Origin: Aureimonas sp. AU4
GTDB lineage: Bacteria > Pseudomonadota > Alphaproteobacteria > Rhizobiales > Rhizobiaceae
Length of the DNA: 64,000 nt
Assembly (NCBI RefSeq): GCF_001463765.1
Contig: NZ_BBWK01000002.1
Span: 62,001 to 126,000 of the forward strand
Reading direction: 5' to 3'
Made by a program: the position numbers and the translations under genes. The notes beneath the pieces are model-generated. The model saw nothing but the letters and a program-made list of their open reading frames with translations. It had not been told where the DNA came from and made no database searches. Shown piece after piece: positions 1 to 64,000 of this stretch (positions are counted from its first letter, which is position 1; each line of letters starts with the position of its first letter).

Positions 1-313
1 CGATCGCGAGACCTTCGTCCGTCGATAGATCCATCAGGGCGCGGCAGGATTCGTTGGCGACAATATCGAAATGGTACGTTTCACCGCGAATCACGCAACC
101 CAGGGCAACGTATCCGTCGTAGTCACGACGGCCCGCGTCGGCGCCCGTCAAAGCAAACGTGATCGCCGCCGGCACCTCGAGCGCGCCGGGGACCGTCACG
201 ACGTCGTAGGTTGCACCCGCCTGATCCAGATGCGCCTTGGCGCCCGCCAGAAGATGGTCCGCGATATGGTCGTAGAACCGGGCTTCGATGATCAGCAGGT
301 GTGGCGCGGACAT
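1..313 (-). CDS. ribH: 6,7-dimethyl-8-ribityllumazine synthase, 3' end cut by window
   Basis: Penultimate enzyme of riboflavin synthesis; it condenses 5-amino-6-ribitylamino-uracil with 3,4-dihydroxybutanone 4-phosphate in the cytoplasm. The ATG at 313 opens [15 protein letters not shown]. The frame continues to base 1 with the family landmarks GALEVP (substrate loop) and [12 protein letters not shown], which holds the conserved RGET-x-H region. About 104 of the usual 150-160 codons are present, so the C-terminus lies outside the window. It is the last visible member of a minus-strand run nrdR-ribD-ribE-ribH, about 110 bp after ribE. The identification is firm although the gene is partial. 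Confidence 0.93.
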
Positions 314-426
314 GGGTGACGAAAATCCTTCGAGCGATCGCCCGGCGAGGCCCCGGGTGGTGCCAACTCGTCGCGCGGTCTCAGATGACGATACGATACG
401 GTGCGCCGCGCGCCATCGGCCGTGAG

Positions 427-1071
427 TTACGCCGGCCTTGAGATGGCGCGTTCTTCGGGAGAAACGACCCCTGCGCTGAACAGGCGCTCCGCATAACGCG
501 CAATCTGATCGACCTCAAGGTTCACGCTGTCTCCGACCCGCTTTTCGCCCCAGGTCGTCACATCGAGCGAATGCCGGATAAGAAGGACGTCAAACCTGTC
601 GCCCGACACGCCGTTCACCGTCAGCGACGTTCCATCGAGACACACCGATCCCTTCTGCGCGATGTAGCGAGCGAGTTCGTGCGGCGCCTCCAGCGTGAAA
701 CGAACCGCCTCGCCTTCCTCGTCCCGTGCCATGATGCGCGCCTGACCATCGACGTGCCCGGACACGAGATGGCCGCCGAGCTCATCTCCGAGTTTGAGCG
801 CGCGCTCCAGGTTCAGCCGATGGTCCTCGCACCACTCGCCGGCGGTCGTGAGGCGCAGCGCCTCTTCCCACGCTTCCACGTCGAACCAACGGCGGTTGTC
901 GGTGGAAGACGGGAGCTCGACCACCGTTAGGCAGACGCCTGAGCAACTGATCGAGGCCCCGATGAGGATGTCGGACGGGTCGTAGCGTGTTTCGATGCGG
1001 AAGCGACGGCCACCAGGAAGCTGGCTGACCGCGTCGATGCGGCCGACATCCGAGACGATACCGGTGAACAT
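427..1071 (-). CDS. ribE: riboflavin synthase, alpha subunit
   Basis: Catalyses the dismutation of two 6,7-dimethyl-8-ribityllumazine molecules to riboflavin. The 214-residue product begins with the hallmark [11 protein letters not shown]. It has the two tandem lumazine-binding barrels: the first contains [14 protein letters not shown], the second [16 protein letters not shown], with the linking [12 protein letters not shown] chose the start at 1071 rather than an upstream in-frame codon because MFTGIV is the near-invariant N-terminus. Its ATG also overlaps the ribD stop by one base (TGATG), a translational-coupling arrangement. Length is normal for the family. Confidence 0.96.
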
Positions 1072-2162
1072 CAGCGGACCTTTCTGTCGTATTCGAGCCA
1101 GAGGTCGTCGCCGAAGCACAAACGACGGGTGGCATGGAAGCTACCGAGATAGGGATGGAGGTTCGGCAAGACGATCCCAGAGCCCCCGATCCGTTTCGGC
1201 GAACGGATGAGGATGAGTCGGTCGACGAGCTCGTCGGCTAGTAGGGACAGCGCCAGTCGGCCGCCGCCCTCGCAAAGGATCGAGCCTATGCCGCGCCCGG
1301 AAAGAGAGCGAAGCAGTTCTCGCAGCGATGTCTCGTCCGCAGCGAGGCGCAGGGGTTCGACGCATTTCGCACGCATGGCGGAGGCTGAAGCGCCATCCGG
1401 GTCGTTCGTCGCGATCAGGAGCGGGACGTCACAAGCCGTCGCCGCGAGCCGCGATGCGAGCGATGTTCGCAAGCCAGGATCCACGACCAGCCGGGCCGGG
1501 CTGCGTGTGGACAGGCCGTCGAGACGGACGGTCAGCAGCGGATCGTCCGCGAGCACCGTTCCGACGCCGACGGCCACGAGGTCGCTGCGCATGCGCAGGA
1601 GGTGGGTTTGCCGATTGGCGACGGCACCGCTGATAGCGATTTGCCCCTCGCCTGCACGACCGATGAAACCGTCGCCCGATACGGCGAGCTTCAGGGTCAC
1701 GAACGGGAGGCCTCGACCCATCCGGGACAGGAATCCCTCGATGGCGTTTGGCTGCGTGGCATGTCTGGAAACAGCGACATCCACGTTACCGGACCGAAGG
1801 ATGTCGAGACCGCGTCCATCGACCCTCGGATCAGGATCGGTCGTGCCGATCACGATCCGCGCGACACCGGCAGCCACCAGTGCGTCCGCGCAAGGGGGCG
1901 TGCGTCCGTGGTGGGCACAGGGCTCGAGCGTGACGTAGACGGTCGCGCCCCACGCCGAGGCCCTCGCCTCGTCCAGCGCAACGCGCTCCGCATGCGGCCT
2001 GCCGCCTCTTCCCGTGACGCCGCGTCCCACGACGCGCCCTTCCGAGACGATCAGGCAGCCGACCGAAGGATTTTCGGCCGTCAGCCCGGCATGGCGCATG
2101 GCGAGGCGTGACGCGGCGTCGAGATAGCGCCGATCCGCCTTGCTGAGTTCCTCAGTTGCCAT
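1071..2162 (-). CDS. ribD: bifunctional riboflavin biosynthesis deaminase/reductase
   Basis: Performs deamination of the diaminopyrimidine and then side-chain reduction in riboflavin synthesis. The N-terminal CMP/dCMP-deaminase-like zinc domain (about residues 10-150) shows the HAE motif in [10 protein letters not shown] and the paired cysteines in [11 protein letters not shown]. The C-terminal RibD reductase domain follows (about 155-360), with [16 protein letters not shown] and a glycine-rich CEGGG near the end. Its start lies inside the end of nrdR (11-bp overlap) and its stop overlaps the ribE start, so the three are almost certainly co-translated. Length 363 residues is typical. Confidence 0.95.
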
Positions 2163-2631
2163 CGTCCGTTTCGACGCGCTCTTCCGCCGTCAACTCGCCG
2201 AGCACGGCCGCGAAATCGGCCGCATGCTGGAAATCACGATAGACCGAAGCGAAGCGGACATACGCGACATCATCGAAGCCGCGCAGAGCGTCCATGACCA
2301 GCCGTCCGACCGAGGCCGAAGACACTTCCGCGTCGCCGGTCGACTCGAGCTGGCGCACGATCCCGGAGATCATGCGCTCCACCCGTTCCGGTTCGGCATC
2401 GCGCTTGCGAAGCGCGGTCCTGATCGACCGCGCGAGCTTTTCGCGGTCGAACGGCACACGGCGACCCGACTTCTTCACCACGACCAGCTCGCGCAACTGC
2501 ACTCGTTCGAACGTGGTGAAGCGCCCACTGCAGTCCGGACAGACACGCCGCCGCCTGATGGCGCTGCCATCCTCGGCGGCACGCGAGTCCTTGACCTGAC
2601 TATCGGGCGAACCGCAGAACGGGCAGCGCAC
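2152..2631 (-). CDS. nrdR: transcriptional repressor NrdR
   Basis: ATP/dATP-sensing repressor of ribonucleotide reductase genes. The 159-residue protein starts at a GTG with MRCPFCG. Four cysteines, C-P-F-C and C-P-D-C, form the zinc ribbon (residues 3-34), followed by the RRRR/FTTFER segment and the ATP-cone domain (about 50-140) with [16 protein letters not shown]. It sits 10 bp after glyA and overlaps ribD, the usual alphaproteobacterial glyA-nrdR-rib order. No obvious NrdR box pair was seen in the window, so its targets lie elsewhere. Confidence 0.95.
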
Positions 2632-2641
2632 GCGGGAGCGA

Positions 2642-3961
2642 TCAGCCGAGGTTCGGGTAGATCGGAAAGCGGTCCGTCAACGCCTGAACGCGGGCCTTTA
2701 CAGCAGCCTCGACAGCCGCGTTGCCCTCGTCGGAATTGGCCGACTTCAGACCATCCAGCACCTCGACGATCATGCGCCCGACTTCACGGAACTCCGCCGC
2801 ACCGAAGCCGCGGGTTGTCGCGGCCGGCGTGCCGAGGCGAATGCCCGACGTGACCGCCGGCTTCTCCGGATCGTTGGGAACGCCGTTCTTGTTGCAGGTG
2901 ATGCCGGCCCGGCCCAGCGCGATCTCGGTCTTCTTGCCGGTCAACATCTTCGGCCGCAGGTCGACCAGCATGAGATGGGTGTCGGTGCCGCCCGACACGA
3001 TGTCCAGCCCACCTTCCCGCACCGTCTCGGCCAGGACGCGGGCGTTCTCGACGACCGAGGCGATGTAGCTGCGATAACCCGGCTGCAGCGCCTCGCCGAA
3101 GGCGACAGCCTTCCCGGCGATGACATGCATCAGCGGACCGCCCTGCAGACCGGGGAAGATCGCCGAGTTGATCTTCTTGGCGATGTCCTCGTCGTTGGTC
3201 AGGATCAGGCCGCCGCGCGGACCGCGCAGGGTCTTGTGGGTCGTCGACGTCGCGACGTGGGCATGCGGGAACGGGCTCGGATGCTGACCTCCCGCCACGA
3301 GCCCGGCGAAATGCGCCATGTCGACCCAGAGATAGGCGCCGACCGCATCCGCGATCGCGCGGAAGCGAGCGAAGTCGATGATCCGGCTGTAGGCCGAACC
3401 GCCTGCGATGATAAGATCAGGCTTCGTCTCGTGCGCAAGCCGCTCGACCTGATCGTAGTCGATCAAGCCGGTCTCGAGATCGAGACCGTACTGAACCGCA
3501 TTGAACCAGCGACCGGACAGGTTGGGCTTCGCGCCGTGCGTCAGATGCCCACCGGCATCGAGGCTCATGCCGAGGATCGTCGCGCCGGGCTTCGATAGCG
3601 CAAGGAGTACGGCCTGGTTCGCCTGGCTGCCGCTGCTCGGCTGGACGTTCGCGAAGCCACAGCCGAAGAGCGTCTTCGCGCGCTCGATCGCCAGATCCTC
3701 GACGACGTCCACATGCTCGCAGCCACCGTAGTAACGGCGACCCGGATAGCCCTCGGCGTACTTGTTCGTGAGAACCGAGCCCTGCGCCTCCAATACGGCG
3801 CGCGAGACGATGTTCTCCGACGCGATCAGCTCGATTTCGTGCTGCTGCCGATTGAGTTCCGCGCGCATCGCGGCAAACAGAACGGGATCGCCAGCCGCGA
3901 TACCGTCGGAGAAAAAGCCGTTCTCGTGCGTTGCGGGGGCAACGGAAAGGGCTTGCGACAT
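2642..3961 (-). CDS. glyA: serine hydroxymethyltransferase
   Basis: PLP enzyme interconverting serine and glycine while charging tetrahydrofolate with a one-carbon unit. The 439-residue protein contains [10 protein letters not shown] near the N-terminus, the ring-stacking region [11 protein letters not shown], and the PLP lysine in [11 protein letters not shown]. The start at 3961 is supported by GGGAG eight bases upstream. It heads the minus-strand glyA-nrdR-ribDEH run and, through one-carbon units, is functionally close to folA/thyA further along. Length and motifs are ordinary. Confidence 0.97.
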
Positions 3962-3985
3962 CGTCCGAACTCCCTGGAATGAAAC

Positions 3986-4004
3986 GGGGGCCGCACGGGC
4001 CCCC
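3986..4004 (-). terminator. GC-rich hairpin between L,D-transpeptidase gene and glyA
   Basis: GGGGGCC and GGCCCCC form a perfect 7-bp stem around a 5-base loop. On the minus strand it is flanked by GAAA before and GTTTC after, which extends the stem with a bulge. It could terminate the transpeptidase transcript. The following T tract is weak, so a role in the glyA leader is also possible. Confidence 0.45.
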
Positions 4005-4079
4005 TTTCAGGTGTTTCGGTGCGGAATATCACATCCGCTTGCAACGCGCCAACCGCTTCCGGACGGAGGATAGCCGTCG

Positions 4080-5411
4080 TCAGTAAGGAAGATCGGCGGA
4101 GGCCTGCTCACCGGCCGCGTAGGCGGTCGGCTGCGCATCCGACATGGCGAGCTGTTCGGCTCCATCGCGGCGATAGATGTCGTCACGGAACTGCACGACC
4201 GTCGGATCGGTCGCCCACGCCGTCAGGTACGTGAAATGCAGCGGCACGGGGTTGGTGAGGTTCACGTCCTGCCGCGTTCGCGCCGAGATGGTTCGCTCGA
4301 TGGCGGAACGGTCCCAGCCCGGCGTGTCGCGGGCGAGCCAGACGATCAGGTCGCGGACGTTCTGGACGCGAACGCAGCCCGACGACTCGAAACGCATGAG
4401 CTGCGAGAAGACGCTCTGCTGTGGCGTGTCGTGCATGTACACGGCGTAGGGGTTCGGGAAGTTGATCTTCACCGAGGACATCGCGTTCATGCGGCCCGGA
4501 TTCTGCCGGAAGAGGTACTTCACCGCCTCGTCGGTCTGCCAGTTGATCGTCTCCGGCGGAATGACGCTTCCATCCGGCGCATAGATGATGATGTCGTTGC
4601 GCGTGAGGTAGGTCGGATCCTTCTGCATCAGCGGGATGATGTCCTTGCGGACGATCGATGCCGGTGCATGCCAGTAGGGATTGAGGTTCAGGTTGGTGAT
4701 CTTCGAATCGAGGATCGGTGTCTGACGATCGATCTTGCCGACCACCGCCGTGTGCCGCTGGACGACACGCCCGTTCTCGACCGCCTCGATCGACGCGGCG
4801 GGAATATTGACCATCACGAAGCGACCCGGGTCCGGTTGAATGGCCGAAAGGCGCTGGATGTTGGTCTGGAGTTGCATGAGACGGACGTCGGCGGGGACGT
4901 TCAACGCCTTGTAGGTGTACTCGCCGACCGTACCGTCGGCCGGTAGACCATGCCGTGCCTGGAAGCGCTTCACGGCGGCATCGACATAGGTGTCGAAGGA
5001 CATCGAGTTGCCGGCCGAGCGGTCGAGGTCGCCGGATGCGGCCAAACGCTGGCGAAGGAGGGAGACCGCCTGGTTCTGAGCCCCGATCTGGAGCTTGCCG
5101 GCCTCCGGAACCTGCGGCCAGCCGCCGCTCATCGCGATCTGGTTGTAGCTGCCGACAGCCTGCTGCATGGCCGACAGCGTGCTGGGCGAGAAGACGGGCT
5201 GATAGGAGGCCACGTTGCGCACGCTGGCGGCGCGCGTGTCGAACTGGTCGGTCCACCCACCACGATTGGGCGCCGTCAAAACGCCCTCGATCGCCGACTG
5301 GGCGCGCGCCGCACCTGCGAAGGCGCCCGCGCCCAGAAGGCCGGCAGCGCCCGCGACGAACTGCCGACGGGAAAGCGCCGGTAGGCTACGGTCTCGGGTG
5401 CCCTTGGTCAT
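4080..5411 (-). CDS. exported L,D-transpeptidase (YcbB/YkuD family)
   Basis: Likely forms 3-3 cross-links in peptidoglycan or attaches proteins to it in the periplasm. The 443-residue protein starts with a signal sequence carrying a twin-arginine-like SRRQFV (about residue 14) and a hydrophobic stretch ending at ARAQ. A peptidoglycan-binding-like helical domain follows (FQARHGLPADGTVGEYTYKA), then the YkuD domain with HDTPQQ and the catalytic SSGCVRV. The start at 5411 is preferred over 5417 because GAGGA lies at proper spacing only for the former. The neighbouring MarR gene is of the LdtR type, whose family members are described as controlling an L,D-transpeptidase gene (LdtP), so this is probably its target. 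Confidence 0.9.
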   Translation of the reverse strand: MTKGTRDRSLPALSRRQFVAGAAGLLGAGAFAGAARAQSAIEGVLTAPNRGGWTDQFDTRAASVRNVASYQPVFSPSTLSAMQQAVGSYNQIAMSGGWPQVPEAGKLQIGAQNQAVSLLRQRLAASGDLDRSAGNSMSFDTYVDAAVKRFQARHGLPADGTVGEYTYKALNVPADVRLMQLQTNIQRLSAIQPDPGRFVMVNIPAASIEAVENGRVVQRHTAVVGKIDRQTPILDSKITNLNLNPYWHAPASIVRKDIIPLMQKDPTYLTRNDIIIYAPDGSVIPPETINWQTDEAVKYLFRQNPGRMNAMSSVKINFPNPYAVYMHDTPQQSVFSQLMRFESSGCVRVQNVRDLIVWLARDTPGWDRSAIERTISARTRQDVNLTNPVPLHFTYLTAWATDPTVVQFRDDIYRRDGAEQLAMSDAQPTAYAAGEQASADLPY

Positions 5412-5576
5412 GTTCATTCCTCGACGGTCGATGTCAGGTCGCTTGCGGCGCAACATAAGCCGGTCGTGGTAAATCAAACGACAACGCCAAACGCCGCCCC
5501 TGATCCACGTCTTCAGGCCGGAAGGCAGGCCACCCGAATGAGGCGAAAGCGTGGATTCGCAAGAGTTTGCGCGGAT

Positions 5577-5586
5577 TTGCGCGCAA
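5577..5586. promoter_or_regulatory. possible operator: TTGCGCGCAA palindrome upstream of the L,D-transpeptidase gene
   Basis: A perfect 10-bp palindrome lies between the regulator's terminator and the transpeptidase start, about 165 bp upstream of the latter. A direct repeat of TTTGCGCG overlaps it. It is a candidate binding site for the adjacent MarR-family regulator, but that is only positional inference and the element is short. Confidence 0.25.
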
Positions 5587-5605
5587 CCGCGCCGCGACCT
5601 GTTGC

Positions 5606-5643
5606 AAAAACCCCGCGACCGCGGGCGAGCGGTCACGGGGTTT
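5606..5643 (-). terminator. Rho-independent terminator of the LdtR-like gene
   Basis: On the minus strand AAACCCCG and CGGGGTTT close a stem that continues through GACCGC/GCGGTC with one internal mismatch. The loop is six bases and a run of five T residues follows at 5610-5606. It starts about 50 bp after the regulator stop codon, so the downstream transpeptidase gene must have its own promoter. Confidence 0.78.
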
Positions 5644-5692
5644 CGGGTTCGGCGGCGGACTGGAGAAACGCTGCCGTCCGAGGTGGGTGACG

Positions 5693-6259
5693 TCAGAGAC
5701 GGTACATGATCGAGTCGTTCCAGAAGCGATCGAGACGCTGCAGCGACTTGTTCATCTTCTGGAACTCGCCTTCGTCGAGACCGCCCACCTTGTCGATCGA
5801 GCCGATATGTCGATCGTAGAGCACCGCGACGATATCGGCGACCTGTAGCCCGGCCTTGGTCAGCGACACGCGAACCGCCCGGCGATCGACACGCGAGCGC
5901 TGGTGGTCGATGAAGCCGAGTTCGACAAGCTTCTTGAGGTTATAGGATACGTTCGACCCCAGGTAGAAGCCGCGCGTGCGCAGCTCGCCTGCCGTCAGGA
6001 CCGAGTTGCCGATGTTGAAGAGCAGGAGTGCCTGCACCGCATTGATGTCGGTACGCCCTGCCCGGTCGAACTCGTCCTTGATGACGTCGAGAAGTCGCCG
6101 GTGAAGTCGCTCCACCAACTGAAGGGTCTCGAGATACAAGCTCTTCAGTTCGACCTTGTCGCTGGTCGTCTCGGGCGTATCGCGCTTGGGCTGGAGATGG
6201 CTCACGTCTTCGGCTCCGCTGTCGGTTCCGGAACTCTCACTCGGTCCCGTCTTGATCAC
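5693..6259 (-). CDS. ldtR: MarR-family regulator, LdtR type
   Basis: Winged-helix DNA-binding regulator of 188 residues. After a polar 35-residue lead it shows the dimerisation helix LYLETLQLVERLHRRLLDVI, the HTH region with TAGELRTRGFYLGSNVSYNL, and the wing with DHQRSRVDRRAVRVSLT. The GFYLGSNVSYNLKKLVELG segment matches what I know of LdtR, described in Liberibacter and rhizobia as an activator linked to L,D-transpeptidase and osmotic tolerance. Here it lies directly upstream of such a transpeptidase gene on the same strand, separated by its own terminator. Family assignment is strong; the LdtR name rests on recognition plus context. Confidence 0.82.
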   Translation of the reverse strand: MIKTGPSESSGTDSGAEDVSHLQPKRDTPETTSDKVELKSLYLETLQLVERLHRRLLDVIKDEFDRAGRTDINAVQALLLFNIGNSVLTAGELRTRGFYLGSNVSYNLKKLVELGFIDHQRSRVDRRAVRVSLTKAGLQVADIVAVLYDRHIGSIDKVGGLDEGEFQKMNKSLQRLDRFWNDSIMYRL

Positions 6260-6395
6260 GAAGCTAACCCGAACGCGTCTAATTCGCTTTAAAACTCAAA
6301 GTAAACGATTTGCTCGGCCGCGAGATGCTGAAACGCGATTAATGAAATCCCTTCGAAACCCAACGCATTTGATCTGTAGGGACGGATGCAGCGAT

Positions 6396-6809
6396 TCATC
6401 TTCGCCGTTGCTCAACGAAGGACACGATCCTCAGCATCAGGAGAAGGGCGAGGCCGAAGGCGTGGAGGCCGACGACGAGCGCTTCCGGGCCGAAGAGGTG
6501 GGAGAAGCCGAGGTGCATGATGCTTTCGATCAGGAACACGAGCGTCCAGATCACGACGCCCCATGAGGCGACCATCCAGAGGCCGACGCCGGCGACGGGA
6601 TAGAGCACGGCGAGAACCGGTGCCGCGATCTTCCACCAAACCGGCATGGTGTCGAAGCGCCAGAGGTCTCCGTCGAAGACGCCGACTAGTCGGGTCCAAT
6701 AGAGGATGCCCATCGTGAACAAGGCTAACGATGCCACGCGACAGACGAGGCCACGAAGCATGCGGTTAAGCGATATGTCACGATCCTGACGTGTCGCGTC
6801 ATTCTTCAC
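6396..6809 (-). CDS. small integral membrane protein (DUF6163-like)
   Basis: The 137-residue product has four predicted membrane segments: around 22-42 (VASLALFTMGILYWTRLVG), 58-80 (VWWKIAAPVLAVLYPVAGVGL), 85-105 (WGVVIWTLVFLIESIMHLGF) and 110-130 (LVVGLHAFGLALLLMLRIV). I recall similar proteins annotated as DUF6163 beside ldtR and hemB in rhizobial genomes; the function is unknown. It precedes ldtR by 136 bp on the same strand. Envelope or osmotic-stress function would fit the neighbours but is inference only. Confidence 0.75.
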   Translation of the reverse strand: MKNDATRQDRDISLNRMLRGLVCRVASLALFTMGILYWTRLVGVFDGDLWRFDTMPVWWKIAAPVLAVLYPVAGVGLWMVASWGVVIWTLVFLIESIMHLGFSHLFGPEALVVGLHAFGLALLLMLRIVSFVEQRRR

Positions 6810-7029
6810 GAGAGAGCCAACGCTGGGCGCTCGAACAGATTGTGTCGCCCGATCATGCCGCTCATTCCAGCTTGGCTCTGCGCTTGCGACGTGGTTCAGA
6901 CTTGTCGCGGGCGAACGCTAGGATTAGGTCCGGGATACGTCAACGCGCCACGTCCATCGCGGCCCCTCTGTCCCCACCTGACGAACGCCGAGCTCTGTGC
7001 GTTCGATACGCATGCCTCGGAGTCCATCT

Positions 7030-8052
7030 ATGTCGCCACGCGAAACCCCGCCCCTTTCCGCGGCCATCGATCGCGCGACCGGGGGAACACGGTTGCGCCG
7101 TCTTCGCCAAAGCGACTGGATTCGGCGTCTGGTGCGGGAGACCGACGTCACCACCAACGATCTGATCTGGCCGATCTTCGTGCGGGACGGCGACGGCGAG
7201 CCCGAACCCGTCGCCTCGATGCCGGGCGTTTTTCGGCGATCGGTGAACGGATGCGCCGAAGCCGCACGCGAAGCCTATGATCTTGGAATTCCGGTCGTCG
7301 CCCTCTTTCCGTTCACGCAAACGGCGCAGCGCGACGAGACGGGAAGTCAGGCGCTCGATCCCAGCAACTTGGTCTGCCGCGCGGTGCGCGCCATCAAGGC
7401 GGCCGTGCCGGAGATCGGCGTTCTGTGCGACGTCGCGCTCGATCCCTACACAAGCCACGGCCACGACGGTCTCGTGAAGGACGGACGCATTCTCAACGAC
7501 GAGACGGTTGAGCTTTTGTGCCGCCAGGCGCTGGTCCAGGCAGAGGCCGGATGTGACATTCTGGGCCCATCCGACATGATGGACGGCCGCGTCGCTTGCA
7601 TCCGCTCCGCACTGGACGGCGCTGGTTTCCGCGACACGATGATCATGTCCTACGCGGCGAAATACGCATCCGCCTATTACGGTCCGTTCCGAGACGCGGT
7701 CGGTTCTTCGGGCGCGCTGAAGGGCGACAAGCGGACCTACCAGATGGACATGGGCAACACGGATGAGGCCCTGCGCGAGGCGCGGCAGGACATCGCCGAG
7801 GGCGCCGACATGATCATGGTCAAGCCCGGCATGCCATACCTCGACATCCTGACTCGGCTTGTCGACGAGTTCGCGATGCCGACCTTCGCCTACCAGACGT
7901 CCGGTGAGTATTCGGTCATCATGGCAGCCGCACAGAATGGCTGGATCGACGGGGATCGCGCGATGATGGAATCCCTGCGCGCCTTCAAACGTGCCGGGGC
8001 CGCCGGCATCCTGTCTTACTTCTCGCCCCGCGTCGCGACCCTCCTTCGCTGA
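7030..8052 (+). CDS. hemB: delta-aminolevulinic acid dehydratase (porphobilinogen synthase)
   Basis: Condenses two 5-aminolevulinate molecules to porphobilinogen for heme and corrinoid synthesis. The 340-residue protein has the two active-site lysines in SYAAKYASAYYGPFR and MIMVKPGMPYLDI. The metal loop reads CDVALDPYTSHGHDGLV, where most cysteines of the zinc-type enzyme are replaced by aspartates, indicating the magnesium-dependent alphaproteobacterial form. The start at 7030 is chosen for GGAG seven bases upstream; in-frame ATGs at 6997 and 7012 lack one. It is divergent from the ldtR cluster. Confidence 0.95.
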   Translation: MSPRETPPLSAAIDRATGGTRLRRLRQSDWIRRLVRETDVTTNDLIWPIFVRDGDGEPEPVASMPGVFRRSVNGCAEAAREAYDLGIPVVALFPFTQTAQRDETGSQALDPSNLVCRAVRAIKAAVPEIGVLCDVALDPYTSHGHDGLVKDGRILNDETVELLCRQALVQAEAGCDILGPSDMMDGRVACIRSALDGAGFRDTMIMSYAAKYASAYYGPFRDAVGSSGALKGDKRTYQMDMGNTDEALREARQDIAEGADMIMVKPGMPYLDILTRLVDEFAMPTFAYQTSGEYSVIMAAAQNGWIDGDRAMMESLRAFKRAGAAGILSYFSPRVATLLR

Positions 8053-8127
8053 CCGCGCGTCATTGCGGAGTTGCTCGGGCACACACATATCTCAGGCCAG
8101 AAACTGGGAGATGAAAGGGTGCCGAGC

Positions 8128-8598
8128 ATGATGGCAACGGATACGCTTCGCGCGCGGCAGACGGGATGGCTCGATCAGCCCGCGGCCTACCGTGGCGTGC
8201 GCACCCGGCGCGTTGTCGGCTTTCTGTTCGATTACGCGCTGGTTCTCATCCTGTGCATTCCGGCCTTCGTGCTCGTGACCGTGCTCGGCCTTCTGACGCT
8301 CGGGCTTGGATGGATGCTGTACGGGTTCCTACTCCCGCTGGTAGCGATCCCCTACGTGGCCTTCACGCTCGGCGGTGAGGCACAGGCAACGCCGGGCATG
8401 CGTATCGCCGGCATCCGGTTGGAACGCAACGACGGTGGCCGTGTCGACCCCGCTCTCGCGGTCGCGCACACGATTCTGTTCTGGGTCGGCAACGTCGCGA
8501 CGGGTGGCTTCATCCTCCTGCTCGGTCTGTTCACGCCGCGCAAGCAGCTTCTCCAGGATTTGCTTCTGGGAACCGTCGTCGTTCGCCGCGCGCCGTGA
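8128..8598 (+). CDS. RDD-family membrane protein
   Basis: A 156-residue inner-membrane protein of unknown function. The RDD signature is visible as [14 protein letters not shown] in the first membrane segment. Two further hydrophobic segments follow: [21 protein letters not shown] and [26 protein letters not shown] conserved loop [18 protein letters not shown] lies between. AAGGG eight bases upstream supports the start at 8128. It follows hemB by about 75 bp and may be cotranscribed with it. Nothing in the sequence indicates a substrate. Confidence 0.85.
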
Positions 8599-8653
8599 CG
8601 TTCGGGCTGCGGCAGCCCGACGCGGACGGTTTCGCTTCTTCCCAAACGCCCCG

Positions 8654-8677
8654 CCCCGCGCCACACTGGGCGCGGGG
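8654..8677. other. perfect 9-bp hairpin between the RDD gene and bpt
   Basis: CCCCGCGCC and GGCGCGGGG pair perfectly around a 6-base loop. No T tract follows, so it is either a weak terminator after the RDD gene or part of the bpt leader. Confidence 0.4.
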
Positions 8678-8720
8678 GTTCGGTTATCGTATCGGGGCCT
8701 CCGGAAGGCCATTCTCCTCC

Positions 8721-9506
8721 ATGACTGCTCACCCGCAGACGCCGCAGTTCTTCCTTACGTCGCCTTCCGCCTGCCCCTATCTTCCGGGGCAATTGGAGCG
8801 GAAGGTCTTCACGCATCTGATCGGTGCCCGCGCCCCTGATCTTCTGGACCTCCTGACCCAAGGCGGGTTTCGCCGGAGCCAGAACATCGCCTACAGGCCG
8901 GCTTGCGAGCGTTGTCGGGCCTGCATCTCGGTGCGCATTCTCGTGGACGAGTTCACGCCGACCAAATCGATGCGCCGGGCGGTCTCGACCAACTCCGATC
9001 TGATCGGACGCATGGGCGAGGCGGAGCCGTCGTCGGAGCAATACGCGCTCTTCCGACGCTATTTGGAAGCGCGCCATACGCGCGGCGGCATGTCGGAAAT
9101 GTCGGTTCTCGACTACGCGATGATGGTCGAGGACAGCCAAGTCGACACGCGTGTCATCCAATACCGACGGAAGGGCCCCGATTCCCGCATCACGGGCCGC
9201 TCGGACGGCGATCTCATGGCCGTTGCACTGACCGACGTCATGGGGGACGGACTGTCGATGGTCTACTCGTACTTCGAACCGTCCGAACAGCAACGCGGCC
9301 TCGGCACGTTCATGATCCTCGATCACATCCGTCGCGCCCGCGAGATGGGTCTCCCTTACCTCTATCTCGGCTATTGGGTGCGCGGTTCGCGCAAGATGGA
9401 CTACAAGATCCGCTTCCAGCCGCAGGAGCACCTCATGGCGCGCGGCTGGGAGCGCTTCGACCCGGAGGCGGCGCTCGTCGCGGAGACCGCTCTCTCCCTC
9501 AAGTGA
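8721..9506 (+). CDS. bpt: aspartate/glutamate leucyltransferase (N-end rule)
   Basis: Transfers leucine from Leu-tRNA to N-terminal Asp or Glu, creating a degron for the ClpS/ClpAP pathway. The 261-residue protein begins [14 protein letters not shown] and contains [16 protein letters not shown], the cysteine-rich [12 protein letters not shown] and the C-terminal acetyltransferase-like fold with [17 protein letters not shown]. The start at 8721 matches family N-termini although its ribosome site is weak; a longer in-frame reading from 8595 overlaps the RDD gene and lacks homology. Its 3' end overlaps parC tail-to-tail by 8 bp. Confidence 0.92.
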
Positions 9507-11742
9507 ACCGCCCGCTCTTCGGGAAGCCCTTGGGAACCAGACGCCCGGCCTGCGCCCTGTCTCCGTACCAGTCGCGCAATTCGGCCTCGCTGCGGTTGAA
9601 GACGCGTCCGGCCGTGTCCGTCCACGTCAGACCGTCGGCAAGGCGGAAGGTTTTGAGATCGGCCAAGCCGCCGTCCTTGTAGCGCTGCAGCCGGACGCCC
9701 TTGCCGCGTGTCATTTCCGGAACCTGGATCAGCGGGAAGACGGCAAGCTTGCGGTTCTCGCCGATCACCGCGACCGTGTCGCCGTGGATTCGCTCGGCCA
9801 CGGTCAGGCGCGCGGGCCCCGTCAGATTGAGAACCTGCTTCCCTTTCCGCATGCCGGACACCAGCTCGCCCTCGTTGATGACGAAGCCGTTGCCGTCGGT
9901 CGAGGCGATCAAACGCTTCGACGCTGTATCGGGGACGAAGCCGTAGACGAGGTCCTGGCTGTCCTCTAGGTCGATCGCCAATCGGATCGGGTCGCCCTGC
10001 CCGCGACCGCCTGGCAGCTTGTCGGCGTTGAGCGTGTAGGCCCGGCCGTCGGTCGACAGGAATACGAGCTTGTCGGTCGTCAGCGCATGGAAACTGAGCT
10101 TGAGCTGATCGCCGTCGCGGAACGAAAGACCCGACAGGTCGGCGACATGTCCCTTCAGCGCCCGCAGAAACCCGCGCTGGGAGAGGACGACCGTGATCGG
10201 TTCCTTTTCGATCAGCGCCTCCGCGATATCGTCCGCCGTGTGGCCGGGCGCGTCCGCGAAATTCGTTCGACGCCGCCCGAGCCGCGTCTTTTTCGAGAAG
10301 GCTTCCCGAACCTCCCGCACCTCGGCGGCAACCCGCTCCCACTGCATCTCGACCGAGCCAAGAAGCGCCTGCTTCTCGGCGCGCTCCGCCGTCAGTGCGT
10401 CGAACTCGCGGCGCAACTCGAATTCCTCGAGCTTGCGGAGCGAGCGCAGGCGCATGTTGAGGATGGCCTCGGCTTGCATGTCCGTCAGCTCGAAGACCCG
10501 CATCATGACCTGCTTCGGCTCGTCCTCCTCGCGGATGATACGAATCACCTCATCAAGGTTGAGGAATGCGATCAGATAGCCGGCGAGTATCTCGAGCCGA
10601 CGCTCGATCTGGTCGAGGCGGAACTGCGAGCGGCGCACAAGCACCTCTCGCTGGTGCGCAAGCCATTCGCTGAGGACCTCCTTCAGCGACAGCACCTTCG
10701 GCACGCGCCCGCCCGACAGGACGTTCATGTTGAGCGGGATACGCGCTTCGAGGTCGGTCAGCCTGAACAGCGACTCCATCAGGATGCCGGGATCGACCGT
10801 CCGGGACTTCGGCTCCAGGACGATTCGCACGTCCTCGGCGGACTCGTCGCGAATGTCGGCCAGAAGCGGTAGACGCCGTGCGACGAGGAGGTCGGCGATC
10901 TTCTCGATCAGGCGAGACTTCTGAACCTGGTAGGGAATTTCCGTGACGACGACGACGTAGCCGCCCCGTCCCTGGTCCTCCTTCTCCCACTTGGCGCGCA
11001 CGCGGAACGAACCCTTGCCCGTCGCGTAGGCTTCGCGAATGACGGAGCGCGAGTCCACGACGACGCCGCCGGTCGGGAAGTCGGGTCCCTGCACGAAGCG
11101 AAGGAGCGCATCGAGATCGGCATCCGGCTCGGCGATCAGCTTCAGCGCCGCATCGCAGAGCTCGGCTGCATTGTGGGGAGGAATCGAGGTCGCCATGCCG
11201 ACCGCGATCCCCGAAGCCCCGTTGGCGAGCAGGTTCGGGAAGGCGCCCGGGAGGACCGTCGGCTCTTGGTCCTCTTCGTTGTAGGTCGGACGGAAATCGA
11301 TCGCGTTTTCGTCGATGCCGCGCAGAAGCAGCGTCGCGACGTCGGTCATGCGCGCTTCGGTGTAGCGCATGGCCGCAGCGCTATCCCCGTCGATATTGCC
11401 GAAGTTCCCCTGCCCGTCGACGATCGGATACCGGATCGCGAAGTCCTGCGCGAGCCGCACCAGCGCGTCGTAGATCGAGGCGTCGCCATGTGGGTGGAAC
11501 TTGCCCATGACGTCGCCGACGATGCGGGCGCATTTCTTGTAGCCTTGGCCCGGATCGAGCTTCAGCACGCGCATCGCGTGAACGATGCGCCGATGAACAG
11601 GCTTCAACCCGTCACGGACGTCCGGCAGCGCGCGCCCCATGATCGTGGAGAGCGCATAGGCGAGATAGCGCTCCTCCAAAGCCGTTCGCAGGTCGATCGG
11701 CTCGATGTCGCCACCGTTCGGCGGGTCGGAAATCTTCGTCAT
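9499..11742 (-). CDS. parC: DNA topoisomerase IV subunit A
   Basis: Breakage-reunion subunit that decatenates daughter chromosomes with ParE. The 747-residue protein has the catalytic tyrosine Y127 in [13 protein letters not shown], the DNA-gate region [15 protein letters not shown], and a C-terminal beta-pinwheel half (about 500-740) without a canonical GyrA box, which favours ParC. At the position equivalent to Escherichia coli ParC Ser80 this protein has alanine (A88); the Glu84 position is aspartate. A LexA-type box lies 31 bp upstream. The gene ends inside the tail of bpt. Confidence 0.95.
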
Positions 11743-11772
11743 GTCGTCAGCGATAGAACATCATGGAAACAG

Positions 11773-11787
11773 GAACAAGTGGAGAAC
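11773..11787 (-). promoter_or_regulatory. LexA-type SOS box upstream of parC
   Basis: The plus strand reads GAAC-AAGTGGA-GAAC, i.e. GTTC-N7-GTTC on the parC strand, a perfect match to the alphaproteobacterial LexA consensus. It is 31 bp upstream of the parC ATG, in the divergent region shared with the secreted-protein gene at 11945. Confidence 0.65.
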
Positions 11788-11944
11788 ATTCGAGCCGCTC
11801 CAGGCCTGTCGTTACCACGGAAAGGTGTCGGGCAGCACGGTGCGAACGCCTTCCCTCGAGAGCCCAGTTTCCCATAATAGCAGCGACTTGCCCGAGCCCG
11901 GTCTTCCGCCGCGCTTCGGCTCCGAGAGAAGGACCGCCCCGCTC

Positions 11945-13123
11945 ATGTCGTCAATCCGTTCCCGTTCGGCGCTCGCGGCGCTCGTCGTCCTGCTCGCCGG
12001 ATCGAGCTCGGCCTTCGCCGTGGATGGTGAGGCCTTCGCCGACCGGTTGAAGTCCGCCATGGCGCCCTCCACTCGTCTCGAGTTCGGAACGGTGGCGACA
12101 GAGGGAGACGACGTGGTCGTCAACGACGCCCGCGTGTCGCCCAGTGAAGGCGGCGCGACGCCCTACGTCCTCGGCACGCTTCGGTTTCAGAACGTCTCCG
12201 GGTCCAACAGCGAAGGCTGGCGCGTCGAGCGGTTGCAGCTCAACGACATCTCCCAGACGAACGAGGACGTGACGACGAACGTCACGGGCGCGCTCCTCGA
12301 GGGCCTGACGATCCGGCCCGATACCGCCAATACCGCGGTTCTCTCGCCGCTTTTTCTTGAACGCTCGACGGTCGGTTCCGTCGCGGTCGAGAAGGGAGGA
12401 CGCAACGTGGTTGCCTTGAGCGATCTCGGCGTTGTCACACAGCCCAGCGACGGTGACGGTCTCGCCTCGACCGTCAAGCTCGGCCGCTTCACGTTCGACA
12501 CGACGGCCACCGGCAATCCCGGCCTTGCGCAAGTCATGAGTGAGCTCGGCTATCCGCAACTCAGCGGTTCGCTGCAGGGTGCAGGATCGTGGAAGCCGCA
12601 GACGGGCGCGCTGTCTCTGGACGATCTCAAGATCGCGGTTGAGCAGGCCGGCCAGCTCGAGCTCGCCTATACGATCACCGGCTATACGCCGAGCTTCATC
12701 CAGTCGCTGTCTCAGGTTTCGCAGCAGTTGCAGGCTTCGAACGGTCAGAACGAGAACGCCGGCATGGCGGTGATCGGCCTTATCTCGCAGCTCTACCTGC
12801 AGTCCGCCACGATCTCCTTCGAGGACCAGTCGCTGACGAACCGGGTCCTCGATTATTATGCGAAGCAGAACAATCAGCCGCGCGATCAGTTTGTCCAATC
12901 ACTCAAGGCCACGATACCGCTTGGGCTCGCCTACCTGCAGAATCCGGCGTTCCAGGCACAGGTGTCCGAAGCGATCAACGACTTCTTGAGCAATCCCCGC
13001 TCCATACGAATCGCGATCGAACCAGCCGCCCCTATTCCGGCGACGCAGATCCTGGGCGCGGCGATGGGAGCTCCGCAGACCTTGCCGCAGGTCCTGAACC
13101 TGACGGTGCGATCGGGTCAGTAA
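11945..13123 (+). CDS. secreted protein of unknown function
   Basis: A 392-residue protein with a clear Sec signal peptide: RSR followed by ALAALVVLLAGSSSAFA, with cleavage likely after residue 25. The rest is rich in Ser, Thr, Gln and small residues, with alternating hydrophobics suggesting beta structure. A helical segment lies around 270-330 (IQSLSQVSQQLQASNGQN). I recognise no catalytic motif or named domain. The start at 11945 is chosen because the signal peptide begins there; upstream in-frame codons read through the parC promoter region. It diverges from parC and precedes a 2H phosphoesterase gene by 15 bp, so the two are probably cotranscribed. Confidence 0.8.
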   Translation: MSSIRSRSALAALVVLLAGSSSAFAVDGEAFADRLKSAMAPSTRLEFGTVATEGDDVVVNDARVSPSEGGATPYVLGTLRFQNVSGSNSEGWRVERLQLNDISQTNEDVTTNVTGALLEGLTIRPDTANTAVLSPLFLERSTVGSVAVEKGGRNVVALSDLGVVTQPSDGDGLASTVKLGRFTFDTTATGNPGLAQVMSELGYPQLSGSLQGAGSWKPQTGALSLDDLKIAVEQAGQLELAYTITGYTPSFIQSLSQVSQQLQASNGQNENAGMAVIGLISQLYLQSATISFEDQSLTNRVLDYYAKQNNQPRDQFVQSLKATIPLGLAYLQNPAFQAQVSEAINDFLSNPRSIRIAIEPAAPIPATQILGAAMGAPQTLPQVLNLTVRSGQ

Positions 13124-13138
13124 GACGAGGTCGCTTCC

Positions 13139-13681
13139 ATGAGGCAGCCGAGCGACGATGCTGTCTTCATTCTGACGCTCGGCTTCGATGCTGGGGGTTT
13201 CCAGCGTTTTGACGGCATGCGTCGCGCTCACTTCCCGGCGAAGCGAAATCTGATCCCGGCTCACCTGACCTTGTTTCACAAGCTGCCGGGAGAGCGCCTC
13301 GAGGCGTTCGCCAGCGATCTCGAAGAGGTGACGCGTGACACGCCGCCCTTCGAAGCCCGCATCACCGGCTTACGCTTCCTGGGATATGGATCCGCCTACG
13401 TCGTTGAGGCCCCTCGCCTCATCGAACTACGAGCAGAACTTGCACGACGTTGGATCGCGGAACTTGGTGCGCAGGATACGCAGCGCTTCACGCCGCACGT
13501 CACCATCCAGAACAAGGTCGCCGCGCCGGTGGCACGCTCGCTGTTCGAACGGCTGAATGACGAGTTCGAACCCTTCACTGCGACAGCGCAAAGCCTGCTT
13601 CTCTGGCGATATCTCGATGGGCCTTGGGCACAGGAGCGTCGATATGATTTCCGCTCAGAGGAGCAGGCTACGCCATTCTGA
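13139..13681 (+). CDS. 2H phosphoesterase / 2'-5' RNA ligase-like protein
   Basis: The 180-residue protein has the two H-x-T-x motifs defining the 2H superfamily: HLTLFHK (about residue 42) and HVTIQNK (about 120), spaced as expected for the paired catalytic histidines. Members hydrolyse 2'-5' or cyclic phosphodiesters in RNA or nucleotides; the physiological substrate cannot be told from sequence. GAGG eight bases before the ATG supports the start. It lies 15 bp after the secreted-protein gene and just before tRNA-Lys on the opposite strand. Confidence 0.83.
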   Translation: MRQPSDDAVFILTLGFDAGGFQRFDGMRRAHFPAKRNLIPAHLTLFHKLPGERLEAFASDLEEVTRDTPPFEARITGLRFLGYGSAYVVEAPRLIELRAELARRWIAELGAQDTQRFTPHVTIQNKVAAPVARSLFERLNDEFEPFTATAQSLLLWRYLDGPWAQERRYDFRSEEQATPF

Positions 13682-13718
13682 CCGTGGCGTTCCGTAGTGC
13701 ATGGTGGAGAGAGATATT

Positions 13719-13794
<76 letters not shown>

Positions 13795-13912
13795 GCCGGT
13801 CAGGCGGTGGAAACCAACCGGCGCTGACGAAGCGGTTTATAGGGATATGGCTGTGCCTTGTCCAGCCGATAAAAGCTCCCACGGCGATTCTTTTCGGCTC
13901 GATTGCAGATGC

Positions 13913-14311
13913 TTAGAATCGCCACGGCACATGGGATGTGATGGAGTGCGGCAGCGGCTCCACGGGCCAGCGCAGAAGGCCCGAAATCGCTTCGCTGGCG
14001 GAAGTCGGCGTGATCTCGAGCCGGCCTTCGTCGTCCATCGTGTCGAGGAAATGAATACCGGCGAAGAGTTCGCGGCGGTAGACCAGCTTGGCTGGGCGGA
14101 TCGCATCGTCCTCGCCGATTCGGATCTCGAATTCCTTCGGAAGCGGTACCGCCGCATCGATCGTCAACAGCGCTCCGGTCGCCGAGATGTTGCGGACGAT
14201 GCAGTCGTAGGTCGAAAAACGATTGTTCGAGAGGATCTTGCCGCGCTTCAGCGTTCGCGTGCGGGGCGCAATGCGGCGCTCGTTCCCTGCGGTTTCAGCG
14301 GTGGCTGCCAT
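13913..14311 (-). CDS. PilZ-domain protein
   Basis: A 132-residue protein that is essentially a single PilZ domain, the c-di-GMP receptor fold. The N-terminal arginine cluster RRIAPRTRTLKRGKI matches the RxxxR ligand motif region, and VRNISATGALL matches the (D/N)xSxxG motif. GGAAAG precedes the ATG at 14311 by nine bases; ATGs at 14320 and 14344 are alternatives. An EAL phosphodiesterase elsewhere in the window (46041-46826) could belong to the same signalling network, though nothing ties them directly. Confidence 0.82.
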   Translation of the reverse strand: MAATAETAGNERRIAPRTRTLKRGKILSNNRFSTYDCIVRNISATGALLTIDAAVPLPKEFEIRIGEDDAIRPAKLVYRRELFAGIHFLDTMDDEGRLEITPTSASEAISGLLRWPVEPLPHSITSHVPWRF

Positions 14312-14397
14312 GATCTGCATCTTTCCGGTGATCGGATGATGCAATCATCGGGTCGATGATTTGAGAAATCCTGAATCAGTTCTTTCGTTCGGTCATG

Positions 14398-14424
14398 AAA
14401 AACTGAAGGCGCCTTTCGGCGCCT
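14398..14424 (-). terminator. Rho-independent terminator of ilvC
   Basis: AGGCGCC and GGCGCCT pair around a GAAA tetraloop (minus strand). A run of five T residues follows at 14402-14398 after TCAG. It lies about 20 bp after the ilvC stop codon. Confidence 0.8.
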
Positions 14425-14444
14425 CCAGCATCCTATGGGGTCGA

Positions 14445-15467
<1,023 letters not shown>

Positions 15468-16115
15468 TCATGTCCTTCCTGCTGGGCTGCCGGATCGTTC
15501 CGGTCGAGCCGTTCCGTAGAGGGTGAGAAACTGCTGGGCGGCCGTGGCCGCATGATGCGCCAAGTCGCGTGCGCCGACCGGCTGCGGGTCTCCAAGGAGC
15601 ATGCGAAGTTGCACGTCGCCGACGACCAGCCCGAAGAACGTGCCGAAGGCCTCCTCCGGGTCCTCGAAGGCGAGCAGCCCTTCATCCCGTGCGCCGAGAA
15701 GAAGAGGCGTCAGGCGCTTGCGAAGACCGTCCGGCCCGTTGCGCAGAACGATGAGCCCAAGGTCGTTGCTGCTCGTCCCTGCCTGTCCAACGGCCAGTCT
15801 GTTGAGTGCGATCGACGTTGGGCCCGTAATGACCTGGAGCCAGTCGAGGGCAAAACGCTCAAGTCCGCTGCGAAGCGACTCTCGGTCGAGATGACCATCG
15901 TCGATGGCGAGCCCGCGAATACGCGAGGCCTGATGGCGGACGGTCGCGGCGAGCAGGCCGTCCCGGTCGCCAAACCACTTGTAGAGGGTTTCCTTGGAGC
16001 AGCTCGCTTCTCGCGCAACCGCCGTCATCGTCAGCTTGTCGCCCCGCTCGACGAGTAGCGATAGCGCCGCGTCGAGCACGGCGCGCTGGCGATCGCTCAG
16101 CTCCCCTTCCGACAT
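15468..16115 (-). CDS. TetR/AcrR-family regulator upstream of ilvC
   Basis: A 215-residue one-domain-plus-sensor repressor. The N-terminal HTH is visible as MTAVAREASCSKETLYKWFG (about 29-48), followed by a helical ligand domain with no recognisable ligand signature. Three bases separate its stop from the ilvC ATG, an operon arrangement that would couple ilvC to this regulator. A near-perfect inverted repeat 20-34 bp upstream of its own start suggests autoregulation. The effector is unknown. Confidence 0.87.
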   Translation of the reverse strand: MSEGELSDRQRAVLDAALSLLVERGDKLTMTAVAREASCSKETLYKWFGDRDGLLAATVRHQASRIRGLAIDDGHLDRESLRSGLERFALDWLQVITGPTSIALNRLAVGQAGTSSNDLGLIVLRNGPDGLRKRLTPLLLGARDEGLLAFEDPEEAFGTFFGLVVGDVQLRMLLGDPQPVGARDLAHHAATAAQQFLTLYGTARPERSGSPAGRT

Positions 16116-16134
16116 TCGCCCTCGCCCCTTGCGT

Positions 16135-16149
16135 ACCGTACGTTACGGT
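16135..16149. promoter_or_regulatory. candidate TetR operator
   Basis: ACCGTA-CGT-TACGGT is a perfect 6-bp inverted repeat with a 3-base centre, 20 bp upstream of the TetR start codon. Its position and length fit an autoregulatory operator; there is no experimental support. Confidence 0.5.
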
Positions 16150-16183
16150 TCGCCTTAGACGAGTTGGTTTCGCCGCGCAAGCC

Positions 16184-17311
16184 TCAGCGAACGATCGTCA
16201 GGCGTTCGGCGGCGCGGGTAACCGCAGTGTAAAGCCACCGCTCGCGCGAGTCGCGGAAGGCCCAACTCTCGTCGAACAGCATGACATCGTCCCACTGCGA
16301 GCCCTGCGACTTGTGAACGGTCAGGGCGTAGCCGTAGTCGAAGTCGTCATAGCGCTTCTTCTCGGCCCATGCGATCTCGGCATCCGGCTCCTCGAAGGCG
16401 CGCTTCAGGAGCTTGATCTTGGCGGCGCCCTTGTCGATATCGTCGTCATCGGGCTTCACGATGAGGTTCGTGCCGGGCTTCGTCTTCTCGGGCGAAGCGG
16501 TCATCACCTGCCAGAGCGAGCCGTTCAGCAGGCCTTTGGTCGGATCGTTGCGCAGGCAGACCAGCTTGTCGCCAGCCTGCGGCAGCGCGCCGGTGAACCC
16601 TTTCAGCTCACGAAGACGGGCATTGTAGAGGCGCCGCGTGCGGTTCGTTCCGACAAGCACCTGATCGGCCGCAAGAACCTCGTCCCGGTCGACCTCGCGG
16701 CGACTGATGACCTTCGAGGTCCCGTACTCCCCGAGCGGAATGTCGCGCCCCTCGCGGACCGCGAGTGCGAGTTCGATGATCGGGTTGTCACGCGCCTGGC
16801 GGTGGATTTCAGTCAGCAGGAAGTCGGGCTCGGCTTCCGTGAAGAAGCCGCCTCCCGACACCGGTGGAAGCTGGCCGGGATCGCCGAGGACTAGGATGGG
16901 CGTTCCGAAGCTCATCAGGTCGCGCCCAAGGGCCTCGTCGACCATCGAACATTCATCGACGACGACGAGCTTCGCCTTCGCGACCGGGCTCTGGCGATTG
17001 AGCGAGAAGGTCGGCGAAACGCGCGACGAGCCCGTTTCCTCGTCGGCCACCGTATCCTCGCCCCGCGGGCGATAGATCAGGGAATGAAGCGTCTTGGCGC
17101 TTTTCGCGCCCTTCGAGCGCAGCACCTGAGCCGCCTTGCCGGTGAAGGCGGCGAACTGGACGGCGCCGTCGATACCTTCGGCGAAATGACGTGCCAGCGT
17201 CGTCTTGCCGGTTCCGGCATAGCCGAAAAGCCGGAAGATCGGCTGGTCCCCCCGGTCGAGCCATTCGGCGACTCGAACCAGGGCCTCGTCCTGCTGCGGG
17301 GAAAATTTCAT
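16184..17311 (-). CDS. RecD-like superfamily 1B DNA helicase
   Basis: A 375-residue ATP-dependent 5'-3' helicase-like protein. Walker A is GYAGTGKTT (about 29-37) and Walker B is VVVDECSMVDE. Motif III is LGDPGQLPPV, and the C-terminal UvrD_C_2-like motif is GYALTVHKSQGSQWDD. It is much shorter than RecD or RecD2 and resembles phage Dda-type stand-alone helicases that are nevertheless common in alphaproteobacterial chromosomes. No recB/recC neighbours occur, so a repair or replication-restart role is only inferred. Confidence 0.88.
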   Translation of the reverse strand: MKFSPQQDEALVRVAEWLDRGDQPIFRLFGYAGTGKTTLARHFAEGIDGAVQFAAFTGKAAQVLRSKGAKSAKTLHSLIYRPRGEDTVADEETGSSRVSPTFSLNRQSPVAKAKLVVVDECSMVDEALGRDLMSFGTPILVLGDPGQLPPVSGGGFFTEAEPDFLLTEIHRQARDNPIIELALAVREGRDIPLGEYGTSKVISRREVDRDEVLAADQVLVGTNRTRRLYNARLRELKGFTGALPQAGDKLVCLRNDPTKGLLNGSLWQVMTASPEKTKPGTNLIVKPDDDDIDKGAAKIKLLKRAFEEPDAEIAWAEKKRYDDFDYGYALTVHKSQGSQWDDVMLFDESWAFRDSRERWLYTAVTRAAERLTIVR

Positions 17312-17351
17312 GGTCCGGGCGTCGCAGAATTGCGTCCCGGCGACAAGAGGC

Positions 17352-17945
17352 TCAGCGCAGCATGGGCCAGAGCGTCGCGACGAGAAGAAGCGCCATCACG
17401 AGATTAAAGATGCGCAGCCGGCCGGGATCGGAGAGAACGCCGCGCAGCGCCGTACCGAAGCCAGCCCAGATGGAGACCGACGGGAAGTTGACGAGGACGA
17501 AGGCCGCGCCCACCAGCAGCACAGACAGAACGGGGCTCTGCGCGTCCGTATAAGCGCCCATCGCGACGAGCCCCATCGCCCAAGCCTTCGGATTGACCCA
17601 TTGGAAGGTTGCGGCCTGCAGAAAGGTCATCGGGCGACCCGTGGTCTCGGTCTCGCCTGCCGGCTTCGCCGTCGCAATCTTCCACGCCAGCCACAGCATG
17701 TACGCGACGCTCGCGATCCTCATTACCGTCTGAAGTGCCGGTATCGAATGCAGGAGGGCGCCCAAGCCGAAACCGACTGCGAGAAGCAGCACGAAGAAGC
17801 CAACAGCGATGCCCAGCATGTGCGGGATCGTACGCCGGAAACCGAAGTTCACGCCCGACGCCATCAGCATCATGTTGTTCGGCCCCGGCGTCACCGACGT
17901 GACGAAGGCATAGGCGAGAAGAGCGGCGAAGACGTCGGCCGACAT
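17352..17945 (-). CDS. LysE/RhtB-family amino acid exporter
   Basis: A 197-residue inner-membrane protein with about six hydrophobic segments. The family signature near the N-terminus is SVTPGPNNMMLMASGVNFG (residues 15-33). I chose the start at 17945 because GAGG lies eight bases upstream and MSADVF leads directly into the first membrane helix. It lies between ilvH and the helicase gene on the same strand. Export of a branched-chain or related amino acid would suit the position but cannot be shown. Confidence 0.9.
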   Translation of the reverse strand: MSADVFAALLAYAFVTSVTPGPNNMMLMASGVNFGFRRTIPHMLGIAVGFFVLLLAVGFGLGALLHSIPALQTVMRIASVAYMLWLAWKIATAKPAGETETTGRPMTFLQAATFQWVNPKAWAMGLVAMGAYTDAQSPVLSVLLVGAAFVLVNFPSVSIWAGFGTALRGVLSDPGRLRIFNLVMALLLVATLWPMLR

Positions 17946-18030
17946 GGGCGGTGCCTCACGGCGTGAAAGAAGGAAGGAGGTCGGCGACGGTGTCATCCGT
18001 CCTAAGAGCGCGCGGCACCGAGCGTTCGCG

Positions 18031-18612
18031 TCAGCCTGCGAACATGGCCTCGCGTCCGCGGCTCATGGCTGCGACGCCCGTGCGGCAGACCTCGACGAGC
18101 CCGAGCGGCGCCATGATCTGGATGAACTTCTCGATCTTCGACGTCTTGCCGGTGATCTCGAAGACGAAGTGATCGGTCGTGGAGTCGACGACCTTCGCGC
18201 GGAAGACATCGGCAAGGCGCAGCGCCTCGACGCGGTCGTCGCCCGCCCCCGCGACCTTCACGAGCGCAAGCTCGCGCTCGATCGGGCCGTCCTCGCCCTG
18301 CCCGGCTGCCGCCTTGGTCAGGTCGAGCACCTGATGCACCGGCACGATCCGGTCGAGTTGGCTCTTCACCTGCTGAATGACGCTCGGCGCGCCCTTGGTC
18401 ACGACGGTGATGCGCGAAAGGTGCTTGTTGTGATCGGTCTCGGAAACCGTCAGGCTCTCGATATTGTAGCCACGGCCCGAGAAGAGGCCGATCACCCGGG
18501 CAAGAACGCCCGGCTCGTTGTCGACGATGACAGACAGCGTGCGCGTCTCGATCGGCGGCTTCTCGTCGGTGATGAAGTAGGCGGAGGCAGGCGGCTGGAC
18601 GGGTAGGTTCAT
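18031..18612 (-). CDS. ilvH: acetolactate synthase regulatory (small) subunit
   Basis: Regulatory subunit that confers valine feedback inhibition on acetolactate synthase. The 193-residue protein starts MNLPVQPPASAYF and shows the N-terminal ACT domain with VDNEPGVLARVIGLFSGRGY, followed by the ALS_ss_C domain ending in FIQIMAPLGLVEVCRTG. The start at 18612 excludes an upstream in-frame extension that overlaps ilvI. It lies 76 bp downstream of ilvI, with a hairpin in the gap, and would share the ilvI attenuator. Confidence 0.95.
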   Translation of the reverse strand: MNLPVQPPASAYFITDEKPPIETRTLSVIVDNEPGVLARVIGLFSGRGYNIESLTVSETDHNKHLSRITVVTKGAPSVIQQVKSQLDRIVPVHQVLDLTKAAAGQGEDGPIERELALVKVAGAGDDRVEALRLADVFRAKVVDSTTDHFVFEITGKTSKIEKFIQIMAPLGLVEVCRTGVAAMSRGREAMFAG

Positions 18613-18651
18613 CGGACAGGCTTTCGATAAGCGGAAGGGGACCAATCGGGA

Positions 18652-18680
18652 CGGGAAGGGCCGGTATGAGCCCCTCCCCG
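18652..18680 (-). other. intercistronic hairpin between ilvI and ilvH
   Basis: On the minus-strand RNA CGGGGAGGGGC pairs with GCCCTTCCCG with one G-U pair and one bulge, around an 8-base loop. It starts nine bases after the ilvI stop. It may stabilise the upstream mRNA or tune ilvH expression; no T tract follows. Confidence 0.45.
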
Positions 18681-18688
18681 CCGTCGCG

Positions 18689-20479
18689 CTAGACCAGCGC
18701 CTTACCCTTCGCGTCGATGGCGTTGGCGACCGCATCGTCGCTCGCCTCGTCGGGCAGCAGCATCTCGTTGTGCGCCTTCCCGCTCGGGATCATCGGGAAG
18801 CAGTTGGCGAGGTTCTGGACGCAGCAGTCGAAGATGACCGGACGGTCGACCGAAATCATCTCGCGAATGCCGGCGTCCAGGTCCCCGGCCTTCTCGACAC
18901 GCAGTCCGATGCCGCCATAGGCCTCGGCCAGCTTCACGAAGTCCGGCAGCGCTTCGGAGTAACTGTTGGAGAGCCGGTTTCCGTGGAGCAGCTGCTGCCA
19001 CTGGCGCACCATGCCCATGTACTGGTTGTTCAGGATGAAGATCTTGATCGGCGCGCCGTACTGAACGGCGGCCGACATCTCCTGCATCGTCATCTGCACC
19101 GAGGCGTCGCCGGCAATGTCGATGACGAGAGCGTCGGGATGGGCGATCTGAACCCCCAGCGCCGCCGGCAGGCCGTAGCCCATCGTCCCGAGACCGCCAG
19201 AGGTCATCCAGCGGTTCGGCTCCTCGAAACCATAGAACTGCGCGGCCCACATCTGATGCTGACCGACCTCGGTCGTGATGAAGGTCTTGCGATCCTTGGT
19301 CAGCTCATAGAGCCGCTTCACCGCGTGCTGCGGAAGGATGACATCGCCCTCCTGGCGGAAGGCCAGGGAGTTGCGAGCGCGCCAGACCTGGATCTGAGCG
19401 TTCCACTCGTCGAGACGCCCGGCCTCCTGCGGACCACCCTCGCGCCAGGCCGACACCATCGCTTCCAGAACATGCGCGACGTCGCCGATGATCGGCAGAT
19501 CGACACGGACGTTCTTGTTGATCGACGAAGGATCGATGTCGATGTGGATCTTCTTCGAGTTCGGCGAGAAGGCATCGAGACGACCGGTGATGCGGTCGTC
19601 GAAGCGGGCACCAACGCAGATCATGACGTCGCACTCGTGCATCGCCATATTCGCCTCGAACGTGCCGTGCATGCCGAGCATGCCCATCCAGCGCTCGCCC
19701 GAGGCCGGATAGGCGCCGAGGCCCATGAGCGTCGAAGTGATCGGAAAGCCGGTCATCTCGACGAGCTGGCGCAGCAGCCGAGAGGCCTCGGGACCGGAAT
19801 TGATGACGCCGCCGCCCGTATAAAGGATCGGCCGACGGGCCGAACGCATCAACTCGACTGCGGCGCGAATCCGCCCTGCCTCGGCGTCGAGACGCGGCTG
19901 ATAGCGTTGGGTCGCACGGGACTGGCTCGGCGGCGTATAGGTGCCGGTTGCGAACTGGACGTCCTTCGGGATGTCCACGACGACCGGACCGGGGCGGCCC
20001 GAGGTCGCGACATGGAACGCCTCGTGCAGAATCTCCGCCAGATCCTCGACGCTCTTCACCAGCCAGTTATGCTTGGTGCAGGGACGTGTGATGCCGACGG
20101 TGTCGCACTCCTGGAAGGCATCCGAGCCGATCAGCGTGGTGGGAACCTGCCCGGTGATGCAGACGAGCGGGATCGAATCCATCAGCGCGTCCTGGAGCGG
20201 CGTGACGGCATTGGTCGCACCGGGCCCCGAAGTCACCAGCATGACGCCGGGCTTGCCGGTGGAGCGCGCATAGCCTTCGGCGGCGTGACCGGCGCCCTGC
20301 TCGTGACGGACGAGGATATGCTTGACGTCGTCCTGCAGGAACAGCGCGTCGTAGATCGGCAGAACCGCGCCGCCGGGATATCCGAAGAGATGCTCGACGC
20401 CATGATCCTTCATGGCCTGAACCACCATCTGGGCACCCGTCATCTTGCGGATACCGGTGTCGATCGTCATGTCGTTCAT
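18689..20479 (-). CDS. ilvI: acetolactate synthase catalytic (large) subunit
   Basis: Thiamine diphosphate enzyme making acetolactate or acetohydroxybutyrate, the first common step of branched-chain amino acid synthesis. The 596-residue protein has the N-terminal TPP domain with FGYPGGAVLPIYDAL and HEQGAGHAAEGYAR. The central domain contains GARFDDRITG. The C-terminal diphosphate-binding motif is GDASVQMTMQEMSA...FILNNQYMGM. It is preceded by a leader peptide ORF, alternative RNA hairpins and a terminator (20554-20695), so synthesis is probably controlled by attenuation. Confidence 0.97.
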   Translation of the reverse strand: MNDMTIDTGIRKMTGAQMVVQAMKDHGVEHLFGYPGGAVLPIYDALFLQDDVKHILVRHEQGAGHAAEGYARSTGKPGVMLVTSGPGATNAVTPLQDALMDSIPLVCITGQVPTTLIGSDAFQECDTVGITRPCTKHNWLVKSVEDLAEILHEAFHVATSGRPGPVVVDIPKDVQFATGTYTPPSQSRATQRYQPRLDAEAGRIRAAVELMRSARRPILYTGGGVINSGPEASRLLRQLVEMTGFPITSTLMGLGAYPASGERWMGMLGMHGTFEANMAMHECDVMICVGARFDDRITGRLDAFSPNSKKIHIDIDPSSINKNVRVDLPIIGDVAHVLEAMVSAWREGGPQEAGRLDEWNAQIQVWRARNSLAFRQEGDVILPQHAVKRLYELTKDRKTFITTEVGQHQMWAAQFYGFEEPNRWMTSGGLGTMGYGLPAALGVQIAHPDALVIDIAGDASVQMTMQEMSAAVQYGAPIKIFILNNQYMGMVRQWQQLLHGNRLSNSYSEALPDFVKLAEAYGGIGLRVEKAGDLDAGIREMISVDRPVIFDCCVQNLANCFPMIPSGKAHNEMLLPDEASDDAVANAIDAKGKALV

Positions 20480-20553
20480 CGCGCGGCCTTATGGTTCGCT
20501 GGACGTCCGGCTTGCAGGACGTTGATGGGTACGGGAACTTGCGGGCAACAAAA

Positions 20554-20572
20554 AAGGCCCTCGAGGGGCCTT
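20554..20572 (-). terminator. attenuator terminator in the ilvIH leader
   Basis: AAGGCCC and GGGCCTT form a perfect 7-bp stem with a 5-base loop, immediately followed on the minus strand by a run of six T residues (20555-20550). It lies 75 bp before the ilvI start codon and after the leader peptide, the classical position for an attenuator terminator. Confidence 0.88.
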
Positions 20573-20629
20573 GGGACTGCGCACACGTGGCAAGAGCCGG
20601 ACGGTCGTCAGACCGTCTCGCGTGTGCGC
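20567..20629 (-). promoter_or_regulatory. mutually exclusive leader hairpins of the ilvIH attenuator
   Basis: GCGCACACG (20629-20621) pairs perfectly with CGTGTGCGC (20587-20579), enclosing an inner hairpin GACGGTC/GACCGTC whose loop holds the leader stop codon. An alternative pairing joins GGCTCTTG (20598-20591) with CAAGGCC (20573-20567) with one bulged U. This would consume the 5' arm of the terminator and cannot coexist with the outer stem. The geometry fits protector, antiterminator and terminator states. Confidence 0.7.
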
Positions 20630-20658
20630 CACCTTACGAGAATGAGCTTCTTGAACAT
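20608..20658 (-). CDS. ilvIH leader peptide
   Basis: A 16-residue ORF reading MFKKLILVRWRTRETV. Codons 5-8 are CTC ATT CTC GTA (Leu-Ile-Leu-Val), the three amino acids made by this pathway. No Shine-Dalgarno sequence precedes the ATG, and the predicted promoter puts the transcription start within a few bases of it, so translation may be leaderless, as reported for the trp leader of Sinorhizobium. The stop codon lies in the loop of the inner leader hairpin. It is too short for standard gene callers; confidence rests on codon content and the surrounding attenuator structures. Confidence 0.75.
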   Translation of the reverse strand: MFKKLILVRWRTRETV

Positions 20659-20666
20659 GGGACGAA

Positions 20667-20695
20667 ACGCTAACGGAGCGTCACGATAGCGTCAA
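20667..20695 (-). promoter_or_regulatory. predicted promoter of the ilvIH leader
   Basis: Minus-strand TTGACG (20695-20690) and TAGCGT (20672-20667) are separated by 17 bases. The -35 matches consensus in 5 of 6 positions; the -10 is weaker. The start point would be about 20660, next to the leader ATG. The element begins only five bases after the upstream gene's stop codon. Confidence 0.55.
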
Positions 20696-20699
20696 GGGG

Positions 20700-21518
20700 C
20701 TACTTCAACGCCCTCGATATGTCCGGCGACCGGATGTGACCATACCGTGCGAGGATGATCGCGTAGATGCCGAACGCGACCAGGCCCGCTCCGGTCGCCG
20801 AGAGGAGGAGCCATCCGTAGGGCCAGGAGCCGATCTCCGCGAGGCCATCATCGAGCCCGGGTGGATGAGCGGCGTTCCAGCGCGATGCGCCGGTCAGGAG
20901 CAGCAAGGCGATCGCTGCGAAGACCACGCCGCGTGCGACAAGGCCGATGCGGCAGACGAGCGTCATCCAACCGGCCTGCGCGGGCGGCAGAGACAGGAAA
21001 CGCAGGAATGACCCGCTGTAGGCCTTGCCCACCTGAGAGCCAGCGACAGCGAGCATGACGAGTCCAAGCGGAATCGTCAGCCACGGCCCGAAGAACCCGG
21101 CCCATCTGTCGACCACCTCGCTTCCGCCGCCGCTGCCGCCAACCGAAACGCCGAACAGGAGCGACCCGACGTAGATCGCGAGGAAACCGTACGCAAAAGC
21201 CGAAATCAGCCGCCCGGCACGAACAGCCAATCCCTTTGCGCCCGTGCCGTAGCCGTCTGCATCGAGGACGGCCTGGAGCAGCCTCCAGATCGCGAATGCC
21301 GGCAGCGCTATGACGAGGAGAACAAGGGAGACATTTCCGAAAGGCGACGCGATGATCTCGGAGATGGCCTCGCGCTCGCTCATCGTGTCACCGCCGGCGA
21401 AAGCGGTGCGAAACGCGAAGAACCCGATCACGATGAAGATCGCGGCGCGCGCGAGATAGCCCAGGCGGGCGCCCTTTTCGATGGCGTCGCGATGGTCGCG
21501 GACCGTTACCGTGCTCAT
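20700..21518 (-). CDS. DUF1206 membrane protein
   Basis: A 272-residue membrane protein built from three related two-helix units. Each opens with a GxLARA/GRLISA/GLVARG-like motif: GYLARAAIFIVIGFFAF, AGRLISAFAYGFLAIYVG, and GLVARGVVFAAIALLLL. This is the DUF1206 arrangement; the function is unknown. AGGGGAGA before the ATG at 21518 supports the start. It follows miaA by 34 bp on the same strand and ends just before the ilvI promoter. Confidence 0.85.
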   Translation of the reverse strand: MSTVTVRDHRDAIEKGARLGYLARAAIFIVIGFFAFRTAFAGGDTMSEREAISEIIASPFGNVSLVLLVIALPAFAIWRLLQAVLDADGYGTGAKGLAVRAGRLISAFAYGFLAIYVGSLLFGVSVGGSGGGSEVVDRWAGFFGPWLTIPLGLVMLAVAGSQVGKAYSGSFLRFLSLPPAQAGWMTLVCRIGLVARGVVFAAIALLLLTGASRWNAAHPPGLDDGLAEIGSWPYGWLLLSATGAGLVAFGIYAIILARYGHIRSPDISRALK

Positions 21519-21552
21519 TGTCTCTCCCCTGCCTTGCGGATGAAACAGTAAG

Positions 21553-22449
21553 TCAGTCGATCGGAACGTCGAGGGGATCGGCGTAACGCGTCCACTCCGG
21601 CCCGAACTGATTGCGAAACCAGGTTTCCTGACGCTTCGCGTATTGTCGGCTTCGGATGATCGAGAGCTCCACCGCTTGGTCCAGCGCCGTGCCGCCATGG
21701 CCCGCCGCGAGGAGTTCCCTTAGGCCGATGGCCTTCTCAGCGAGTGGAGCGCTGCCGTCGAAGCGGTTTGCGAAAGCTAGCGCTTCGTCCATCGCGCCGT
21801 CGCACAGCATCGCATGGAAGCGTTGCGCGATGCGGTCTCGCAACGCTTCGCGCGGCGGCGTCAGAACGATCGCCTTCGCCCGGTTCGGGTCGTATAATCC
21901 TGCTCCCCGCTTCCTCTGGAGTTCGGCAAGCGGCCGGTTGGTTGACTCCACCAACTCCAGCGCGCGAACGACACGCTGGCGATCGGTCGGGCGAATTTTG
22001 AGAGCCGCGGCCGGATCGCGGCGTTCCAACTCGCGATGGAGTAAGGGGATTGGATCGTGCTCGCTCCTCTCGCGCCAGTAGGCGCGGATGGTGTCCGGCA
22101 CGGACGGGAGATCGTCGAGGCCTTCGACAAGGGCCCTGAAGTAGAGCCCGGTTCCCCCGCAAAAGACGGGGATCGTATCAGCCGGCAGCCGCGATATCAG
22201 CGCCTCCACATCCGTCCGCCATTCACCGACCGAGTAGGGTCGATCCGGCGGGACATGACCGTAAAGGTGATGGGGAACTTCCTCCATCTCATCGTCGCGT
22301 GGACGGGCGGTGAGGATGCGCAGACCGTCATAGACCTGCAGGGCATCCGCGTTCACCACGACGCCGCCCCAGTGCTTGGCAAGGCGCACGGCGAGCGCGG
22401 ACTTGCCGCTCGCGGTCGGCCCGGCTATCAGGATCGCGTCCGGTCTCAC
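21553..22449 (-). CDS. miaA: tRNA dimethylallyltransferase
   Basis: Adds a dimethylallyl group to A37 of tRNAs reading UNN codons. The 298-residue protein has the P-loop AGPTASGKSALAVRLA at residues 8-23, the DALQVYDGLRILTARP segment, CGGTGLYF, and the C-terminal RQYAKRQETWFRNQ typical of MiaA. Its start codon is only 22 bp from the divergently transcribed serB start, so its promoter must reach into serB or be extremely compact. Confidence 0.95.
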   Translation of the reverse strand: MRPDAILIAGPTASGKSALAVRLAKHWGGVVVNADALQVYDGLRILTARPRDDEMEEVPHHLYGHVPPDRPYSVGEWRTDVEALISRLPADTIPVFCGGTGLYFRALVEGLDDLPSVPDTIRAYWRERSEHDPIPLLHRELERRDPAAALKIRPTDRQRVVRALELVESTNRPLAELQRKRGAGLYDPNRAKAIVLTPPREALRDRIAQRFHAMLCDGAMDEALAFANRFDGSAPLAEKAIGLRELLAAGHGGTALDQAVELSIIRSRQYAKRQETWFRNQFGPEWTRYADPLDVPID

Positions 22450-22471
22450 TTCCCTCGGGTCTCCTCACATC

Positions 22472-23353
22472 ATGCACGTCGTGACGCTCATATCCGCGCG
22501 GCGTGATCCGCGCGTCTCGCGAACCCTGGCCGAGGCTGCGCGCGACGAGATCGGCGAAGCGGAGCTCCGGTGGCTCGAGCGGGACGTCGCCTGCGATCTC
22601 ACCACGGTCGATCCATTGAATGCCGAGGTTCGTGAGCGTTTGCGCGAACTGGCGGAATCCGAAGGCGTCGATTGCGTCGTGCAGCAGGCGGCGGATCGAC
22701 GCAAGAGCATCCTCCTGGCCGACATGGATTCCACCATGATAGAGCAGGAATGCATCGACGAACTCGCGGCGATGCTCGGACTGAAAGATCAGGTCGCGGC
22801 CATCACGGCCCGCGCCATGAACGGCGAGATCGCATTCGAGCCGGCCCTGCGCGAACGCGTATCGCTGCTGAAGGGCCTGCCGGAAGAGACGATCGGACGG
22901 GTCATCGAAGAGCGCATCACGTTGGCCGAGGGCGGCTCGACGCTGGTGCGGACGATGAACCGCGCCGGCGCCTGCACCGCTCTGGTCTCGGGTGGGTTCA
23001 CGGCCTTCACGAGCGTTGTGGCCAACCGGCTCGGGTTCCAGGAGAACCGTGCCAACGTCCTTCACGTCGCCGAGGGGCGCCTCGCCGGAACCGTCGCAGA
23101 GCCGATCCTCGGTGCCGAAGCGAAGCTTTCTGCCTTGAACGACATCTCCGAGCGCCTGGGACGGTCGGCGCAGGACGTTCTGGCCGTCGGCGACGGCGCG
23201 AACGATCTGCCGATGATCCTGGCAGCCGGCACCGGTATCGCCATTCATGCCAAGCCGGCGGTCGCCGCGAAGGCTCCCCATCGCATCGACCACGGCGACC
23301 TGACCGCCCTCCTGTTTCTCCAGGGCTACCGGGCCGAGGACTTCGTGGACTGA
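22472..23353 (+). CDS. serB: phosphoserine phosphatase
   Basis: Last step of serine synthesis. The 293-residue protein has an N-terminal ACT-like region (about 1-75) and a HAD phosphatase domain. This begins at the nucleophile motif DMDSTMIEQE (about 90), continues with VSGGFTAFT, and ends with VGDGANDLPMI. The start at 22472 is chosen because MHVVTLISAR begins the domain; upstream in-frame codons overlap miaA. It converges with the Do protease gene 10 bp away through a hairpin. Confidence 0.94.
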   Translation: MHVVTLISARRDPRVSRTLAEAARDEIGEAELRWLERDVACDLTTVDPLNAEVRERLRELAESEGVDCVVQQAADRRKSILLADMDSTMIEQECIDELAAMLGLKDQVAAITARAMNGEIAFEPALRERVSLLKGLPEETIGRVIEERITLAEGGSTLVRTMNRAGACTALVSGGFTAFTSVVANRLGFQENRANVLHVAEGRLAGTVAEPILGAEAKLSALNDISERLGRSAQDVLAVGDGANDLPMILAAGTGIAIHAKPAVAAKAPHRIDHGDLTALLFLQGYRAEDFVD

Positions 23354-23355
23354 TC

Positions 23356-23379
23356 CGTCCCGATCAGTCGATCGGGACG
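23356..23379. terminator. hairpin between convergent serB and Do protease genes
   Basis: CGTCCCGATC and GATCGGGACG form a perfect 10-bp stem with the tetraloop AGTC, starting two bases after the serB stop and covering the stop codon of the opposing gene. There is no T tract on either side, so termination efficiency is uncertain. Confidence 0.5.
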
Positions 23380-24986
23380 ACGACGAAGCGCAGGTCACCC
23401 GCCTTGTCCGCCATCAGCATGAGGGCGTTGCGGCGGCCGTCGGCACGCAGCTTCGTCAGCTTCGCCTTCGCGTCGTCGGCGGTCGTCACCGGCTCCTGGG
23501 CGATCTCCTTCACCACGGCACCCGCTTCGATTCCCTTGTCGGCCGCGGCCGACTCCGGGGCGACGTCCGTGACGACGACGCCAGAGAGTTCGTCTGCCAG
23601 CTCGTAACGGGTCTTGAGTTCGGGCGTCATGTCGGAGAAACGCATGCCGAGCGTCGCGGCATCGGGCATCGGCGCCGCCTGAGCGGCGGGAGCATCCCCC
23701 GGCTTCTGCTCGGCGCTCGCGACTTCCTTGTCGCTATCCTCGAGACGCCCGAGCGTGATCTGAACGTTCACGGTTTCGATCGGACGGTCTACCGCCGTCT
23801 TGCGCAGGATGCCGATCTCGACGGCCTTACCGACCGGCGTCTCGGCGACGATGCGAGGCAGATCGCGCGAGGTCGCCACGTCTCGGCCGTCGAAACGCGT
23901 CACGACGTCTCCGACCTTGATCTCACCGTTATCCGAAGGCCCCTTCGGCACGATGCCGGCGACCAACGCGCCGCGCGCGCTCGGCAGCCCCAGACCTTCT
24001 GCAATGTCATCCGTGACCGCCTGGAGACGCAGGCCTAGCCAGCCGCGCCGCATCTCGCCGTATTCTCGCAGCTGCGAGACGACGTTCTGCGCAAGCAAGG
24101 ACGGGATCGAGAATCCAATACCGATCGAACCGCCGGTCGGCGAGATGATGGCCGTGTTGATGCCCACCACGTTGCCGTACATGTCGAAGAGCGGGCCGCC
24201 GGAATTACCGCGATTGATGGCGGCGTCCGTCTGAATGAAGTTGTCGTAGGGTCCGGCGTTGATGTTGCGTCCGCGGGCCGAGACGATGCCGACCGTGACC
24301 GTTCCGCCGAGCCCGAACGGATTGCCGATCGCCATGACCCAGTCGCCGATGCGCACCTTGTCGCTGTCGCCGAAGGCAACGGAGGAAAGCGGTACCTTCG
24401 GTTCGACCTTCAGAACAGCCAGATCCGTCTTCGGATCGATTCCGACGATCTTGGCGTCGAGTTTCGTGCCGTCGGCGAAGTTGACGGTGATCTCGTCGGC
24501 ATCCGCGATGACGTGGTTGTTGGTGACGACGATACCGCTCGGATCGATCACGAAGCCCGATCCGAGCGACTGCACCCGCTGAGCGTCGTTGTCCCCGCCG
24601 CCCTGCAGCAGATCGTTGAAGAAGTCCTGAAGCGGCGAGCCCTGTGGCGCCTCGAGCTTCGGCACGGCCGGACCGGGAGAGGCCTCCGCACCGTCGACCT
24701 TTTGAGACGTTGAGATATTGACGACGGCGTTTGACAGGCGTTCCGCCAAGTCGGCCACAGAAGCCGGCCCCACCATGCGCGGCTGGCCGGAGGCGGCCGG
24801 CGGAGGTGTCGGTGGCGCCGTCAACGCGGGAGGCACCTGCGGCGCAATCGGCTGGTCGCCCGGCGGAGGCGCGATAACGCCCTGCGCCATGACGGACGGG
24901 GCAAAGCCGGCAAGGGCCATTGTAAATGCGGCGACAACGGCGCTGCGCGACGCGGACCGTAGGAGCAGGCGGCTGCTGGGTGTCAT
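23364..24986 (-). CDS. Do-family (DegP/HtrA) periplasmic serine protease
   Basis: A 540-residue periplasmic protease/chaperone for misfolded envelope proteins. The signal peptide (MTPSSRLLLRSAS...PSVMAQ) is followed by a Pro-rich stretch. The trypsin-like domain shows His in VVTNNHVIADAD, Asp in DPKTDLAVLKV and Ser in NRGNSGGPLFD. Two PDZ domains follow: one around GWLGLRLQAVTDDIAEGLGL, a second C-terminal. AGGA six bases from the ATG at 24986 decides the start. It lies downstream of hflKC, whose products also act in membrane protein quality control, but a terminator and leader separate them. Confidence 0.93.
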   Translation of the reverse strand: MTPSSRLLLRSASRSAVVAAFTMALAGFAPSVMAQGVIAPPPGDQPIAPQVPPALTAPPTPPPAASGQPRMVGPASVADLAERLSNAVVNISTSQKVDGAEASPGPAVPKLEAPQGSPLQDFFNDLLQGGGDNDAQRVQSLGSGFVIDPSGIVVTNNHVIADADEITVNFADGTKLDAKIVGIDPKTDLAVLKVEPKVPLSSVAFGDSDKVRIGDWVMAIGNPFGLGGTVTVGIVSARGRNINAGPYDNFIQTDAAINRGNSGGPLFDMYGNVVGINTAIISPTGGSIGIGFSIPSLLAQNVVSQLREYGEMRRGWLGLRLQAVTDDIAEGLGLPSARGALVAGIVPKGPSDNGEIKVGDVVTRFDGRDVATSRDLPRIVAETPVGKAVEIGILRKTAVDRPIETVNVQITLGRLEDSDKEVASAEQKPGDAPAAQAAPMPDAATLGMRFSDMTPELKTRYELADELSGVVVTDVAPESAAADKGIEAGAVVKEIAQEPVTTADDAKAKLTKLRADGRRNALMLMADKAGDLRFVVVPID

Positions 24987-25042
24987 GTCATGTCCTGCCC
25001 GGGAGGATGGTGGATGTCCGAACCGCCGAACATCGAATTCTC

Positions 25043-25060
25043 GCACCGCTCGTGCGGTGC
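25043..25060 (-). other. hairpin in the leader of the Do protease gene
   Basis: GCACCGC and GCGGTGC form a perfect 7-bp stem closed by a 4-base loop, about 57 bp upstream of the start codon. It could be an operator or a 5'-UTR structure; nothing further supports a specific role. Confidence 0.35.
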
Positions 25061-25142
25061 AGCACCTGGATACGAGGCAACCCAATAACTGCGTCTGAAT
25101 CAAGGGCGGGCGAGCGGGCTGCGACATTTGCAGAACGAAGAA

Positions 25143-25174
25143 GGCCCCACCCGCGCATAAGCGCGAATGGGGCC
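25143..25174 (-). terminator. terminator after hflC
   Basis: GGCCCCA and TGGGGCC form the outer stem, with an inner CGCGC/GCGCG stem closed by a 4-base loop. On the minus strand TTCTTCGTT follows. It begins about 27 bp after the hflC stop. Confidence 0.62.
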
Positions 25175-25200
25175 GGTCAGTGATGCGACGCGACGTCCGG

Positions 25201-26175
25201 TCAGTTGGCTGGAGCCACCGCCGAAGCTGGGGCCGACGGCGTAGTGCCGGTCACCGGCGGCACGCTCGGCGCCGTCGCCGATGCACGAGGAGCTGTCGGC
25301 GCCGTCTCGCTGTCGAAGAAGCGGAAGAAATCCGACCGCGGCGACAGGACCATGGTCGTGTTGCCGTTGTCGAGCGCCGTCCGGTAGGCCTGCATCGAGC
25401 GGTAGAACTCGAAGAAGGCCGGATCCCGCTGATAGACGTTGGCGAAGGTCGCATTGCGCTCCGCCTCGCCCTCGCCTTGCAGGATCTCGGCATCGCGCCG
25501 TGCCGCAGCCACGGTCTCCGACACGTTGCGGTCGGCCGCCGCCCGGATCTCGCGGGCCGAAACACGTCCGCGTGCCCTGACCCTCTCAGCCTCGGCCAAC
25601 CGTTCGGCGCGCATGCGTGCGAAGGTCTGTTGAGAGACTTCCTGCGTCAGGTCGGTGCGGCGAATACGCACGTCCTGCAGTTCGATACCGAGCGAGCGCG
25701 CCTCGGGCCGAATCTGGTCGCGGACTTCGACCATCATCTGACCCCGCTCCTCGGACAAGGCAGCCTCGAAGTTCCTCAGGCCGTAGACCTGCCGAACCGC
25801 ATTGTTGAACCGCGTGCGCAGCCGCTGTTCCGCCTGCGGGATCGAGCCCGACGTCGTCTGACGGAATACGGCAGCGTCCGCGATGCGATAAACCAGGAAA
25901 GCGTCGACTTCATAGAATGCGCCGCCCGAAACCTGAACCCGCAGATTATCGAGATCGAGACGCTGGAGACGCGTCGGCAAGACCTGGATGTTGTCGGCGC
26001 CCGCGAAGCTGAAGGGCAGCTTGAAGTAGAGCCCCGGCTCGTTGACGACGCGCTGGATCTCGCCGAAGCGCGTGACGATGGCCTGCGTGCCCTGCCGCAC
26101 CACGAAGAGCGAGCTCCAGAGCGCAAGCACGACGACGGCGAGAATGATCAGGAGGCCGGTGAAGCGGTTGGCCAT
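25201..26175 (-). CDS. hflC: HflC, SPFH-domain regulator of FtsH
   Basis: A 324-residue partner of HflK that forms a membrane cage around the FtsH protease. One N-terminal membrane helix (FTGLLIILAVVVLALWSSLFVV) is followed by the SPFH/prohibitin domain starting VRQGTQAIVTRFGEIQRV and a charged helical region with AEAERVRARGRVSAREIRAAADR. The tail is Ala/Pro/Thr-rich. Its ATG overlaps the hflK stop by one base (TGATG), indicating coupled synthesis. Confidence 0.95.
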   Translation of the reverse strand: MANRFTGLLIILAVVVLALWSSLFVVRQGTQAIVTRFGEIQRVVNEPGLYFKLPFSFAGADNIQVLPTRLQRLDLDNLRVQVSGGAFYEVDAFLVYRIADAAVFRQTTSGSIPQAEQRLRTRFNNAVRQVYGLRNFEAALSEERGQMMVEVRDQIRPEARSLGIELQDVRIRRTDLTQEVSQQTFARMRAERLAEAERVRARGRVSAREIRAAADRNVSETVAAARRDAEILQGEGEAERNATFANVYQRDPAFFEFYRSMQAYRTALDNGNTTMVLSPRSDFFRFFDSETAPTAPRASATAPSVPPVTGTTPSAPASAVAPAN

Positions 26176-27377
26176 CAGTTGACGCCCCCGAACGTGTTGG
26201 ACGAGAGGGTCTGACCGGACGACGCCGGCGTCATGCTACCGGTCGGACGCGGCGTTGAGGGAGGCGTGGTTCCCGTTCCGCCGGAGGCCGGCTGGCCGCC
26301 GCGCTGCAGTTCGTTGAGCGGCAGGTAGGGCACGACGCCCTGCCCGGTGCCCTGATCCATCAGGACCTTGTTCGAGCCGCGCAGCACCTGCTCCATGGTC
26401 TCGAGGTAGAGGCGCTGGCGCGTCACCTCGGGCGCCTTCTCGTATTCGTCGAGCACGGCGCCGAAGCGCTGCGACTCGCCTTGCGCTTCCAGGACGACGC
26501 GATTCTTGAAGGCGGCGGCATCCTCGCGGATCTGGACGGCCTCACCCTGAGCGCGGCCCGTTTGCTCGTTCTGATAGAGACGCGCTTCCTCGATGAACTG
26601 CGCCTCGTTCTGCTCGGCGCGCTGCACCTCCTCGAAAGCGTCGGCGACATCGGCGGGAGGCGCCGCCTCTTCGATCGAGATCGCGTTCACGTTGATTCCG
26701 GCGCCGTAGCTGTCGAGGGTCTGCTGGGTGATGCCGCGCACGAGTTCCGCGATGCCCGCACGGTCGTCGCGAAAGACGTCCTCGACCGGGCGACGTCCGA
26801 CCACCTCGCGCATGGCGCTCTCGCTGACCTGCCGCAGGAGCGACTGCGGGTCCTGGACGTTGAAGAGGTACGCCTTCGGATCAGCCACGGAATAGAGGAC
26901 GGCGAACTGCACATCGACGATGTTCTGGTCGCCGGAGAGCATCAGGCCCGACGCATCGCCGCGCTGACCACTGCCGATCGTCACCTGATTCTCGACGACG
27001 GGAACGGTCTCGACCGTCTCGAACGGCCACATGACGAAATGAAGACCGGGCTGGGAAAGCTCAGCCCGAGGCTTGCCGAACAGGAGCTCGACGCCGACCT
27101 CGTCGGGCTGGACGGTGTAGACGGCGTTCAGCAGCCATACGACCGCAAGGCCCGCCACGACGAGACCGCCGAACGCCAGGTTGCCGCCTCGTCCGCCGCC
27201 GCGCGGTCCGCCCGGCATGGCACGCCGCAGGCGATCCTGGCCACGGCGGAGAATGTCTTCCAGGTCCGGCGACCCGTTGTTGCCAGGCCGGGGACCCTGA
27301 GGCCCCTGCCCCCAAGGACCGCCGTTGTTACCGCCGCCCTTCCAGCCGCCGTTCCCTGTTTGATTGCTCCAGGGCAT
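26175..27377 (-). CDS. hflK: HflK, SPFH-domain regulator of FtsH
   Basis: A 400-residue protein with a Gly/Asn/Pro-rich cytoplasmic N-terminus (WKGGGNNGGPWGQGPQGPRP). A membrane helix lies near residue 70 (LAFGGLVVAGLAVVWLLNAVY), followed by the SPFH domain beginning VQPDEVGVELLFGKP and a long charged helical segment with EEVQRAEQNEAQFIEEARLY. GGAAGG six bases upstream supports the ATG. It is 135 bp downstream of folA on the same strand. Confidence 0.95.
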   Translation of the reverse strand: MPWSNQTGNGGWKGGGNNGGPWGQGPQGPRPGNNGSPDLEDILRRGQDRLRRAMPGGPRGGGRGGNLAFGGLVVAGLAVVWLLNAVYTVQPDEVGVELLFGKPRAELSQPGLHFVMWPFETVETVPVVENQVTIGSGQRGDASGLMLSGDQNIVDVQFAVLYSVADPKAYLFNVQDPQSLLRQVSESAMREVVGRRPVEDVFRDDRAGIAELVRGITQQTLDSYGAGINVNAISIEEAAPPADVADAFEEVQRAEQNEAQFIEEARLYQNEQTGRAQGEAVQIREDAAAFKNRVVLEAQGESQRFGAVLDEYEKAPEVTRQRLYLETMEQVLRGSNKVLMDQGTGQGVVPYLPLNELQRGGQPASGGTGTTPPSTPRPTGSMTPASSGQTLSSNTFGGVN

Positions 27378-27512
27378 GTATTTCCTTCCAATTCGGGAGA
27401 CGAGCCGAAGCAGCGGGATGGCGCATCGGAACGATCCACTCCCTTATAGGAAGCGCAAAACCTTGTTTCAACGCGATGAACCGCCGCCCGGACACGTTGC
27501 GACGGGCCATGG

Positions 27513-28097
27513 TTACCGGTCGCCCTGCAAGTTCGTGTCAAGGAAACTCGGTATGTCGAAGACGTGATCGGCTGACGCGGCAGGCCGCGTGCGGAGCCAG
27601 GTCTCGGCGCGATAGGGGGCCGAATCGCGCTCTCCCCGGAGCGCCGTGCTCTGTTCAGCCAGATGGAACTCCTGCTCGAAGGAGTCGAGGCGCGTGTCGC
27701 CAGGCGGCTCCGCCTCCACACGGGTGAGGCAGATCCGGTCCGTCACGGGTAGCAAGAGCGCATAGATCTCAGCTCCACCGACGATCGCAATACCCCGCGC
27801 GCCGCGCGCCCGAGCCGCTGCGGTCGCGGATAGCAGTGCCTCGCTCGGAGAGTTGGCGACGAGGGCGCCCGCGATGCCGACGCTGTGCGCGCGCGTCAGC
27901 ACGATCGTGTCGCGGCCCGGCAGGAGACGACCGATCGAGTCCAGCGTTCGGCGCCCCATGATCATCGGGCAGCCCATCGTCTCGTCACGGAATCGTTTCA
28001 GATCGCCCGGGAGATGCCAGGGCATGGAGCCGTTCGCGCCGATGACACGGTTGCGCGCCATGGCAACGACGGCGAAGACTTCCAACCCGTCGATCAT
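27513..28097 (-). CDS. folA: dihydrofolate reductase
   Basis: NADPH-dependent reduction of dihydrofolate, regenerating the cofactor consumed by thymidylate synthase. The 194-residue protein opens [16 protein letters not shown]. It contains [17 protein letters not shown] (substrate loop with the conserved Asp), the NADPH-binding [10 protein letters not shown], and [16 protein letters not shown]. The start overlaps the thyA stop by four bases, so folA is translated from the thyA-folA mRNA. Its C-terminal tail is 20-30 residues longer than typical enterobacterial enzymes. Confidence 0.95.
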
Positions 28098-28888
28098 ACG
28101 GCGACCTTCGCCTTGATGTGATCGTGCGCCTGGTAATTTTCGATCCGGATGTCCTCGAAACGAAACGCGAAGAGGTCACGGACGGAAGGGTTCAATTCGA
28201 GCGTGGGCAAGGGAAGCGGCTGGCGCTGGAGCTGGGTGCGGGCTTGCTCGAAATGGTTGGCGTAGAGATGCGCGTCGCCTAGCGTATGAACGAAATCGCC
28301 GGGCTTGAGATCGGTCACCTGAGCTATCATCGCGGTCAGCAGCGCGTAGGAGGCGATGTTGAAGGGAACGCCCAGGAATATGTCGCCGGACCGCTGATAC
28401 AGCTGGCAGGAAAGGCGGCCGTCCGCCACATAGAACTGGAACAGGCAATGGCACGGCGGCAGAGCCATCTCGTCGACCTGCGCCGGGTTCCAGGCGGAGA
28501 CGATCAGGCGACGCGACGAGGGATTGCGACGGATCGCCTCCACGACGTTGGCGATCTGGTCGATATGGCCGCCCTTCCCGTCAGGCCACGACCGCCACTG
28601 CGAGCCGTAGACCGGTCCGAGATCACCGTTATCGTCCGCCCATTCGTCCCAGATCCGCACGCCGTTCTCGCGAAGGTAGGCGACGTTCGTCTCGCCCTTC
28701 AGAAACCACAGCAGTTCATGGATGATCGAACGCAGGTGCAGGCGCTTGGTCGTGACCAGCGGGAAGCCGTCCGCCAGATCGAAGCGCATCTGGTGTCCGA
28801 AGAAAGCCCGCGTACCGGTGCCGGTCCGATCCATCCGATCGGTGCCCTCGCGCAGAACGCGGTCGAGTAGGTCAAGATAGGCTCGCAT
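28094..28888 (-). CDS. thyA: thymidylate synthase
   Basis: Methylates dUMP to dTMP with methylene-tetrahydrofolate. The 264-residue protein is the standard Thy[19 protein letters not shown] near the N-terminus, [18 protein letters not shown], the catalytic cysteine in [31 protein letters not shown] and the C-terminal IKAKVAV. GGAG six bases before the ATG supports the start. It forms a two-gene operon with folA. Confidence 0.97.
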
Positions 28889-29053
28889 GGCGGACTCCGG
28901 GTGGTGAATCGATTGGCGCGCGGAATGGTTAGGATCGAATGAGCATCCGCAGAGTCCCCCCTGTCGTTCAGCGGACTGCTGCTGCCAAGTCCAGAACTTT
29001 CGTCGCCGGGAGCCGAGGCAGAAGCGAACCTTGCAGGAGAGCCGCGCCTGGGC

Positions 29054-29082
29054 TTTTCAGGACGAAGTGGACAGCCTATATT
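29054..29082 (+). promoter_or_regulatory. promoter of ssrA
   Basis: TTTTCA (29054-29059) and TATATT (29077-29082) are separated by exactly 17 bases, matching sigma-70 consensus in 4 and 5 of 6 positions. The predicted start at about 29089 coincides with the expected 5' end of the acceptor piece. Confidence 0.65.
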
Positions 29083-29088
29083 CCGCTC

Positions 29089-29376
29089 GCCGGGGCAACC
29101 CGGCTATGGCGATAAACGGCCGGTGTAATAAACCTTTCGGACCCGGGGGCGGTACCCGGCGCCTCCACCTGAGCCCTCCCTTTCGAAGGGTTGAGGCGGG
29201 GGCGAAATAGGATCGACGAGGGTGTAAAGATCGTTCTTTCGCTCGGCATGGTACCACCGTCATCGGGCTGTAAAAATAGTTGCCAACGACAACTATGCGG
29301 AAGTCCGTCTCGCCGCGTAAAGCGGTGCGATAGCTTCAAATCAAGCCCTGGGGGTTCGCACTCCTAGGCGGGGCCC
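29089..29376 (+). ncRNA. ssrA: tmRNA, circularly permuted two-piece form
   Basis: Rescues stalled ribosomes and tags nascent chains. The acceptor piece comes first and ends CGCCTCC-A-CC at 29160-29169. A spacer with a CCCTT/AAGGG hairpin (29178-29190) follows. The coding piece starts GGGGGCG at 29198-29204 and pairs with the acceptor end, including the G3-U70 wobble that is the alanine identity signal. GGATCGACGAGG follows. The resume codon is GCC at 29282 and the tag reads ANDNYAEVRLAA, then TAA (29318-29320). The last A of CCA is not encoded. The T-loop (GGCGGTA between CCGGG and CCCGG) is atypical. The outer ends are approximate. Confidence 0.93.
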
Positions 29377-29410
29377 GGAGGCGCCTGGCAACAGAAGCCT
29401 CCACCTTTTT
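29377..29410 (+). terminator. terminator of ssrA
   Basis: GGAGGC (29377-29382) pairs with GCCTCC (29397-29402) around a 14-base loop, followed by ACC and five T residues (29406-29410). It separates ssrA from sspB. Confidence 0.62.
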
Positions 29411-29459
29411 GCCTGAAGCCGGGTGGCTTCGCGACAGGCGCGTAGTTGCAGGACACCCG

Positions 29460-30065
29460 ATGGGTCAGGATCTTATCCGTTACGATGTTCTGGCTCAGGA
29501 CGCTCTGCGCGGCGTGATCCGGAAGGTGTTGGGCGAGGTCGTGAAGACCGGGCTGCCTGGCGACCATCACTTCTTCATTACGTTCCTTACGTCCGCCCCC
29601 GGTGTGCGTCTTTCGTCGCGGCTGCGCGAGAAGTACCCGGAACTGATGACGATCGTCATCCAGCACCAGTACTGGGATCTCCAGGTCACCGAATCGTCCT
29701 TCGAGGTCGGCCTCTCCTTTTCCGATATACCCGAACGCCTTCTGATCCCGTTCAGCGCCATTCGCGGCTTCTACGATCCTGCGGTGAACTTCGAGCTCGA
29801 ATTCGACGTGCGCGACATGGATGCCGCTAACACGCAGACCGAAGACGCCCCGTCCCCGACCGCGCTGACCCCGGTTCCCGCCGGTCCCGTCGCGGTGAAG
29901 CCGGCTCCGGCTCCGAAGCCTGCGGAAAGGGATGCAAAGCCGGCCGCCAAGACGGCTGCCGACAAGGGTGCATCGAAGGCGGAGACCGAGAAGGCGCCGG
30001 CTGACAAGTCTGACAAGGGGTCGGCGGACGTCGTGTCGCTAGACGCTTTCCGCAAGAAGCCCTGA
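29460..30065 (+). CDS. sspB: SspB-like ClpXP adaptor (alphaproteobacterial type)
   Basis: Adaptor that binds the ssrA tag and delivers tagged proteins to ClpXP. The 201-residue product has the compact SspB fold over residues 1-115: LIRYDVLAQDALRGVIRKVL, HHFFITFLTSAPGVRLS, and LSFSDIPERLLIPFSAIRGFYDP. A flexible Ala/Lys/Pro-rich linker then leads to a short conserved tail (VVSLDAFRKKP) like the ClpX-binding tails of SspB proteins. AGGA six bases upstream supports the start. It lies next to ssrA, whose product it recognises. Confidence 0.9.
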   Translation: MGQDLIRYDVLAQDALRGVIRKVLGEVVKTGLPGDHHFFITFLTSAPGVRLSSRLREKYPELMTIVIQHQYWDLQVTESSFEVGLSFSDIPERLLIPFSAIRGFYDPAVNFELEFDVRDMDAANTQTEDAPSPTALTPVPAGPVAVKPAPAPKPAERDAKPAAKTAADKGASKAETEKAPADKSDKGSADVVSLDAFRKKP

Positions 30066-30070
30066 CGCCG

Positions 30071-30274
30071 GTGTCGGCCGAAGTCGTCAACCTGAGGCTC
30101 GCGCGCAAGCGCGCGAAGCGCAAGGCCGACGAGAAGGTGGCAGAGCAAAACCGCCTTGCGCACGGCCGTACCGCCATCGAACGCGCGACCACACGCTACG
30201 AGAGCGAAACCCGCGACCGCCATCTGGATGACAGCTTTCGTGGGCGACCTGGCGAGCGCGATAGCACGACGTGA
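30071..30274 (+). CDS. DUF4169 family small basic protein
   Basis: A 67-residue Lys/Arg-rich protein starting at GTG with VVNLRLARKRAKRKADEK, the DUF4169 signature, and a tail TRDRHLDDSFRG. The function is unknown. It follows sspB by five bases, and its stop overlaps the GTG start of the next gene, so the three are one operon. Confidence 0.78.
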   Translation: MSAEVVNLRLARKRAKRKADEKVAEQNRLAHGRTAIERATTRYESETRDRHLDDSFRGRPGERDSTT

Positions 30275-30516
30275 TCGTCAAACGGTCGCTTTCCATTCAG
30301 GGACACCGGACCTCCATCAGCATCGAGGACGCCTTCTGGCGGGAGCTTCGTGTGATCGCGGAGCGTGATGACACGAGCTTGTCGCAACTCGTCGCCCGAA
30401 TCGATGCCGAGCGACCGCCGGGAACCAACCTGTCGTCGGCCCTGCGCCTCTTCGTGCTCAATGATGTAACGACACGGGCGGAACGGCTCGAGGTCAGAAG
30501 CGCGGAAGATCCGTGA
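30271..30516 (+). CDS. ribbon-helix-helix protein (RHH_4 type)
   Basis: An 81-residue putative DNA-binding protein. KRSLSIQGHRTSISIEDAFW (about 4-23) forms the beta strand and first helix, then LSQLVARIDAER and NLSSALRLFVL complete the ribbon-helix-helix pattern. Such single-domain proteins often follow DUF4169 genes in this order of bacteria. The GTG start overlaps the upstream stop. Its last 23 bp overlap the 3' end of the opposing AsmA-like gene. Confidence 0.8.
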   Translation: MIVKRSLSIQGHRTSISIEDAFWRELRVIAERDDTSLSQLVARIDAERPPGTNLSSALRLFVLNDVTTRAERLEVRSAEDP

Positions 30517-33500
30517 CTCCAGGAAGATCGCCGGACAGGCTCGGCGGCGCTGGAGCTGGCACGATCGGACCGGAAAGATCAGGCGCGGGCGTCGGCGGAA
30601 CGGTCGATTGACGTTCCTTCCGCTGCGCGGCTTCCTGAGCGGCATTCCGCCGGTCTTCCTCCTCCTGAGCCTTTCGGCGCCGTTCGGCCTCTTCCGCTTC
30701 CAGCCTCGCCTTCATGAACTCGTCCCGTATCGTCGCGCGCTCCCGGTAGAACCGCGCCTCGCGGCGCAGGCGCGCGGCCTCGCTCAACTCCTCCCGAAGA
30801 GCATCGACCCGCGCCTGTTCGCGCTGGAACGCGCGCACGCCGAAGTAACTCGTCAACGCTTCCGTTCGCGCCTCGAGGGTTGGCGCTTTGATCGTCCCTC
30901 CCAGCCGATAATCGACGCGCGGTGGATCGGTGCCCTCGATCGTCTCGTTCGTTGGCGGACGAAGGGTCAGCTGTCCCGACACGGTTCCGGCGGCCAGTCC
31001 GATCGCAACCTCGCCCTCCAGCGCCGCACCGCCGTCCGCAGCTTCGAAACGGGCAGTGCGCAGCACACCCGCACCGACCTGGAGTGGGATGGTCTGCGTG
31101 TCGAGCGGAAAGCTCGCGCCCGTGCCGGTCTCTGCGACGAGCCGAGCGACCGTATCCGCATCGAGCGCTCCGGTCTGACTGTCGGCGGCGAGTGTCACCG
31201 GAATCATGACGTCGGCGGACAGGCCGTCGAGACGCGCATCGGTCAGCTTGAGATCGCCCGAGCCGTTAAGCGATGCAGTAACTTCCCGGAAGCTGCGCCC
31301 TGCCCCCGACAGCTTGATGGTCGCATCCGCCTTCCCCTGTAAGATCGTCTGCCCTCCGATCGTCCAGTCCTGCAGCACCGCGCTCCCATCAAGGTTCACG
31401 AGGCCGTCTACGTTCCGGAGCGCGGCATCGCCCGATAAACGAGCGCCGCCCGACGCAAGTGACAGCTCGCCAGCGCGAAGCAGCCCGGCACCGTCGCTCG
31501 CCAGAAGCAGTTGCAGGTTCGATCCGAGAAGAACGTCACCCGCTGTCAGGCGATCGGCCGCGACATCGATCGAAAAGGCACGCTGTGGCAGAAGCCAGGG
31601 ACCGAAGGGCGCGTCCTCGTCAGATTGGTCCTGTCCCAGCAAGACACGTTGCAGCCAATGAACCGAAAGGGTTGAGAGCTCGACACTTCCGGTCATCCCT
31701 GTCGATCCCGAGGCCTGCAGGGTCGCTCGGACCGGATCTCCGGCGATCGAACCCTCCAGTTGTTCAATACGCCAGACCAGCGGTGACCATCCAAGACGCC
31801 CGTCGACGTGCAGTGGTACGCGCTCCAGGCTTTGACCAGCCGCGACACCCAGAGCCGTCAACCAGGGGGCCGCATCCTCGCTCGTCGCCCTCAGGCGGGC
31901 CTCCACGCCCGAGATGCCGGTGGCATCGAGCATGAGTTCGCCGTTCAGCGAGAGGTTCGTGTCACCGGCCGCTGCCGTGACCGTGGCGGCGATCGGACGT
32001 TCCGGTGAGCCGCTGGCGTTGATGGATATCCGAAGGGGGGCGAGTTGTCCGACGGCGATCGTTGGTCGGCCGATCTGCGCAAGAAGGATCGTCGGGTCGT
32101 CGTTCTGGAAGGTCGCGTCGAGGCCGAAGCGTCCGTTCAGCCATTGCGCTGCAAGTCCGTTCTCGAGTGCGAGGCGAAGGTCGGTTTTTGTTCCTCCGAC
32201 CGTTCCGGACAACGCCAGCACCAGATCCCTCGTCTGCTCGCCCGGCGGTGACGCCAGCGTACCGGCCAGGGTCACGGGGGCGAGCGTGTTTGAGCGCGCC
32301 TGCAACGTCCGCACGAGGGGACTGTCGGGCGCCAGATCAGACAGGAGGTCGAGGAGGCGACCCGGCTGTTCGGCAAGGACGTCGATTCCGAGATCCGGCC
32401 TGGGTGCGGCGAAGAGATCCGCTATGGTGCCTTCCGCATGAACCGAGGCTCCGGCGAAGTCCTCGGCGGTGGCATCGGCGATATCGAGCATCCCATCCTG
32501 GAGTGTGAAGTCGGCGGCCAGGTTCTGTGCGCCATAGGTGCCGAAGGTGACGGGGCCCGCGTCGAACTGGACGTCGAACCGCTCCGTCCCGATCGTGGAG
32601 GCATTCGGCAGGCTGCGCACCACGGCCGCCAGGGGACGCAGATCGATGCGCCCGCCCTTCAGGTCGACGAGGTTGACGGTTCCCTCCGGCCGAACCGTGC
32701 GCTGGATCGAGCCGGTGAGCGTGCCGCCGTCGAGGTCGATTTCGAGTGCCTGAAGACGCTGAGTATCAGCGGACAACTCGATCTCGGCCGATAGGCCGGC
32801 ACGCGTCAGCGAGACCAGCTCCGGAGCGCTCCCCAGCCCCGCCCAGGTGAAGAAGGCCGCCGGCTGACGGACCGCAACCAGGAGCGATCCCTTGAAGGAC
32901 GGGTGGTCCCGCAACGTCGCGAGCCCCGATGCCTCGAGGCGTGAGCGGCCCGGAAGTTCGGCGACGAAGGTCTCGATCGACCAACCATCGGCCGTGGGCG
33001 AGCCAGTGAAGGAGACGTCCCGTAGTGCCGTGTCTCCGACCGTCAGCAGCGGCAGCGAGAGTTGGACGCGTCCGGGTATGTCCGATGTCGGAAGGCGAGC
33101 GACGAGTTTCCGCAAGCTCGCCATTCGGTCCTGAAACGTCAGCCCACCTTCTCCCGCTGTGGGAGCGAGCTGGTCGAAATCCGTCGCCTGGCCGCGAAGC
33201 GTGACGTCGAAATGCGGAATGGCTCCGATGTCAAGGCTCGCGGCGCCCTCGATGACGTAGGGCTGCGGAGCCCCGTCCACTTCGACGCGCAGGTCGGACA
33301 GTGTCGCCTCGCCCGTCGTAAGTTTGATCGCGCCAGTCGCTTGGAGCTGGCGGCGAGCAGCGGCCTGACCCTTTGCCTCGGTCGGCGGTGCAACCGGCGT
33401 CAGGAACTGGACCTTTCCGTCGACGATCGGCCGGTCCGGCTGGTTCGAAAGGACCGCGTCGACCGAGACGGCTAGGTCCGCCCGGGGAGACGTCGTCGTC

Positions 33501-34117
33501 AGGCGAACAGGCAGACCACCGTCTGGTGCGAGCTGGCCGGTCGATAGAGCCAGGGCAAGCGGCTCGCCGTCGGCTTCTAACGTCGCCGTGCCGGAGAAGG
33601 GGCCTGCCAGCGAGCGGGCCGAGAGTTCGGCATCCAAGTTCTTGAGGTCGATCCGGCGCCCGGCGCGCCGGTCCTCCAGCGCGATCGACCCATCGGCGAT
33701 GGCGACGTGCTCGAGAACGACGCTCGTCCCGTCACCGATCGCCGAGTTGGCGACGGGCCAGCGAACCTTGCCATCGGCCTCGATCGGAAGGCTGAGGCGC
33801 GGCGCGTCGAGCCGCATGTCGAAGATGCGGATTTCCCCCGAAAGGTAGGGAGCGAGTTCCGCGTCCATCCGGAACGAACGAATCGACAGGATGGGATCGT
33901 CGAGGTCGCCGATCACGACGTCGCCGAAGGTGACGCTCGGAAACGGCAGAAGGCGCGCGGTTGCCCCGCCCCGCACCTCGACGCGCTGTCCAAGCAGTCG
34001 GGACGCCTCGGCCTCGAACTGGCTGCGATATGCCGTCCAATCAACGAAGAGCGGCCCGACCAGAAGCACCAGCAGCGCCACGACGATCAGGCTCCCGAGA
34101 GCGATGAAGATCTTCAT
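30494..34117 (-). CDS. giant AsmA-family envelope protein
   Basis: A 1207-residue protein. One N-terminal membrane helix (IFIALGSLIVVALLVLLVGPLFV) is followed at once by DWTAYRSQFEAEASRLLGQRV, the AsmA entry motif. A very long repetitive beta-rich region follows, consistent with the bridge-like lipid-transfer fold assigned to AsmA/TamB relatives. The AsmA C-terminal domain lies around 850-1080. Residues about 1095-1175 form a charged coiled coil rich in Arg/Glu, ending in a Pro-rich tail. A role in inner-to-outer membrane lipid transport or outer-membrane assembly is inferred from the family. Confidence 0.88.
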   Translation of the reverse strand: MKIFIALGSLIVVALLVLLVGPLFVDWTAYRSQFEAEASRLLGQRVEVRGGATARLLPFPSVTFGDVVIGDLDDPILSIRSFRMDAELAPYLSGEIRIFDMRLDAPRLSLPIEADGKVRWPVANSAIGDGTSVVLEHVAIADGSIALEDRRAGRRIDLKNLDAELSARSLAGPFSGTATLEADGEPLALALSTGQLAPDGGLPVRLTTTSPRADLAVSVDAVLSNQPDRPIVDGKVQFLTPVAPPTEAKGQAAARRQLQATGAIKLTTGEATLSDLRVEVDGAPQPYVIEGAASLDIGAIPHFDVTLRGQATDFDQLAPTAGEGGLTFQDRMASLRKLVARLPTSDIPGRVQLSLPLLTVGDTALRDVSFTGSPTADGWSIETFVAELPGRSRLEASGLATLRDHPSFKGSLLVAVRQPAAFFTWAGLGSAPELVSLTRAGLSAEIELSADTQRLQALEIDLDGGTLTGSIQRTVRPEGTVNLVDLKGGRIDLRPLAAVVRSLPNASTIGTERFDVQFDAGPVTFGTYGAQNLAADFTLQDGMLDIADATAEDFAGASVHAEGTIADLFAAPRPDLGIDVLAEQPGRLLDLLSDLAPDSPLVRTLQARSNTLAPVTLAGTLASPPGEQTRDLVLALSGTVGGTKTDLRLALENGLAAQWLNGRFGLDATFQNDDPTILLAQIGRPTIAVGQLAPLRISINASGSPERPIAATVTAAAGDTNLSLNGELMLDATGISGVEARLRATSEDAAPWLTALGVAAGQSLERVPLHVDGRLGWSPLVWRIEQLEGSIAGDPVRATLQASGSTGMTGSVELSTLSVHWLQRVLLGQDQSDEDAPFGPWLLPQRAFSIDVAADRLTAGDVLLGSNLQLLLASDGAGLLRAGELSLASGGARLSGDAALRNVDGLVNLDGSAVLQDWTIGGQTILQGKADATIKLSGAGRSFREVTASLNGSGDLKLTDARLDGLSADVMIPVTLAADSQTGALDADTVARLVAETGTGASFPLDTQTIPLQVGAGVLRTARFEAADGGAALEGEVAIGLAAGTVSGQLTLRPPTNETIEGTDPPRVDYRLGGTIKAPTLEARTEALTSYFGVRAFQREQARVDALREELSEAARLRREARFYRERATIRDEFMKARLEAEEAERRRKAQEEEDRRNAAQEAAQRKERQSTVPPTPAPDLSGPIVPAPAPPSLSGDLPGVTDLPRF

Positions 34118-34276
34118 GGCAGCGCGACGAAACTCCGGACCTGAAACGCACGGAGAATCGACCCTTTGGGCGGGCGTCTCCTGTCGTCTCGCAGAAGGCC
34201 AGAGCGGAGCGACCGTGTCGAGAGGCGACGGCGCGGCGAAACACCATGGTCTGTCACAGGGTTAGCGGTTTTGGCA

Positions 34277-34288
34277 CCACGATCGTGG
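34277..34288. promoter_or_regulatory. 12-bp palindrome in the asmA-like/uvrD intergenic region
   Basis: CCACGATCGTGG is a perfect 12-bp palindrome between the divergent genes, 160 bp from the AsmA-like start and 105 bp from the uvrD start. It is a possible operator; no regulator is suggested by the sequence. Confidence 0.3.
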
Positions 34289-34350
34289 CGACCGACCACT
34301 CGTCGCGCGCTCCGTCGGCGCGCCGATGCGATACGAATATGGAGTGTTAT

Positions 34351-34365
34351 GTTCCCCTAGTGTTC
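34351..34365 (+). promoter_or_regulatory. LexA-type SOS box upstream of uvrD
   Basis: GTTC-CCCTAGT-GTTC is a perfect GTTC-N7-GTTC alphaproteobacterial LexA site, 27 bp upstream of the uvrD start codon. Confidence 0.7.
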
Positions 34366-34392
34366 TGCGCCCGATGGGTTAGATACGAGCCC

Positions 34393-37020
34393 ATGACCGA
34401 CGCCCCCATCTCCCGATCCGCCTCCGGAAGCGGCATCGCCGCGCGCGCGCTGAAGGCTCGCGGCGGTCCGATGGCGCCGATATCCAATGCCAATTACCTC
34501 GATGGCCTCAATGCCGAGCAACGCGCGGCAGTGGAAACCACGGAGGGTCCGGTGCTCGTCCTGGCCGGCGCCGGCACCGGCAAGACGCGCGTGCTCACGA
34601 CGCGCATCGCTCATATCCTTGCGACGCGCCGCGCCTATCCGTCGCAGATCCTGGCCGTCACCTTCACCAATAAGGCGGCGCGCGAGATGAAGTCGCGTAT
34701 CGGCCATCTGGTCGGCGGCGAGGTCGAAGGCATGCCGTGGCTCGGCACCTTCCATTCCATCGGCGTGAAGATCCTGCGCCGCCACGCCGAGCTTGTCGGG
34801 CTTAAGTCGAACTTCACGATCCTCGATACCGACGATCAGATTCGGTTGATCAAGCAACTGATCCAGGCCGAGAATCTCGACGACAAGCGCTGGCCGGCGC
34901 GCAGCTTCGCCAACCTCATGGACGGGTGGAAGAACAAGGGGCTGACGCCGGACCAAGTACCCGAGGGCGACGCGTGGGCCTTCGGAACCGGACGGGGACG
35001 AGAGCTCTACAAAGCCTACCAAGCGCGACTGACGAGTCTCAACGCCGCCGACTTCGGCGACCTCCTGATGCATCCGATCGCGATCTTCCGCGACCACCCC
35101 GACGTGCTTGCCGACTACCACAGGCGCTTTCGCTACATCCTCGTCGACGAGTACCAGGACACCAACGTCGCGCAGTACCTTTGGCTGCGCTTGCTCGCGC
35201 AGTCGTCCGAAGCGCGTAGAGCCGTCGGGCAGGAAGGCGTCAACGTCTGCTGCGTCGGCGACGACGACCAGTCGATCTACGGCTGGCGCGGGGCGGAGGT
35301 CGACAACATCCTTCGCTTCGAGCGCGACTATCCGGGCGCGACCGTGATCCGCCTGGAGCGGAACTATCGCTCGACCGCCCATATCCTGGGCGCGGCGGCA
35401 GGGCTCATCGCCAACAACGAGGATCGGCTCGGCAAGACGCTGTTCACGGATCTTCGCGACGACGACGACGAGAAGGTCAGCGTCAACGCCGGCTGGGATT
35501 CCGAGGAAGAGGCGCGGGCGATCGGTGAGGAGATCGAGCAGCTGCAGCGCACGGGCTGTAAACTCAACGATATGGCGATCCTGGTCCGCGCATCCTTCCA
35601 GATGCGCGAATTCGAGGACCGCTTCGTCACGCTTGGCCTGAACTACCGCGTGATCGGCGGACCCCGGTTCTACGAGCGACAGGAAATCCGGGACGCTCTC
35701 GCCTACTTCCGCTGCGTCTGCCAGCCTGCAGACGATCTCGCCTTCGAGCGCATCGTCAACACGCCCAAGCGCGGTCTGGGCGACGCGGCTTTGCAGATGC
35801 TCCATACGTTCGCCCGCCGCGAACAGGTGCCTCTTCTTGCCGCCGCCGGGATGATCGTTCAGGGCGACGAACTGAAGCCCCGCCCGCGTTCGGCATTGGC
35901 CGAGGTCGCGCGCAACTTCGCCCGCTGGCGCGATCAGCTGTCGAGCATGCGCCATACCGATCTCGCCGAGATGATTCTCGAGGAGTCCGGCTACACGGAG
36001 ATGTGGCAGGCCGATCGCTCGGCGGAAGCGCCGGGACGCCTTGAGAACCTCAAGGAACTCGTCCGCTCTATGGACGACTACGACTCCATGCCCGCCTTCC
36101 TGGAGCATATCGCGCTCGTGATGGATGCCGAGCAGAACATCGAGACGGATGCCGTGTCGATCATGACGCTCCATTCCGCCAAGGGTCTGGAGTTCGATAC
36201 GGTCTTCCTGCCGGGATGGGAGGAAGGGCTGTTTCCCCATCAGAGGTCACTCGACGAAGGTGGGCGATCGGGACTTGAGGAGGAGCGGCGACTCGCCTAT
36301 GTCGGCATCACGCGCGGCAAACGCCGCGTGAAGATCTGGTTCGTATCGAACCGCCGCATCCACGGCATGTGGCAGTCCACGATTCCCTCGCGCTTCCTCG
36401 ACGAGTTGCCCGAAGCGCATGTCGACGTTCTGGAGCCGTCGACCTCGTACGGCGGCTACGGCGCCGGCGGCATGGGCGGCTACGGCGCCTCGCGCTGGGA
36501 CGCGAACGCCTTCTCGACCTCGTCCTATCAGACGCCCGGATGGCGGCGCGCACAGGCCTCGCAAGGGGGCGAGACCTATCGTGGCGGCCGCGGGCAGGAA
36601 ATCAGCTACGGCGAAGGGGGCGTTCAGAGCGGCTCGCGTGCCCGCGCCGCGGCAACGGCCGACAAGTACATATCTCGTGATGGCGGACGTGGCGGTCCTC
36701 CCGCGTCGCAGGGCGGGTTCGCAGGCCGGATGGACAGCCCTGTCGAGGCCAATCGTTCGCGAGGCAGCAATCAGCCGCCGCGAAAGGGCGCGGGTCTTTA
36801 CTCGTCCGCACGTGCCGGTGGTCCTCGCGAGATCGAGGGTCAACTCGTCGCGAAATCTGTTCAGGATGAAGTCAGCCGCTTCAAGGTTGGCGACCGCGCG
36901 TTTCACATGAAGTTCGGCAACGGCACGGTCACGACCGTCGAGGGCAATAAGGTGACCGTGAACTTCGACAAGGCCGGTGAGAAGCGGGTTCTCGACGGCT
37001 TCCTCGAAGGGGGAAGCTGA
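34393..37020 (+). CDS. uvrD: UvrD/PcrA-family DNA helicase
   Basis: Superfamily 1A 3'-5' helicase for nucleotide excision and mismatch repair. The 875-residue protein has the Q-motif region LNAEQRAAV, Walker A AGAGTGKTRVL, VDEYQDTN (motif II), GDDDQSIYGWRGA (III), RLERNYRST (IV), MTLHSAKGLEFDTVF (V), and RLAYVGITRGK (VI). A roughly 130-residue Gly/Ser/Arg-rich linker follows. The C-terminal PcrA-type module is VGDRAFHMKFGNGTVTTVEG. The start at 34393 follows the SOS box by 27 bp. Confidence 0.94.
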   Translation: MTDAPISRSASGSGIAARALKARGGPMAPISNANYLDGLNAEQRAAVETTEGPVLVLAGAGTGKTRVLTTRIAHILATRRAYPSQILAVTFTNKAAREMKSRIGHLVGGEVEGMPWLGTFHSIGVKILRRHAELVGLKSNFTILDTDDQIRLIKQLIQAENLDDKRWPARSFANLMDGWKNKGLTPDQVPEGDAWAFGTGRGRELYKAYQARLTSLNAADFGDLLMHPIAIFRDHPDVLADYHRRFRYILVDEYQDTNVAQYLWLRLLAQSSEARRAVGQEGVNVCCVGDDDQSIYGWRGAEVDNILRFERDYPGATVIRLERNYRSTAHILGAAAGLIANNEDRLGKTLFTDLRDDDDEKVSVNAGWDSEEEARAIGEEIEQLQRTGCKLNDMAILVRASFQMREFEDRFVTLGLNYRVIGGPRFYERQEIRDALAYFRCVCQPADDLAFERIVNTPKRGLGDAALQMLHTFARREQVPLLAAAGMIVQGDELKPRPRSALAEVARNFARWRDQLSSMRHTDLAEMILEESGYTEMWQADRSAEAPGRLENLKELVRSMDDYDSMPAFLEHIALVMDAEQNIETDAVSIMTLHSAKGLEFDTVFLPGWEEGLFPHQRSLDEGGRSGLEEERRLAYVGITRGKRRVKIWFVSNRRIHGMWQSTIPSRFLDELPEAHVDVLEPSTSYGGYGAGGMGGYGASRWDANAFSTSSYQTPGWRRAQASQGGETYRGGRGQEISYGEGGVQSGSRARAAATADKYISRDGGRGGPPASQGGFAGRMDSPVEANRSRGSNQPPRKGAGLYSSARAGGPREIEGQLVAKSVQDEVSRFKVGDRAFHMKFGNGTVTTVEGNKVTVNFDKAGEKRVLDGFLEGGS

Positions 37021-37040
37021 TCGCGGCTTCTATAGGGCCG

Positions 37041-37610
37041 TCAGACAGCAGACAAGAGTTCGTGGACCCGCCGCAGATAGGCTTCGGCCTGCACGGCGCG
37101 TGCCTCGGCCTCCGCTGCCCGCTGTTCGGCCTTCTTGGCCCGCGTTTCGGCTTCCCACTCTTCGTACTCGGCGTCGCGTGCGGCGGTTTCGGCCTTCACC
37201 GCACGCGCCTCGGCATGTGCGAGCCGCTCCTCCAGCGAGCGCAGATGGGTCTGCAGCCGGTGGTGGTCCTCGGCCGCGCGGTCAGCCAGCGACCGGCTCT
37301 GCTTCTCGAGTTGAACGTAACGCTTCTCGTAGGAACGGATCGTCGCGGCGGCCCGCTCGACCATCGAGAGGGTGGAGTTCCAGTCGCTTGCGGCGCCAGC
37401 CGGCGCAGCCTGAGGCAACGAGAGGGCCAGCGCGCTTCCGGCAACCTCCGCCTCCACCATGGACTTCACGGAATCCTCCAGCGAGCGCAACATCTCGCGA
37501 CCGATGATTCCGTCCATCCCGGACGTCGTCGCCTGCGGTCCGATCAGACCCGGCGCTCCCTCCGGGTCGTTCGGCATGACGTCTGTGGCATGCTGGAGGA
37601 CGGCGCTCAT
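37041..37610 (-). CDS. small coiled-coil protein 1 of the cytoskeletal-like operon
   Basis: A 189-residue protein. An unstructured head (1-55) is followed by a long Ala/Glu/Arg-rich helix from about 75 to 189 with heptad character: YEKRYVQLEKQSRSLADRAA, then repeating AEARA units. The last 25 residues (EARAVQAEAYLRRVHELL) align with the tail segment of the neighbouring 170-residue protein, so the two are probably paralogues. It overlaps that gene by 4 bp (ATGA). No catalytic motif is present; a scaffold or filament-accessory role is inference. Confidence 0.8.
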   Translation of the reverse strand: MSAVLQHATDVMPNDPEGAPGLIGPQATTSGMDGIIGREMLRSLEDSVKSMVEAEVAGSALALSLPQAAPAGAASDWNSTLSMVERAAATIRSYEKRYVQLEKQSRSLADRAAEDHHRLQTHLRSLEERLAHAEARAVKAETAARDAEYEEWEAETRAKKAEQRAAEAEARAVQAEAYLRRVHELLSAV

Positions 37611-38119
37611 CTGGTTTCGCCGAGGCTATTGGCGAAGGCGGCGCGCAGTTCCGCCTCGTCCGCATCCTCGGTCGCGACGACGCGGCTGAAACTCGTGACG
37701 ATCGCGTCGTGCATTCGAGCGAGCCAGGCCTCGGCTTCCGCGGCACGAGTTTCCGCCACGCGCAAGCGTCCTTCCGTCTCGGCCAGACGCAGTTCGGTTT
37801 CCTCGATCTGTTCCTGAAGCGAACGGATCTCGTCGCTGGCCCGCTCGGCATCGAGACGATGCTCGATCTCCATCTCGGTCGCGCGCTCGTCGCGGATACG
37901 GATCGCCTCGCTGGCCTCGCGCACGAGGTCGAGCGCCGCCGACCAGTCGCGTTTGGATACGGCCTCGCGTTCCTCGCTCGCCACCAGCGAGAAGTTCGGT
38001 TCGGGACGATGCCCGCCGACCGGGTCCGACACGCTTTGGCGCAGGCCCAGGCCGATGTCCTCGTTCGCCGCGTTCACCATGCCGTCGGTCTCCTCATTCC
38101 CATTCCGAAAGGCGGCCAT
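37607..38119 (-). CDS. small coiled-coil protein 2 of the cytoskeletal-like operon
   Basis: A 170-residue protein with a polar head (1-50) and a coiled coil from about 55 to 145 (RDERATEMEIEHRLDAERAS, LQEQIEETELRLAETEGRL). The segment VAETRAAEAEAWLARMHDAI matches the C-terminal motif of its downstream neighbour. AGGA ten bases upstream supports the start at 38119; a second ATG lies at 38080. It begins six bases after the stop of the large coiled-coil gene. Function unknown. Confidence 0.8.
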   Translation of the reverse strand: MAAFRNGNEETDGMVNAANEDIGLGLRQSVSDPVGGHRPEPNFSLVASEEREAVSKRDWSAALDLVREASEAIRIRDERATEMEIEHRLDAERASDEIRSLQEQIEETELRLAETEGRLRVAETRAAEAEAWLARMHDAIVTSFSRVVATEDADEAELRAAFANSLGETR

Positions 38120-38125
38120 CGATGT

Positions 38126-39634
38126 TTAGTCCTCGCGATCAGGCGACGAGAACGGGCGGACGTTCGAGGGCCGCTCGTCGTAGCGGGACGCCTCCGATCC
38201 GCCCTCGACCCCGAAGCCCTCGACCGTCCGTCCCCGCGTCGCACGTTTCAGGTTCTCGTTCTGGCGCTGGAGCGCCGTACGGCTCTCACGAGCGATATCG
38301 AGCGCACCTTGCGCCAGAGTGCGCTCGGCCTTCTCGTTCTGCAACTCCTCGATCAGGCGGCGGTTGGTCGCCTCGAGCGCCAGGCGGTCCTTCTCGAAGC
38401 GCTGGGTCAGTGCCTCGACCCTCTCCGACAGATTGTTGGCGCGCGTCGTCACACCTTCGAGCTGCGAGTCCTTGGCCGCGAGTGCCTTGATCAGCATGTC
38501 GCAGCGGGCCTCCAGCTCCGCCCTCGCCTTCTGGCTTTCGCCCAACTGCGCGGTCACGCGCGTCAGGTCGTTGCGGATCCCGTCGTGGCGTCGCTCGAAG
38601 CTCGCCTTTTCGGCGATCGCTTCCTTGCTGGCGCGCTCGCTGGCACGGAACGCCTCCTCGCGCTCGCGCAGCTGGTGCCGCACCTGCCCGAGAATCTGGT
38701 CCGTCGCCGCGAGCCGTGCCGCAAGCGATTCGATCTTGAGATTGGCGCCGGAACGCTCCGTCTTGAGCGCCGTAAGGTCGTTCTCGTGCTGGGCCGCCTG
38801 CTTCTGCCGGGCCGCTTGCTCGACAGCGAGCTGCGCCTGGAGGTGCTTCACCTGCTGGAGATGGGCGTCCGCGAGTTGCTCGAACTCCTCGACGCGCGCG
38901 GTCAGTTGCAGGATCTCGGCCGCCTGGTCCTCGGTGAGGCTCTGGAGGCGTCGTCCCTCCTGCTCCGCGAGATGACGCTGCTCGCCGACTTCGCCCAGCA
39001 TGCGTTCGGCTTCCAAGAGGGCTTGGTCAGCCACCGTCGCCTCGGCCCGCAGCGTCTTGACCTCGAGGTTCAGCGACTGGTTCTGTTCCACCTCCGCGAG
39101 CAGCTGGCGCTCGAGCGCGTTCGCATGCGTCGTCTTCTCGCGCAGCAACAGCCGCTGTTCTTCGAAGGCGGCCTCCTGTTCGCGCGCGGCGGTCTCCAAA
39201 CGTCCAACGCGCGTGACGGCGGTGGCGAGATCGCTCGATGCCGCCGAATACCGCCCGAGAAGACTGTCCACCTCACGGCGCAGGGACTGGTTGCCCTCCA
39301 TCTCCTGCGAGAGAATCGCCTCGAGTTCGAGGATGCGGGCCTGTGCCTTCGGCAGCTCTTCTGCGATGGACTCGATCGGGTTGATCAGCGCCGAGAAGTC
39401 GTCCGTGAGAGTGCGAAGTTCACCCAACCGCTCCGACATCTCGCCGATGCGGACCTTCAGCATCTCGTTGCGCTGACCGATTCCGTCGAGCGGAGGAATT
39501 TGCGGCTGGAAGCGCACGCGCGTTTCCTCCCGGTTGGGGTCGTCGCCGATCGAGGGCAGCGCGCGGCGGGCGGGCTCGCCCTTGTCGGCCGAGCGACCTT
39601 CGCGCCTGAACAGGAACGACAACGGGGAGTTCAT
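38126..39634 (-). CDS. long coiled-coil protein, possibly intermediate-filament-like
   Basis: A 502-residue protein whose residues from about 65 to 465 are almost unbroken heptad-rich coiled coil (Leu at a/d, Glu/Arg/Gln elsewhere). A basic head of about 60 residues precedes it and a short disordered tail follows, ending NVRPFSSPDRED. The architecture (head, long rod, tail) is that of crescentin or FilP-type proteins. Similar rhizobial proteins have sometimes been labelled as chromosome-partitioning proteins without a ParA ATPase motif; none is present here. The start at 39634 has GGAGGA ten bases upstream. It is first in an operon with two smaller coiled-coil genes. Confidence 0.82.
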   Translation of the reverse strand: MNSPLSFLFRREGRSADKGEPARRALPSIGDDPNREETRVRFQPQIPPLDGIGQRNEMLKVRIGEMSERLGELRTLTDDFSALINPIESIAEELPKAQARILELEAILSQEMEGNQSLRREVDSLLGRYSAASSDLATAVTRVGRLETAAREQEAAFEEQRLLLREKTTHANALERQLLAEVEQNQSLNLEVKTLRAEATVADQALLEAERMLGEVGEQRHLAEQEGRRLQSLTEDQAAEILQLTARVEEFEQLADAHLQQVKHLQAQLAVEQAARQKQAAQHENDLTALKTERSGANLKIESLAARLAATDQILGQVRHQLREREEAFRASERASKEAIAEKASFERRHDGIRNDLTRVTAQLGESQKARAELEARCDMLIKALAAKDSQLEGVTTRANNLSERVEALTQRFEKDRLALEATNRRLIEELQNEKAERTLAQGALDIARESRTALQRQNENLKRATRGRTVEGFGVEGGSEASRYDERPSNVRPFSSPDRED

Positions 39635-39785
39635 CGAGCGGGGTTCCTCCGGTATGGCCATCGACGCGTGCATCGTGTTTGGCCGTTGCGACCGGCCGCT
39701 GCAACGACCTTTATGTCTTTTTAAGAAAGTTTTGCCCAACGCATCCTTTAGGTGACATCGCTGACGCGGCCCGAACGTTTGCGAT

Positions 39786-39803
39786 GATCACGTCAGCGTG
39801 ATC
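39786..39803. promoter_or_regulatory. inverted repeat between the coiled-coil operon and BA14K gene
   Basis: GATCACG-TCAG-CGTGATC is a perfect 7-bp inverted repeat in the divergent region, about 150 bp from the coiled-coil operon start and 70 bp from the BA14K start. It is a possible operator. Confidence 0.35.
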
Positions 39804-39815
39804 GCATGACGTTCA

Positions 39816-39840
39816 GGAACCGTTCAGTTCGACTCCGGTT
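39816..39840 (+). promoter_or_regulatory. possible general-stress (EcfG-type) promoter of the BA14K gene
   Basis: GGAAC (39816-39820) and GGTT (39837-39840) are 16 bases apart, close to the GGAAC-N16/17-CGTT consensus of the alphaproteobacterial EcfG sigma factor. The element lies 33 bp upstream of the start codon. The -10 half has one mismatch. Confidence 0.4.
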
Positions 39841-39873
39841 CTGTAAGCGAAGGGTAATTTTCGGAGAAAAGCG

Positions 39874-40374
39874 ATGAATTTCGCTCGGATGTTCGGGGCC
39901 AAGGTGCTGGCAGGCGCACTTGCCCTCACGATGCTTCCCGCCGCCCTGCCGAGCCAGACGCCCGTCGTCGGCATCACCGCCGCGAAGGCTGATCCGTTCT
40001 ATCGCGGCTATGGCGGTGGTTACTACGGCGGCGGCCCGCGCTACTGGCGCGGCCATCGCGGCGGCTTCTACGGCGGCCCGCGCGCCTATTACGGGGGTCC
40101 CCGCGGAAACTATCGCGATGGCTACTACCGGCGCCATCGCGGATCAGCCGGCCCGGCCATCGCCGGCGCGATCGTCGGTCTCGGCGTGGGAGCCGCGATC
40201 GCGAGTTCCGCTCAGCCCCGCTATTATGGTGCACCCCGATACGCCGCGCCGGCTTATGGTCCGCGTCCGTGGACGCGCGAGTGGTACAACTACTGCGCCT
40301 CCCGCTACCGGTCCTTCGACGCCCGAAGCGGCACGTTCCAGCCCTATAACGGACCGCGCCAACTCTGCCGTTGA
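39874..40374 (+). CDS. BA14K-family exported protein
   Basis: A 166-residue protein. A signal peptide (KVLAGALALTMLPAALPS) is followed by a Gly/Tyr/Arg-rich low-complexity region (YGGGYYGGGPRYWRGHRGG). A hydrophobic glycine-rich helix follows (AIAGAIVGLGVGAAIAS). The C-terminal BA14K motif is WYNYCASRYRSFDARSGTFQ. The family is named from an immunoreactive Brucella protein; its lectin-like or envelope role is not settled. GGAG seven bases upstream supports the start. A strong terminator follows. Confidence 0.85.
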   Translation: MNFARMFGAKVLAGALALTMLPAALPSQTPVVGITAAKADPFYRGYGGGYYGGGPRYWRGHRGGFYGGPRAYYGGPRGNYRDGYYRRHRGSAGPAIAGAIVGLGVGAAIASSAQPRYYGAPRYAAPAYGPRPWTREWYNYCASRYRSFDARSGTFQPYNGPRQLCR

Positions 40375-40397
40375 GGCAAACTGAACACGCAAGAACG

Positions 40398-40431
40398 AGC
40401 CACGCATCGTCCCGCGATGCGTGGCTTTTTT
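40398..40431 (+). terminator. Rho-independent terminator of the BA14K gene
   Basis: AGCCACGCATCG and CGATGCGTGGCT form a perfect 12-bp stem with a 5-base loop, followed by six T residues (40426-40431). It is the clearest terminator in the window. Confidence 0.92.
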
Positions 40432-40498
40432 GCTATCGGGAACCACCAGTCGTTCAGAGCCTTGATGCGCCATGCGAAGGTTGGCGGGAGCTGGTGCG

Positions 40499-40930
40499 AT
40501 GGGTTGGAAGTTGGGCGTGGTCCTGGCCACAGCGGCAGCCGGTTTGCTCGCGACCGAAATGGCGTCAGCCGGAGAATTTCTGGGCATCGATCCTTATGGT
40601 CGCGCCGTCTTCGCTCCGTCCGGGCCCTTCCCCATTGTCCCTAGCCGCGTGCGTGGGCCGGTCTTCAAGCGCAATCCCGGTCCCTTCGCCGGTCCCGACG
40701 TCGGGGGACCTCTTTACTACGCCGAGCCGGCGCCACCGGTGCCGGGCTTCTATCGTCCGGATCCCGCGGTGTCGGCAGGTGCCATTCTCGCCTTCGACAC
40801 CGACGCGGCGCTTGGAGCGGCGGAGGGCTGGGATGCCCGTGACGCGCGCTGTGCAGCCCGCTACCGCAGCTTCGATCCGGCCACCGGTACGTATGTCTCG
40901 GCGCGCGGCGTGCGCCGGATCTGTCGCTAG
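40499..40930 (+). CDS. second BA14K-like exported protein
   Basis: A 143-residue protein with a signal peptide (GVVLATAAAGLLATEMASA) and a Pro/Gly-rich middle lacking the Tyr/Arg repeats of its neighbour. The C-terminal RCAARYRSFDPATGTYVS corresponds to the BA14K motif. It is probably a diverged paralogue of the preceding gene but is separated from it by a strong terminator. GGGAG eight bases before 40499 decides the start over an ATG at 40472. Its 3' end overlaps the opposing peptidase gene by 4 bp. Confidence 0.75.
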   Translation: MGWKLGVVLATAAAGLLATEMASAGEFLGIDPYGRAVFAPSGPFPIVPSRVRGPVFKRNPGPFAGPDVGGPLYYAEPAPPVPGFYRPDPAVSAGAILAFDTDAALGAAEGWDARDARCAARYRSFDPATGTYVSARGVRRICR

Positions 40931-42762
40931 GAGCGAGTTGCGTGACGCGGACGCGTCGCCTGCGCGAGCCAGGACCGAACCTCCTCCCCTAGTCTGGGAC
41001 CGATCCGCTCCATGACCGTGGCGTGGTAGTGGTCGAGCCAAGCGGCGTCTTCTTTGTCCAGTAGCTCCGGGTCAACGAGACGGGTGTCGATCGGAACGAA
41101 GGTCAGCGTCTCGAAACCATGCATTGGCAAGTCGCCGCCCGGCACATCGCTCGCGGGCGTGACGACGAGCAGGTTCTCGGTTCGGATGCCGTAGCTGCCT
41201 TCGCGATAGTAACCGGGCTCGTTCGACACGATCATGCCGGGCTCCAGCACCGGGGTGCCACGGCGCGAAATGGACTGCGGCCCCTCGTGGACCGCGAGGA
41301 AGGAGCCGACGCCGTGCCCCGTGCCGTGTGCATAGTCGCAGCCGGCCTGCCAGAGCGCGGCGCGGGCCAGCGGATCCAGATCCATTCCCCGCGTTCCGAC
41401 GGGAAAGCGCGCGCGGCTGACGGCGATCATGCCCTTCAGAACGAGGGTGAAATGCCGCCGCATCGCCTCGGTCGGCTCGCCGATCGCAACGGTGCGCGTG
41501 ATGTCGGTCGTGCCGTCCTCGTACTGGCCACCCGAGTCGATCAGATACAACGAGCCGGACTCGATGCGACGGTTCGATGCTTCGTTCACCCGGTAATGCG
41601 GGAGCGCCGCATTCGGTCCGGCGCCAGAGATCGTGTCGAAGGAGATGTCGCGTAGCGGCATCCCCTCGCGTTCCCCGATTTGCGAGCGGATCTCTTCCAA
41701 ACGCTTGGCGGCGTCGATCTCCGTCAGCGAGCCCTGCGGCTGGCCGTCGAGCCAAGACAGGAAATGAATCATGGCCACCGCATCGCGCAGATGTGCGCTG
41801 CGGGCGCCTTCCAACTCCGTGGGGTTCTTGATCGCGCGTGGCAGGCGCGCCGGGTCCTCACCTTCGACGACCGACCCCCCGGCCTTGCGGATCACATCGG
41901 CCAGATGCTGAGCGGCCAGTTGCGGGTCGAGGAGAACGTGCTTGCCGGGCACCTGTTCGCCAAGCGTTGCCTCGAGCGCCATAGGCTCGACGATCTCCGC
42001 ATGGTCGCTCAGGGTGCTGCGAAGTGCCGCGTCCACCTTTTGATGGTCGAGAAAGAGCGTCGCGCGACCGGTCGCGGGAATGTAGGCGAAGCCGAGCGGC
42101 AACGGCGTATGGGGTACGTCGCTGCCCCTGACGTTGAACGTCCAGGCAAGCGAGGACGGATCGGTCAGGAGCACAGCATCCGCGTTCGCCCTTGCCAGTT
42201 TCGCCCGGATCGCCCGTAGCTTATCGCCGACCGAAGCCCCCGCGTAACGATCCGGGTGAACGGAGACGCGCCCCGTCGGTGGGAGAGGACGGTCCTGCCA
42301 GAGGCGATCGATGGGGTTGTTCGGCAAGAGAACGAGTTCCCCGCCCACCTTTTCGAGAATGCCTCGAAGTCGCCCAACCTCACCGATCGTGTGCAGCCAG
42401 GGATCGATACCGATCTTCAATCCGCCGGCATGGGCGGTCAGATAGTCGGATAGAGGCGTGTCGACCGAATTGACGAAATCGAAGACCGACCCGTCCGCCT
42501 GCGCGCGCACCTGAACGGTATAACGCCCATCGGTGAAGATCGCGGCCTTGTCTCTCAGGACCAAGGCGCTGCCCGCCGATCCGGTAAATCCCGTCAGCCA
42601 TGCGAGCCGCGCGGCCGAAGCGGGTATGTATTCGCCCTGATGCTCGTCCGCGCGCGGCACGATGAATCCGTCGAGGCCGTTTGCGGCCAGCGCTTCGCGC
42701 AAGCGCGCGATGCGGCCGGCGCTCTCACGACCTTCCGATGCGTCCTCGAAACTCTGGAACAT
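40927..42762 (-). CDS. pepP: Xaa-Pro aminopeptidase (M24B)
   Basis: A 611-residue metallopeptidase removing N-terminal residues before proline. It has two creatinase-like N-terminal domains (about 15-310) and a C-terminal pita-bread domain. The latter has the metal ligands in LIDSGGQYEDGTTDITRT (two Asp), YAHGTGHGVGSFLAVHEGPQ (His) and the Glu residues in SNEPGYYREGSYGIRTEN. The length fits the three-domain eukaryote-like APP1 form. AGGAGGGG upstream of 42762 decides the start. Confidence 0.93.
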   Translation of the reverse strand: MFQSFEDASEGRESAGRIARLREALAANGLDGFIVPRADEHQGEYIPASAARLAWLTGFTGSAGSALVLRDKAAIFTDGRYTVQVRAQADGSVFDFVNSVDTPLSDYLTAHAGGLKIGIDPWLHTIGEVGRLRGILEKVGGELVLLPNNPIDRLWQDRPLPPTGRVSVHPDRYAGASVGDKLRAIRAKLARANADAVLLTDPSSLAWTFNVRGSDVPHTPLPLGFAYIPATGRATLFLDHQKVDAALRSTLSDHAEIVEPMALEATLGEQVPGKHVLLDPQLAAQHLADVIRKAGGSVVEGEDPARLPRAIKNPTELEGARSAHLRDAVAMIHFLSWLDGQPQGSLTEIDAAKRLEEIRSQIGEREGMPLRDISFDTISGAGPNAALPHYRVNEASNRRIESGSLYLIDSGGQYEDGTTDITRTVAIGEPTEAMRRHFTLVLKGMIAVSRARFPVGTRGMDLDPLARAALWQAGCDYAHGTGHGVGSFLAVHEGPQSISRRGTPVLEPGMIVSNEPGYYREGSYGIRTENLLVVTPASDVPGGDLPMHGFETLTFVPIDTRLVDPELLDKEDAAWLDHYHATVMERIGPRLGEEVRSWLAQATRPRHATRS

Positions 42763-42914
42763 GGAACGTCCCCTCCTGCGCTGGCCTGCGAGCGTCCACA
42801 CAACCTGGTCCGGCAGCGATAGGCCAAGCTGGCCCGATCGGAAAGACCGCGCGGCCGGTCGCAGCCCGATCGATCGCTTGCCGCAGGGGCGCGGGCAGGG
42901 TATCAATGCGCATA

Positions 42915-42934
42915 TTACGTTTACGCAAACGTCA
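42915..42934. promoter_or_regulatory. palindromic operator upstream of the acyl-CoA dehydrogenase gene
   Basis: TTACGTTT-ACGC-AAACGTCA is a 20-bp inverted repeat (7 of 8 arm positions paired), ending 18 bases before the ATG and just upstream of the ribosome site. It resembles the TTAC/GTAAACG-type sites I associate with fatty-acid or branched-chain acyl-CoA degradation regulators such as LiuR, but the match is from memory. Confidence 0.55.
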
Positions 42935-42952
42935 AAATTCGGGAGTGGCGCG

Positions 42953-44749
42953 ATGCCTACCTATGAGGCCCCTGTCGCCGATACGCTCTTCATTCTGAAC
43001 GAGCTTCTTGGCATCGATCGCTACAACAACCTGCCGCGCTTCTCGGATGCCTCGCCCGACGTGGTGGAGGCGATCATCGGCGAGGCGGGGCGATTTGCGG
43101 CGGAGGTGTTCTTTCCGCTGAATCAGTCGGGCGACGCCGAGGGCTGCCACCGCGCCGAGGATGGCTCGGTGCGCACGCCGGAGGGGTTCAAGGAAGCCTA
43201 TGCGCAATTCCGGGACAGCGGCTGGGGCACGATCTCGACCGACCCGGATTTTGGCGGCCAGGGCCTGCCGCATACGCTGTCGGCGGCGGTGAACGAGTTC
43301 CTGTCCTCGGCCAACATGGCGCTCGCCATGTATCCGGGGCTCACGCGCGGCGCGATTGCCGCGATCGAGACCCATGGCGACGCCATCCAGAAGGGTCGCT
43401 ACCTGCCCAAGATGATCGAGGGCACGTGGACCGGCACCATGAACCTGACCGAGCCGCATTGCGGCACGGATCTCGGCCTCCTGCGCACTAGAGCGACCCC
43501 GAAGCCGGACGGCACCTATGCCCTGTCCGGTCAAAAGATCTTCATCTCCGCCGGCGAGCACGACATGGCGGAGAACATCGTCCACCTCGTTCTCGCGCGC
43601 ATCGACGGGGCACCCGCCGGCACAAAGGGTATCTCGCTGTTCATCGTGCCGAAGTTCATTGTGAACGAGGATGGCTCGCTCGGTGCGCGCAACGGTGTTT
43701 CCTGCGGCTCCATCGAAGAGAAGATGGGCATCCACGGCAACGCCACCTGCGTCATGAACTACGACGAGGCGACGGGATATCTGATCGGCGAGGCCGACAA
43801 GGGCCTGCGCGCCATGTTCACGATGATGAACGAGGCGCGGCTCGGCGTCGGCATTCAGGGACTGGCCATCTCCGAGATCGCCTATCAGAACGCCGTCACC
43901 TACGCCCGCGATCGCGTTCAGGGCCGTTCGCTGTCGGGGACGAAGGCGCCCGAGAAGGCGGCTGATCCCATCATCGTCCATCCCGATGTGCGACGCATGC
44001 TGATGACGATGCGCTCGATCAACGAAGCAGGGCGTGCGCTCGTTCTCTGGACCGCCCTGCGCGGAGACCTTTCGCATCTTGCGAGCGAGGAGAAGGAGCG
44101 CGAGGCTGCCGACGACTGGATGGGCTTGATGACGCCGGTCATCAAAGGCGTCCTCACCGACAAGGGCTTCGAGAACGCCGTTCTTGCGCAGCAGATCTAC
44201 GGCGGCCACGGCTATGTGCGCGAATGGGGCATGGAGCAGTTCGTGCGCGACGCCCGCATCGCGCAGATCTACGAGGGCGCGAACGGCATCCAGGCGTTGG
44301 ACCTTGTGGGACGAAAGCTCGCCCTGAACGGCGGAAGGGCCCTCCAGGCCTTCTTCAAGGAAGTCGGCGCCTTCTGCGAGGACAACCGCGCCGACGAGGC
44401 GTTGGCGCCGCTGACCAAGCCCCTCAAGAAAGGTCTCAACGACCTGCAGGCCGCCACCATGTGGCTGATGCAGAACGCGATGGCCAAGCCCGACAACGCT
44501 GGCGCGGCCTCCACCGACTACATGCACCTCTTCGGGCTCGTCGCGCTCGGCTACATGTGGGGTCGCATGGTGAAGGTCGCGCAGGAGAAGCTGGCGCAGG
44601 GCGCCAACGGCCATTCGGCCTTCTACGAGAACAAGCTCGTCACGGCGCGCTTCTTCATGGACCGCCTGATGCCGGAGACCGCCGCGCATCTTGCCCGAAT
44701 CTCGTCGGGCGCCGACTCCATGATGACGCTGAACGCCGACGCCTTCTGA
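42953..44749 (+). CDS. acyl-CoA dehydrogenase (FadE-like, long form)
   Basis: FAD-dependent first step of beta-oxidation. The 598-residue protein shows the acyl-CoA dehydrogenase signatures MNLTEPHCGTDLGLLRTRA and QIYGGHGYVREWGMEQFVRD, the latter with the catalytic-loop glutamate region and adenine-binding segment. A C-terminal extension of about 120 residues is typical of the DUF5110-free long ACADs found beside fadA/fadB. GGGAG seven bases upstream supports the ATG at 42953. The thiolase gene follows after 59 bp, so they form an operon controlled by the palindrome upstream. Confidence 0.92.
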   Translation: MPTYEAPVADTLFILNELLGIDRYNNLPRFSDASPDVVEAIIGEAGRFAAEVFFPLNQSGDAEGCHRAEDGSVRTPEGFKEAYAQFRDSGWGTISTDPDFGGQGLPHTLSAAVNEFLSSANMALAMYPGLTRGAIAAIETHGDAIQKGRYLPKMIEGTWTGTMNLTEPHCGTDLGLLRTRATPKPDGTYALSGQKIFISAGEHDMAENIVHLVLARIDGAPAGTKGISLFIVPKFIVNEDGSLGARNGVSCGSIEEKMGIHGNATCVMNYDEATGYLIGEADKGLRAMFTMMNEARLGVGIQGLAISEIAYQNAVTYARDRVQGRSLSGTKAPEKAADPIIVHPDVRRMLMTMRSINEAGRALVLWTALRGDLSHLASEEKEREAADDWMGLMTPVIKGVLTDKGFENAVLAQQIYGGHGYVREWGMEQFVRDARIAQIYEGANGIQALDLVGRKLALNGGRALQAFFKEVGAFCEDNRADEALAPLTKPLKKGLNDLQAATMWLMQNAMAKPDNAGAASTDYMHLFGLVALGYMWGRMVKVAQEKLAQGANGHSAFYENKLVTARFFMDRLMPETAAHLARISSGADSMMTLNADAF

Positions 44750-44808
44750 GGCGACACGTCACGAACCGCACAGGGGCGTCGCCACGCGCGGGGCCGGGAG
44801 ACACGATC

Positions 44809-46017
44809 ATGACCGAAGCCTTCATCTACGATCACGTCCGCACCCCTCGCGGCCGCGGCAAGAAGGACGGGGCGCTGCATGAGGTTCCGGCCGTACGGCT
44901 CGGTGCCCGGGTGCTCGAGGCCTTGCGCGACCGCAACGGCATCGAGACGGCAAAGGTGGATGACATCATCTTCGGATGCGTCGATCCCGTCGGCGAGGCC
45001 GGTTCGGTGATTCCGAAGGCCTCGGCCTTCGAGGCGGGCTACGACTTCGCAGCGCCCGGCATGCAGATCTCCCGCTTCTGCGCCTCCGGCCTCGATGCGG
45101 TAAACCTCGGCGCCGCGAAGGTGGCCTTCGGGTCCGACGACCTCGTGATCGCGGGCGGCGTCGAATCCATGTCGCGCGTCGGCATGGGCATGTCGGGCGG
45201 GGCGTGGATCATGGACCCTTCCGTCGCGATCCCCGCCTACTTCATGCCCCAGGGCGTATCGGCCGACCTGATCGCCACCAAGTACGGCTTCACGCGCGAC
45301 GACGTCGACGCCTACGCCGTCGAGTCGCAGAAGCGCGCCGCTCGCTCCTGGGAGGAAGGGCGTTTCGCTCGCTCCGTCGTGCCGGTGCGCGACCAGAACG
45401 GACTCGTGATCCTCGACCGTGACGAGCACATGCGTCCGGGCACCGACATGCAGTCTCTCGGCAGCCTCAATGCCTCCTTCGCCATGTTCGGCGAAATGGG
45501 TGGCTACGATGCGGTCGGCATCCAAGCCCATCCGGAGATCGAGGCGGTCGAGCACGTCCACCATGCTGGCAACTCGTCCGGCATCGTCGACGGAGCCGCG
45601 GCCGTCTTGATCGGCTCGAAGCGCGGTGGCGAGATGCTGGGCGTCAAGCCGCGCGGGCGCATCCGGGCTTTCGCCAACATCGGGTCCGATCCCGCCCTCA
45701 TGCTGACCGGTCCGGTCGACGTGACCAAGAAGCTGCTTGCCAAGACCGGCCTCTCGCTTTCGGACATCGACCTCTTCGAACTCAACGAGGCCTTCGCGGC
45801 CGTCGTTCTGCGCTACTGCCAGGCCTTCGACATCCCGATGGACAGGATGAACGTGAATGGTGGGGCCATCGCCATGGGGCACCCGCTGGGCGCGACCGGT
45901 GCGATGATCCTCGGCACGGTGCTGGACGAACTGGAACGCCAGGACAAGGAACGCGCCCTCGTTACGCTCTGCATCGGCGCAGGCATGGGAACGGCGACCA
46001 TCGTCGAGCGCGTGTAG
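44809..46017 (+). CDS. acetyl-CoA C-acyltransferase (thiolase)
   Basis: Thiolytic cleavage step of beta-oxidation. The 402-residue protein has the nucleophilic cysteine in [15 protein letters not shown], the histidine-containing [18 protein letters not shown] and the C-terminal catalytic cysteine in [19 protein letters not shown] eight bases upstream supports the start at 44809. It would act as the FadA-type partner of the hydratase/dehydrogenase at 46949, although an EAL gene on the opposite strand lies between them. Confidence 0.93.
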
Positions 46018-46040
46018 CCGCCGTGCCGCTCGTCATGCGC

Positions 46041-46826
46041 TCAGTGTCGCAGGAGCGACGCCTCGGCCGACATCGCGACCGGCTGGACGCTCAGCGCAGG
46101 CAGTCGCTCGAACTCGGGCCGGGCGAAGTAGTAGCCCTGGAAAAGATTGATGCCGGCGGCATGCGCGACCTTGAACTCCCCCTCGGTCTCGATCCCCTCG
46201 GCGAGCACCGTGATACCGAGTTCGCGCGCGGCCGCCGCAAGCGATGCCACGACGATCTGGCGCGGCCGACTGCGATCGATGCCGCGCAGCAGCTTCATGT
46301 CGATCTTGATGAGGTCCGGCTGGAACTCGACGAGCAGGCCGAGCCCTGCATAACCGGCACCGAAGTCGTCCAGGGCGGTGATGAATCCCTGTCGGCGGTA
46401 TTCGGTCAGAATGTTCTGAAGATGACCCGTATCGACGATCTCCTCGTTCTCGGTGAACTCGAACATCATCGCGCCGAGCGGGAAGCTGTTGCGGCGCGCG
46501 GCAAGCAAGGTGGCTCGGAGGCAGGCCGCCGGGTCGTAGACCGCGTTGGGCAGGAAGTTGATCGACAGCCGAAGCTCGGCGTCGCTCGGGTACAGGCGCG
46601 AGGCGAGCTCGATCGCCTTGACGCGGCAAGCCTGGTCGAACCGGTACTTCTGCTCGGGCGAGACGCGGGAGAGGATGGCGAACGCGCCCTCCCCGTTCAC
46701 GCCCCGCACCAGCGCCTCGTAGCCCCAGACCCGCTCGGCCTGCAGGTCGTAGATCGGCTGGAAGGCCATCGAGAAGTCGAAGTCGAGTTGGGCGCCGCCC
46801 TGGCAGCCGTCGCAGCTCGCGTTCAT
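46041..46826 (-). CDS. EAL-domain c-di-GMP phosphodiesterase
   Basis: A 261-residue protein that is a stand-alone EAL domain after a 15-residue Cys-containing N-terminus (ASCDGCQGG). Catalytic features are intact: YEALVRG (EAL), Asn in LRLSINFLP, Glu in MFEFTENEEI, LDDFGAGYAGLG, IKIDMKLL, LAEGIETEGE and FQGYYFARP. It should therefore be active rather than a degenerate receptor. AAGGGA eight bases before 46826 decides the start. It lies between the thiolase and fadB-like genes on the other strand; the link to fatty-acid metabolism is positional only. Confidence 0.9.
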   Translation of the reverse strand: MNASCDGCQGGAQLDFDFSMAFQPIYDLQAERVWGYEALVRGVNGEGAFAILSRVSPEQKYRFDQACRVKAIELASRLYPSDAELRLSINFLPNAVYDPAACLRATLLAARRNSFPLGAMMFEFTENEEIVDTGHLQNILTEYRRQGFITALDDFGAGYAGLGLLVEFQPDLIKIDMKLLRGIDRSRPRQIVVASLAAAARELGITVLAEGIETEGEFKVAHAAGINLFQGYYFARPEFERLPALSVQPVAMSAEASLLRH

Positions 46827-46948
46827 GGCGTCTGTCCCTTCGGAAAGTTGTTGCGCGATCATCGCAGCCCGATCCTTCAAGAGTCCTACCGCCCCGCACG
46901 CCATTCGAGAGCCGGCCAAAGGCCTCAACGCATCTTGGGAGCAACCGC

Positions 46949-49147
46949 ATGAGCTACCGGAACTTCACGATCGAGACGGACGCGGACGGCATCGCGCTCG
47001 TGACGTGGGATATGCACGACCGATCGATGAACGTCTTCACCGAGGAGGTGATGGAGGAACTCGACCGCATCACCGATCAGGTCGTCGCGGACGGCGCGGT
47101 GAAGGGCGTCGTCTTTACCTCGGGCAAGGCGGGCAGCTTCTCCGGCGGCGCGGATCTCAAGATGCTGCGCGGCATGTTCGACGCCTATGAGTCGAAGCTC
47201 GCGGTCGATCGGGAGGGTGCCGTTGCGGAACTCTTCGAGCGAGCGGGCCGCATGTCCTGGCTGTATCGTAAGATCGAAACCTGCGGGAAGCCGTTCGTCG
47301 CCGCCATCAACGGCGTCTGCATGGGCGGCGCCTTCGAACTGGCGCTTGCCTGCCATGCGCGCGTTGCGGCCGCGGAGGCGAAGATGGGCTTGCCCGAGGT
47401 CAAGGTCGGCATCTTCCCGGGCGCCGGCGGAACGCAGCGCGTTCCACGCCTCGCCGATACGCAGTCCGCGCTCCAGATGCTGCTGAAGGGCGAGACGCTT
47501 TCCGCCTCGAAGGCGAAGGGCATGAAGCTCGTTGACGAGGTCGTGCCGGCCGCTGAACTGGTCGAGCGCGCGAAGGCGATGCTGCGGAGCGGCGTGAAGC
47601 CCGTGAAGCCTTGGGACGAGAAGGGCTTCAAGCTGCCGTCCGGCCCGGTCTATTCGGCGGCCGGGGCGCAGACCTGGCCGGCGGTCTCCTCGCTCTACCG
47701 CAAGGAGACGAACGACAACTACCCGGGCGCGCGCGCGATTGTGAAATGCGTGTACGAGGGTCTGCTCCTGCCCATCGATACGGCCCTCAAGGTCGAGCAG
47801 CGCTATTTTGCAAGTGTGCTGCAGACCACCGAAGCGGCGATGATGATCCGCTCGCTCTTCGTCTCCATGCAGGCGCTCGGCAAAGGCGCACGACGTCCCG
47901 CGAACGTTCCAGCCAAGGCCATTCGCAAGGTTGGCATCGTCGGCGCCGGTTTCATGGGCGCAGGCATCGGCTATGTCGCGGCGAAGGCCGGAATCGACGT
48001 CGTGCTGGTCGACCGTGACCAGGCAGCGGCCGACAAGGGCAAGGCGCATTCGGCGGGCCTCCTGGAGGCGGCCGCCAAGAAGGGACGCTCGACGCCCGCC
48101 GAGGCCGAAGCCGTGCTCTCACGCATCACCGCGACGCCCGACTATGCCGCGCTCGCCGACGCCGATCTCGTCGTCGAGGCGGTGTTCGAGGACCGGGAGG
48201 TCAAGGCGGAGGTGACGCGCCGCGTCGCGGCGGTTCTGAAGCCGGACGCGATCTACGCGTCCAATACCTCGACGCTGCCGATCACCGGGCTCGCGGAAGC
48301 CTTTCCCGATCCCAAGCGCTTCATCGGCATCCACTTCTTCTCGCCGGTTGATCGGATGATGCTGACCGAGGTCATCCTTGGAAAGGAGACAGGTGACGAG
48401 GCGCTGGCGGTGGCGCTCGACTTCGTGCGGGCTATCAAGAAGACCCCGATCGTCGTCAACGACACGCGCGGCTTCTTCGCCAACCGCTGCGTCCTGCGCT
48501 ACATTTCCGAAGCGTACGACATGCTTGTCGAGGGCGTTCCACCGGCGATGATCGAGAACGCCGCGAAGTTCGCCGGCATGCCGGTCGGCCCGCTCGCGCT
48601 CAACGACGAGACGGCGGTCGACCTTAGCCAGAAGATCATGCGCGCGGCGATCCGCGACATGGGTGAAAAAGCGGTCGATCCGCGCCACCTAGCGCTCGTC
48701 AACGACATGGTGGACAAGGAGGGCCGCCTCGGACGCAAGGCCGGGAAGGGTTTCTACGACTACCCCGCCAAACCGGCCAAGAAGAGCCTCTGGCCCGGCC
48801 TAAAGGAGCGCTTCCCGCAGAAGCCCGCCGATGAGGTCGACTTCGAGGAACTCAAGCAGCGCTTTCTCGTCACGATGGCGCTCGAGGCGGCTCGTACGAT
48901 GGAAGAAGGCGTCGTGACGGACCCACGCGAGGCCGATGTCGGCTCGATCCTCGGCTTCGGCTATGCTCCTTACACCGGCGGAACGATCAGCTACATAGAC
49001 GGCATGGGGGCGAAGGCTTTCGTTGCCCTCTGCGAGAAGCTGGAAAGGCGATACGGCGAGCGCTTCCGCCCGACGCCTCTCCTGCGCGACATGGCCGCCC
49101 AGGGGGAGACCTTCTACAAGCGCTTTGCGCCAGCGGAAGCCGCCTGA
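46949..49147 (+). CDS. enoyl-CoA hydratase / 3-hydroxyacyl-CoA dehydrogenase fusion
   Basis: A 732-residue FadB/FadJ-type protein catalysing hydration and NAD-dependent oxidation in beta-oxidation. The N-terminal crotonase domain (1-190) has SGKAGSFSGGADLKML and INGVCMGGAFELALA, with the catalytic Glu in GLPEVKVGIFPGAGGTQR. The dehydrogenase domain begins at VGIVGAGFMGAGIGYVAAKA (about 330), with IGIHFFSPVDRMML and the C-terminal helical domain ending GFGYAPYTGG. GGGAG precedes the start. It completes the cycle with the dehydrogenase and thiolase upstream. Confidence 0.94.
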   Translation: MSYRNFTIETDADGIALVTWDMHDRSMNVFTEEVMEELDRITDQVVADGAVKGVVFTSGKAGSFSGGADLKMLRGMFDAYESKLAVDREGAVAELFERAGRMSWLYRKIETCGKPFVAAINGVCMGGAFELALACHARVAAAEAKMGLPEVKVGIFPGAGGTQRVPRLADTQSALQMLLKGETLSASKAKGMKLVDEVVPAAELVERAKAMLRSGVKPVKPWDEKGFKLPSGPVYSAAGAQTWPAVSSLYRKETNDNYPGARAIVKCVYEGLLLPIDTALKVEQRYFASVLQTTEAAMMIRSLFVSMQALGKGARRPANVPAKAIRKVGIVGAGFMGAGIGYVAAKAGIDVVLVDRDQAAADKGKAHSAGLLEAAAKKGRSTPAEAEAVLSRITATPDYAALADADLVVEAVFEDREVKAEVTRRVAAVLKPDAIYASNTSTLPITGLAEAFPDPKRFIGIHFFSPVDRMMLTEVILGKETGDEALAVALDFVRAIKKTPIVVNDTRGFFANRCVLRYISEAYDMLVEGVPPAMIENAAKFAGMPVGPLALNDETAVDLSQKIMRAAIRDMGEKAVDPRHLALVNDMVDKEGRLGRKAGKGFYDYPAKPAKKSLWPGLKERFPQKPADEVDFEELKQRFLVTMALEAARTMEEGVVTDPREADVGSILGFGYAPYTGGTISYIDGMGAKAFVALCEKLERRYGERFRPTPLLRDMAAQGETFYKRFAPAEAA

Positions 49148-49155
49148 TCGGACGC

Positions 49156-49187
49156 GGCGGGGTCCGATCTCTCCGGACGGCCCCGCC
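49156..49187. terminator. hairpin between convergent fadB-like and YihY genes
   Basis: GGCGGGG pairs with CCCCGCC and, after a 3-base bulge, TCCG with CGGA, around a 7-base loop. A pyrimidine-rich stretch follows on the plus strand. It probably terminates the beta-oxidation transcript and may act in both directions. Confidence 0.55.
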
Positions 49188-49201
49188 CTCGCTCTCTTCG
49201 T

Positions 49202-50230
49202 TCAGACTTCCCGCTTCTCGCGCACGATCGAGCGACCGATCGTGTCGGCGACACGCGCGCCGCGCGCGCCGATCGGTTTGTCCGGCGCGTCGGTCGTGTC
49301 CAACGCGGTCTGGTGTTCCATTTCGGCATTGATCTCGGCGCCGATGATGAAGATCGTGGACGAGATCCAGACCCACATCATGAAGCCGATCACGGCACCC
49401 AAGGAGCCATAGGTGGCGTTGTAGTTCGCAAAGCTGCGCAGATACCAGGAAAAGGCGATCGAGGCGGCCAGCCAGACGAGGGCCGTGAGGACGGCGCCAA
49501 ACAGCACCCAGGTCCACCGCGCGCGGTTGCGGCTAGGGCCGTAACGGTAGATCATGCTGATCGAGCCGACGATCACCACGAACGCGACCGGCCAGCGAAG
49601 TGCCGCAATCAGCTCATCGGACCAGCTCGAGGCGCCAAAAACACCCATCAGGATCGGGACGACGCCGACGGTCACGATCATCACGATGCCGATGAAGACG
49701 GCGGCGATCGTGAAGCAGAACGCAACAGCGTTGAGCTTCAGGAAGCTGCGCTCCTCCTGTTCGCCATAAGCGACGTTCATCGCCTCGAAGAGCGTCTTGA
49801 TTCCGTTGTTCGCGCTCCAAAGCGAAAACAGAAGGCCCGTAACAAAGTTCAGCGATAGCGAGGCCGGATCCCGGCTCGCCAGATATTCAAGCTGGGAGGT
49901 GAGGATGTCGGTACCGGCCTGCGGCAGGAAGCGTCCGATGAAGGCGATGTGCTCTGCGATCGTGCTGGGGTCGGCGACAATCCCGTAGAGCGAGACGAAG
50001 ACGGCGAAGGCCGGGAACAAGGCGAGAAGCAGGTAGAAGGTCGCGCCCGCCGCGATCAGCATCACACGGTCTTCGAAGAACGAGTACCACAGCCGGACCG
50101 CGATATCCTTCCAGCCCTGCCACGGAATCTCGAATGGGCCGCTCGCGTCGCGGCCTCGTCCCGGCTCGCTCGCGCGCCGACGCACCTCCTCGGTGGTGTT
50201 CGGAGCGAAACGAAGTCCCGGCGATCCCAT
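49202..50230 (-). CDS. YihY/virulence factor BrkB family membrane protein
   Basis: A 342-residue inner-membrane protein with six hydrophobic segments and a charged N-terminal tail of about 45 residues. Family features are AGATFYLLLALFPAFAVFVSLYG, SLWSANNGIKTLFEAMNVAYG, the helix pair with VFIGIVMIVTVGVVPILMG, and YGSLGAVIGFMMWVW. It was once thought to be ribonuclease BN; the function is unsettled. GGAG six bases before 50230 decides the start over upstream in-frame codons without a ribosome site. Confidence 0.87.
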   Translation of the reverse strand: MGSPGLRFAPNTTEEVRRRASEPGRGRDASGPFEIPWQGWKDIAVRLWYSFFEDRVMLIAAGATFYLLLALFPAFAVFVSLYGIVADPSTIAEHIAFIGRFLPQAGTDILTSQLEYLASRDPASLSLNFVTGLLFSLWSANNGIKTLFEAMNVAYGEQEERSFLKLNAVAFCFTIAAVFIGIVMIVTVGVVPILMGVFGASSWSDELIAALRWPVAFVVIVGSISMIYRYGPSRNRARWTWVLFGAVLTALVWLAASIAFSWYLRSFANYNATYGSLGAVIGFMMWVWISSTIFIIGAEINAEMEHQTALDTTDAPDKPIGARGARVADTIGRSIVREKREV

Positions 50231-50457
50231 CGGTGTCTCCAAGAAGCGATCAAGCGAAGCGCTGATCGCAACCATTTGCCACGAAATGCGTGCTCTGACT
50301 TGCAAGTTCCGGCGGAGGTTGTGGAGAACGTAGGAAGCTCGGTCGTTCGACGTTCAATGTCGCTGCTTTCCGCAGGGACTTACCAAACCACCGGAAGGAC
50401 TATATTCCTCTCCATGTGCCCGTTTTCTGGCTGGGTACGTTGCGCGGATAGACTGCC

Positions 50458-51102
50458 ATGTTTTCCCATGACCATATTTGGGCAGCTATCGACCGGGTCG
50501 CGCGCAGCTGCGATCTATCTCCCTCCGCGTTGGCCCGGCGGGCGGGGCTCGACTCCACCACCTTCAACCCGTCCAAACGGTTTTCGGCGGACGGCCGGCC
50601 GCGCTGGCCCTCGACGGAATCGATCGCCAAGGTTCTAGAAGCCGGTGGAGTATCGTTCGACCAGTTTGCCTCGCTCGTTTCAGCAGTCCAGTCCACGACA
50701 ACGCCAGCCCTGACCAAACCGCGCGGCGTTCCCCTGCTCGGGCATGCGCAAGCCGGCCATGACGGCTATTTCGACGACGCCGGATTCCCGATCGGCGAGG
50801 GCTGGGATCGCATCGACCTTCCAGGCGTGACGGAGGGCACCTATGCGCTCGAAGTCTCCGGACGATCCATGGAACCGCTCTACCGCGATGGCGATATTCT
50901 CGTCGTCTCGCCAGCAGCCCAGATACGTCGAGGTGATCGGGTCGTCGCAAGGACGCGAAGCGGAGAGGTCATGGTCAAGACGTTACAGCGACGGACCGCC
51001 GGTTCGGTCGAGCTGGGGTCGATCAACCCGGACTTCCCGACCCGTAAATTCGATGTCTCCGAGATCGAGTGGATCGCCCGTGTCGTTTGGGTCAGCCAGT
51101 GA
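50458..51102 (+). CDS. LexA-like S24 peptidase-domain repressor
   Basis: A 214-residue regulator with an N-terminal HTH (SPSALARRAGLDSTTFNPSK, about 21-40) and a C-terminal S24 self-cleavage domain. The catalytic Ser137 is in SGRSMEPLYRDGD, and Lys174, 37 residues later, is in VMVKTLQRR, the LexA spacing. An Ala99-Gly100 pair in HAQAGHDG is the expected autocleavage site. No phage genes are nearby, so it is a chromosomal regulator related to cI-type repressors. No ribosome site is obvious at the ATG. It may respond to DNA damage or to a ligand. Confidence 0.88.
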   Translation: MFSHDHIWAAIDRVARSCDLSPSALARRAGLDSTTFNPSKRFSADGRPRWPSTESIAKVLEAGGVSFDQFASLVSAVQSTTTPALTKPRGVPLLGHAQAGHDGYFDDAGFPIGEGWDRIDLPGVTEGTYALEVSGRSMEPLYRDGDILVVSPAAQIRRGDRVVARTRSGEVMVKTLQRRTAGSVELGSINPDFPTRKFDVSEIEWIARVVWVSQ

Positions 51103-51179
51103 AGAGGCTCGACGATCGGGCTACCCTTCGGCCAGCCGGCAGCTAAAATGAGCCTGGCGCGATCGCCACGGATGCCACC

Positions 51180-51872
51180 ATGAACGAACTTCGGATCTCC
51201 CTCGGCCTTCTTGCCTGCATCGTGTTCCTGCTCGCGATCGCTCCAGGCAGCCCGACGCTCATATCGGTCGCTCCCGCCGGCCCGCGTGAGGTCGCGGAAC
51301 TCTCGACGGCTTCGGATGAGACAGCGGCTTCAGTCGGCTCGAATCCGGCGGAGGCCAGCCAAGTGCCGGAAACGGCGACTTCCGCGATCCGCGCCGTCGA
51401 TCCGGCCCCCTACGCTGCCGGAGACAACACGGCGCTTACGCGCGTCTCTCCTGCCGCATCGGCTTCCAAGACCTCATCCACCCAGCCCAAGCTCGAGATG
51501 TTCAATCGTCCGGTGGCAGTCGACGCCGGCACGATGAAGGCCGGGCGAACGACGCTCCGGGTCGCGGACGTCGAGCCGATCTCACCGGACACACGCTGCT
51601 CCGACGGGCCGCAGACCTGGCCATGCGGCGTTCGGGCCCGTACGGCTTTTCGCTCGTGGCTCAGGGGGCGCTCCGTTCTGTGCTCGGTTCCGCCTGACGC
51701 ACAGGGGTCCGACGATCTGACCGTTTCCTGCCTCGCGGGCGAGGCCGACATCGGCGAATGGCTCGTTGGCAACGGTTGGGCGGCCGCCAGCAGCGGCGGC
51801 CGCTATGCCGAACTCGGCGAAAGCGCCAAGAACCAACGCAAGGGTATCTGGGCCTTCGATCTCGGCCAGTAG
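51180..51872 (+). CDS. exported SNase-fold protein lacking catalytic residues
   Basis: A 230-residue protein. A signal-anchor (ISLGLLACIVFLLAIAPG) is followed by a Ser/Ala/Thr-rich linker to about residue 105. A C-terminal region resembling the staphylococcal nuclease fold follows: TTLRVADVEPISPDTRC ... CGVRARTAFRSWLRGRSV ... GEWLVGNGWA ... QRKGIWAF. The first catalytic Arg position is kept. The Glu of the VDTPE motif and the second Arg of the YGR motif are not, so nuclease activity is doubtful. It ends one base before the opposing lysS stop. Confidence 0.72.
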   Translation: MNELRISLGLLACIVFLLAIAPGSPTLISVAPAGPREVAELSTASDETAASVGSNPAEASQVPETATSAIRAVDPAPYAAGDNTALTRVSPAASASKTSSTQPKLEMFNRPVAVDAGTMKAGRTTLRVADVEPISPDTRCSDGPQTWPCGVRARTAFRSWLRGRSVLCSVPPDAQGSDDLTVSCLAGEADIGEWLVGNGWAAASSGGRYAELGESAKNQRKGIWAFDLGQ

Positions 51873-51873
51873 G

Positions 51874-53550
51874 TCAGACAGCCTGTCCGCCGGCGAGTCG
51901 GCCGGACAAGGCTTCGTCGATCAGCGCTCGCGTTTCCTCGATACCATAGAGGGCGACGAAGGAGCCGAAGCGCGGCCCACGTTCCTGCCCGATCAAAGTT
52001 TGATAGAGCATTTGGAACCATTCGCCCGACACGCCTGGACCACCGTTCGGCCCCGTCTTCTTCGTGTCCTGGTAGCGCTCGATCGGCCGTGCAACGTCCA
52101 GAATCGCATCTTGGATCAGGGCGGCGTCAGCATCAGCGGGCAGTTCCGCGAGCTTGCGCGCCAAGGCCTCGAGCGCCTGCCGCTCGGTCTCGTCGGGCGC
52201 GCGGAAGCGCTTGCTCGGGCGGACGAAGTCTTCGAAATAACGCAGAGCGTAGCCCACGAGACGGTCGAGTTCGGGATCGGTCTCGGGCGTCACGCCAGGC
52301 GCATAGCGCGAGATGAAGCCCCATAGCGTTTCCTTGTTGGACGCGTTGGAAGCTGAGACGAGATTCAAAAGCAGCGCGAACGGAACCGCGATGCCCGAAA
52401 CGGGCGGGGCGCCGCCATGGATGTGGAAGACCGGATTTTGCAGGCGCGAGCGCGTGTCCTGACGCTCGAAGCTCGCGGCGAACTGGTAGTAATCTTCCAC
52501 GGCCTTTGGAATGACGTCGAAATGCAACCGCTTTGCGGCGCGTGGCTTGCCGAACATGTAGAGCCCAAGGCTCTCGGGGGCGGCGTAGGTCAGCCACTCC
52601 TCGATGCTGAGCCCGTTTCCCTTGGACTTCGAGATCTTGGCGCCCTCCGCGTCGAGGAAGAGCTCATAGACGAAGTGCTCGGGCGGCGTTCCACCGAGGA
52701 TCTCGCAGATTCGATCGTATACGACCGCATTGGTCTGGTGATCCTTGCCGAACATCTCGAAGTCGACGTCGAGTGCCGCCCATCGCATGCCGAAGTCCGG
52801 CTTCCACTGCAGCTTCACGGAGCCGCCGGTCACCGGAACGGTCGCGTCGCGTCCGTCCTCGTCCGTGAACGTGACCGTGCCGTTTTTGGCGTCGACCTCC
52901 TTCATGGGGATGTAGAGAACGCGTCCCGTGGAGGGTGAGATCGGAAGAAACGGACTGTAGGTCGCCTGCCGCTCGGCGCCGAGCGTCGGCAGCATGACGG
53001 CCATGATGTCCTCGTAGCGCTCTGCGGCTCGTAGCAGAACGGCATCGAACCGGCCGGATCGGTAGTACTCCGTCGCACTGGCGAACTCGTATTCGAAGCC
53101 GAACGTATCGAGGAAGCGGCAGAGCATCGCATTGTTGTGCTCGGCAAAGCTCTGACTCGCTCCGCCGAACGGGTTGGGCACGACCGTCAGCGGCATGTGG
53201 AGATAGGGAACCAAGGCCTCGCGGTCCGGAACGTTCTCCGGAATCTTGCGCATCCCGTCCATGTCGTCGGAGAAGCACAGCAGGCGCGTCGGGATCGTGT
53301 CGCCCGTCAGGATGCGGAAGGCGTTGCGGACCATGGTGGTGCGGGCCACCTCGCCGAACGTCCCGATATGTGGCAGCCCCGACGGCCCGTAGCCGGTCTC
53401 GAACAGGACCTCAGACTTACCCGAACGTTCCATGCGCGCGACGAGCTTGCGGGCCTCTTCGAAGGGCCATGCCCCCGAGCGGCCTGCCTCGTCCCGAATC
53501 TCCTGATCGATCGGAAGCTGCGCGAATTGCATGGCCTTGGCTCGTCCCAT
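51874..53550 (-). CDS. lysS: lysyl-tRNA synthetase, class I
   Basis: Charges tRNA-Lys using the class I Rossmann fold, found in archaea, spirochaetes and alphaproteobacteria, unlike the class II enzyme of most bacteria. The 558-residue protein has the HIGH-equivalent [13 protein letters not shown] (about 55-67), the KMSKS-equivalent KISKSKGNG, and a C-terminal helical anticodon-binding domain. The start at 53550 is uncertain; a second ATG at 53532 (MQFAQL) is equally plausible and neither has a strong ribosome site. Its substrate tRNA-Lys(CTT) is also in the window. Confidence 0.94.
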
Positions 53551-53656
53551 CCGGTGGCGCGCTCGCTCACGCGAACGATAGCCGCTGTATGGTTCTCTCC
53601 CGGGGACCGGTCAACCGGGCACGGCAGCACGACGGCCTCGAACCGTCCATCGCGTT

Positions 53657-54553
53657 TCAAAAGGCGCTGATGGGAAAGTAACGAAGCATGATTTCGGCCA
53701 TCTGCCCCTTCGCGACGATGCGGTTGATGGCGTAATCGAAAGCCGTGGCCAGTTCCTCGTCGTCCAGCGGTACGGCTATGGCCAGCCCTTCTCCCAGGAA
53801 GCGCTCGGAAAGATACGGCCCCCCAGCGAAGGTGCAGCAGTCGGCGGCCGACTCGCTTGCCAACCAGAAGGAGAGACCGACCCCGTCGCCGAAATAAGCC
53901 TCGATGGCGCCCGATCGCAGTCCCGTCAGCGCGTTGTCCCGCGTGTCGAAGTCGACGACGTTCGCCTGCGGGAAAAACGACCGCAGCATCGCCTCATGCG
54001 CCGAACCCGCAACCACTCCGACCTTTGCTCCCCGGAGCCCGGCGTCGAGACCCGTCGCCAGCGTGCTTCCGCGACGCACGACGAAACGGGCCGGATATTG
54101 GAAGTAGGGTCGTGTGAAAGCGTAGCGGCTTCGACTGTCGGCCGTGACGGCGACGCCCGCCGCGATGGCTTCGCCCTCCCCGTCCGCCAGTGCCTTCGTC
54201 AGTTGGTCGAAGGGCCGCGCCTCGATCTGGCAAAGCGACGAGATACGAAGTTCGTCGCAGATGCTGCGCACGAGATCGACGTTGAAACCCGACAACCGTC
54301 CTGATTGGTCCAGGAAGTTGAAGGGCGGATAATCTGTCGATGTCAGAAAGCGAATCCGATCGCGGCCGCCAAGTTGAGGCTCGGCCACCCTTTGCGCCTG
54401 GTCACGGAAGTTCGGGAGCTTGACGGGCTGGGCGATCGCATGTGTCGACCAGCCAACGGCAAGACACGTAACGAGCGCCCACTTATATAACTGTGAATTG
54501 TGATGTTTCACACGCCAGGGTTGATTACGGAAGGTCTTCAACCAGACGAGCAT
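53657..54553 (-). CDS. periplasmic amino-acid-type substrate-binding protein
   Basis: A family 3 solute-binding protein of up to 298 residues. The hydrophobic signal core ALVTCLAVGWSTHAIAQ lies about 30 residues from the ATG at 54553. A GTG at 54511 would give a more usual signal peptide, so the start is open. The mature part shows RIRFLTSTDYPPFNFLDQSG, GFNVDLVRSICDEL, ARPFDQLTKAL and GAIEAYFGDGVGLSFWL, the SBP_bac_3 pattern. No ABC permease or ATPase gene is adjacent, so it is an orphan; sensing or catalytic use of the fold is possible. It is divergent from the glycosyltransferase gene. Confidence 0.83.
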   Translation of the reverse strand: MLVWLKTFRNQPWRVKHHNSQLYKWALVTCLAVGWSTHAIAQPVKLPNFRDQAQRVAEPQLGGRDRIRFLTSTDYPPFNFLDQSGRLSGFNVDLVRSICDELRISSLCQIEARPFDQLTKALADGEGEAIAAGVAVTADSRSRYAFTRPYFQYPARFVVRRGSTLATGLDAGLRGAKVGVVAGSAHEAMLRSFFPQANVVDFDTRDNALTGLRSGAIEAYFGDGVGLSFWLASESAADCCTFAGGPYLSERFLGEGLAIAVPLDDEELATAFDYAINRIVAKGQMAEIMLRYFPISAF

Positions 54554-54646
54554 GGATCGAACCCGATCGCTTCGCGAGGTCACGTGACCCCTTCACAATC
54601 CACGCTGACCCAAGTTGCAGGAGCGCGTTCCCGTCCATACGAGAGG

Positions 54647-56530
54647 ATGAGGGAATACGGCAAGCGCATACCGGAACCCGGCCGCCGTTTGAGCGAGGTT
54701 CTCGACCGATTGGGAATCGGGCGACAGCCGTATGAGTTGCTCGTTGTCCGATCGACGACGAACGGATCGACGATCGCTGAGGAGATCGTGGCGGCGAACT
54801 GGGCGACGCAAACCGAGCTCGCTATGGCGACGGCATCGGTCCTCGGGCTCGATGCCGAGAGTCCCGAAATCGACGTCACGGTGATTAAGGACGCACGCGG
54901 GGCCGGACGGCACGGACTCCGGCACCTCGTTGGCATGACGCACGATTATCAAGCGCGCGCCTACATTGCGCCCGATCTAGAACGACTGGACGAAATCGCA
55001 GCGGCCCTCCCGCGCCTGAATGCCGAGCGCCGAATGGTCCATGTTGCAACCCCGGCTTCGATCGCAGCCGTTCGCGAAGCGGATACAATGCGCGAGCGGT
55101 CGGATGCCGCGCGGCTCAGTTTGGCGGCCGATCTCAATCGGTGGTCGGCACGAGACGTCATGACACCCTATCAAGGCTCGTTGCTGACGCTGCTCGCGGT
55201 CGGGTTCCTCGCCGCGGTGGCGCAGTGGGGCGGCGGTGTCGGATTTGGACTCCATCTGGGGTTCACGATGGTTGCCTTCGTCTGCACGGCGTTCCGCGCC
55301 ATCGTCCTTCTGAGTACGATCAGTACCGAGAAATCGGTCAGCGCGTGTCCGCTTCCAATCGAAACGGGGTCCATGCCGCTTTATTCCGTTCTCGTCGCCC
55401 TTCATCGAGAGGCCGAGATGGCGCCCTCTCTCGCGGCAGCGATGGCGGCGCTCGACTGGCCGGCTTCGCGGCTCGAGGTGTTCTTCGTATGCGAAGCGAC
55501 GGATCCGGAAACCATTGCCGCCATCGAAAGCGCGATTGTTCCCTACCCGCACTTCTCCGTCGTCGTCACGCCGGCCAGCAACCCGACCACCAAACCGAAG
55601 GCACTCAACTTCGCGCTACCGCTCACGCGAGGCGATTATGTCGTGCTCTATGATGCCGAGGATATTCCTCATCCCGGTCAGCTTCGCGACGCATGGACGA
55701 CGTTCCACAATGCAGACGACAGGCTCGCCTGCCTGCAGGCACCTCTCGTCGTGACGAATGGAACATCCGGTTGGCGGCAAGCCCATTACGCGATAGAGTA
55801 TGCGGTGCTGTTTCGCATGCTGCTGCCGTGGCTCGCGGCGCGCTCACTTCCACTTCCTCTCGGTGGAACGTCCAATCATTTCCGGCGCAAGCATCTCATG
55901 TCTGCCGGAGGCTGGGACAGTCACAACGTGGCGGAGGACGCGGATCTCGGCGTCCGCCTGGCGCGCCTTGGATTTAGGACAGGCACGATCTCCAGTCCGA
56001 CTTTAGAAACCTCCACGGTCCGCTGGCCGGATTGGCGAAATCAGCGGACGCGATGGATCAAGGGGTGGATCCAGACGTGGCTCGTTCATATGCGCGACCC
56101 GCTTCTGACATCCAGGCAACTGGGGCTCACCGGTATGGCCGCCTTCCAGATCGTCTTCTTGGGAATGGTTGCATCGAGCTTCGCACATATCGCGCTGCTT
56201 GTGCAGCTTGCGGCGTTGGGTCTGACCGGTGCATTGCTTGAAGCAGGGCCGTCCCATGGCTGGCTTTACGCGATCGACGCTGGAAATCTCGTACTTGCAT
56301 GCCTCGTCTTCAGCGCCTCGTTTCTGCACGTGGCGCTTCCGGGTGAACGGCCGCTCGCAACCAAGCTGTGGGCGGTCTGGGCCTACTGGGGCTTGGTCAG
56401 CTATGCCGGCATACGAGCGATGTGGCAGTTGTCGCGTAACCCACACCTATGGGAGAAGACACCCCATACAGCGGTGGGGAAGGTGCCGGCGCCCAGCGGC
56501 GATGCAAGGCGGCCGGCGCAACAGACATGA
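54647..56530 (+). CDS. membrane glycosyltransferase family 2 with GspE-like N-domain
   Basis: A 627-residue protein. Residues 1-135 resemble the MshEN/GspE N-terminal domain (RRLSEVLDRLGIGRQ, WATQTELAMATASVLGL). Two membrane helices (about 180-225) precede the GT-A domain, with PLYSVLVALHREAEM, the DxD-like DAED, EDADLGVRLARLGF and the QxxRW-type QRTRWIKGW. Three or four C-terminal helices follow. This is the architecture of processive inner-membrane glycan synthases (NfrB/cellulose-synthase-like). The start is uncertain: ATG 54647 lies right after GAGAGG, and GTG 54584 is an alternative. Confidence 0.85.
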   Translation: MREYGKRIPEPGRRLSEVLDRLGIGRQPYELLVVRSTTNGSTIAEEIVAANWATQTELAMATASVLGLDAESPEIDVTVIKDARGAGRHGLRHLVGMTHDYQARAYIAPDLERLDEIAAALPRLNAERRMVHVATPASIAAVREADTMRERSDAARLSLAADLNRWSARDVMTPYQGSLLTLLAVGFLAAVAQWGGGVGFGLHLGFTMVAFVCTAFRAIVLLSTISTEKSVSACPLPIETGSMPLYSVLVALHREAEMAPSLAAAMAALDWPASRLEVFFVCEATDPETIAAIESAIVPYPHFSVVVTPASNPTTKPKALNFALPLTRGDYVVLYDAEDIPHPGQLRDAWTTFHNADDRLACLQAPLVVTNGTSGWRQAHYAIEYAVLFRMLLPWLAARSLPLPLGGTSNHFRRKHLMSAGGWDSHNVAEDADLGVRLARLGFRTGTISSPTLETSTVRWPDWRNQRTRWIKGWIQTWLVHMRDPLLTSRQLGLTGMAAFQIVFLGMVASSFAHIALLVQLAALGLTGALLEAGPSHGWLYAIDAGNLVLACLVFSASFLHVALPGERPLATKLWAVWAYWGLVSYAGIRAMWQLSRNPHLWEKTPHTAVGKVPAPSGDARRPAQQT

Positions 56531-56537
56531 TCGATCG

Positions 56538-56783
56538 TCAGCGATCTTCCACGACGTCGGCATGAGGGCGATCATCGCCGCGGGCGATTTCCTCATGCCA
56601 CTCGCCGCGAGGATCCTGATAGACGATACCCTCCGTCTCGCCCGCCAATTCCTGCCGCTGAGAGACTTCCTTGGCGGCGGCGACAGCGGCTTCCCGCGTG
56701 CGAAACGTCTCGGAGAAGACGTCTCCAAGCTTGTAGGCCCATCCCCCGTCGTGCTGCACGACTTCATAGTGGATGTCGGTCAC
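56538..56783 (-). CDS. DUF2188-family small protein
   Basis: An 81-residue protein beginning at GTG: TDIHYEVVQHDGGWAYKLGD, then SETFRTREAAVAAAKEVSQR and IVYQDPRGEWHEE, the two-lobed DUF2188 pattern. The function is unknown; family members are often stress-associated. The ribosome site AAGGAGG is perfect and eight bases upstream, but it lies in the arm of a long inverted repeat (56796-56837) that would mask it. It converges with the glycosyltransferase gene, seven bases apart. Confidence 0.8.
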   Translation of the reverse strand: MTDIHYEVVQHDGGWAYKLGDVFSETFRTREAAVAAAKEVSQRQELAGETEGIVYQDPRGEWHEEIARGDDRPHADVVEDR

Positions 56784-56795
56784 GGCGTATTCCCT

Positions 56796-56837
56796 CCTTG
56801 GTATCGCGTTACAAGAGACGGAACGCGATACCGAAGG
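56796..56837 (-). promoter_or_regulatory. long inverted repeat masking the DUF2188 ribosome binding site
   Basis: GGTATCGCGTT (56800-56810) and AACGCGATACC (56822-56832) are perfect 11-bp arms around an 11-base loop. After a single bulged C the stem extends with CCTT/AAGG, the AAGG being the first half of the Shine-Dalgarno AAGGAGG. It may be a translational switch, or a DNA operator. Confidence 0.6.
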
Positions 56838-56850
56838 AAGCGATCCGAAC

Positions 56851-57090
56851 TCAGTCCTGCTCGCCCTCGATTATGTCGACGATGGCATATTGCAGCATGG
56901 CCGCCACCGCCGGATGGCGTCTCCTCAGGAGATCGGCAGACAGCGTCATCAGCGCGACCGCGACCCGTTCATCGGACTCGAACATACGTGAAGATCCGTC
57001 CATGCCCTGCAGCTGCGCGTCGCCATCAGCGTCTTTCGAAGGGCCTAGCCATGGTGTGCCCGGTGTCGCCTCGTAGCCCGTCTGGCGCAC
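56851..57090 (-). CDS. small hypothetical protein
   Basis: A 79-residue reading frame from a GTG at 57090 with GGGAGG four bases upstream. The C-terminal half looks structured: DERVAVALMTLSADLLRRRH followed by AVAAMLQYAIVDIIEGEQD, a likely pair of amphipathic helices. The N-terminal half is low in predicted structure. Later ATGs at 57003 and 56985 lack ribosome sites. I recognise no family. It would be upstream of the DUF2188 gene on the same strand. It may not be expressed. Confidence 0.45.
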   Translation of the reverse strand: MRQTGYEATPGTPWLGPSKDADGDAQLQGMDGSSRMFESDERVAVALMTLSADLLRRRHPAVAAMLQYAIVDIIEGEQD

Positions 57091-57515
57091 AATTCCTCCC
57101 GATCTGATCCGTCGTGCCCTACGCGTTCGCGCTTTTTGATGAAGCATCCAAAGTCCGCAGAAGACGCTTTGTTGCGGTGGTGGCAACTATAGGTTGTCAT
57201 CGTTTTTTCGCAAGCCGACGCAGTGCCGCCGCGGCAACAAGTTACAGCAGAATCGCCTCCTCTGAAGGTTAGAAAACCAACTCGCACGGGCGTTTTGAGG
57301 CCTTCAAAGCACGAGAGGACGGCAGCGATATCTAACTGCCGCTTTGGTTGCCATACACCAGCGCATTGCTCGCATATCGGGCATGGATGCTCGAGGGCTC
57401 ACACGGCGTGGTTACATCGCTCCGCAGCGCAACCTCTAGGAAAGCCTCTGAACTGAAACTGGTTTGAACGGCTGATCAATTCGGTTATGAGCGGCTCTCC
57501 CGGAGAGGTGATGAG
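57091..57515. other. intergenic region, about 425 bp
   Basis: It lies between the small hypothetical gene and the Nudix gene. It is visibly less GC-rich than its surroundings and contains short A and T runs. I find no tRNA, convincing terminator or conserved ORF. The last part holds the Nudix ribosome site (GGAGAGG). Nothing else can be supported. Confidence 0.5.
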
Positions 57516-58007
57516 ATGAAGACGCGCCGCCAGGTCGGGGCCATTGCATATCGCGAGAGCGACATGGACGGCGTACGAATTCTCCTTGTCACCTCGCGCG
57601 AGACGGGACGCTGGGTCGTGCCAAAAGGCTGGCCGATGAAGTCCAAGCGACCGCATAAGGCGGCAGCGCAGGAGGCTTACGAAGAAGCCGGCGTGCAGGG
57701 CCGCGTTCGCAAGAAGGCGAGCGGCAGCTACCGGTATCCCAAATTGCTCGGTAACGGCGACGTCGTACCCTGCCGCGTCCGGCTCTTTGCGCTGCGCGTC
57801 AAGGAGGAGATGGCGAGTTGGCCCGAGGCGGCCGAGCGCCGGAGGTGCTGGTTCAGTCCGGAAGAGGCCGCGAGCGCCGTCAACGAACCCGATCTGGCAC
57901 AGGCGCTGCGCGACTTCGCAGGCGGCCTGCGCAAGGCCGGGCCCGCTGTCGAACCTCCGTCGTCTCCGGCTGGTGCGCTCGACAGGACACGGAGCGTGGT
58001 CAGCTGA
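57516..58007 (+). CDS. Nudix hydrolase (DIPP-like)
   Basis: A 163-residue Nudix-fold protein. The VGAIAYRE strand is followed by WVVPKGWPMKSKRPHKAAAQ and EAYEEAGV. The Nudix box keeps the metal-binding EAYEEAG but has Lys and Gln where the classical motif has Glu and Arg, a variation common in the diphosphoinositol/dinucleoside polyphosphate group. The substrate is not deducible. GGAGAGG seven bases upstream supports the start. Its end overlaps the fdsD stop region by 8 bp on the opposite strand. Confidence 0.85.
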   Translation: MKTRRQVGAIAYRESDMDGVRILLVTSRETGRWVVPKGWPMKSKRPHKAAAQEAYEEAGVQGRVRKKASGSYRYPKLLGNGDVVPCRVRLFALRVKEEMASWPEAAERRRCWFSPEEAASAVNEPDLAQALRDFAGGLRKAGPAVEPPSSPAGALDRTRSVVS

Positions 58008-58230
58008 GTTCGACGGGCAAGCGGATTGCACTTATGGCCGCGCGCACCAGGGGATGAATGTCGTCAGCGGCATCCGCAGCCACGACATCGACCAGTTGCC
58101 GCCGCATTCGCGGGTCCCAGTACTTGTTGATATGGTCGGCCACGTCTGCCGTATGTCGAGCGCCGTTCGGGTTCGTCTGGCAGAACATGGCGATCTGGTT
58201 GGCCATATGGACGAGTTTTTCAGGCGGCAT
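58000..58230 (-). CDS. fdsD: NAD-dependent formate dehydrogenase delta subunit
   Basis: A 76-residue protein required for activity of soluble FdsABG formate dehydrogenase. It begins MPPEKLVHMANQIAMFC and has ARHTADVADHINKYWDPRMR, the FdsD signature. GGAGG nine bases before 58230 decides the start; longer in-frame readings overlap fdhD out of family. It overlaps fdhD by 11 bp and is last in the operon, the same order as fdsGBACD in Cupriavidus. Confidence 0.92.
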   Translation of the reverse strand: MPPEKLVHMANQIAMFCQTNPNGARHTADVADHINKYWDPRMRRQLVDVVAADAADDIHPLVRAAISAIRLPVELS

Positions 58231-59098
58231 CGCTTGTAGCCTCCCCGGCGCCCAAGACACCATGCTCATGGGTGAATATCTCGAACTCATCGCCACGCGC
58301 GACCGCGACGAGACAGATTCCCAGTGCCTGGGCGGTTCGGATCGCGAGGTCGGTCGGCGCTGACACCGCTGCGAGGATCGCACAGCTCATCCGGGCCGCC
58401 TTCTGGATCAATTCGACCGAGACTCGGCTGGTAACCAGCAGGAAGCCGGACGCGGCATTCCTCCCGTCCAATGCGAGCGATCCCGCAACCTTGTCGAGCG
58501 CGTTGTGCCGCCCGACGTCCTCGCGCAGCACGACGAGTTCTCCCTCTTCATGGCAGAAGCCCGCAGCATGCACGGCTTTCGTGCGGCGGCTCAACTCCTG
58601 CTGTCGCTGCAACTCCTCGAAGCCACGCAGTATGGCTTGCGGACGCACCCTGAAGGAACGACGAACCATCGCAAGGTCCGGGGAGGCCAGCGCAAGACTG
58701 TCGACGCCGCAGAGGCCGCATCCGACCGGGCCGGTCATTTGCCGCCGCCGCGCGACGTAGCCTGCCGCACGCTCCGGCTTCAACCAGACCCGGCAATCGA
58801 TCCCGCCCTCGACCTCCTCGATTGAAAGGTCGGCGATGTCGGACGGCGTCGTCGCGATACCCTCGTTGAGAATGAGCCCAACGGCAAAATCCTGCAGATC
58901 GGCGGGCGTCGCCATCATGACGGCGTGCGTCGTGCCGTTCACCGAAACGGCGATGGCGGCCTCCTCCGGCACGAGCCGTCGCTCGAATTGGAACCCGCCT
59001 TTCCGGTATGCGATCGCGGGCCTTGAGTGGAACGTCTCGTACGCCAACGGTCGACTACTCCGCCGCGTCCAACCGGTGGGACACCTGGCGACTCTCAT
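58220..59098 (-). CDS. fdhD: FdhD, sulfurtransferase for formate dehydrogenase maturation
   Basis: Transfers sulfur to the molybdenum cofactor before insertion into the catalytic subunit. The 292-residue product contains AVMMATPADLQDFAVGLILNEG, the redox motif GCGLCG, and EDVGRHNALDKVAGS. The ATG at 59098 overlaps fdsA by 44 bp and lacks a ribosome site. A TTG at 59047 with GGAG ten bases upstream, eight bases after the fdsA stop, is a good alternative and would give 275 residues. The function is secure, the start is not. Confidence 0.93.
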   Translation of the reverse strand: MRVARCPTGWTRRSSRPLAYETFHSRPAIAYRKGGFQFERRLVPEEAAIAVSVNGTTHAVMMATPADLQDFAVGLILNEGIATTPSDIADLSIEEVEGGIDCRVWLKPERAAGYVARRRQMTGPVGCGLCGVDSLALASPDLAMVRRSFRVRPQAILRGFEELQRQQELSRRTKAVHAAGFCHEEGELVVLREDVGRHNALDKVAGSLALDGRNAASGFLLVTSRVSVELIQKAARMSCAILAAVSAPTDLAIRTAQALGICLVAVARGDEFEIFTHEHGVLGAGEATSDAA

Positions 59099-61904
59099 CG
59101 CTCAACGCACCATAGGCTTCCTGCCACTCGGTCGGTCCATTCGAGGGCGAAACCTGGACGGCCGTGACCTTGTACTCCGGGCAATTGGTCGCCCAGTCGG
59201 AAAAGTCAGTCGTGATGACGTTGGCCTGCGTCGCGGGGTGATGGAACGTCGTGTAGACGACGCCGGGTGCCACCCGGTCCGTGATCCGTGCGCGGAGCGA
59301 GGTCGATCCGGCGTGACTGTCGAGCCTCACCCAATCGCGGTCGCGCACGCCTCTTTGCTCCGCGTCGTGCGGATGGATCTCGAGAAGATCCTCTTCGTGC
59401 CAGGCGGTATTGGCCGTTCGCCGGGTCTGCGCGCCCACATTGTACTGCGACAGAATGCGTCCCGTCGTGAGAAGCAGCGGGAAGCGCGGGCCGACACGCT
59501 CGTCTGTCGGCACATATTCGGTGACGATGAACTTGCCCTTGCCGCGCATGAAGGCATCGACATGCATGATGGGTGTGCCGGTTGGGTGCTGCTCGTTGCA
59601 CGGCCACTGAACCGACCCTCGCTCCTCCAGTAGCGCGTAGCTGACGTTGGCGAAGCTCGGCGTCGTGCGCGCCACCTCATCCATGATCTCGGACGGATGG
59701 CTGTAGTTCATGTCCATGCCGAGCGCGCGGGCGAGAAGCTGCGTCACCTGCCAATCGGCATAGCCGCTCCGAGGTGCCATCACCTTGCGCACGCGATTGA
59801 TGCGGCGCTCGGCGTTGGTGAAGGTTCCGTCCTTTTCCAGGAAGGTCGAGCCCGGCAGGAAGACGGTCGCGTAGTTCGCCGTTTCGTTCAGGAAAAGGTC
59901 CTGCACGATCAGGCATTCGAGCGCGGCCAGACCGGCAGAGACGTGCTTGGTGTCCGGATCGGACTGAAGGATGTCCTCGCCCTGGACGTAGAGACCCTTG
60001 AACGTGCCATCGAGCGCGGCATCGAACATGTTGGGGATGCGCAGCCCCGGTTCGGCGTCGAGCCGCACACCCCAAAGGCTCTCGAAGGTTTCGCGAACCT
60101 CGTCGCGGCTGATGTGGCGATAGCCCGTCAACTCATGCGGAAACGACCCCATGTCGCAGGAGCCCTGCACGTTGTTCTGGCCGCGCAGCGGATTCACGCC
60201 GACGCCGCGTCGTCCGATATTGCCGGTCGCCATCGCAAGGTTCGCAATCGCCATGACGCTGGTCGAGCCCTGGCTATGCTCAGTGACGCCAAGACCGTAG
60301 TAGATCGCGCCATTGCCGCCGGTGGCGTAGAGCCGCGCAGCCTTCCGCACGTCGGCTGCCGCGACCCCGGTCACGGCTTCGACCGCCTCGGGTGACCGCG
60401 CCGGGTCGGCCACGAAGGATGCCCAGTCCTGGAATGCGTCCCATTCGCAGCGCTCGCGCACGAACGCCTCGTCCACCAGCCCCTCGGTGACAATGACGTG
60501 GGCCAGTGCCGTCAACATGGCGACGTTGGTGCCGGGCTTGAGCGCGAGGTGATGATCGGCCTCGACATGCGGAGTGCGGACGAGATCGATGCGTCGCGGA
60601 TCGATGACGATGAGCCGTGCGCCTTGCCGCAGACGCTTCTTCAGCCGCGAGCCGAAGACGGGATGACCGTCCGTCGGGTTCGCGCCGATGACGAGCACGA
60701 CGTCGGCCTCTTCGACGGAGTCGAAGTCCTGCGTCCCGGCCGAGGTGCCGAAAGTCGTCGAAAGGCCGTAGCCTGTCGGCGAGTGGCAGACACGGGCGCA
60801 CGTGTCGATGTTGTTGTTGCCGAAGCCTGCCCGAACCATCTTCTGGACGAGGTAGACCTCCTCGTTGGTGCAACGCGACGAGGATATGCCGCCGATCGAA
60901 CCGCGCCCGTAGCGGGCCTGGATGTCGCGCAGCTTCGACGCAGCGTGGCCGATCGCCTCGTCCCAGGACACTTCCTGCCATGGATGCGTGTGATGCTCGC
61001 GGATCATGGGCTGCAGCACGCGGTCGCGATGCGTGGCGTAGCCCAAGGCGAAGCGACCCTTGACGCAGGAATGGCCGCGATTGGCCTTGCCGTCTTTATA
61101 GGGAACCATGCGGATCAGCTCTCCGCCCCGCATTTCCGCCTTGAACGAGCAGCCGACGCCGCAATAGGCGCAGGTCGTCACGGCGGAGTGTTCCGGCAGG
61201 CCGATCTCGAGGACCGCCTTCTCTTCCAGCGTGGCGGTCGGGCAGGCCTGGACGCAGGCGCCGCACGACACGCATTCGGACGAGAAGAAATCATCGGACG
61301 GCAGGCCCGCCGAAACCAGCGCGTCGAAGCCGCGACCCGCGATCGTCAGCGCGAACGTTCCCTGAACGTCCTCGCAGGCCCGCACGCAGCGCGAACAGAC
61401 GATGCACTTGGACGGGTCGAACTGAAAATAAGGGTTCGACACGTCCTTCGGCTTGCCGAGATGGTTCTCACCCTCGGTGCCGTAACGAACCTCGCGCAGG
61501 CCCACCGCGCCGGCCTGCGTTTGAAGCTCGCAGTCGCCATTCGCCGCGCAGGTCAGACAGTCGAGCGGGTGGTCGGAGATGTAGAGCTCCATGACCCCCT
61601 TGCGGATGCGCTTGAGGCGGTCGGTCTGCGTCGAGACCTTCATGCCTTCCGCGACCAGCGTCGTGCAGGAGGCGGGCGTTCCGCGCATGCCTTCCACGTC
61701 GACGACGCAAAGGCGGCAGGAGCCGAAGGCGTCGAGCATATCGGTGGCGCAAAGCTTGGGCACGCCGATGCCTGCCTCCATCGCCGCGCGCATGACGGAG
61801 GTGCCTGCGGGGACGCGAACCTCGCGACCGTCGATCGTGAGCGTGACCTCCGCTTCGCTTCGCGATGCCGGCGTGCCGTAGTCGATTTCATGAATCAGGG
61901 ACAT
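59055..61904 (-). CDS. fdsA: NAD-dependent formate dehydrogenase alpha subunit
   Basis: Molybdenum/tungsten bis-MGD catalytic subunit oxidising formate to CO2. The 949-residue protein has an N-terminal [2Fe-2S] ferredoxin domain (LCATDML, CRLC, SCTTL) and a His/Cys [4Fe-4S] site (HPLDCLTCAANGDCEL). Two ferredoxin [4Fe-4S] motifs follow (CIVCSRCVRAC, CVSCGACVQAC), then the catalytic-domain cluster CAYCGVGC. The active-site cysteine is in ARVCHSPTG (Cys, not selenocysteine), with the adjacent His. GGGAGG five bases upstream supports the ATG. It follows fdsB by 10 bp. Confidence 0.96.
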   Translation of the reverse strand: MSLIHEIDYGTPASRSEAEVTLTIDGREVRVPAGTSVMRAAMEAGIGVPKLCATDMLDAFGSCRLCVVDVEGMRGTPASCTTLVAEGMKVSTQTDRLKRIRKGVMELYISDHPLDCLTCAANGDCELQTQAGAVGLREVRYGTEGENHLGKPKDVSNPYFQFDPSKCIVCSRCVRACEDVQGTFALTIAGRGFDALVSAGLPSDDFFSSECVSCGACVQACPTATLEEKAVLEIGLPEHSAVTTCAYCGVGCSFKAEMRGGELIRMVPYKDGKANRGHSCVKGRFALGYATHRDRVLQPMIREHHTHPWQEVSWDEAIGHAASKLRDIQARYGRGSIGGISSSRCTNEEVYLVQKMVRAGFGNNNIDTCARVCHSPTGYGLSTTFGTSAGTQDFDSVEEADVVLVIGANPTDGHPVFGSRLKKRLRQGARLIVIDPRRIDLVRTPHVEADHHLALKPGTNVAMLTALAHVIVTEGLVDEAFVRERCEWDAFQDWASFVADPARSPEAVEAVTGVAAADVRKAARLYATGGNGAIYYGLGVTEHSQGSTSVMAIANLAMATGNIGRRGVGVNPLRGQNNVQGSCDMGSFPHELTGYRHISRDEVRETFESLWGVRLDAEPGLRIPNMFDAALDGTFKGLYVQGEDILQSDPDTKHVSAGLAALECLIVQDLFLNETANYATVFLPGSTFLEKDGTFTNAERRINRVRKVMAPRSGYADWQVTQLLARALGMDMNYSHPSEIMDEVARTTPSFANVSYALLEERGSVQWPCNEQHPTGTPIMHVDAFMRGKGKFIVTEYVPTDERVGPRFPLLLTTGRILSQYNVGAQTRRTANTAWHEEDLLEIHPHDAEQRGVRDRDWVRLDSHAGSTSLRARITDRVAPGVVYTTFHHPATQANVITTDFSDWATNCPEYKVTAVQVSPSNGPTEWQEAYGALSDESRQVSHRLDAAE

Positions 61905-61914
61905 GGCGTCCTCC

Positions 61915-63468
61915 CTACTCCGCGGCCTGACGCACCGGCGCGACGTCGAAGTCCTCGGGAAAGTGGGTGATGGCGCTCATGACCGGGTAGGGTGTGAAAC
62001 CACCCAAGGCGCAGAGCGAGCCGAACTTCATCGTGTTGCAGAGATCTTCCACGAGTTCGAGATGGCTGGCGGGATCCTGCCCAGCGACGATTCTATCCAT
62101 CGTTTCCAACCCGCGCACCGCGCCGACCCGACAGGGCGTGCACTTGCCGCAACTTTCCACGGCGCAGAACTCGAAGGCGAAGCGCGCCTGCCGCAGCATG
62201 TCGACCGTATCGTCGAACAAGACGATGCCGGCATGTCCGATCAGCCCGTCGCGCGCGGCGAAGGCCTCGTAATCGAAGACCGTATCGAACAGCGCGCGTG
62301 GAAAGTAGGCGCCGAGCGGTCCGCCGACCTGGACGGCCCGGACCGGACGGCCGCTCTGCGTCCCGCCCCCGATTTCCTCCACGATCTCCCCGAGGGTCAG
62401 CCCGAACGGAGCCTCGAAAAGGCCGCCGAAGCGCACGTTGCCGGCAATCTGGAGCGGCATGGTTCCGCGCGACCGACCCGTCCCCATCGCCTGGTAGGCT
62501 TGCGCTCCCGCACGGAAGATCTCGGGGACGCTTGCGAGGGTCACGACGTTGTTCACGACCGTCGGGCACCCGAACAACCCTTTGTGCGCCGGCAGCGGCG
62601 GCTTGGCGCGGACCTGCCCGCGCTTGCCTTCGAGGCTGTCAAGAAGCGCCGTTTCCTCGCCGCAGACATAGGCCCCTGCCCCGACTCGGATCTCGACCTC
62701 GAAGGCGCGATCCGTTCCAAGTAGAGACGGACCGAGAACGCCCGCCCGCTCTGCCGCCGCGACGGCGCGGGACATGACGTCGATGGCAACCGGGTACTCC
62801 GAGCGAAGGTAGACGTAGCCTTTCGTGGCGCCCGTCGCGACACCCGCGATCGCCATCCCTTCCAGCAGGCAAAACGGATCGCCTTCCATGAGCATGCGAT
62901 CGGCGAAGGTGCCGGAGTCCCCCTCGTCCGCGTTTGCCACGATATAGCGCCGCGATCCCGGCGCTTCGGAAACGGTCTTCCACTTCACGCCCGTCGGAAA
63001 ACCGGCTCCGCCGCGACCTCGCAGTCCCGAGCGCGTGACCTCGCCCAATGCCTCGTCGGGCGTCATCTCGAGCGCGCGGCGCAGCCCCGCCCAGCCCCCG
63101 TGCCGCTCGTACTCCGTGAGATCTAGCGGATCGATCACGCCGCAGCGGCGGAAGGTATGGCGCGTCTGACGTGCAAGGAACGGATGCGCCTCCGGGTCGC
63201 CGATGCGTTTGGGATGGTCGGCGGTCGCGAGAAGTACGGACAGAAAGGCCGCATCGACGTCGCTCGGATCGACCGGGCCGTACCCGACGCGACCGTTATC
63301 CGTCTCCACCTCGACGAGAGGTTCCAGCCAGGCCATGCCGCGCGAGCCGTTGCGCACGACCGTGACCGCTTCGCCGGCTTCGACGGACAGACGAACGATC
63401 GTGTGCGCGATCTCGTCCGCGCCACAGGCGACGGCGAAGGAGTCGAGCGGCACGAAGATCCGGATCAT
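61915..63468 (-). CDS. fdsB: NAD-dependent formate dehydrogenase beta subunit
   Basis: NuoF-like flavoprotein passing electrons from iron-sulfur clusters to NAD. The 517-residue protein has an N-terminal domain of about 100 residues (MIRIFVPLDSFAVACGADEI), the NAD/FMN-binding GLRGRGGAGFPTGVKWK, ANADEGDSGTFADRML, GAGAYVCGEETALLDSLEG and the [4Fe-4S] motif ESCGKCTPCRVG. GGAG eight bases before 63468 decides the start. It overlaps fdsG by 4 bp (ATGA). Confidence 0.95.
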   Translation of the reverse strand: MIRIFVPLDSFAVACGADEIAHTIVRLSVEAGEAVTVVRNGSRGMAWLEPLVEVETDNGRVGYGPVDPSDVDAAFLSVLLATADHPKRIGDPEAHPFLARQTRHTFRRCGVIDPLDLTEYERHGGWAGLRRALEMTPDEALGEVTRSGLRGRGGAGFPTGVKWKTVSEAPGSRRYIVANADEGDSGTFADRMLMEGDPFCLLEGMAIAGVATGATKGYVYLRSEYPVAIDVMSRAVAAAERAGVLGPSLLGTDRAFEVEIRVGAGAYVCGEETALLDSLEGKRGQVRAKPPLPAHKGLFGCPTVVNNVVTLASVPEIFRAGAQAYQAMGTGRSRGTMPLQIAGNVRFGGLFEAPFGLTLGEIVEEIGGGTQSGRPVRAVQVGGPLGAYFPRALFDTVFDYEAFAARDGLIGHAGIVLFDDTVDMLRQARFAFEFCAVESCGKCTPCRVGAVRGLETMDRIVAGQDPASHLELVEDLCNTMKFGSLCALGGFTPYPVMSAITHFPEDFDVAPVRQAAE

Positions 63469-63884
63469 CGACGAAGCTCCGCCGCGAGTTCCACCACTTT
63501 CGCTTCGTCGAGGCGAGCAAGGATTCGCCCGTCGACCATGGCGCTCGGGCCGATCGCGCACAGGCCGAGGCAGTAGCACGCTTCGAGCGACACGGCTCCA
63601 TCGGCCGTTTCACCTCCGACGCGAATGCCCAGCTCGCTTTCGAAACAGGCCGCGATCCTGTCGCCGCCTCGCGCTTGGCACGCCTCCGCGCGACACAGCT
63701 TGACCTGCCGCGCCGCGCCCGGCCGCATGCGGAAATCATGGTAGAAGCTGACGACGCCGAAAACCTCCGCACGCGACAGGTTCAGCTCAGCCGAGACCAC
63801 CCGAATGGCGTCCTCGCCGATAAAGCCGTAGCGACCCTGCAGCGCCTGGAGAATGGGAAGCAGCGGCCCCTCGATGTGGCTCAT
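63465..63884 (-). CDS. fdsG: NAD-dependent formate dehydrogenase gamma subunit
   Basis: NuoE-like thioredoxin-fold [2Fe-2S] subunit. The 139-residue reading from ATG 63884 contains GPLLPILQALQGRYGFI, VVSFYHDFRM, and the cluster cysteines in KLCRAEACQ and EACYCLGLCAIGPS. No ribosome site precedes this ATG. The frame stays open upstream to a stop at 63968-63966, and the extension TTFDRDEATGIVRS looks like family N-termini, with GGGAGG at about 63947-63942 ahead of a CTG at 63935. The true start may therefore be further upstream. It is the first gene of the fds operon. Confidence 0.93.
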   Translation of the reverse strand: MSHIEGPLLPILQALQGRYGFIGEDAIRVVSAELNLSRAEVFGVVSFYHDFRMRPGAARQVKLCRAEACQARGGDRIAACFESELGIRVGGETADGAVSLEACYCLGLCAIGPSAMVDGRILARLDEAKVVELAAELRR

Positions 63885-64000
63885 CGAGCGGACGATGCCG
63901 GTCGCCTCGTCCCGGTCGAAAGTCGTGTTTCCCAGCGCCGCCTCCCGTGCGTTCGTCCCGGCAGCTTAGAACCGCTCTCGATCGTGCCGCAACGCCCGAA

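Follow-up and report, generated by a model that had tools for sequence, protein, structure and literature searches.

The sequence in front of ilvI in the window (the whole 64,000-nt stretch of Aureimonas sp. AU4 DNA analyzed here) is very probably a ribosome-dependent transcription attenuator of the ilvIH operon, a short RNA switch through which the cell probably gauges how much Leu, Ile, and Val it has before making the biosynthetic enzymes. The initial annotation had proposed such an attenuator, with a nearly leaderless leader peptide rich in Ile, Leu, and Val, and a comparison of relatives upstream of ilvI bears this out: 177 of 180 loci of the same RNA family precede ilvI, 179 of the 180 keep a run of at least 3 Ile/Leu/Val codons, and the stems covary with compensatory changes. 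For the ilvIH attenuator, the anatomy, family membership, gene context, conservation, covariation, and spacing are demonstrated below. One part of the earlier drawing, the antiterminator, is a feature of the window sequence and not of the family. The part worth following is an unexpected one, namely that relatives of this attenuator also stand before genes resembling drug pumps.

Leader anatomy and promoter

Reading the minus strand directly locates a promoter-like TTGACG-N17-TAGCGT, a short ORF, 2 stems, and a terminator, all where the initial annotation had put the promoter, the near-leaderless 16-codon ORF, the stems, and the terminator before ilvI. The features are as follows.

20690..20695, minus strand: -35 box TTGACG, read from the sequence, 17-nt spacer to the -10 box
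20667..20672, minus strand: -10 box TAGCGT, read from the sequence, spacer 17
20608..20658, minus strand: leader ORF MFKKLILVRWRTRETV, 16 codons, ATG at 20658, stop TGA at 20610-20608
20635..20646, minus strand: regulatory run CTC ATT CTC GTA, Leu-Ile-Leu-Val, codons 5-8, run kept in the family
20621..20629, minus strand: 5' arm of the outer stem, GCGCACACG, from the fold and alignments
20600..20617, minus strand: inner hairpin GACGGTC-TGAC-GACCGTC, 7 bp, arms 20617-20611 and 20606-20600, stop codon in the loop
20589..20598, minus strand: small hairpin GGC-TCTT-GCC within the outer stem, from the fold and alignment
20579..20587, minus strand: 3' arm of the outer stem, CGTGTGCGC, 9-bp stem, from the fold and alignments
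20567..20598, minus strand: antiterminator of the initial annotation, 20598-20591 with 20573-20567, present in the window, not conserved
20554..20572, minus strand: intrinsic terminator hairpin AAGGCCC-CTCGA-GGGCCTT, from the terminator scan and alignment
20550..20555, minus strand: terminator T run, read from the sequence
20539..20662, minus strand: full-length match to RF02502 Atu_C8, 65.3 bits against a cut-off of 50, model positions 1-122 of 122
18689..20479, minus strand: ilvI, acetolactate synthase 3 large subunit, NCBIfam NF006581 at 1170.8 bits, ATG at 20479
18031..18612, minus strand: ilvH, acetolactate synthase small subunit, NF008864 at 219.1 bits, start assigned by eye (mechanical ORF 18031-18735, with the NF008864 match starting at its residue 63)

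Several features of an attenuator are present, namely a run of product codons in a short ORF, a terminator before ilvI, and a stem with its 5' arm inside the leader ORF, near where a ribosome stalled on the run would sit. The leader RNA folds at -49.1 kcal/mol with z = -3.81, and only 1 of 200 dinucleotide shuffles is equally good, so the observation of a structured leader stands. A terminator scan of 20450-20800 returns 2 terminator-like sites against 0.1 expected, one of them being the terminator of the ilvI leader, whose T run has 5 T residues invariant across 65 aligned loci. As a base rate for the codon run, the window has 413 ATG ORFs with 10-30 codons, and 3 of them, the leader included, have an Ile/Leu/Val run of at least 4 within codons 3-12; the other two are at 59562 (plus strand) and 17396 (minus strand).

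A few further observations concern the neighborhood. The same-strand ORF upstream, 20700-21698 (minus), ends 4 nt short of the -35 box and has no NCBIfam match at E = 0.001. A match to asX2 on the plus strand overlaps the terminator and is subthreshold (22.4 bits, cut-off 70). Weak conserved complementarity, in a mean of 81% of cells, is seen between the 3' arm of the terminator (20560-20557) and a GCCC just past the T run (20546-20543). Elsewhere in the window, a tmRNA gene at 29050-29405 (plus) matches the Rfam alpha_tmRNA model and permuted tmRNA models, with a tag given by ARAGORN as ANDNYAEVRLAA.

A generic sigma-70 scan calls no promoter at the leader in the window, where TAGCGT makes a weak -10 box; the promoter case comes from what relatives conserve. 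Of 178 loci, 115 have a perfect TTGAC whose distance to the start codon is 35-39 nt, as compared with 9 of 534 control windows; TA at a spacer of 16-18 accompanies it in 112 of the 115. This placement predicts a 5' untranslated region of about 0-4 nt, and of about 0-3 nt for the window, in which the ATG at 20658 comes 8 nt after the -10 box. There is a second arrangement, found in 51 of the 178 loci, with TTGAC 50-70 nt upstream of the start codon; 12 loci match neither. A Shine-Dalgarno-like motif is present in 31 of these 51 versus 4 of the 115 with the closer spacing. The predicted leaderless arrangement, to which the leader in the window belongs, accounts for 103 of 116 loci inside the GTDB family and 12 of 62 outside it, which suggests that the same attenuator can come leaderless or behind a longer 5' untranslated region.

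The Atu_C8 family and its leader peptides

The element in the window matches Rfam RF02502 Atu_C8 above the gathering score (65.3 bits, E = 2.1e-11 in 64 kb), and the genome it comes from has this one match. At E of 0.001 or less, the GTDB family sample has RF02502 matches in 146 of 151 genomes, the order sample in 100 of 199, and the class sample in 4 of 190; counting only matches above the Rfam cut-off, these become 141, 28, and 2. The 5 genomes of the GTDB family without a match are 1.2-2.0 Mb in size. The 4 class-level matches include the window itself, one genome of the same order, and one that is apparently spurious; in this last genome (G435), 2 matches fall in one place on both strands and are terminator-like only, and they were excluded from all counts. 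A search of 14 control genomes gave no RF02502 match. The 180 loci analyzed, with the window among them, were taken from 71 of the 103 order-sample matches and 114 of the 150 family-sample matches, plus locus L099 from the class sample; the order-sample matches left out are among the weakest.

An ilvI homolog lies directly downstream on the same strand at 177 of these 180 loci, at a median of 50 nt (range 7-149) from the end of the model to the projected ilvI start. The remaining three, L007, L032, and L099, have a major facilitator superfamily (MFS) transporter gene instead. A named record of Sinorhizobium meliloti has RF02502 at 121.1 bits before the acetolactate synthase 3 large subunit, with a leader peptide that by eye reads MKNFAVILVVGRRMGRMV. 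Three genomes carry 2 copies each, all before ilvI-like genes (L003 and L031 in G023, L085 and L104 in G343, L105 and L106 in G260, pairing loci with genomes in listed order), and in G023 one of the 2 ilvI-like genes is only 67% identical to ilvI of the window.

Rfam classes Atu_C8 as a small RNA, and one has to ask if it is mainly a separate small RNA acting in trans, with its site before ilvI being secondary. The outer stem kept in 100% of cells would suit such a role, as would the precedent of the S. meliloti trp attenuator, for which the available parts of PMC7298713 describe RNA and peptide acting in trans. However, a trans-acting RNA would have no need to lie immediately before ilvI on the same strand at 177 of 180 loci, nor to keep a run of at least 3 Ile/Leu/Val codons in a small ORF at 179 of 180. 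We consider a mainly trans-acting role quite unlikely, although the trans and cis roles can coexist.

A script finds an ORF of 13-20 codons with an Ile/Leu/Val run of at least 3 at the 5' end in 178 of 180 loci, and since the ORFs were chosen for that run, the other counts are conditional on it: the run is at least 4 long in 171 of the 178, and the start is ATG in 168. L026, whose ORF opens at a more upstream position, has LLLVV as seen by eye and brings the total to 179; L041 has I-F-V-V in place of the run. In 81 of 94 loci, counting from the first nucleotide of the last Ile/Leu/Val codon, the outer stem is 8 nt downstream. A ribosome reaches about 12 nt beyond the first base in its A site, so that one paused at the last codon of the run would have its front on the foot of the outer stem.

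By analogy with the known mechanism of such leaders, from which both the stalling and the direction of control are drawn, we propose the following sequence of events. A sigma-70-type promoter would start the RNA at the leader ATG or within a few bases of it, and a ribosome would load onto the nearly leaderless message. With ample charged Leu-, Ile-, and Val-tRNA, the ribosome would pass codons 5-8 and the RNA would stop at the terminator, about 70 nt before ilvI, giving a short RNA of about 110 nt. With a shortage of one such tRNA, the ribosome would pause within the run, and a pause on its last codon would, given the 8-nt spacing, bring the leading edge over the outer stem at its first 4-5 pairs. 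The altered folding of the leader would then let more polymerases past the terminator. The initial annotation had the outer stem blocked by stalling anywhere in codons 5-8; with an edge about 12 nt past the A site, this would fit the last codon of the run, from which the ribosome would reach those first 4-5 pairs, and would fail for the first codons, from which it would fall short.

Conserved stems and the antiterminator question

The structure was scored over 26 pairs, comprising the outer stem, inner hairpin, small hairpin, and terminator. In a plain MAFFT alignment of 65 loci, 95.5% of cells are paired versus 88.8% after shuffling, with both-side changes in 14 of the 26 pairs. In an alignment of 100 more diverse loci that was itself fitted to the structure, a point to keep in mind both for the pairing counts and for column covariation, 95.9% of cells are paired versus 77.2% shuffled and 32%-52% in slid controls, with both-side changes in 24 of 26 pairs. 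The outer stem is paired in every cell of the plain alignment and in 99.1% of the wider set, where 8 of its 9 pairs show both-side changes; the inner hairpin shows them in 7 of 7. The 12 strongest covarying column pairs in the model-fitted alignment all fall within the outer stem, inner hairpin, and terminator. The small hairpin is paired in 87.4% of cells of the plain alignment, with both-side changes in none of its pairs.

This conservation bears on the proposal that the terminator is constitutive, the codon run a product of chance, and ilvI driven from elsewhere. Such an arrangement would agree with the negative generic promoter scan and with the terminator forming in all modeled ribosome states, at family means of 0.94-0.97. 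Terminator formation barely discriminates, however, as it comes out alike in the Escherichia coli leaders used as controls (0.66-1.0), and the run, stems, spacing, and promoter are all conserved in the family, so we regard a constitutive terminator as very unlikely.

A further question is how a stalled ribosome would disarm the terminator. The initial annotation drew a classical trp-like switch in which stalling frees an antiterminator, 20598-20591 with 20573-20567, and a ribosome at the stop codon covers it. In the window, the pairing has 7 pairs with one bulged U, and taken alone it is strong, at z = -2.21 with 6 of 200 shuffles equal, which is to say that it beats 194 of them. Over the 65 aligned loci, the same pairing occupies 47.0% of cells as compared with a shuffled mean of 46.9%, a comparison that depends on the alignment, a slide of -1 giving 55.0%. 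Since the alignment is loose beside the terminator, the test was repeated without alignment, and z then averages +0.16 across 178 loci. At 4 of the 178, no more than 10 of 200 shuffles equal the pairing of these regions, where about 9 such loci would be expected. Locus L103, of the same genus, reads GGCTCCTG there and gives z = -0.26, with 68 of 200 shuffles as strong; 8 loci of the clade of the window average -0.66. We therefore reject 20598-20591/20573-20567 as the antiterminator of the family, since it is at chance in relatives including the one of the same genus.

A wider search for a partner asked how strongly the 5' arm of the terminator pairs with all of the upstream RNA. The mean duplex z is +0.37 over 178 loci, whereas 6 E. 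coli K-12 leaders taken as controls score from -0.73 to -2.82. Across the family, the terminator 5' arm shares with upstream sequence no helix of at least 4 pairs that persists in 80% or more of cells. The window and L103 score -0.88 and -1.70, and the strand involved lies close to the inner hairpin; a partner of the terminator specific to this lineage may therefore exist.

Masking the RNA covered by a ribosome allows the switch logic to be modeled as sequestration of the terminator arm. With a 12-nt leading edge, 5 of the 6 E. coli leaders are sequestered at 0.48-0.71 when stalled versus 0-0.11 at the stop codon, a contrast to be read knowing that even in the ribosome-free state thrL, ilvL, and ivbL reach 0.47-0.75, and that with a 15-nt edge the last-codon values drop to 0.17-0.30 in thrL, hisL, and ivbL. 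The exception at 12 nt is hisL, with 0.67 stalled and 0.68 at the stop. The Atu_C8 loci have no contrast in the family mean at 12 nt, with 0.41 stalled versus 0.44 at the stop; the corresponding values are 0.17 and 0.42 at 9 nt, and 0.46 and 0.40 at 15 nt. For the window, the result reverses between edges, with 0.27 stalled and 0.84 at the stop for 9 nt, 0.33 and 0.82 for 12 nt, and 0.78 and 0.39 for 15 nt. Thus the switch logic of the initial annotation, stalling on the last run codon freeing the antiterminator and a stop-codon ribosome covering it, comes out as drawn at the 15-nt edge and with the opposite outcome at 9 and 12 nt, so that it depends on the ribosome edge assumed. These models treat equilibrium folding, which differs from kinetics, and the controls themselves respond to the edge chosen; covariation, for its part, cannot show up in a strand that does not vary. 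With its pairing at chance across the family and its outcome opposite at 2 of 3 edges, the trp-like switch as drawn is unlikely, even with the strength of the pairing in the window and the 15-nt result in its favor. We accept attenuation and, given the chance-level pairing and lack of model contrast, assign no antiterminator.

Transporter-type copies and known systems

The 3 loci without ilvI lead to a second setting for this attenuator. TIGR00710 Bcr/CflA is the best NCBIfam model for the transporters of L007, L032, and L099, which score above its cut-off for L007 and L099 and below it for L032 (163.4 versus 200.9). A degenerate pattern made from these loci matched 17 stretches in a genome collection described as covering 84,980 species, and the same kind of transporter lies downstream in 16 of the 17. 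Val-rich copies of the attenuator precede Bcr/CflA-type MFS transporter genes at L183-L187, L189-L199, L208-L212, and L214, in Rhizobium, Phyllobacterium, Devosia, Pelagibacterium, Nisaea, other Rhizobiales, and metagenome-assembled genomes. At L188, in Mesorhizobium metallidurans, an intact-looking transporter-type attenuator is present and the transporter gene was not found behind it; copies of a repeat containing GGTGACAGTGCAC, in both orientations, follow the attenuator there. Ten plasmid transporter genes, mostly rhizobial and hand-picked among 30 matches listed by protein similarity, divide into 6 with the element upstream and 4 without.

The leaders of the 2 settings differ in their codon runs. 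VVV occurs in 18 of 22 parsed transporter-type leaders, a set that includes L188 and in which L209 and L210 are alike, versus 14 of 175 ilvI-type leaders, and the run residues are 75 Val, 16 Leu, and 12 Ile as compared with 355 Val, 228 Leu, and 218 Ile; many transporter-type loci are closely related, so these counts are not independent. In a 23rd transporter-type leader, L214, the frame by eye continues past the usual stop. A tree of 23 transporters, midpoint rooted, with long branches and with L198 and L216 left out by the ORF filter, gathers the 3 sampled members lacking the element into a single clade next to Devosia/Nisaea, a placement compatible either with recruitment twice or with recruitment once followed by loss.

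A tentative reading, to which we give somewhat less than even credence, is that Atu_C8 is a portable sensor that has moved, with Val-rich runs, before Bcr/CflA-type pumps. If so, a shortage of valine, or a ribosome slowed at Val codons, would turn the pump on, and the trigger could be, for example, a toxin inhibiting translation or branched-chain synthesis. Alongside this, the family may do its switching with no conventional antiterminator. The apparent control of efflux-type transporters by an amino-acid attenuator is open to test. A link of the Atu_C8 attenuator to efflux genes was not found in the open-licence PMC text searched.

The initial annotation left undecided whether its element had been described. 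Attenuators of this type are already reported for alphaproteobacterial ilv genes, going by the parts of the sources available, and the family itself is Rfam RF02502, named "Rhizobiales sRNA," which has the same stems and the same terminator as the element in the window. The name and type given by Rfam say nothing of a leader, an ORF, or ilvI, whereas 177 of the 180 loci here are ilvI leaders; hence, a family labeled only as a small RNA becomes, within one GTDB family, the ilvIH leader of almost every member sampled. The link between Atu_C8 and ilvI was not found in the open-licence PMC text searched, where the name Atu_C8 brought up no paper, and in the available parts of PMC10117765, PMC12218461, PMC2873474, and PMC3738593 no words starting with ilv occur.

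According to the available portion of PMC2573895, SMc01431 of S. meliloti has an "ilvIH cis regulatory" element in its upstream region, for which Vitreschak et al. 2004 is given as the source; the available portion of PMC1273637 mentions a previously described ilvB leader peptide. The alphaproteobacterial ilv attenuators of Vitreschak et al., as cited there, are of the same type as the element in the window. In Caulobacter crescentus, as far as the available text of PMC4117421 goes, a leader coding sequence with transcription attenuation precedes ilvIH, and Ile and Val codons precede ilvBN; the leader coding sequence with attenuation before ilvIH is what it shares with the window.

Because no conserved antiterminator was found for the family, it is a fair test of how far the textbook trp model carries over. 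The nearest parallel for a leaderless start is rnTrpL/peTrpL of S. meliloti, described in the available parts of PMC7298713 and PMC10117765 as a leaderless 14-codon attenuator ORF that yields a small RNA. The trp attenuator is established by experiment, and the leader in the window is predicted to be leaderless from its -10 to ATG distance. The two differ in that the trp attenuator reads Trp codons and has trpE(G) as its target, whereas the window has Leu-Ile-Leu-Val and ilvIH.
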